IMG/VR virus record: IMGVR_UViG_3300006790_000851 | Location: 1 to 20,558 of that record | Source: a virus | Strand: one strand, 5' to 3' | DNA: 20,558 bases | Part shown: piece after piece, positions 1 through 20,558 of the stretch | Layout: each line of letters starts with the position of its first letter | Position numbering within the stretch: the stretch's first letter is position 1 | Translations under genes and position numbers: made by a program | The notes under the pieces: model-generated | Told to the model about the DNA's origin: nothing | The model's input: the letters and a program-made list of their open reading frames with translations, nothing else | Database searches by the model: none

Positions 1-3000
1 AGGCAGTAGGTCGTTGTCTTTCAGTATGCCTACGAGCAACTCAAGCGCGTCGTTGCCTGTCCTGCCCAGCATGAACTTTCTAATCTCACGAGCAGCCGAT
101 GTTCGCTTCTTGCCGGTTTCTGCGAACATATAATCCTGAATGGTCTTCAGCATAGTTGGGTTCTCAGCAACCCCGAGAACGTCCAAAGCGCTGACAAGAG
201 CAATAAACTCAGCAGGCCCCTCACCTTTATCCATCGTCATCTTCATTGCGATGTCTTCTTCACCGCTAGCCAGGATTTTAAAAGCAGCTTCAATGAGCGC
301 TGCTCCCTCACTGATGGGAGACAGGGTACCTAGATCACGAAAGTAAATCATACCGGGAGATTCAGTGGCGGCAACTGTACCGACCGACCTGTTGGACAGA
401 TAAGGATTCAACGTGTCGAGGAACTTGTTGCGGGCATCGTTGTTCCTGTCGATCTTTACTGAGTGGACTAAGGCAGCCGCTCGCATCCTGCGGTTTGCCT
501 GGATGCGGTTTAGCTTGGCAGCGGTTTGCGGGTTGGTGGCGATCAACTCAGGACCTGTCAGACCAAAGATGGTGCTAATAATATTAGGCCCGCCGATGCC
601 TTTCATCTTTAGTGCCCACGTCAAAAATGGATCGAAAAGGATTCCGCCAAGTCCCCACTGATCAAGTTGCCGCATGAAACCAGGGCGGTTAGCAAAGTCA
701 ACGAAGCGGTTGTTTGCCTGACGACGGGCCTGCGCCATGAGCGCATCTCGCAACGGCTGGTTCTGCTTGCTCATCAAAGCGCTATCGGACGGGTCGATTT
801 GTTTATTGCCGTAGAACCACTTGCCGCTTTCGTCTCGTCGTATGACGCGCAACACATTTTGGTTGGTTCTAATCATCAGCCGATCACCGGGGCGCATCTC
901 TTGTATGGCATCCAAAGCTAGGCGCATCGAAGCCTTGGCCTGCACCCGCTTCGGGATGCGATCGCCCATAGAGTACAGCTTGTCAGCGCCTCTGCCCCCA
1001 GCCTTAGCACCCTCCCTAATCAGGTTAGCCTTTTCATTTTTCGTAAAGTATTGATCAACCTTCCTGATGATTGGATCAATCTGACTCTTTGACAGGATAG
1101 TGTTTACATCGCTCGACCGAATAAAGTTACCCATTTCAGCTTTGGCTTTGGTCATGTCACCAGATTCAAAGCCCAAGTCATCAGTCATTTTCTGGAACGC
1201 TTTATCACGCTCAGACATGCCCTTGAAGTTCTTGTCTTTATAGCGGAGGTTGAACGCAAACTCCCTGCCGTATTGAGCGTAGATCTGCGGAATCAAAAGC
1301 CCATGCTCGATAGACTGAATGATTGCGTTACCAAAGTTATTGATGATTGTCGTGCCACCGCTCAAGACGGTGTTGGCGCGTTTCCATCTGTTACCAATGG
1401 TGCCGAGAACCCGGCCTATTTTTCCGCCTGATTCCGGCGTTTTGTTTAGCCAATCAAGAGTATTAGAAAAGTCTTTACGAACTTGTATGCCGTGAAACCT
1501 GTTACCGCTCAGGCCTGACCCAATGTAATCATGGAGTTGAGCATCACGAAACAACTCATTGACGTAATCAACGTCACGCTTATCGAGAAGGCCTCTTTCT
1601 CTAGCGTCATTCAGGTCCTTCTTGATGGCATCAAGGTCACTTTTGTAAAGGTTAAAGCCGGCATCATCACTGATGGTAACGCCGTCTCTGTACTTCTCTC
1701 GGAGGTTTGCCAGCGCTCGCCTAACGCGCGACTCAGACATACCCATGGCCTTCGTTTGCGCCAGGAACTCATCAATAAAGCGTGGCGTATTTAGCGTGTC
1801 GGCAATCTGATTCATCGTCATGCCTTTAGGCGCAGCCATTGGGGCTGTCTGACCGAGGATTACCACGCGGTCGGCTAATGCTTTTGTGTACTGTCTGATC
1901 ACATCAGCGCGTAGCGATCCCGGTACGTTTGCCCCTGGAAGTTTATCAAACTCTTTGAGAGCGTCGATTAGCGGTATAGCAGTACCATCCGCTTTGTCTC
2001 CGACTGTGTAGCGAGCGTAAGAACTGTCTCTAGCCACAGCATTAGCGTTATCCTGCAGGGCTCGAAGGCGAGTCTTCGCTTTGACCGCCTGCAACTCACG
2101 GCTCATAACAAACGACACAGCTTCAATCACGGCGTTGCGCTGAGCAGTAGCTGGCAGTTTGCCTAGGACAACCTGGGCTCTGTTGTTGAGGTCAATGTTT
2201 CGCCCGTCGATTACGACCCGCCCCTCAACCTTCTTGTTCGACAGCCGACTCAGGCTGTGCATCTGATTCATTTTGCTGATCAGGGTATCTATCTCATCTT
2301 GCTTGAGTTTCCGCCCTAGTACCTTGGACACCTCATCTAGGACGCCCTGCTTGATAGCCCTGGAGCGGAAGAACGCCACATTGTCGAAGTTAGCAATCCG
2401 CTCGATTTGATGCCCAACAAACTCGCTCCGCCCACCTAGAGTTTCATCGAGGATGCTCAGCGCTCCATCGAGGGCCTCTCGCAGGTTCTCAGGAAGCACC
2501 CGCCGGCGCTCCTCACCTACCCTTCTAAAGGTTTCCCTAACCGGCTCAGCTTTAGTTCCAAAGGCACCCGGCCTAAGAGTTGTGGTGTAACGGGCCACCT
2601 CAACAGGGTCTGTCAGTTTCTGGATTTCAAACTGGGCCTTGTCGAAGTCTTTGCTCCGAATAGCATCCTCGATTTTGTTTAGCTGCGCTTCGAGCCTGCT
2701 GCCTTGCTTGGCTGCCTGCGATAACAAGTGCGCCTTGGCTACTGCGTCGCTTACATTGCTGGATGCGCTTACCTGCTTGACTAGTCTTTCAAACGAACCG
2801 GCAACACTGCCAAGCACATTTGGACTACCAGATGAACGAGCAGCAGACATTGCGGTGCGAAACGCCGGGCCAGCAGCAAGACCTGCAACCATGCCGGGGA
2901 CACCAAACATTCCGGCACCAACGACACCAGGGACAACGGCTGACTTAGCTACGTCCCGAACCGTAAGAGCGGGCTCGCCAACCGGAACATCTGGTCGCCT

Positions 3001-3741
3001 TGGAGGCTGGTCATCCCCAACAATCTTGACGCCACGGCTAAGGGGGGCGTCATCCGTCAGTCGTTTGACTACCCCAATATCCTCGATGGGTATGCTAAGC
3101 AGTTCGTCGCCCTTGGTGTTCATGTAGTCCAAGGACCGCTGCATCTTTGCTGCGATCGGATCTGGTGCGGCAGCGATTGTCTTCTCGACGTATCCGGGAA
3201 ACTTCTCCTGAACTTTTCGGCCCATGCCTGTCAGGGTTAGGACTGTGCCCAGTGGGTCCACACGGAACGAAACCACTGGTTCTGATACTGCCTGGTAGGT
3301 AGCAGCACCAATCGTAGCTGGAACGTCAGCCAAAAACTCTGACACTGCTTCTGGGCTATCTTCGGCGGCCTTCCCAAGCGCATCGGCTAAGAGAAAGCTA
3401 GACGCAGCAATGTTGTATCCGTCGCGGATGGCGTTCTGCACAAACTGTAAGCCTTGGCCACCAACGCCCCTGCCTTCAAACTTCTTAAGCTCTTGGTCCT
3501 GGCGTTCTTCTAGAGCCTCGTAAGCCTTGACAAACCGCTGCGGTCGGACGGTTACGCTGTCCAGTATTTTAGGGACGGCATTGATAGCGCCCAGCACGGC
3601 GTTGGCAACGCGCTTGTCGGATTGCATACCCGGTGCGCCAGCAGCCTTTGCCTTGAGAAGCTCATCTGCCTGCCCAAGTTTGACGCCTATGTCAGCGGAC
3701 TCCTCTAGGAGTTGTTGCGCCCGCTCACTTAGTTTGATCAC
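1..3741 (-). CDS. Giant internal virion (core/ejection-type) protein, 3' end outside window
   Basis: An open frame of 1,247 codons runs from a GTG at 3741 to the window edge without a stop, so the gene is partial at its 3' end. The GTG overlaps the TGA of the preceding gene as GTGA, which implies translational coupling; I see no better start. The protein is mostly charged helix. One Gly/Ala/Val-rich hydrophobic stretch lies at about residues 269-294 (starting VVPGVVGAGMFG), a candidate membrane-inserting segment. Around 786-815 there is a Trp-Lys...Asn-Asn-Phe-Gly-Asn pattern, and around 1010-1050 a RFVDFANRPGF...PFLTW pattern. These remind me of large polyvalent phage proteins and podoviral inner-core proteins, from memory only. 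Size and position after the tail genes fit a T7 gp15/gp16-like ejected core protein. I see no lysozyme or transglycosylase motif in the visible part. The gene is secure; the function is inference. Confidence 0.85.
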   Translation of the reverse strand, partial: MIKLSERAQQLLEESADIGVKLGQADELLKAKAAGAPGMQSDKRVANAVLGAINAVPKILDSVTVRPQRFVKAYEALEERQDQELKKFEGRGVGGQGLQFVQNAIRDGYNIAASSFLLADALGKAAEDSPEAVSEFLADVPATIGAATYQAVSEPVVSFRVDPLGTVLTLTGMGRKVQEKFPGYVEKTIAAAPDPIAAKMQRSLDYMNTKGDELLSIPIEDIGVVKRLTDDAPLSRGVKIVGDDQPPRRPDVPVGEPALTVRDVAKSAVVPGVVGAGMFGVPGMVAGLAAGPAFRTAMSAARSSGSPNVLGSVAGSFERLVKQVSASSNVSDAVAKAHLLSQAAKQGSRLEAQLNKIEDAIRSKDFDKAQFEIQKLTDPVEVARYTTTLRPGAFGTKAEPVRETFRRVGEERRRVLPENLREALDGALSILDETLGGRSEFVGHQIERIANFDNVAFFRSRAIKQGVLDEVSKVLGRKLKQDEIDTLISKMNQMHSLSRLSNKKVEGRVVIDGRNIDLNNRAQVVLGKLPATAQRNAVIEAVSFVMSRELQAVKAKTRLRALQDNANAVARDSSYARYTVGDKADGTAIPLIDALKEFDKLPGANVPGSLRADVIRQYTKALADRVVILGQTAPMAAPKGMTMNQIADTLNTPRFIDEFLAQTKAMGMSESRVRRALANLREKYRDGVTISDDAGFNLYKSDLDAIKKDLNDARERGLLDKRDVDYVNELFRDAQLHDYIGSGLSGNRFHGIQVRKDFSNTLDWLNKTPESGGKIGRVLGTIGNRWKRANTVLSGGTTIINNFGNAIIQSIEHGLLIPQIYAQYGREFAFNLRYKDKNFKGMSERDKAFQKMTDDLGFESGDMTKAKAEMGNFIRSSDVNTILSKSQIDPIIRKVDQYFTKNEKANLIREGAKAGGRGADKLYSMGDRIPKRVQAKASMRLALDAIQEMRPGDRLMIRTNQNVLRVIRRDESGKWFYGNKQIDPSDSALMSKQNQPLRDALMAQARRQANNRFVDFANRPGFMRQLDQWGLGGILFDPFLTWALKMKGIGGPNIISTIFGLTGPELIATNPQTAAKLNRIQANRRMRAAALVHSVKIDRNNDARNKFLDTLNPYLSNRSVGTVAATESPGMIYFRDLGTLSPISEGAALIEAAFKILASGEEDIAMKMTMDKGEGPAEFIALVSALDVLGVAENPTMLKTIQDYMFAETGKKRTSAAREIRKFMLGRTGNDALELLVGILKDNDLLP

Positions 3742-5270
3742 TGTGGCTTTTGCCTTTCGTCGGCTATAACTCTGCTTAACGCTTCGTTTACAAGTTGCGC
3801 TTGCTTTTGATCAAGTTTGCGCTGTGCTTCTTGCGCTATTAGCGCTTCATTAACCTGGCGGTTTTTGGTCAGGACATTGTTCACTGCAATAAACAGGTCA
3901 CCGATTTTACCCGGCTTTGCATTGCGAATAAGTTTGTCGGTTGCATCAAGGTAGATCTTGCGGATCCTCGGGTCCTTGATCATGCGAGCGTTTTCTTTAG
4001 CGCGCTGCCTGACCTCTTTCAGTCCTCTGGCGTTCGCCTGTCTACTACGGGCGCTTGCTGCGTTACGGTCCTCGCGTCTAGCCTTGTCCGCTTCGGCGTT
4101 AGCTTGGATCATCGCTACACGCTCTCTGCTTCCAATGTCGGCCAACTCCGCCTGGCCCTCGGCTTCGGTCTTGGCTGTTTGAGCCCGCTGAAGCGCAATC
4201 GTGCTTTCTAACTCTTGCCTCTTCAAATCAGCCAGCGGATCAAACTTCGGTATGAGGTCAGTAATCTCTTTCTCAAACTCGGTAGCGATGTCGTCATCTG
4301 ACCGGAAGTAATCGCCGATAGTTTCACGGGCAGGTGCGAAGCGACCAAGCAGGCCCCGAACCTCTGCAGCATCTTCCTCAGACTTGACTTCACGCGCCAT
4401 GCGACGAAGCGCCTGCTTTTGCTGTGAAGGTGTCATGCCTGCCAACTGCTGGCCTCGTTCACTCAAGAACGCAACGTCCTTGCGCTGCTCTACATCTCGC
4501 TGCCGCTTGCGCAGTTCCCGGTTGATTGCTTCTCGGTTGGCAACCCGAGCTTCGATCGACCTATCAATGTTTTGCTGCACAATCAGTGGGTTGATTTGCT
4601 CGCCAAACTTTTCCTGGAACATCCCGCTCGCACGCTGGAAAGCCCTGTTGTCCTTGCGGATTTGGTTTGCCAGCGCCTTAAGTTGGTCGTCGTCTAGCTC
4701 TGCCAGTTTATCAGCCTGGATCATTTCCGGGGTTGGAAGTTCTTCTTCCATCTTCTGGCGGATCATTGCCTCGCTTAGCTGAGCGGCATCGGCCTTAGTG
4801 GTTGGTCGCCCTTCCTTTTGGGCTTGGGCAACCATGTCAATAATGCGCTGTTCCGTAATGTCGATGTCATCACGCTCAGGCTTTCCTGTCATGCGCTCAC
4901 GGAACTGTGCAGGGGTTTCGCCTTCTTGCTGCCCAACCGGCCCCCGATCGACAGTAGCTGGCGATACCCTGTCACGCTGCTCCAAGACATCCTTTTGAGT
5001 GCGGCCAGCTTTGAACTGTTTCTGTGCTAACTGCGCGTCTTTGAGTTGGGCGATTGCAGCGCTGCGTTTTGAAGCTGCCTCTTTGGCAAGGTCAATCCCA
5101 CCCTCCTTAGAGCGGAAAGGCAACTTGCCTAATGCGCCGATGCCTTGCGCCAATAGATACACACCAGCCGGAGACACGAACGAGGCTAACGCTCGATCCA
5201 TGGCTGTCTCTTGCGGGCCTTGCGGGCGGGCGACTGGGGCCTTGAACGATGAACCTACGATACGTGCCAT
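3738..5270 (-). CDS. Helical internal virion protein (510 aa)
   Basis: This 510-residue protein is very rich in Gln, Glu, Arg, Lys and Ala and is predicted by eye to be largely alpha-helical, with long coiled-coil-like stretches from about residue 60 to the end. A modest hydrophobic patch lies near residues 28-50 (FVSPAGVYLLAQGIGALG). There are no cysteines and no enzymatic motif that I recognise. The ATG overlaps the preceding stop as TAATG, and its own TGA overlaps the GTG of the giant gene, so it sits in a coupled trio with the 216-residue and giant proteins. In podoviruses such trios after the nozzle genes are commonly internal core proteins that leave the capsid with the DNA. I infer that role here from composition and order, not from a recognised domain. 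A scaffold-like role is less likely because a clear scaffold lies upstream of the capsid gene. Confidence 0.85.
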   Translation of the reverse strand: MARIVGSSFKAPVARPQGPQETAMDRALASFVSPAGVYLLAQGIGALGKLPFRSKEGGIDLAKEAASKRSAAIAQLKDAQLAQKQFKAGRTQKDVLEQRDRVSPATVDRGPVGQQEGETPAQFRERMTGKPERDDIDITEQRIIDMVAQAQKEGRPTTKADAAQLSEAMIRQKMEEELPTPEMIQADKLAELDDDQLKALANQIRKDNRAFQRASGMFQEKFGEQINPLIVQQNIDRSIEARVANREAINRELRKRQRDVEQRKDVAFLSERGQQLAGMTPSQQKQALRRMAREVKSEEDAAEVRGLLGRFAPARETIGDYFRSDDDIATEFEKEITDLIPKFDPLADLKRQELESTIALQRAQTAKTEAEGQAELADIGSRERVAMIQANAEADKARREDRNAASARSRQANARGLKEVRQRAKENARMIKDPRIRKIYLDATDKLIRNAKPGKIGDLFIAVNNVLTKNRQVNEALIAQEAQRKLDQKQAQLVNEALSRVIADERQKPQ

Positions 5271-5920
5271 TAGATAAACCCAATACCACGACCGCCAGAG
5301 GCGAACATGTCCTTCTCGTAAATCCTAAACTTGTTAGCCTGCTCTAAGGCGTACTCCCGCTCTGTCTCAGAGATGTCCTTACGATTTGCGTAGCGCTCAA
5401 GCTCATCAGCCAGACCAGCTTCATCATCGCCCAAGACGCTGCTGTATTGTTTCTCAATAGACTTAATAAAGGCTTCGACGTTCTGTTGCGCTTCCGCTGG
5501 GCTGACATACTTCTCAGCCATGAACTGCTGTTTCTCTAGTTTGGTATCCAGAGCACGCTCCACAGCCGCCGCCATATCTGATTCTGCTTCGACTCGAAGT
5601 TTGCCTCCGATGTCGGCCAGCGTTTCGGCTCGACCGCCACCTCGCACCATACGAGCACTTCGACCTACATCAGCAGCAATCGCTTGCTCAGCGCCACGAC
5701 GACGGCTTGCGGCCCTGGCTTTTGCGGCCCTAGTAATCGCATCAGCCTTTTGATCAAACAAACCTTCAGCGGTCTTACCAATACCACGAAGGCCAGTGCC
5801 TACATCCTGCCGAGCTTTGCGCCGGTTCTCTTTTCGCCTGCGCTCTTGTTCCTCAGCGGATATAGTGTTTGGACCTGTTGGAGCTTGTACACGACCGAAC
5901 AGTTTACTGAACGCGCTCAT
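5270..5920 (-). CDS. Small helical internal virion protein (216 aa)
   Basis: The protein has a short N-terminal segment with Phe-Leu-Phe residues (MSAFSKLFGRV), then a basic Arg/Lys/Ala-rich region at about 25-95 and an acidic, Glu-rich helical second half. The end is Gly-rich (ASGGRGIGFI). The start is supported by GAGGAA about seven bases before the ATG. A nine-base gap follows the TGA of the 536-residue gene, one of the few non-overlapping junctions in the block. The stop overlaps the next ATG as TAATG. Size, basic composition and position before two larger helical proteins fit the smallest member of an internal-core set (compare T7 gp14 by position), but I recognise no family. A membrane segment is not evident. 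Confidence 0.85.
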   Translation of the reverse strand: MSAFSKLFGRVQAPTGPNTISAEEQERRRKENRRKARQDVGTGLRGIGKTAEGLFDQKADAITRAAKARAASRRRGAEQAIAADVGRSARMVRGGGRAETLADIGGKLRVEAESDMAAAVERALDTKLEKQQFMAEKYVSPAEAQQNVEAFIKSIEKQYSSVLGDDEAGLADELERYANRKDISETEREYALEQANKFRIYEKDMFASGGRGIGFI

Positions 5921-5929
5921 CTTATTTCC

Positions 5930-7540
5930 TCAGCATAAATGTTTCTTGCCGACAATATACACCCAGTGGCCGCCAAAGCCGATCACGCCCTCGTTGGCAG
6001 GCATGTTGTCTATGCCACCAGAGTCTCCGATTTCCCAACGTATTTCAAGGTATTGCTCCATCCCGTGCATGAGCGGCATACCGCCAGGAACAGCAGCGCC
6101 GACGCTCGGAGCCATGATAGTTCTAGGGAACTCGGTACTCAAAGCCTGCCCCGCAAACACAGGGCGGCCGGTGTCATTCAAAGCGCTGCTTACCGAACTG
6201 TTATACCCAGAGCCTTCTTCACCAACCACATACACAAGCGGTATGTTCATAAGCTGCATGTTTTCAGTGCGGATAATAGACTGATCTATCTGGTACAGCG
6301 TCTTGTTTGTAGGCGTCCACTCAGCAAACGCTAGCTGCCTACTTTGGAACAGGTCACTGCGCACTCCGCAGCCAAGGCCAACCCCAACTTTGTTGGTAAA
6401 CGTAGCCGACGTGGGCACAACCGCCCCCACGTTGACGCAGGCAAACACGTGGTGGATTGTCATAGGGAACTGCAGCGGGATGATGCGTCGGTCGCACACA
6501 GCGTTTGAATACGGTGCCGCACCAATCAACGGCAGGAACGGAGTGTCGTCACCGGCCGGCACTCCGCCACGACAGTACCAACCGTTACCCCACATAGGGA
6601 CTGCGATGATTTCGTAGGCAGCGTCGTCGAGGATATTGCTCTTGAATGTCTGCCTACTCTTCTCGCTGTACCCACCCTTGAGGCGGTTGTGGAATACCGT
6701 GTCAATCTTTTCGAGCGCTGTCTGAACACCGTCCCCGGCTGCGTTGTCATCAGCGGTAATCAGAGCGCCAGCAGCCGGCGCAGTCGTAGTTACCGGGCTG
6801 ACTGACCTGCCACCCTTGTGACTGGTGGGGATGTTCTGCAACTCGTTGTCATTGCTGACAATCTTGTCCCGCTCCATAAGAGGTGCATAGAAGTCAAGGG
6901 TAACTACAAGGCTGTTGATTACCAAGTCTGCAGCGCTGCTCTGAAACGAGCTAAGATCAACCTCAAGGAACAGCACCTGATAAGGGTCAACGCTGATGCC
7001 TAGCCCCGTCTTGATGCTGGGGTTTTGAACGAAGTCAGCGTTGCTAAACTGCAGGCTATCGAAGGTGATTGATGCAAGTTGGTTATCCGGGAAGCCAGCC
7101 GAGCCACCGAACACCAGACTCTTCTTACTAAAGATGTTTACTGTAAACTCAACATGATCGACCTCGTCAAAGTCCAGGCTGCCATCTTCCTTAGTGGCTG
7201 CGGCCTCTGCCCGCTGGTCGAAAGACAGGCTGATGGAGTCCAGCACGTAACTGATGTCCTGAGGGTAACTGACCCCATTAGATCGGAACATCTCCTGAGG
7301 AGGGGCAAGGGTGAACGATGCCTGTACCTGCCTGCGGTCAGTGCTCCCTGACGCACCACGCTTGGGCTGTAGCCCAGACCACGGGAACGATATGCGGAAC
7401 CGACTGTTGGCGGTGTCCATGTTGGACGTTTCCACGCCTGTGCTGGTAAACCGGGTAAGCGATTTCTGAATCTGAGTATGGATGTGGCTGGTGAGGAGCT
7501 TGACCCCACGGCTCAGCCTCTTGAAACCAATCTTAGGCAT
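5930..7540 (-). CDS. Virion/tail-fibre-type structural protein (536 aa)
   Basis: I do not recognise the family. The N-terminus (residues 1-30) is basic. Residues about 90-240 are beta-rich, with alternating hydrophobic residues and a DHVEFTVNIFSK strand at 128-139. A Thr/Pro/Ala linker follows near 245-265, and a long Gly/aromatic-rich C-terminal part runs from about 290 to 536. The start overlaps the end of the 258-residue gene by eight bases (ATGCCTAA), so the two are coupled. This architecture, and the position between nozzle and core genes, suggest an exposed tail or spike component. Residues 96-139 resemble residues 107-151 of its upstream neighbour in strand pattern, which may reflect a shared beta-sandwich fold. 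There is no signal peptide or catalytic motif. Host-binding function is inference. Confidence 0.85.
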   Translation of the reverse strand: MPKIGFKRLSRGVKLLTSHIHTQIQKSLTRFTSTGVETSNMDTANSRFRISFPWSGLQPKRGASGSTDRRQVQASFTLAPPQEMFRSNGVSYPQDISYVLDSISLSFDQRAEAAATKEDGSLDFDEVDHVEFTVNIFSKKSLVFGGSAGFPDNQLASITFDSLQFSNADFVQNPSIKTGLGISVDPYQVLFLEVDLSSFQSSAADLVINSLVVTLDFYAPLMERDKIVSNDNELQNIPTSHKGGRSVSPVTTTAPAAGALITADDNAAGDGVQTALEKIDTVFHNRLKGGYSEKSRQTFKSNILDDAAYEIIAVPMWGNGWYCRGGVPAGDDTPFLPLIGAAPYSNAVCDRRIIPLQFPMTIHHVFACVNVGAVVPTSATFTNKVGVGLGCGVRSDLFQSRQLAFAEWTPTNKTLYQIDQSIIRTENMQLMNIPLVYVVGEEGSGYNSSVSSALNDTGRPVFAGQALSTEFPRTIMAPSVGAAVPGGMPLMHGMEQYLEIRWEIGDSGGIDNMPANEGVIGFGGHWVYIVGKKHLC

Positions 7541-8309
7541 AGCGCAACGGCTCCAAGAAAGTAGCAGTTAGTGTGGGCGCAAAGTTACGCCAAGGCTGTG
7601 TGCCCCACAATACGGTGCTGCCTGACTCGTCCGGGATCAACAGAACTAACCGGATACGCCCAAAGGCTCGAACTGGGATGTTAACGTCCTGTAGATTGAT
7701 GAACCAACCAGAAGCGTTACCCCCAGGATAAGCAGGCGACATAACAGTCGTCGGCGCACCTGACAAAGCAGTCGAGGTAAGCAACCAGGCATCCGTGCTG
7801 AAACCCTGCTTGTGAATCTCCATGTCCGACTGCGAACGGTCACTGGGCGCATACTCAGAGTCCACATAGACATGTACCTCAACTTGGTCCGTATTGGGCG
7901 GAAGGTAAGGAGCGGATATGCCAGGCATTTGATATGGCGCACCAGCCGCATCATCCTGCAGCATGGCATACGTTAGGTTATGAATGATGACCGGGTGATC
8001 GAACGTAGTGCTTGTTTCCCATCCGATAAGACCGGTGCTAGTGTTTGCTTGGGTGCCTTTGTATCGGAACGGGTTCTTTACACTGCCAGTGTTGACAATG
8101 GGGAAGTATGGGTCACGCCTAGCCGCAGCAGTATCAAGGATAGGGCTAAAGCCAAAGACAAGCTGGCTTTGCGTGAAACGGGTTTTGACCGCAGACAACG
8201 GGACGCCATCTGACAGTTCCTCCAGTTTCTGGAGTGCCTCTTCGAGGCGGTTGCCATCAATCGTGGTGCCGTCACTGAACTGCTGATGAGTAATGTATCT
8301 GATGCTCAT
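7533..8309 (-). CDS. Beta-rich virion/tail protein (258 aa)
   Basis: The first 35 residues contain a short helix (RLEEALQKLEELSDGVPLSA) that could be an anchoring coiled coil. The remainder is beta-rich with many Pro, Gly, Thr and aromatic residues, including DQVEVHVYVDSEYAPSD at 141-157 and a hydrophobic strand (FGRIRLVLLIPDES) near residue 220. An N-terminal helix followed by a beta body is common in tail fibres and in proteins attached to a nozzle. The ATG overlaps the preceding stop as ATGA, and its end overlaps the 536-residue gene by eight bases. No named domain is recognised. I infer a fibre or spike subunit, possibly an adaptor for the larger 536-residue protein. Confidence 0.85.
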   Translation of the reverse strand: MSIRYITHQQFSDGTTIDGNRLEEALQKLEELSDGVPLSAVKTRFTQSQLVFGFSPILDTAAARRDPYFPIVNTGSVKNPFRYKGTQANTSTGLIGWETSTTFDHPVIIHNLTYAMLQDDAAGAPYQMPGISAPYLPPNTDQVEVHVYVDSEYAPSDRSQSDMEIHKQGFSTDAWLLTSTALSGAPTTVMSPAYPGGNASGWFINLQDVNIPVRAFGRIRLVLLIPDESGSTVLWGTQPWRNFAPTLTATFLEPLRYA

Positions 8310-8902
8310 GGAACCACCTGGGTGTAACTTACATGATGAAACGGACTGTTTATATCTGTTAAGTTCATGGACCCTAAAACTGCAACCGTCGAGGCATGGA
8401 CGTTGTAGTTGTAAATGATGTGCCCAGTGTTACTTTGTGCGCCATGAAAGATGGTATCGCTGACCGATAAGTAGCCACCATCATTTACTTGGATGTAGGT
8501 ATCAGCCGCAACGCTGTGCTTGCCATCAGCTTTGATTACCTGACATTTCTGCAGGATAAGCCTGCCGCCGTTCTCGATGGTTAGGCCCGCACTAGCAGAC
8601 GACATTTCAATGTAGGCGTTGCACAGCGTCACCGTGCCCTTGATGACAATGTCACGTTGAAACCTGACGCCAGGAGCGCAGGTGATCATGTGCTTGCCTG
8701 ACTCTACAGTGAAGCCGCCATATGTGCCGGCAGGCACGAAAACGCCGCCAAAGTCTTTACGCTCAAAAGTGATTGCTGACTCAGGGTCAATGACCTGCTC
8801 GCCCAGTGAGCGCACCGTAGCATTGTAAGACTCGGTTACGTTGTAGTTTAGGCTACTGCGCTGAGAGCGCTCTGCATCAAACAGTTCCCGTGTTTTGGTC
8901 AT
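8306..8902 (-). CDS. Short beta-helix-like fibre/spike protein (198 aa)
   Basis: After about 50 residues of leader, the protein shows repeated short strands separated by turns with Gly and Asn: GGVFVPAGTYGGFTVESG, then KHMITCAPGVRFQRDIVIKG, TVTLCNAYIEMSS, GLTIENGGRLILQKCQVIKA and DGGYLSVSDTIFHG. This repeating pattern, with hydrophobic residues at regular positions, is typical of right-handed beta-helix or pectate-lyase-like folds found in tailspikes. At 198 residues it is short for a complete enzymatic tailspike, and I see no catalytic triad, so a structural spike or fibre head is more likely. It is joined to its neighbours by ATGA overlaps at both ends. The fold call is from pattern only. 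Confidence 0.82.
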   Translation of the reverse strand: MTKTRELFDAERSQRSSLNYNVTESYNATVRSLGEQVIDPESAITFERKDFGGVFVPAGTYGGFTVESGKHMITCAPGVRFQRDIVIKGTVTLCNAYIEMSSASAGLTIENGGRLILQKCQVIKADGKHSVAADTYIQVNDGGYLSVSDTIFHGAQSNTGHIIYNYNVHASTVAVLGSMNLTDINSPFHHVSYTQVVP

Positions 8903-11484
8903 CGACCCACCCGCCGACGTGCTTTGCTGCGCAGGCGGAGGAGCATCTTAGAACTTTTGATTCGGATGGATTCCGCTTTGTTTCGCATGAACCCGAACAT
9001 CATGTAGCTGATTGTTTCGCCACGTGTGCTGTCCGAAGTCTGGATGGTATCAAACTCTTCATCGTCGATGAGGTAGTCACCATAGGTTGCAGCGTTGTTG
9101 AAAGTCTTTGGTGTGATCGAAGTGGACGAGCGGAAACGACTGCGAACACTAAGTTTGTTAGCAATCGACTCTATGTTTCCACCTGTAAAATCAATCACTT
9201 GGGATGACCAGTCTTTCCAGTCGCTACCAAGAAGGGTGTTGTAGACACCCCACAGCCAGCCAGTAGATAACTCGCTTGTGGCTGTCCCGTGGCTAACCAT
9301 TGAAGTAAACAGGCCACGTGACTGGATCTGTGCATTGCCGTCGCTGACCTGAATACCTTTGTATGCCCAGTCGACTGCCTGCGCTTTATTGTCATTGGCG
9401 TTGAGCGCACCAAAGTAAGACTGCCAAACATACACTGACGGGTTAGCTGTACCGGATGCGCTAGTCACAGTGGATACTACGTTGCTAATACCGTAACCCC
9501 AAAAGTTGCCAGCAGCTACTGAGCCGGTCAACGTGTACCATGGGTTGCGCTGACTAGGTGTTGTGTTTGTTGTAACCGCTGCACCCAATGCAATGCTTAG
9601 GTTATCTTTGCCGGCAGCAGGAGTTAGGGTCAGCGTGTAGTTTGCAGCGTTCAGCAGCCGCTCCGTCGGAACAAGGCCGGTGCCGTTGAAACTAAAATTT
9701 GAATCCTGAAAGTCAAACGACAACAGGCTCGCCGTTGGGTTCTTGTGCGTAGCGTCGGTGACTAAATCAATCTGTACCTCGTACTGACTCGTGTTGCTAT
9801 TGTAGGTAGGCTTGCCGATATAATAGCGGTTGGAGTTAGTTGCCGAGCCATAAACCAGCTTCCAGTAACCGACGACGGTGCGGCTGTCCTCATCCTTGAT
9901 GCTGCGATCAAGCGCACCGCCACGGCCGTACTGCATAAGGTAGTAGCTAGTGCTGTCTACCTGCTCAGTGGTAATAGCATCCGTAACCGTCTCAGTTTCA
10001 ACGCTGCCGACCATAAACAGGCGGTCGCCGGTGTACATCACAAATGGATGTTCAACGTTCTTAGTAACACCAACAAACGAAACGCCACCACTGACTGCGA
10101 CGCTGCTCTCTAACGGCCAGATACTCCACTCACCGCCAGTATATACCCAACATACATTGCTGCTAGCAAAACAGGCCACAAGCGCCTGCTTCTCTTCCCA
10201 GTATGATAGCGATACGGTTTCACCGTCTTTGTACCTGTACAGTGTAGTGGGTTGTTCATTGTTTACAGGATCAGCAACACCGCTGGCTGTGAGGTAATGA
10301 TTCAGTGGCGAAGTGATACCAGCAGCAAAGAATGAACTAATCGGAGTGCTCAGTTCTTGTAGTTCGGTGCCGTTGCCTGAGAGATAGATGCCGCTCTTGC
10401 TGACCCAAAACGTTCCAGACCCTGTCGAGTAGACAGCCGTTTGCGAAACGCACCCTACAGTGTTGCTAACGGTAACGAGGAACCCGCTTGAGGCGAGCTT
10501 ACCAACCGACGGCTGATAGAAGAACGTTTCATCCTCAGTAAAGATCATCAGGTTATCGAGGACCTGACTCATAGCGGTAATACGGTTTGACGTAGGAACC
10601 TGAATAAAGTTGTTAGCCGCAAAACTGTTAGGCGTACCCACGTCGCTAAAGAACACTTCATTTTTGCCGGCAACAGCTAGTCTTCCGCCAACGCTTGCGA
10701 TTGCCTGCACAGCCGGTAGTTCGGAGTTGTTTCTGTATGTGAAGCCCTCAGTAAACACGCCGTCAACAGCAGTCAGGCGGTTGATCAATGATGATTCTGA
10801 ACGACCATTCACCCAGTCGTTTTTTTGCGCTGACTCTACCTGCCCTGTCTTAATCTTACGAAAGTCCACAGGGAAGTAGGACAGGATACCGGTAAACTCA
10901 TTGCCGAAGATAAGACCGGACTGGAAACCGAGAAAGAAGAAAGGCGCATCAAGACCACCAACGAAGTTCTGTCGATCGAAGTCTTGGTTCGTTTCGTAGC
11001 AGCCGTGCCATGTGGCTGGGCTGTTTGATGTAGTTGCTCTGCCGGGGCTTTTGTTTTGCCCGGTGTGGTTGTGCAGGACTTCCTCGTAAAACTCACCGGT
11101 GTCTACATCGTGGATGCTTACACTATAGTAAACGCCCCAGCGGTTTGATGAGTCAGCCTCAGAGCCATCGACGCCTTCCCCGGATGACGAGCGGACCTGG
11201 AACACTGACAAGATCTGAGTGGTGCCAAACTCAGTTTCGATGGCGTGGCTGCCAAGATGTTTCTGATAGCCAGCGCTGAAGTCCACGGGGTTCACCCCTT
11301 GGAACACGTTGCTTACGTTGCTGAGCGTGGTGTCAATCTGACCTAACTGGCCAAACCCACTGCGTACCGACAGGTATGCCTGACCATCAGGACGCCATAC
11401 ATTTTGCGCCCAGTCTCCACGCTCAAGGTTTCGGTCCTCGACACCACCAGCAATAAGTTCAAACTCAACGCCAGGTACCGCCAT
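8899..11484 (-). CDS. Tail nozzle / tail tubular protein B-like (861 aa)
   Basis: This long, almost wholly beta-rich protein lies directly after the adaptor gene, the position of T7 gp12 and P22 gp10. Residues about 256-370 contain a run typical of nozzle propellers: VGGRLAVAGKNEVFFSD, then NRITAMSQVLDNLMIFTEDE, then TFWVSKSGIYLSG. These are repeated hydrophobic strands with 'value displayed on a sensor' loops. The final 15 residues are strongly basic (LRLRSKARRRVGR). The start overlaps the preceding stop as TAATG, and the stop overlaps the next ATG as ATGA. The protein probably forms the distal tube below the adaptor ring, through which DNA leaves. The length is in the range of T7 gp12 (about 800 residues). 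Confidence in the family is good, but it rests on remembered patterns, not a search. Confidence 0.85.
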   Translation of the reverse strand: MAVPGVEFELIAGGVEDRNLERGDWAQNVWRPDGQAYLSVRSGFGQLGQIDTTLSNVSNVFQGVNPVDFSAGYQKHLGSHAIETEFGTTQILSVFQVRSSSGEGVDGSEADSSNRWGVYYSVSIHDVDTGEFYEEVLHNHTGQNKSPGRATTSNSPATWHGCYETNQDFDRQNFVGGLDAPFFFLGFQSGLIFGNEFTGILSYFPVDFRKIKTGQVESAQKNDWVNGRSESSLINRLTAVDGVFTEGFTYRNNSELPAVQAIASVGGRLAVAGKNEVFFSDVGTPNSFAANNFIQVPTSNRITAMSQVLDNLMIFTEDETFFYQPSVGKLASSGFLVTVSNTVGCVSQTAVYSTGSGTFWVSKSGIYLSGNGTELQELSTPISSFFAAGITSPLNHYLTASGVADPVNNEQPTTLYRYKDGETVSLSYWEEKQALVACFASSNVCWVYTGGEWSIWPLESSVAVSGGVSFVGVTKNVEHPFVMYTGDRLFMVGSVETETVTDAITTEQVDSTSYYLMQYGRGGALDRSIKDEDSRTVVGYWKLVYGSATNSNRYYIGKPTYNSNTSQYEVQIDLVTDATHKNPTASLLSFDFQDSNFSFNGTGLVPTERLLNAANYTLTLTPAAGKDNLSIALGAAVTTNTTPSQRNPWYTLTGSVAAGNFWGYGISNVVSTVTSASGTANPSVYVWQSYFGALNANDNKAQAVDWAYKGIQVSDGNAQIQSRGLFTSMVSHGTATSELSTGWLWGVYNTLLGSDWKDWSSQVIDFTGGNIESIANKLSVRSRFRSSTSITPKTFNNAATYGDYLIDDEEFDTIQTSDSTRGETISYMMFGFMRNKAESIRIKSSKMLLRLRSKARRRVGR

Positions 11485-12200
11485 TAGAACCGTCCGTAGT
11501 AATCACGCTGCGGGGTAATGTACTGGGCATTGTCAGAGACACGGCCAGTGGTCAGGTAGGTTTCAAGCTCGCGCTCTTTGCGGCCCATCTGCACCTGCAG
11601 CGGCTCGTTGAAAGCACCGTCTCGAATGGCGTAATACTGAGCAGCGTACATCGCAATCAACTGGTGATGCGGACGCAAGTCATCAATGTAATCAGTGGAC
11701 ACCGAGGTCCAGTTGATGATCGGTTCCCTGATGTACTCCAAGCGGAGGTACTGCCCGGAGTAGTCATAGGCAACAATCAGTGACTGACCATTGACGCAGT
11801 AATCACCTTGACCCTGGCTAACCTGCAGCGATGTGGAAGCCGGCGTCAGGTAGTAGTTGAGGTTGTCACCAGTAGAACCAACAGCACCAGGAGGCGAGTC
11901 AACAGAACCGATGCGGACAATCCGGGACATCAGTTTGTTTTGAGCCACAGCCGTTGCACCGAGTATAGGATGGGTGTCGGTGAAGTTGGCACCATCCGCT
12001 AGGCTAATCTCAGCTTGCGCATTGGGCACCAGCATATAGGTGCGCTCAACAAAGTAGTTTGGGTCAATGGATGTGACCTTCTCACGGAAGTCACTGTACC
12101 CTGCCTTTAGGTAGGTATTGGTGTTGTCCGACGTAAGGAAAGTCTCGTCAGTGTCATCGACCAGCGACTGGAACAGGTTGTAAACTTCACCAACGTTCAT
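11484..12200 (-). CDS. Head-tail adaptor / tail tubular protein A-like (238 aa)
   Basis: The N-terminus (MNVGEVYNLFQSLVDDTDET, then a LKAGYSDFREKV helix by residue 43) is typical of podoviral head-completion adaptors. Two helices pack against the portal, followed by a beta-rich insertion (about 50-165) and a C-terminal helical segment (HHQLIAMYAAQYYAIRDGAF, then KERELETYL). It is encoded between portal and nozzle, as are T7 gp11 and the P22 connectors, and its length fits gp11. It probably forms the ring that joins the portal to the nozzle and keeps packaged DNA in place. The start overlaps the portal stop as TGATG. No competing start is better supported. Confidence 0.87.
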   Translation of the reverse strand: MNVGEVYNLFQSLVDDTDETFLTSDNTNTYLKAGYSDFREKVTSIDPNYFVERTYMLVPNAQAEISLADGANFTDTHPILGATAVAQNKLMSRIVRIGSVDSPPGAVGSTGDNLNYYLTPASTSLQVSQGQGDYCVNGQSLIVAYDYSGQYLRLEYIREPIINWTSVSTDYIDDLRPHHQLIAMYAAQYYAIRDGAFNEPLQVQMGRKERELETYLTTGRVSDNAQYITPQRDYYGRF

Positions 12201-14101
12201 CAGCCGCCTCCCATATCATTGCGCCGTAGGCCCTGCTCAGGATTAGCGTCACCGTCTAACATCTGGCGTGCGATCTTGAGTGAGTTTAGTTTGTTAAACT
12301 CAGTGCTCTGTTGCAAGGCCGCAACCGGACTCTCCATGGCAATAACTTGATCTGCTGCCTGACGGGGGTTCTTGGTAGCACGTGGGAACACACGGTCGTT
12401 GACTAGCTTATCGACGAACTGGTTCTCCGGCGAACCGAAGGTTTCGATGCTGATCAGAACGTCACGTAGATAGTTCTGCCGTTCCTCAGGTAAGCTGTAG
12501 TAATCAGGGCTACGAATAAAGTTACTAAAGACCTCACGGAACGCCGGCAGATCGTCAGTAGTAAAGATTTCAATCTCGTTTCCAAGTGCTGCAGCCTGAA
12601 GGATGTCGTTAGCATGAGCCATCGCCTCCATCTTCTCAGTGACAAATGCGTTGCCTGTACCGAACTGCAACTCAGTAAGGGCAGTCGTCTTATCAATAAG
12701 ACCAAGCTGCAATAGATCAATGATCTTCTGATCACGGTCCTGCTTCTCATTGCGGAACAACGAGCCAGCCTCGATAAAGACTTCAGGCTCCTCAACCAAC
12801 GATGTGGCCTGCAGGTACTTGAACACAACCTTGCCGAAGCTATCTAGCATACGGACCATCTTACCCTCGGTATAGTACCGCTTCATCAGAGTAAGAACGA
12901 TGGTGCCAAGGTCGCTGGCAGCTTTCTCAATGTTAGCCTGGGTAGTCTGCAGTTGCGTAGCATCCTTAGCAGACAGTTCTTCAATAGCCTTACCGGAGGT
13001 AACACCGACGGCCCGCTTACCAAGCGAGGTAGCGTGTAGGCCACTTACGTCCATCATCTCACTAGCAATCTGCGAGATGTTCTGCAGGACAAAGCCCGGT
13101 AGGCTTGGGGGCGTTACAGCCGTGGGAGCGCCACCGGCTGGGTTGTAGTAGACCTTCTCACCACGGCGATTGGTAATAGCGTTTGGTCCAACCCCTGATG
13201 TCTTTGGAATCAACCACTTAGGATTGCCAATAAGGTCAGCGTTTTCAATGACTTGGGCGCGTGATCGGTTGTACTGAGACTGCAGGTCAATCAGCGGCTC
13301 AAGGCAACCAACGCCCCAGATGCGCCCCGGAATATCGGTGTACCGAATAAACTGCAGTGGGTTAGTCTCGCCGAACCACTTACCTTTGAACAGGTAGGTC
13401 GTATCGAGGAGCACCCGCCGCTCGTTGTTGCGGAAGAAAATCTCGTAGATCTTCAAGCGGTCTTTGAGCTTTTGCTTAGGGTACAACCCGAAGGCATTGC
13501 GCAGTTGGTCATCGTAGCTGCTCGCTGCAGCCTTCTTAATCTGTTCTTTGAACTCCGGGTAGGCAGCCTCTAGCTCATCCCGGTTCACCAACTTGGAGTA
13601 GGCAACATAGTTGCTTTCCTTGATGCGCATAGTGCCGGGCTCGAAGTACATGCGATACGGGTCAATGACCTCGGTGCAAACATCCCTGCCGTTGTAGCGA
13701 GTGTACATACCCACGTTGCCACAGGTAATCAGCCAGGAGATAGCCTCCTCAAAGATTGTGGGCATCTTCTCCCGTGCCCAGTAGTACCGCAGCGCAGCCT
13801 CGCTTGTCTTGGCTTTGACAATGTCTTCAGGCGACGGACTAGACGGCAGCACCGTCAGGGACGGATAGGCAACCGACAGGCGAGCCTCAAGGTTCCGGTA
13901 GATGTTGATCAGCAAGTTGATGGTGACATCGCTCGTGTCCCGCTTGCGACGACGGAAGTCATTGATCGTGCGGTCGTAGTAGAGGTGCTGACGCCCCTGC
14001 AGGTACAATAAACAAAGGTCCCAAGTACGGCTGAACCGATTCTTGTCCTGATCAAAGTCAGACAGCTTCGTCTTCATTACCGCCGCTTTAGGGATCTTCA
14101 T
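12200..14101 (-). CDS. Portal protein (633 aa)
   Basis: The protein forms the dodecameric ring at one capsid vertex through which the terminase packages DNA. Residues 105-157 carry a pattern common in podoviral portals (YYW, then GNVGMYTRY, then VIDPYRMYFEPG). Residues 258-299 carry the wing-stem motif (PGRIWGVGCLEPLIDLQSQY followed by NRSRAQVIE and GNPKWLIP). A helix-rich region with SGKAIEELSA and TQLQTTQANIEKAA follows, and the C-terminus is Gly-rich (DMGGG). The length, 633 residues, is near the P22-type portals rather than the shorter HK97-type. The ATG overlaps the stop of the 51-residue gene as ATGA, and its own TGA overlaps the adaptor ATG. Its position downstream of the capsid and holin-like genes is unusual. 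Confidence 0.93.
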   Translation of the reverse strand: MKIPKAAVMKTKLSDFDQDKNRFSRTWDLCLLYLQGRQHLYYDRTINDFRRRKRDTSDVTINLLINIYRNLEARLSVAYPSLTVLPSSPSPEDIVKAKTSEAALRYYWAREKMPTIFEEAISWLITCGNVGMYTRYNGRDVCTEVIDPYRMYFEPGTMRIKESNYVAYSKLVNRDELEAAYPEFKEQIKKAAASSYDDQLRNAFGLYPKQKLKDRLKIYEIFFRNNERRVLLDTTYLFKGKWFGETNPLQFIRYTDIPGRIWGVGCLEPLIDLQSQYNRSRAQVIENADLIGNPKWLIPKTSGVGPNAITNRRGEKVYYNPAGGAPTAVTPPSLPGFVLQNISQIASEMMDVSGLHATSLGKRAVGVTSGKAIEELSAKDATQLQTTQANIEKAASDLGTIVLTLMKRYYTEGKMVRMLDSFGKVVFKYLQATSLVEEPEVFIEAGSLFRNEKQDRDQKIIDLLQLGLIDKTTALTELQFGTGNAFVTEKMEAMAHANDILQAAALGNEIEIFTTDDLPAFREVFSNFIRSPDYYSLPEERQNYLRDVLISIETFGSPENQFVDKLVNDRVFPRATKNPRQAADQVIAMESPVAALQQSTEFNKLNSLKIARQMLDGDANPEQGLRRNDMGGG

Positions 14102-14253
14102 TTGGAGTAGTCTCCCATTTTACGTTTTGCAGCGTTTCTGCGCTGAACGCTATAGCCAATAGCAACTGCCTGCTTGGGTTTGTACCCCTCGCTGATCAGC
14201 TTCTTTGTGTTTTTCTTCCGGGTTGCCTCGGAGTATCCCTTACCAAGTGGCAT
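14098..14253 (-). CDS. Small basic protein of the 'MPLxKG...KQAVAI' phage type (51 aa)
   Basis: The ATG at 14253 lies immediately after a TAG (14256-14254) in the same frame, and the TGA overlaps the portal ATG as ATGA, so the gene fills the gap before the portal exactly. The 51 residues are basic. They begin MPLGKGYSEATRKKNTKKL, continue SEGYKPKQAVAIGYSVQRR and end with a Lys/Arg-rich tail. This resembles a widespread family of very small phage proteins of the form MPLxKG...I..N...L...G.P.KQAVAIA, which I know from memory and whose function is not known to me. GGAGATGG lies seven to fourteen bases upstream and can serve as the ribosome site. The gene is likely real because of motif and fit. 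Confidence 0.75.
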   Translation of the reverse strand: MPLGKGYSEATRKKNTKKLISEGYKPKQAVAIGYSVQRRNAAKRKMGDYSK

Positions 14254-14475
14254 CTACCATCTCCACTCAACGCCTACGGTTCCGACCCAATCGGCGGAAT
14301 CTCCCCAGGCAGCGCCTGCTGCGAGCGTTGCTGTGAGGTCGAGTTCACGCCCGACTGTATGTCTAGCAGCAACACCAGCATCCCACCTGTCAGTATTCCC
14401 AGCAAGAAAGAGGTCAAGACCCCCATTATCACCAGGGCGCAGATCAACAGGTTTTATACCTCTGAGTCCGAGGGC
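14254..14475 (-). CDS. Putative -1 frameshift extension of the holin-like gene (73 codons, no start codon)
   Basis: In the frame -1 to the holin-like gene, 73 codons follow the slippery heptamer and end at TAG (14256-14254), directly against the next ATG. This stretch has no ATG, GTG or TTG, so it cannot be a normal separate gene. It reads as protein: a loop (GIKPVDLRPGDNGGLDLFLA), then alternating strands (RWDAGVAARHTVG, RELDLTATLAAGAAW, ADWVGTVGVEWRW) ending in an aromatic residue, like paired beta-hairpins of a membrane or periplasmic beta domain. By hand count, 52 of 73 codons start with a purine, against 24 of 50 in the competing frame from the ATG at 14426. A slip after codon 70 would give a fused protein of 143 residues with two membrane helices and a beta-rich tail. 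Expression is inferred; the frame itself is seen. Confidence 0.55.
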   Translation of the reverse strand, partial: ALGLRGIKPVDLRPGDNGGLDLFLAGNTDRWDAGVAARHTVGRELDLTATLAAGAAWGDSADWVGTVGVEWRW

Positions 14476-14684
14476 TTTCCCGTTTGGGCTGCTGCTGCCT
14501 CCACTGCTGCTCGCTTCTGCTTAGCAACATCTTCCATAGAGATTCCCAACACACCGCCTAATGCTCCTAGTACAGATGCAACGATAGCCTCTGTAGGCAG
14601 ATCAGGCCAAAAATGGCTAAGCAAAACAGGAAGAAGCGCCGCAAGAAGGGACAGCCAAAGTTTGCGTGATTTCATCTTATCCAT
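14454..14684 (-). CDS. Holin-like small membrane protein (76 aa)
   Basis: The protein has a basic N-terminus (MDKMKSRK), a first hydrophobic segment at about 9-25 (LWLSLLAALLPVLLSHF), a short turn with Pro-Asp-Leu-Pro, and a second segment at about 32-49 (EAIVASVLGALGGVLGI). A charged, Ala-rich C-terminal tail follows. Two membrane helices, small size and a charged tail fit a class II-type holin or a related small phage membrane protein. AGGGG lies nine bases before the ATG, overlapping the end of the DUF2793-type gene. A second ATG (codon 4) could give a dual start of the kind known for holin/antiholin pairs, though its own ribosome site is not obvious. A slippery heptamer sits at codons 68-70, so this 76-residue form would be the unshifted product. 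No endolysin is seen nearby, so lysis function remains inference. Confidence 0.8.
   Translation of the reverse strand: MDKMKSRKLWLSLLAALLPVLLSHFWPDLPTEAIVASVLGALGGVLGISMEDVAKQKRAAVEAAAAQTGKPSDSEV
14475..14481 (-). promoter_or_regulatory. GGGAAAG slippery heptamer (candidate -1 ribosomal frameshift site)
   Basis: In the holin-like reading frame the codons are ACG GGA AAG, so the heptamer G GGA AAG is in exact X XXY YYZ register. The same heptamer drives the -1 shift of phage lambda G to GT. A GGAGG lies 16 bases upstream and a small CCTC/GAGG stem (4 bp, 7-base loop) starts two bases downstream. Both are weak as stimulators. Confidence 0.55.
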
Positions 14685-14686
14685 GA

Positions 14687-15403
14687 TCAGATCCCCTGTG
14701 AGAACGTAATAAACACAGTGAGTGCAGGCAGGTTGCCACCAGCGTCGGTCGTATTTACAGCAATACCGTCTCCTGCGGCCAGTTTGATAACGCCAGCAGA
14801 CGAAGCCGTGGGACGCAAAATCGCAGCACCCGTTTGATCGCAGGTGAACTGCGGGAAGACGTTAGCGGGGCCGGGGCCAATAATGTCCACAAGGCACCCA
14901 GCACCACCTGCTGCAGCGCCTTGATAGATGGTACAATCGTGAATCACCACTGCATCTTTGACGGTTATTGAGTAAAGACCGCTAACTCCAGGCGCTGTGT
15001 CAAAACGATAAACGCCCAGCGGAGCGCCAGACTGCAGCGGATAAACAACTGCGTCCTGATCGAAGTTGACCGTGCGGCTGAAGAATGACGAAGTAAGTTC
15101 AGCAGAGGTGCCGAGCGCATCGAAATCTGTGGTTGTAACCCAAGCGCTACCCTCAAAGCGGTAGTACAGTGCGTTGGTCTTATCGAACACCGTGTCTTGA
15201 TGGGTGGGGTAAACAAACTCCCACCGATCACCACCACGCCGCACTGCGATGTGATCCTCTTTGCCAATCCAGCGTCCGGTCGCACCGGTGTCCGCAACAA
15301 GCCACATCTGGTTGTTGGGAGTAGAAGCGGGAGGCGTTGTTGAGATGCCCTCGACCACAAAGGTTGGATCGAATGTCTGAGGGCTAGTAAGCGAAGTAGA
15401 CAT
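14687..15403 (-). CDS. DUF2793-containing virion (head or tail fibre) protein (238 aa)
   Basis: Residues about 24-89 match the DUF2793 pattern as I remember it: a small-residue/Pro entry, MWLVADTGATGRWIGKEDHI, then GDRWEFVYP, then NALYYRFEGSAWV. This domain is found in tail and fibre proteins of phages and gene transfer agents, often near receptor-binding parts. The rest (90-238) is beta-rich with Gly/Ala/Thr turns and no catalytic motif. The start has AAGGA five bases upstream, following an eight-base gap after the previous stop. Being encoded among capsid-proximal genes, not beside the nozzle, it could be a head fibre or capsid decoration rather than a tail fibre. The domain call is fairly secure; the location on the virion is inference. 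Confidence 0.82.
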   Translation of the reverse strand: MSTSLTSPQTFDPTFVVEGISTTPPASTPNNQMWLVADTGATGRWIGKEDHIAVRRGGDRWEFVYPTHQDTVFDKTNALYYRFEGSAWVTTTDFDALGTSAELTSSFFSRTVNFDQDAVVYPLQSGAPLGVYRFDTAPGVSGLYSITVKDAVVIHDCTIYQGAAAGGAGCLVDIIGPGPANVFPQFTCDQTGAAILRPTASSAGVIKLAAGDGIAVNTTDAGGNLPALTVFITFSQGI

Positions 15404-15411
15404 GTTGTTCC

Positions 15412-15786
15412 TTATGCGGTGAGCTTCTTAAGTGCTGCCGCTAATAGTTCTTCTTTTTTTGCAGCAGCCTCAGCCGCTTTCATTTCACTCTTATACCCGG
15501 CAGCGGTCATGCCACCTTGCAGCGCAGCGTTAGCGAGACTTGCGTCCTCGTTGCCCATAAGAGCTTGGGTAGCTTCGCTGCCAGCCGAGTACGCACCCAT
15601 CATTGCCATGGGATTACCGCCGGTAGCCAAACCTGCGCCTGCTGCAGCTAAACCACCGCCAATCACACCACCGATGCTTTGACCACGCTTAGCCTGCGCT
15701 GCTTTGCGCATCATTTCTTCGCGTCGTATATCGGTAGCTTTTGCTTTGCGCCCAATGACGCTGCCAAGTCCTCGGTAATCCATCAT
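15412..15786 (-). CDS. Small Ala/Gly-rich virion protein (about 124 aa)
   Basis: The protein has a basic N-terminal part (DYRGLGSVIGRKAKATDIRR), a Gly/Ala-rich hydrophobic centre at about 38-70 (IGGVIGGGLAAAGAGLATGG and MAMMGAYSAG), and a Lys/Ala/Glu helical tail (EAAAKKEELLAAALKKL). The glycine-zipper-like centre suggests membrane interaction or packing inside the particle. Start choice is ambiguous: GTG at 15789, ATG at 15786 (TGATG overlap with the upstream stop) or ATG at 15783, which has GGAG at the best spacing (five bases). I chose 15786 as the middle option. The family is not recognised. Position between capsid and fibre genes suggests a minor head or ejected protein. Confidence 0.75.
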   Translation of the reverse strand: MMDYRGLGSVIGRKAKATDIRREEMMRKAAQAKRGQSIGGVIGGGLAAAGAGLATGGNPMAMMGAYSAGSEATQALMGNEDASLANAALQGGMTAAGYKSEMKAAEAAAKKEELLAAALKKLTA

Positions 15787-15932
15787 CACTCCATGATGTC
15801 GTCGATCGACACGGGGCCGTCATCTTCTAAGTTGCTGTAATCCTGTGACCACGCAGAGCGGATGGCCCTGGCTACCATGAAGATAGCCAGAGCCTCCGCC
15901 CCTTGAAGTAACAACGAGATTACCTCAAGCAA
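15786..15932 (-). CDS. Short single-pass membrane protein with TTG start (48 aa)
   Basis: Between the capsid stop and the next gene there is an open frame starting at TTG (15932). AGGTG lies seven bases upstream, overlapping the capsid stop region. The product starts with a hydrophobic helix (LEVISLLLQGAEALAIFMVA, residues 2-21), continues with a basic boundary (RAIRSAW) and ends with an acidic tail (NLEDDGPVSIDDIME). The TGA overlaps the next start. No other gene fits this 145-base space, and the clear membrane-plus-acidic-tail design argues for a real protein. The frame also contains an ATG at codon 19, which would remove most of the helix. Function unknown; a strong RNA hairpin lies inside the coding region. 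Confidence 0.55.
   Translation of the reverse strand: MLEVISLLLQGAEALAIFMVARAIRSAWSQDYSNLEDDGPVSIDDIME
15864..15894 (-). other. Strong RNA hairpin just downstream of the capsid gene
   Basis: On the transcribed strand the arms GGCTCTGGCTA and TAGCCAGGGCC can pair over 11 bp with one G-U wobble, around a nine-base loop (TCTTCATGG). The wobble pairs only in the minus-strand RNA, which fits a role in that transcript. No T-run follows, so it is not a simple intrinsic terminator. It may be a pause, processing or mRNA-stabilising structure that sets capsid expression apart from downstream genes. Confidence 0.6.
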
Positions 15933-15934
15933 CG

Positions 15935-17218
15935 TTACACACCTGCGTAGCTGATGCCGACAAGGATGCCGTTGCGGTTCGGGTGGCTACAAACCAAGTT
16001 GTAGTAGTAACGAACATACGCTTCGTACGCATCTTTGTCACCAACACGCGACAGCACGTTGCCGTCGAGGTTTGCAAGTTCCGGGGACTGCACCTCGGTA
16101 ATAAGCCAGCTATCCGTCCGAAGGAAGATAAGCAGGCCTTTGCCGCAGTGACGACTTACCTTGAGCGGAAGCCCGTTGAACGAGAACCCACCGGTGAAAC
16201 CAGCGTCGCCGTTATCGACGTTCTTGCGAAGCGCGCTTGCGCCAACAAGGCCCGCACCAACCGTCTGAACCAGAAGGCCCATGTATTCCTGACGGAAGAT
16301 GTAGTGAGCAATCATGCAGTCAGGCATTTCACCCGAAGCCGACATGATTTCGTCGAGCATAAACTGCAGGCTCTTCGGCGTCACCAGCGAGGTGCGAGCA
16401 CCGTCGTCAGCAACCGCACGAATCGTGCTTTGCAGGATGCTGTCACCGGTAGCCGTCGAGCGGTCAGTGCCGAAGTGGTTCAGCGGCGTGGCATACTTTT
16501 CGCCACCAGCAAGGTTGCTGTAGATCCCGCAGGTCATAAGGTCACGGGCGTTACCGGCCGTGTCGTTTTGGCAGACAACTGCGCAGGCCACCTTGTTGCC
16601 AAGAGCCGACGTGTTGACCGCAGCATCAAACGTAACTTCGCCAGCGTTGGTAGCGTGCTGCGTAACGGTGCCAGTGTGAATGACAGCGTAGGTATCCAGA
16701 CGGATAACCTTGCACGGAACCGTAGCCGGGTTTGCCGGGATCTGCTCAATGTTCCCACTGAACTGGTGGTCAGCGCTGTTGATGTGCTCATGAATGAACC
16801 CAACGCAGCCGTTGCCCACGAACATTGCCGAGTCGGCAGCGTTCTTCACAGTTTCGATCGCACCATCAAGCTCGCTTTCAAGAGCGTTCAAGAACGCACC
16901 TTCGCTAGCCTTAGCCTGCGCAATCGCCGGACCCGTCAGAGCCATGCGACCGTAGAGGTACTTGGCTTCGATCTGCAGATCCTTGTAGGTGTTTTGTCCG
17001 TCGTCAGGCAGGGTTCCGCCGTCTGCACGGTAAGCGCCGGATGCGTTACGAGCCGTACGCACGGGCATAATAACTTTGCGACCGGTCCACGTCATTTTGC
17101 GACGATTGAACAGGTCGAAGATCATCATTTCGTTGTTAAGCTGATCCCGGACAGGACCGGCATAGTGGTCCTTCAGGATTGCATCCAACGAACTGAGGGG
17201 ATTAGGAGTCAGTGCCAT
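15935..17218 (-). CDS. Major capsid protein (427 aa)
   Basis: The 427-residue protein follows directly after the scaffold gene, and its length fits HK97-fold coat proteins. The N-terminal arm (about 1-40) leads into a KVIMPVRTARNASGAYRADG segment and a DLQIEAKYLYGRMALTGPAI strand pair that are common in phage coat proteins. A long helix (about 108-130, GAFLNALESELDGAIETVKN) fits the spine helix. A beta insertion with VTFDAAVNTSALGN occupies the middle, and the C-terminal half has the P-domain-like sequence ending GILVGISYAGV. AGGA lies nine bases before the ATG. It is expected to assemble into the icosahedral shell around the scaffold. The reverse strand is open over the whole gene, a sign of strong codon bias rather than a second gene. 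Identification rests on order, length and pattern. Confidence 0.88.
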   Translation of the reverse strand: MALTPNPLSSLDAILKDHYAGPVRDQLNNEMMIFDLFNRRKMTWTGRKVIMPVRTARNASGAYRADGGTLPDDGQNTYKDLQIEAKYLYGRMALTGPAIAQAKASEGAFLNALESELDGAIETVKNAADSAMFVGNGCVGFIHEHINSADHQFSGNIEQIPANPATVPCKVIRLDTYAVIHTGTVTQHATNAGEVTFDAAVNTSALGNKVACAVVCQNDTAGNARDLMTCGIYSNLAGGEKYATPLNHFGTDRSTATGDSILQSTIRAVADDGARTSLVTPKSLQFMLDEIMSASGEMPDCMIAHYIFRQEYMGLLVQTVGAGLVGASALRKNVDNGDAGFTGGFSFNGLPLKVSRHCGKGLLIFLRTDSWLITEVQSPELANLDGNVLSRVGDKDAYEAYVRYYYNLVCSHPNRNGILVGISYAGV

Positions 17219-17228
17219 TTCTTATATC

Positions 17229-17972
17229 CTAGAAAATGCCTTCTTTCAGGAGTCTTTCTGTAACCTCCCGAATCGAAGTAGCGTTAAACTTGTTACCTGG
17301 CTGACTATCATGGCCGCCAGTGTGCCCAACCTCGGGCGGAATATCAGACTCTGCAGAGGGAGACTGACCATATTCTTGGGTGTACCGAGCGATTGCAGCC
17401 TCTTCGATTTCAGCAATGTGCGCCGAGTAGACAGAAGCCAGTTCAGTCATGTTGGTTGACGGGTCATCAATAACCGCTTGCAACAACATTTCCGACGGAA
17501 CGTTTGGGTACTGCTGCTCAATCGAATCAAGCTCACGCTCGATAAGGTCGTACTGTTGCTGCTCGACGATTTGATCCATCGAGTGCCGCAGCACATCTAA
17601 CTCAGAAACCTCTTGGGGCTCCTCAGCGTAACCGTAATCGCTTTGTTCTTCCTGACCCAGAAGCTGCTTCAAGTTGTTGATTTGCTTGAGTTGTTCCTCT
17701 AGTTCAGCAATGCGGGCCTGACTCTGCTCAGCCTGCTCGGCGTAACCATTACGCGCTGCGATTACCTCAGAAAATCGGCTGTAGGGAACGGAGTGACCAG
17801 TTTCGGTTTCTTCGTCACTGTCCTCATATTCCTCGTACTCACTACTGCCTTCATCCTCGTACTGCTCGCCCTCGTCAGAGTGAGCCTCGTGGGTTTCGGG
17901 TTCGTGTTCGATTTCCTCTCCACGGAGTTGGGCGAGCACTCCTTCTCGTTGCTCGTTACTTAGCACCGACAT
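17229..17972 (-). CDS. Capsid scaffold protein (247 aa)
   Basis: The protein is strongly acidic, with an almost continuous Asp/Glu run at about 19-58 (EEIEHEPETHEAHSDEGEQY and onward). HSVPYSRFSEVIAARN (about 60-75) follows, a motif seen in many phage scaffolds, and then a coiled-coil region (about 78-107, QARIAELEEQLKQINNLKQL). The last part ends with a helix (SIREVTERLLKEGIF) that may bind the coat protein. The gene sits between terminase and capsid, with a ten-base gap to the capsid ATG. AGGGG lies seven bases before its own ATG. It probably guides coat assembly and then leaves or is cleaved; no protease domain is seen in it or next to it. Confidence is high from composition plus position. 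Confidence 0.87.
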   Translation of the reverse strand: MSVLSNEQREGVLAQLRGEEIEHEPETHEAHSDEGEQYEDEGSSEYEEYEDSDEETETGHSVPYSRFSEVIAARNGYAEQAEQSQARIAELEEQLKQINNLKQLLGQEEQSDYGYAEEPQEVSELDVLRHSMDQIVEQQQYDLIERELDSIEQQYPNVPSEMLLQAVIDDPSTNMTELASVYSAHIAEIEEAAIARYTQEYGQSPSAESDIPPEVGHTGGHDSQPGNKFNATSIREVTERLLKEGIF

Positions 17973-18023
17973 TTAACGCCCCTTTCATGCGCGGATAACG
18001 CCCCGCCTAGCGAAAACGCACCG
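17973..18023 (-). other. 51-base terminase-scaffold gap with a repeated 9-mer
   Basis: This is the largest gap between genes in the window. TAACGCCCC (plus-strand reading) occurs at 17974-17982 and again at 17996-18004, 22 bases apart. On the transcribed strand the copies read GGGGCGTTA, and one overlaps the scaffold ribosome site. There is no recognisable -35/-10 pair. It could hold a late promoter of a phage-specific polymerase or an operator, but neither is shown. Confidence 0.35.
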
Positions 18024-19610
18024 TTATGGAGACAAGTCTCCGAATAAATCTTCCAGAGGATTTGGTGCGAAGTCATCCTCGGAAGCTGTAGCAAAGGCAC
18101 GTCCTGTCGCCATTTCCCACTCGATCATTTCTCTAGTGTTCGATGGACGCTGTTGTTGGACAACTTCTGCTACAATATCATCTACTTGATCTAATCCCAT
18201 CAAAGCAAGGCCAGTTGCAATCACAATGTCATCGTGCTTGCCGCTAGCAGCCTCTACCTTGCCACGTGAGTTGTAAACTAAGGCGTTGGCCTCAGCCATA
18301 AAGTTCTGGTCGATCACCTCGCACCAGCCCCTTGTAATGTACTCGTAAAGCCTTGATAGTAGTAGGTTTCTGCTTTTGGCATTGGTGTTGAAACCGTACC
18401 GTGGGGTGAACATACCTTTTACTTTGTCCCAGTACTGATCCCGGTACTGACGTGGGTAAGCCTTGGATTGCAGGTGCTCAATGATGGACAGACCATAACT
18501 GTTGGACTCGACGACGGCCAAGGCGCTGTACTTGGCTGCCATCTCGTGGACTACTTCGCCAAAATCCGACGGCGCAATGTGGTCGTAATAACTGGCCACC
18601 ATTTCGATCTTTTGCTGATTAGATACATCAAGGACCATGATAGCACTGAAGTCACCCCCTGGGGAGCCACTAGCAGTATCCACCCCCATGGCGTAAACAT
18701 GAAACTTCTGGGGTTGCTTGTAGATTTTGAGCCCGGCGGTCGTTGACTTGACAGGCCACGGGTCAGGGAAGAACCGGCTGCCACTAGTGACAAACGCCAT
18801 CTCTGCGGAGACAGGAAACTCCTGATTGAAGATCTGCCAGTTGTTAGCGCATTTGGTTCGCAGGACCTGCACCATCCAGTTGCGCTGAGGATCAGTGAGG
18901 TTGTGCTTCTGGGCGTACTGTCGTTCTAACTTGCTGAAGTCTTTGAACGCTGGGTTCTTGCGGGTGTAGCGATCATCAATCGTCCAGCCCATAAACATCT
19001 TGTCGAACCCATTCTCGGACTGCCACATCTCATAGGCTTCATTGAGGCCGTTAGCTGTAGACTCCAGAATGACGGTTGCGTTGGCCTCTGCTGTACCGAA
19101 CAGACCTGCAATGGTTTTGCCGAGGTTGGGCCAGAAGGCGTACTCACTGGCGTGGATGTACTGGTAGGTCTGCCCACGGAAAGACTCTGACGATGCAGTG
19201 CCGACCTTGATCATACTGCCCGTCGCTAGCTTCAGGGTGTTCGACCGGTCATGCAACGCACGCACACGGATGTGGTTTGGCAGGTTCTTGTAGAAGAACT
19301 GGTAGATGGAGAAGATAGCCTTAGACGCTTCGTCGGTGTGGGCCACCACTGCGATCTTAGTGTTCTTCTTAAACAACGCTTTCCAAAGGAAGTACCCCGC
19401 AATAAACGTCGTTGACCCCAGCTTACGAGCCTTCAGGATCATCAAGTGGTTTTCAGTCTTGAGCTTCTCGAAGACCTGTTTCTGGGCCTGGTTCAGCTTG
19501 AGCGTCGTTTCCAAACCGTGGATGTCCACGATCTTGAGGTATCGCTCCGCAAAGTAAGGGAAGTCCTTGGCGCACCGAAGGATTTCCTTTTTTACTTTAA
19601 CGCTGCTCAC
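18024..19610 (-). CDS. terL: Terminase large subunit (528 aa)
   Basis: This motor ATPase and nuclease cuts concatemeric DNA and packs it into the prohead through the portal. The ATPase domain shows a Walker A-like ARKLGSTT at 61-68, a Walker B-like YIHASEY at 151-157 with candidate catalytic Glu156, and a coupling motif ILESTANG at 181-188. The nuclease domain shows Asp311 in GVDTASGSPGGDF, Glu368 in AVVESNSYG and Asp460/Asp461 in GKHDDIVIA, the three acidic sites expected for an RNase H-like fold. The start is GTG at 19610, overlapping the upstream TAG by one base, with AGGTAGG just upstream. The length is normal for the family. The upstream helix-turn-helix gene may be its partner. No missing key residue is seen. 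Confidence 0.95.
   Translation of the reverse strand: MSSVKVKKEILRCAKDFPYFAERYLKIVDIHGLETTLKLNQAQKQVFEKLKTENHLMILKARKLGSTTFIAGYFLWKALFKKNTKIAVVAHTDEASKAIFSIYQFFYKNLPNHIRVRALHDRSNTLKLATGSMIKVGTASSESFRGQTYQYIHASEYAFWPNLGKTIAGLFGTAEANATVILESTANGLNEAYEMWQSENGFDKMFMGWTIDDRYTRKNPAFKDFSKLERQYAQKHNLTDPQRNWMVQVLRTKCANNWQIFNQEFPVSAEMAFVTSGSRFFPDPWPVKSTTAGLKIYKQPQKFHVYAMGVDTASGSPGGDFSAIMVLDVSNQQKIEMVASYYDHIAPSDFGEVVHEMAAKYSALAVVESNSYGLSIIEHLQSKAYPRQYRDQYWDKVKGMFTPRYGFNTNAKSRNLLLSRLYEYITRGWCEVIDQNFMAEANALVYNSRGKVEAASGKHDDIVIATGLALMGLDQVDDIVAEVVQQQRPSNTREMIEWEMATGRAFATASEDDFAPNPLEDLFGDLSP
18028..18041 (-). repeat. Inverted repeat at the terminase 3' end
   Basis: GGAGAC and GTCTCC are separated by two bases, giving a stem of five to six base pairs just before and into the terminase stop region. 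No T-run follows. It may be a minor hairpin at the terminase-scaffold boundary, or chance, because it lies inside coding sequence. Confidence 0.3.
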
Positions 19611-20558
19611 TACCTACCTGCTTGATTGAGAAGCCGACTAAGTTCACGGGCTCGTGCAGGCATCCCAAGGTCAATCAACTCCTGGCGCAGTTTCGGAAAC
19701 TGATCGCGCAGCTTCTTGCCCGTGTTGATCTTCTGATTGCGCAGGAACTTTTCGAGTTTAGGACTAGGCGCATCCTTAAGACCTAGTTGTTTACGAAACG
19801 GGGTGTGTGTTCCGGTGCGACGCCGCATAGCCGAACGAATCTGTGCCGGAGTCTTTCCGGTTTCTTCGGCGATTTGTTTCATCGTCTTACCCTTAGCCTT
19901 GAGGCGTAAGCCCTTTTCAGCCGGGTCTTCTAAGCGAGGCTTGCGTGACTCAAGACGACGGACAGGTTTAGCGGGCGGCTGCTTATAAGACTGACGAGGG
20001 GGTAAAGCCTTACGTTGCGGTCCAGACGGCAAACCTCTTCGCCCTGGAATCTGCTTGGCTGGCTGCACAACCTCAGCATCAATAATCTCAGGCTCCTTCT
20101 TCGGCCTGCGGGTAACAGCTTTGCCCGGACCCCGTGGGGGGATAACCTCTGCGTCAACAACCTCTGGCCCACGCCGTCCTGGCGGCAACTCTTTGGGCTT
20201 GGGTTTGCCTGATAACTTCTTGGCTGCTTTAGTAGCGCCCTTTACTGTCTTGAGCACCGTGGGCACTTTCATTGCGGCTTTAAATGCTATGCCCAACCCT
20301 CCGCCGACAGCCGCCGGAAGAATAATATCTTTGCCGATAAACTTTGCAACGTCTTTTACGCCCTCTGAGTACAGATCAAACAGTTCCTCTTTCTTGTACG
20401 CCTTAGCCATCTCACGAAACCTGCGCTTGCGAGCCTCGACATCATCTTTAGACTTATCTTTACCCGGTGCGACGAGCTTTGGTATCTTGGCCTCAACCTT
20501 CCGCTGAGCACTGGCAATTTTGTTGCGGACCTTGCCGGTCTTATCTTTCTTTACTTCC
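19610..20558 (-). CDS. Basic helix-turn-helix protein, 5' end outside window (terminase partner candidate)
   Basis: An ATG lies at 20410, but the same frame stays open for 49 more codons to the window edge and reads as Lys/Arg-rich protein. That ATG also lacks a good ribosome site, so the true start is probably outside. Numbering from the ATG, residues 28-47 are hydrophobic (DIILPAAVGGGLGIAFKAAM). Residues 80-160 are Pro/Arg-rich and carry a repeated PEVVDAEV (82-89) and PEIIDAEV (107-114). Residues about 172-200 form a helix-turn-helix (MKQIAEETGKTPAQIRSAMR). The C-terminal part is basic and helical. DNA binding plus location directly before the large terminase suggest a small-terminase-like role, but the length, hydrophobic segment and linker are not typical of that family, so this is a weak guess. 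An internal virion or DNA-binding protein is an alternative. Confidence 0.8.
   Translation of the reverse strand, partial: EVKKDKTGKVRNKIASAQRKVEAKIPKLVAPGKDKSKDDVEARKRRFREMAKAYKKEELFDLYSEGVKDVAKFIGKDIILPAAVGGGLGIAFKAAMKVPTVLKTVKGATKAAKKLSGKPKPKELPPGRRGPEVVDAEVIPPRGPGKAVTRRPKKEPEIIDAEVVQPAKQIPGRRGLPSGPQRKALPPRQSYKQPPAKPVRRLESRKPRLEDPAEKGLRLKAKGKTMKQIAEETGKTPAQIRSAMRRRTGTHTPFRKQLGLKDAPSPKLEKFLRNQKINTGKKLRDQFPKLRQELIDLGMPARARELSRLLNQAGR

Follow-up and report, generated by a model that had tools for sequence, protein, structure and literature searches.

To our knowledge, the way in which many capsid subunits and few tail proteins are made from co-oriented late genes is understood in a handful of model phages. 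Stem-loops behind the capsid gene are already on record for P22, HK97 and lambda: the P22 record NC_002371 carries a stem_loop at 6102-6119 with the remark 'similar in location to stem-loops in phage HK97 and phage lambda', and in lambda the E gene is followed by ATGGCCCTTCGGGGCCAT. Terminators behind the capsid gene are described for T7 (PMC5592923) and for JG068 (PMC3765740). For E. coli, Dar and Sorek 2018 (PMC5927463) describe hairpins that lack a uridine tract and sit where the RNA of stabilised upstream genes ends. Of 34 operons whose 5'-most gene was stabilised, 26 had a stable portion ending just past a stable hairpin; 17 of those 26 hairpins lay in the downstream coding sequence, where wobble conservation was enhanced, and the authors tied the pattern to resistance to 3'-5' exonucleases.

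In this work we have analysed a hairpin element behind the major capsid gene of a virus in IMG/VR (record IMGVR_UViG_3300006790_000851). The whole stretch studied, 20,558 nucleotides, is called the window. Its recognised genes are all on the minus strand and the sense RNA is therefore the minus strand; the co-oriented late genes presumably share one transcript. The gene order and the hairpins are as follows.

18024-19610, minus strand: terminase gene
17229-17972, minus strand: scaffold-like ORF (weak Pfam match, below the cut-off)
15935-17218, minus strand: major capsid protein gene, 427 amino acids (PHROG 14242, major head protein, E 3.2e-31), stop codon TAA at 15937-15935
15786-15932, minus strand: small ORF of 48 codons, TTG start 2 nt 3' of the capsid stop, both hairpins inside
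15902-15929, minus strand: hairpin A, 11 pairs, 6-nt loop (RNA fold)
15856-15901, minus strand: hairpin B, 20 pairs (13 G-C, 3 G-U), one bulged A, 5-nt loop (RNA fold)
12200-14101, minus strand: portal gene

Further small ORFs lie between the recognised genes, and large ORFs continue to the end of the window. The portal, which is P22-like, is encoded downstream of the capsid gene (12200-17218, minus strand); several small ORFs and a DUF2793 protein are encoded in the interval, and the order differs from that of P22, where the portal gene stands ahead of the capsid gene.

Hairpin A starts 5 nt past the capsid stop codon, immediately after the TTG of the small ORF, and hairpin B adjoins it with no gap, so that the two together contain 31 pairs. 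The initial annotation, made from the sequence alone, had described here an 11-bp hairpin with one G-U pair formed only in the sense RNA, about 40 nt behind the capsid stop and inside a small reading frame. The inverted repeat (15864-15874 with 15884-15894) is indeed present, with 11 pairs in the minus-strand sense; it begins 40 nt past the stop, within the ORF, and its one G-U on the minus strand becomes A-C, a mismatch, on the plus strand. The hairpin is confirmed, but it was drawn too small, since it is the inner part of the 20-pair hairpin B. Nor is its pair count rare: stems of at least 11 pairs (G-U allowed) gave 7 counts on the real strand, nested stems counted apart, against a mean of 4.0 in whole-window shuffles. 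It is the folding energy that is exceptional. The minimum free energy of the sense RNA (91 nt) is -52 kcal/mol, compared with -28.3 +/- 3.3 in dinucleotide shuffles (z -7.2, none of 200 as low), and in a scan of the minus strand in 80-nt windows the post-capsid site, with a residual z of -7.5, is the strongest in the window, the next best reaching -3.7. The plus strand, too, folds better here than its own shuffles (-37.2, z -6.6, 0/200); in the 80-nt scan its residual z at the site is -3.0. A chance stem was ruled out by the energy together with the conservation described below, and an antisense or two-strand DNA structure by the weaker plus strand. A known RNA family was likewise rejected, as a search of 15700-16100 against Rfam gave no match at E up to 10. 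The only other stem of at least 13 pairs on the strand, with 14 pairs (G-U allowed), lies in a large ORF at 9160-9199 (minus strand); shuffles average 0.75 counts of such stems and it is therefore probably due to chance.

Is the element peculiar to this virus? Capsid searches of IMG/VR, the last and widest of which comprised 42 loci, yielded relatives with 33-94% capsid identity, numbered here with an L. A stable hairpin is found within 150 nt past the capsid stop in 40 of 40 assessable loci (the window and 39 others), with a local z between -2.9 and -8.2, each value being that of the most extreme among up to 18 overlapping windows, selected on the sense strand. L053 and L069, whose capsid match is incomplete, were excluded from this count, L039 was run but is not counted as it has only 12 nt past its stop, and the partial capsids L033, L034 and L012 stand outside it. 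In 35 of the 40 loci the post-stop hairpin tops all other 80-nt sense windows examined (377 to 2025 per locus, G+C corrected), the exceptions being L043, L048, L050, L056 and L057. The antisense of the chosen best window, which was picked on the sense strand, is weaker in 40/40. When an unpicked stretch of 100 nt was folded, the sense strand did better in 17 of 17 representatives, chosen by us like those used for recoding, blastn and stem counts; measured against background windows of each locus, the gap between the strands has a z of -1.2 to -4.1, weakest in L058 (-1.2) and L004 (-1.8).

Within the class of the window the structure is retained closely. All 11 pairs of hairpin A are kept in the five distinct sequences, and in hairpin B 99% of the cells are paired over the five, with one pair broken in one of them. 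Between groups the sequence changes altogether: blastn (E 0.001) among 12 in-family representatives links only the window with L036 and L004, and L040 with L045, and about 8 sequence groups can be counted if L055 and L059 are taken as aligned by MAFFT. The main stem has 20 pairs in the window, 23 in L045, 25 in the outer helix of the L042 class and 16, including 4 G-U pairs, in L057. The pair numbers for L040, L055, L058, L060, L061 and phiKMV include interrupted outer stems, and the automatic choice of the main hairpin took minor helices in L042, L046, L048, L059, L070, L075, lambda and P22, for which the tails were not used. That whole stems differ between groups and the hairpin nevertheless stays is stronger evidence than covariation.

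Farther away, INPHARED holds just 12 records of capsid relatives, with 24-32% identity, and no DNA relative of window positions 13500-18500, and a pattern-based search found no related capsids in bacterial genomes. The best 60-nt windows past the capsid gene of distant relatives reach z values of -2.0 (L075), -3.2 (L074), -3.9 (L072) and -4.5 (L073); the four model phages used as controls, compared with their own short regions, gave -1.0 (lambda), -2.5 (P22), -3.0 (phiKMV) and -3.4 (T7, 10B). From these weaker values it follows that the strength of the hairpin in the window is not general.

How does the element compare with the described systems? Like P22 and lambda, and like HK97 by the word of the P22 record, the window has a stem-loop directly past its major head gene; the likeness is one of position and we claim no homology. 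In P22 and lambda the stem-loop is small, with 6 and 7 pairs respectively, and occupies the space between annotated genes, whereas the two hairpins of the window total 31 pairs and are contained in a small ORF. The comparison with T7 made in the initial annotation holds for position, as Tphi, past gene 10, is annotated at 24210, 48 nt past the end of 10B. The Tphi hairpin is followed by a U-tract, as is the terminator annotated past gp32 in phiKMV, which sits at the same place; the window lacks such a tract. Two capsid relatives, the podovirus ctEqG8 and Arthrobacter phage Jasmine (24 and 27% identity), carry terminator-like hairpins at the same gene position. That of ctEqG8 has a U-tract and is called by a consensus scan, and in Jasmine a T-run, CTCTTTTTGC, is visible by eye. 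These stems contain at most one G-U, are followed by T-runs, lie between genes and are nearly equally stable on both strands, in contrast to the window hairpin, which is sense-biased, coding and without a T-run. The element also resembles the protective hairpins of E. coli of the malE-malF type (PMC5927463): a stable hairpin without a U-tract behind an upstream gene, embedded in a downstream coding sequence with kept codons. Such embedding with wobble conservation, which is frequent and not obligatory there, is also found here. Unlike those hairpins, whose mean distance into the next gene is 107 nt, the phage hairpin follows directly past the capsid stop, and its stem sequence is wholly different between groups of relatives; protection would here be putative.

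The small ORF deserves separate consideration. The hairpin lies within such an ORF in all classes except L057 and L058, and the ORF has 48-68 codons where complete. In the window its product (LEVISLLLQGAEALAIFMVARAIRSAWSQD) has a hydrophobic first half and an acidic end, and across the classes the first half is hydrophobic and the end charged, as in L042 (VEWIALSLDLAQTALVFIIWRDVRNWWGSD); this composition suggests a membrane protein, and the small hydrophobic peptide is probably translated weakly. No PHROG or Pfam family was found for the ORF at the cut-offs used, and three of eight versions gave weak PHROG matches (E 0.17-0.44; 0.41 for the window). Relative to the capsid gene the ORF is in frame 2 in the window, L040, L045, L046, L061 and L070, in frame 1 in L042 and L048, and in frame 0 in L055 and L059, where it has its own start at +27. 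As the frame varies among relatives, a longer capsid protein made by a frameshift of the T7 10A/10B type or by stop readthrough was rejected as the common purpose. In L057, which is on the same contig as L029, no ORF of at least 20 codons with a usual start crosses the hairpin and an open hydrophobic frame persists, so the small ORF there may be a remnant. L058 has the hairpin without any ORF of at least 20 codons across it, and at least in this locus the hairpin is thus independent of the small ORF. An endonuclease VII gene (L058:4332-4793; PF02945, E 3e-22) comes next, its ATG falling within the last part of the stem, and may have been inserted at the post-capsid junction.

Could the hairpin be a by-product without any function of the RNA, the similarity arising from the peptide sequence and from a recombination junction that holds a short stretch alike? 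Some of the identity patterns point in this direction. In the pairs window/L035, L040/L041 and L063/L066, high identity runs into the capsid end and breaks abruptly past the small ORF, marking a module boundary, and in L061/L068 it extends downstream; exchange at a module boundary therefore contributes too. We observed besides that the gene after the small ORF switches abruptly between close relatives (window 15412-15932, minus strand; L035, L041, L048/L049, L063/L066), which places a module boundary after the hairpin ORF. However, the conserved stretch of L036/L004 and of L061/L063 stands out as an island between flanks of lower identity, and recombination does not account for different hairpins at one place or for the bias to the sense strand. 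The energies also exceed synonymous recoding. When 31 codons were recoded with the codon usage of the capsid gene, the observed energy was reached in none of 1000 cases in 10 of 12 representatives (once in L004 and 19 times in L070). In the harder test, in which the own synonymous codons were permuted, it was reached in 0/1000 in six of the twelve, in 3 each in L004, L055 and L059 and in 13 in L046, and the result was not significant for L048 (61/1000) and L042 (181/1000). The first 31 codons also show more conservation than those of the capsid gene in 10 of 21 pairs chosen by us (p < 0.05, one-sided, the pairs not being independent), for example 27/27 against 163/291 in L061/L063, 25/25 against 202/346 in L061/L068 and 26/28 against 152/304 in L036/L004. 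We consider an absence of RNA function to be extremely improbable.

The initial annotation had proposed a search for compensatory changes in related phages. This search yielded few such changes: there were no double changes in the class of the window, one in the L042 class (columns 15 and 85, U-A replaced by C-G) and two between L040 and L045, and shuffles reached these counts in 81 of 500 (L042 class) and 152 of 500 cases (L040/L045), so covariation proper does not count as evidence here. As the stems are nearly invariant within a class, this test can give little. In the class of the window, 6 of 12 unpaired columns are variable compared with 4 of 62 paired ones (p 8e-4), a count made by hand over 5 sequences with neighbouring columns that are not independent. 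Of the four variable pairs, three still pair by one-sided changes and the fourth is broken in L004. The main pairing is centred at i+j = 100-102, that is at codon 17, in the class of the window, in L040/L045 and in the L042 class (13 distinct sequences), three groups that align codon by codon and none of which blastn links to another. This shared centre is more telling than the double changes.

The RNA behind the capsid gene is thus structured, with a bias to the sense strand and with conservation beyond the protein sequence, and relatives have hairpins of different sequence at the same place. What might such an element do? The hairpin probably helps to set the amount of the shell protein relative to its neighbours. 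By analogy with the E. coli hairpins, the element would form a 3' boundary and so protect the capsid portion of the long late transcript, and we consider the chances of this to be about even. The sense RNA past the capsid stop would form a selected, very stable hairpin at the 3' boundary of the capsid segment, and decay of the downstream RNA (or cleavage) would run 3' to 5' until it meets the hairpin; the capsid message would then outlast the remainder and capsid protein would be made in excess over the downstream proteins, while the same nucleotides would serve as codons of the small, probably weakly translated hydrophobic peptide. We infer that the hairpin would act by resistance to exonucleases and would raise the ratio of capsid to downstream products. 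The puf operon was weighed as an analogue; the passage on it in PMC3997798 gives no description of hairpins. Several points speak against protection: translating ribosomes would open a hairpin inside an ORF, T-runs at the same place in some relatives point to termination there, covariation proper is not significant and the permutation test fails for L042 and L048, and outside the family, in lambda, P22, phiKMV, T7 and the distant relatives, the energy is not always exceptional.

Among the roles that the initial annotation had offered, namely partial termination, RNase III processing and transcript protection, the last fits best with a hairpin that has no U-tract, is embedded in a coding sequence and has kept codons. 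Termination is its main rival. A leaky terminator or attenuator like Tphi would stop some polymerases past the capsid gene, and it would sit at the same place as Tphi and the phiKMV terminator; in favour of it are also the U-tract of ctEqG8 and the T-runs seen by eye in Jasmine and in L059/L060. In the L059/L060/L062 class the T-run, CTTTTTTTG, adjoins the stem, with 6 T in 8 after the stem of L060, L062 having been seen as a stem only. The consensus scan, however, calls neither L059 nor Jasmine. The window itself has no T-run after the stem, as had been noted initially, with at most 3 T in 8, and the terminator consensus scan found nothing at its hairpin. The G-C-rich stem expected of intrinsic terminators is there (13 of the 20 pairs of hairpin B), but 20 pairs including G-U are unlike the usual intrinsic terminator. 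Because the U-tract is absent, intrinsic termination is unlikely in the window, and a leaky terminator in this class would need to act without one, for instance through a factor or a phage-specific mechanism; overall we think it unlikely. It could be that the hairpin is constant and the U-tract variable; whether through termination or through decay, the capsid message would in every form end in a hairpin.

Protection also has to be weighed against translational control, in which the hairpins would restrain the weak start and the early codons of the small hydrophobic protein, so that it is mainly ribosomes fresh from the capsid gene that start the small ORF, at a low rate. In the ORF-bearing classes except L055/L059 the start codon is often GTG or TTG and is found -1 to +17 nt from the capsid stop (first base), hairpin A comes immediately after the TTG of the window, and ribosomes could toggle the alternative fold considered below. 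Yet L058 keeps its hairpin without such an ORF across it, hairpins or terminators also lie past the capsid gene in phages with a different next gene, and L055 and L059 start at +27; we find this explanation quite unlikely. A site for RNase III is a duplex of about two turns. Cleavage of such a duplex would split the capsid message from the downstream message, and several classes have stems of at least 20 pairs (the window, L045 and the outer helix of the L042 class). Hairpin B has 20 pairs and one bulge; stem length and interruptions differ between classes, and L057 has 16 pairs. We regard an RNase III site as very unlikely.

Two short stretches allow the RNA of the window to fold differently (constrained fold).

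15918-15923, minus strand: GTAATC, left arm of the closing stem of fold II, inside hairpin A
15837-15842, minus strand: GATTAC, right arm of the closing stem of fold II, conserved, 3' of hairpin B

Pairing of the two closes one long hairpin, fold II, which excludes hairpin A and resembles the structure predicted for the L042 class. When constrained, fold II has -54.1 kcal/mol compared with -58.1 for the fold with hairpins A and B, a cost of 4 kcal/mol; the cost is about 9 kcal/mol in L036 and about 5 in L003, and there is none in L004, where both folds are equal. The retention of GATTAC may be explained by fold II or, equally, by the peptide QDY. Perhaps the element senses translation of the capsid gene: finishing ribosomes would cover hairpin A and bring about fold II, and both the stability of the message and reinitiation at the hydrophobic ORF would be altered. 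We regard such a sensor as highly improbable. If it existed, the small protein and the downstream genes would both be tied to capsid output through one RNA, and peptide and hairpin would co-evolve around a fixed apex at codon 17.

A literature search on post-capsid hairpins in phages found no paper devoted to one, nor any account of a family whose hairpin, variable in sequence from group to group, is kept within the codons of a small hydrophobic gene. Here an uncultivated family retains such a hairpin in the codons of a tiny gene, with a sequence wholly different between groups and with a T-run that is sometimes present and mostly absent. These variants form a natural series for testing termination against mRNA protection. 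Terminator scans of viral contigs miss elements of this kind, as in the window, where none was found. In one class more than the first hairpin appears to be kept: in L061 (4291-4490), as well as in L063 and L068, codons past the first hairpin are retained too, 27/31 in both L061/L063 and L061/L068, and the stretch CCTCCCCGTGTTCAGCGGGGGGG of this class suggests a second hairpin.
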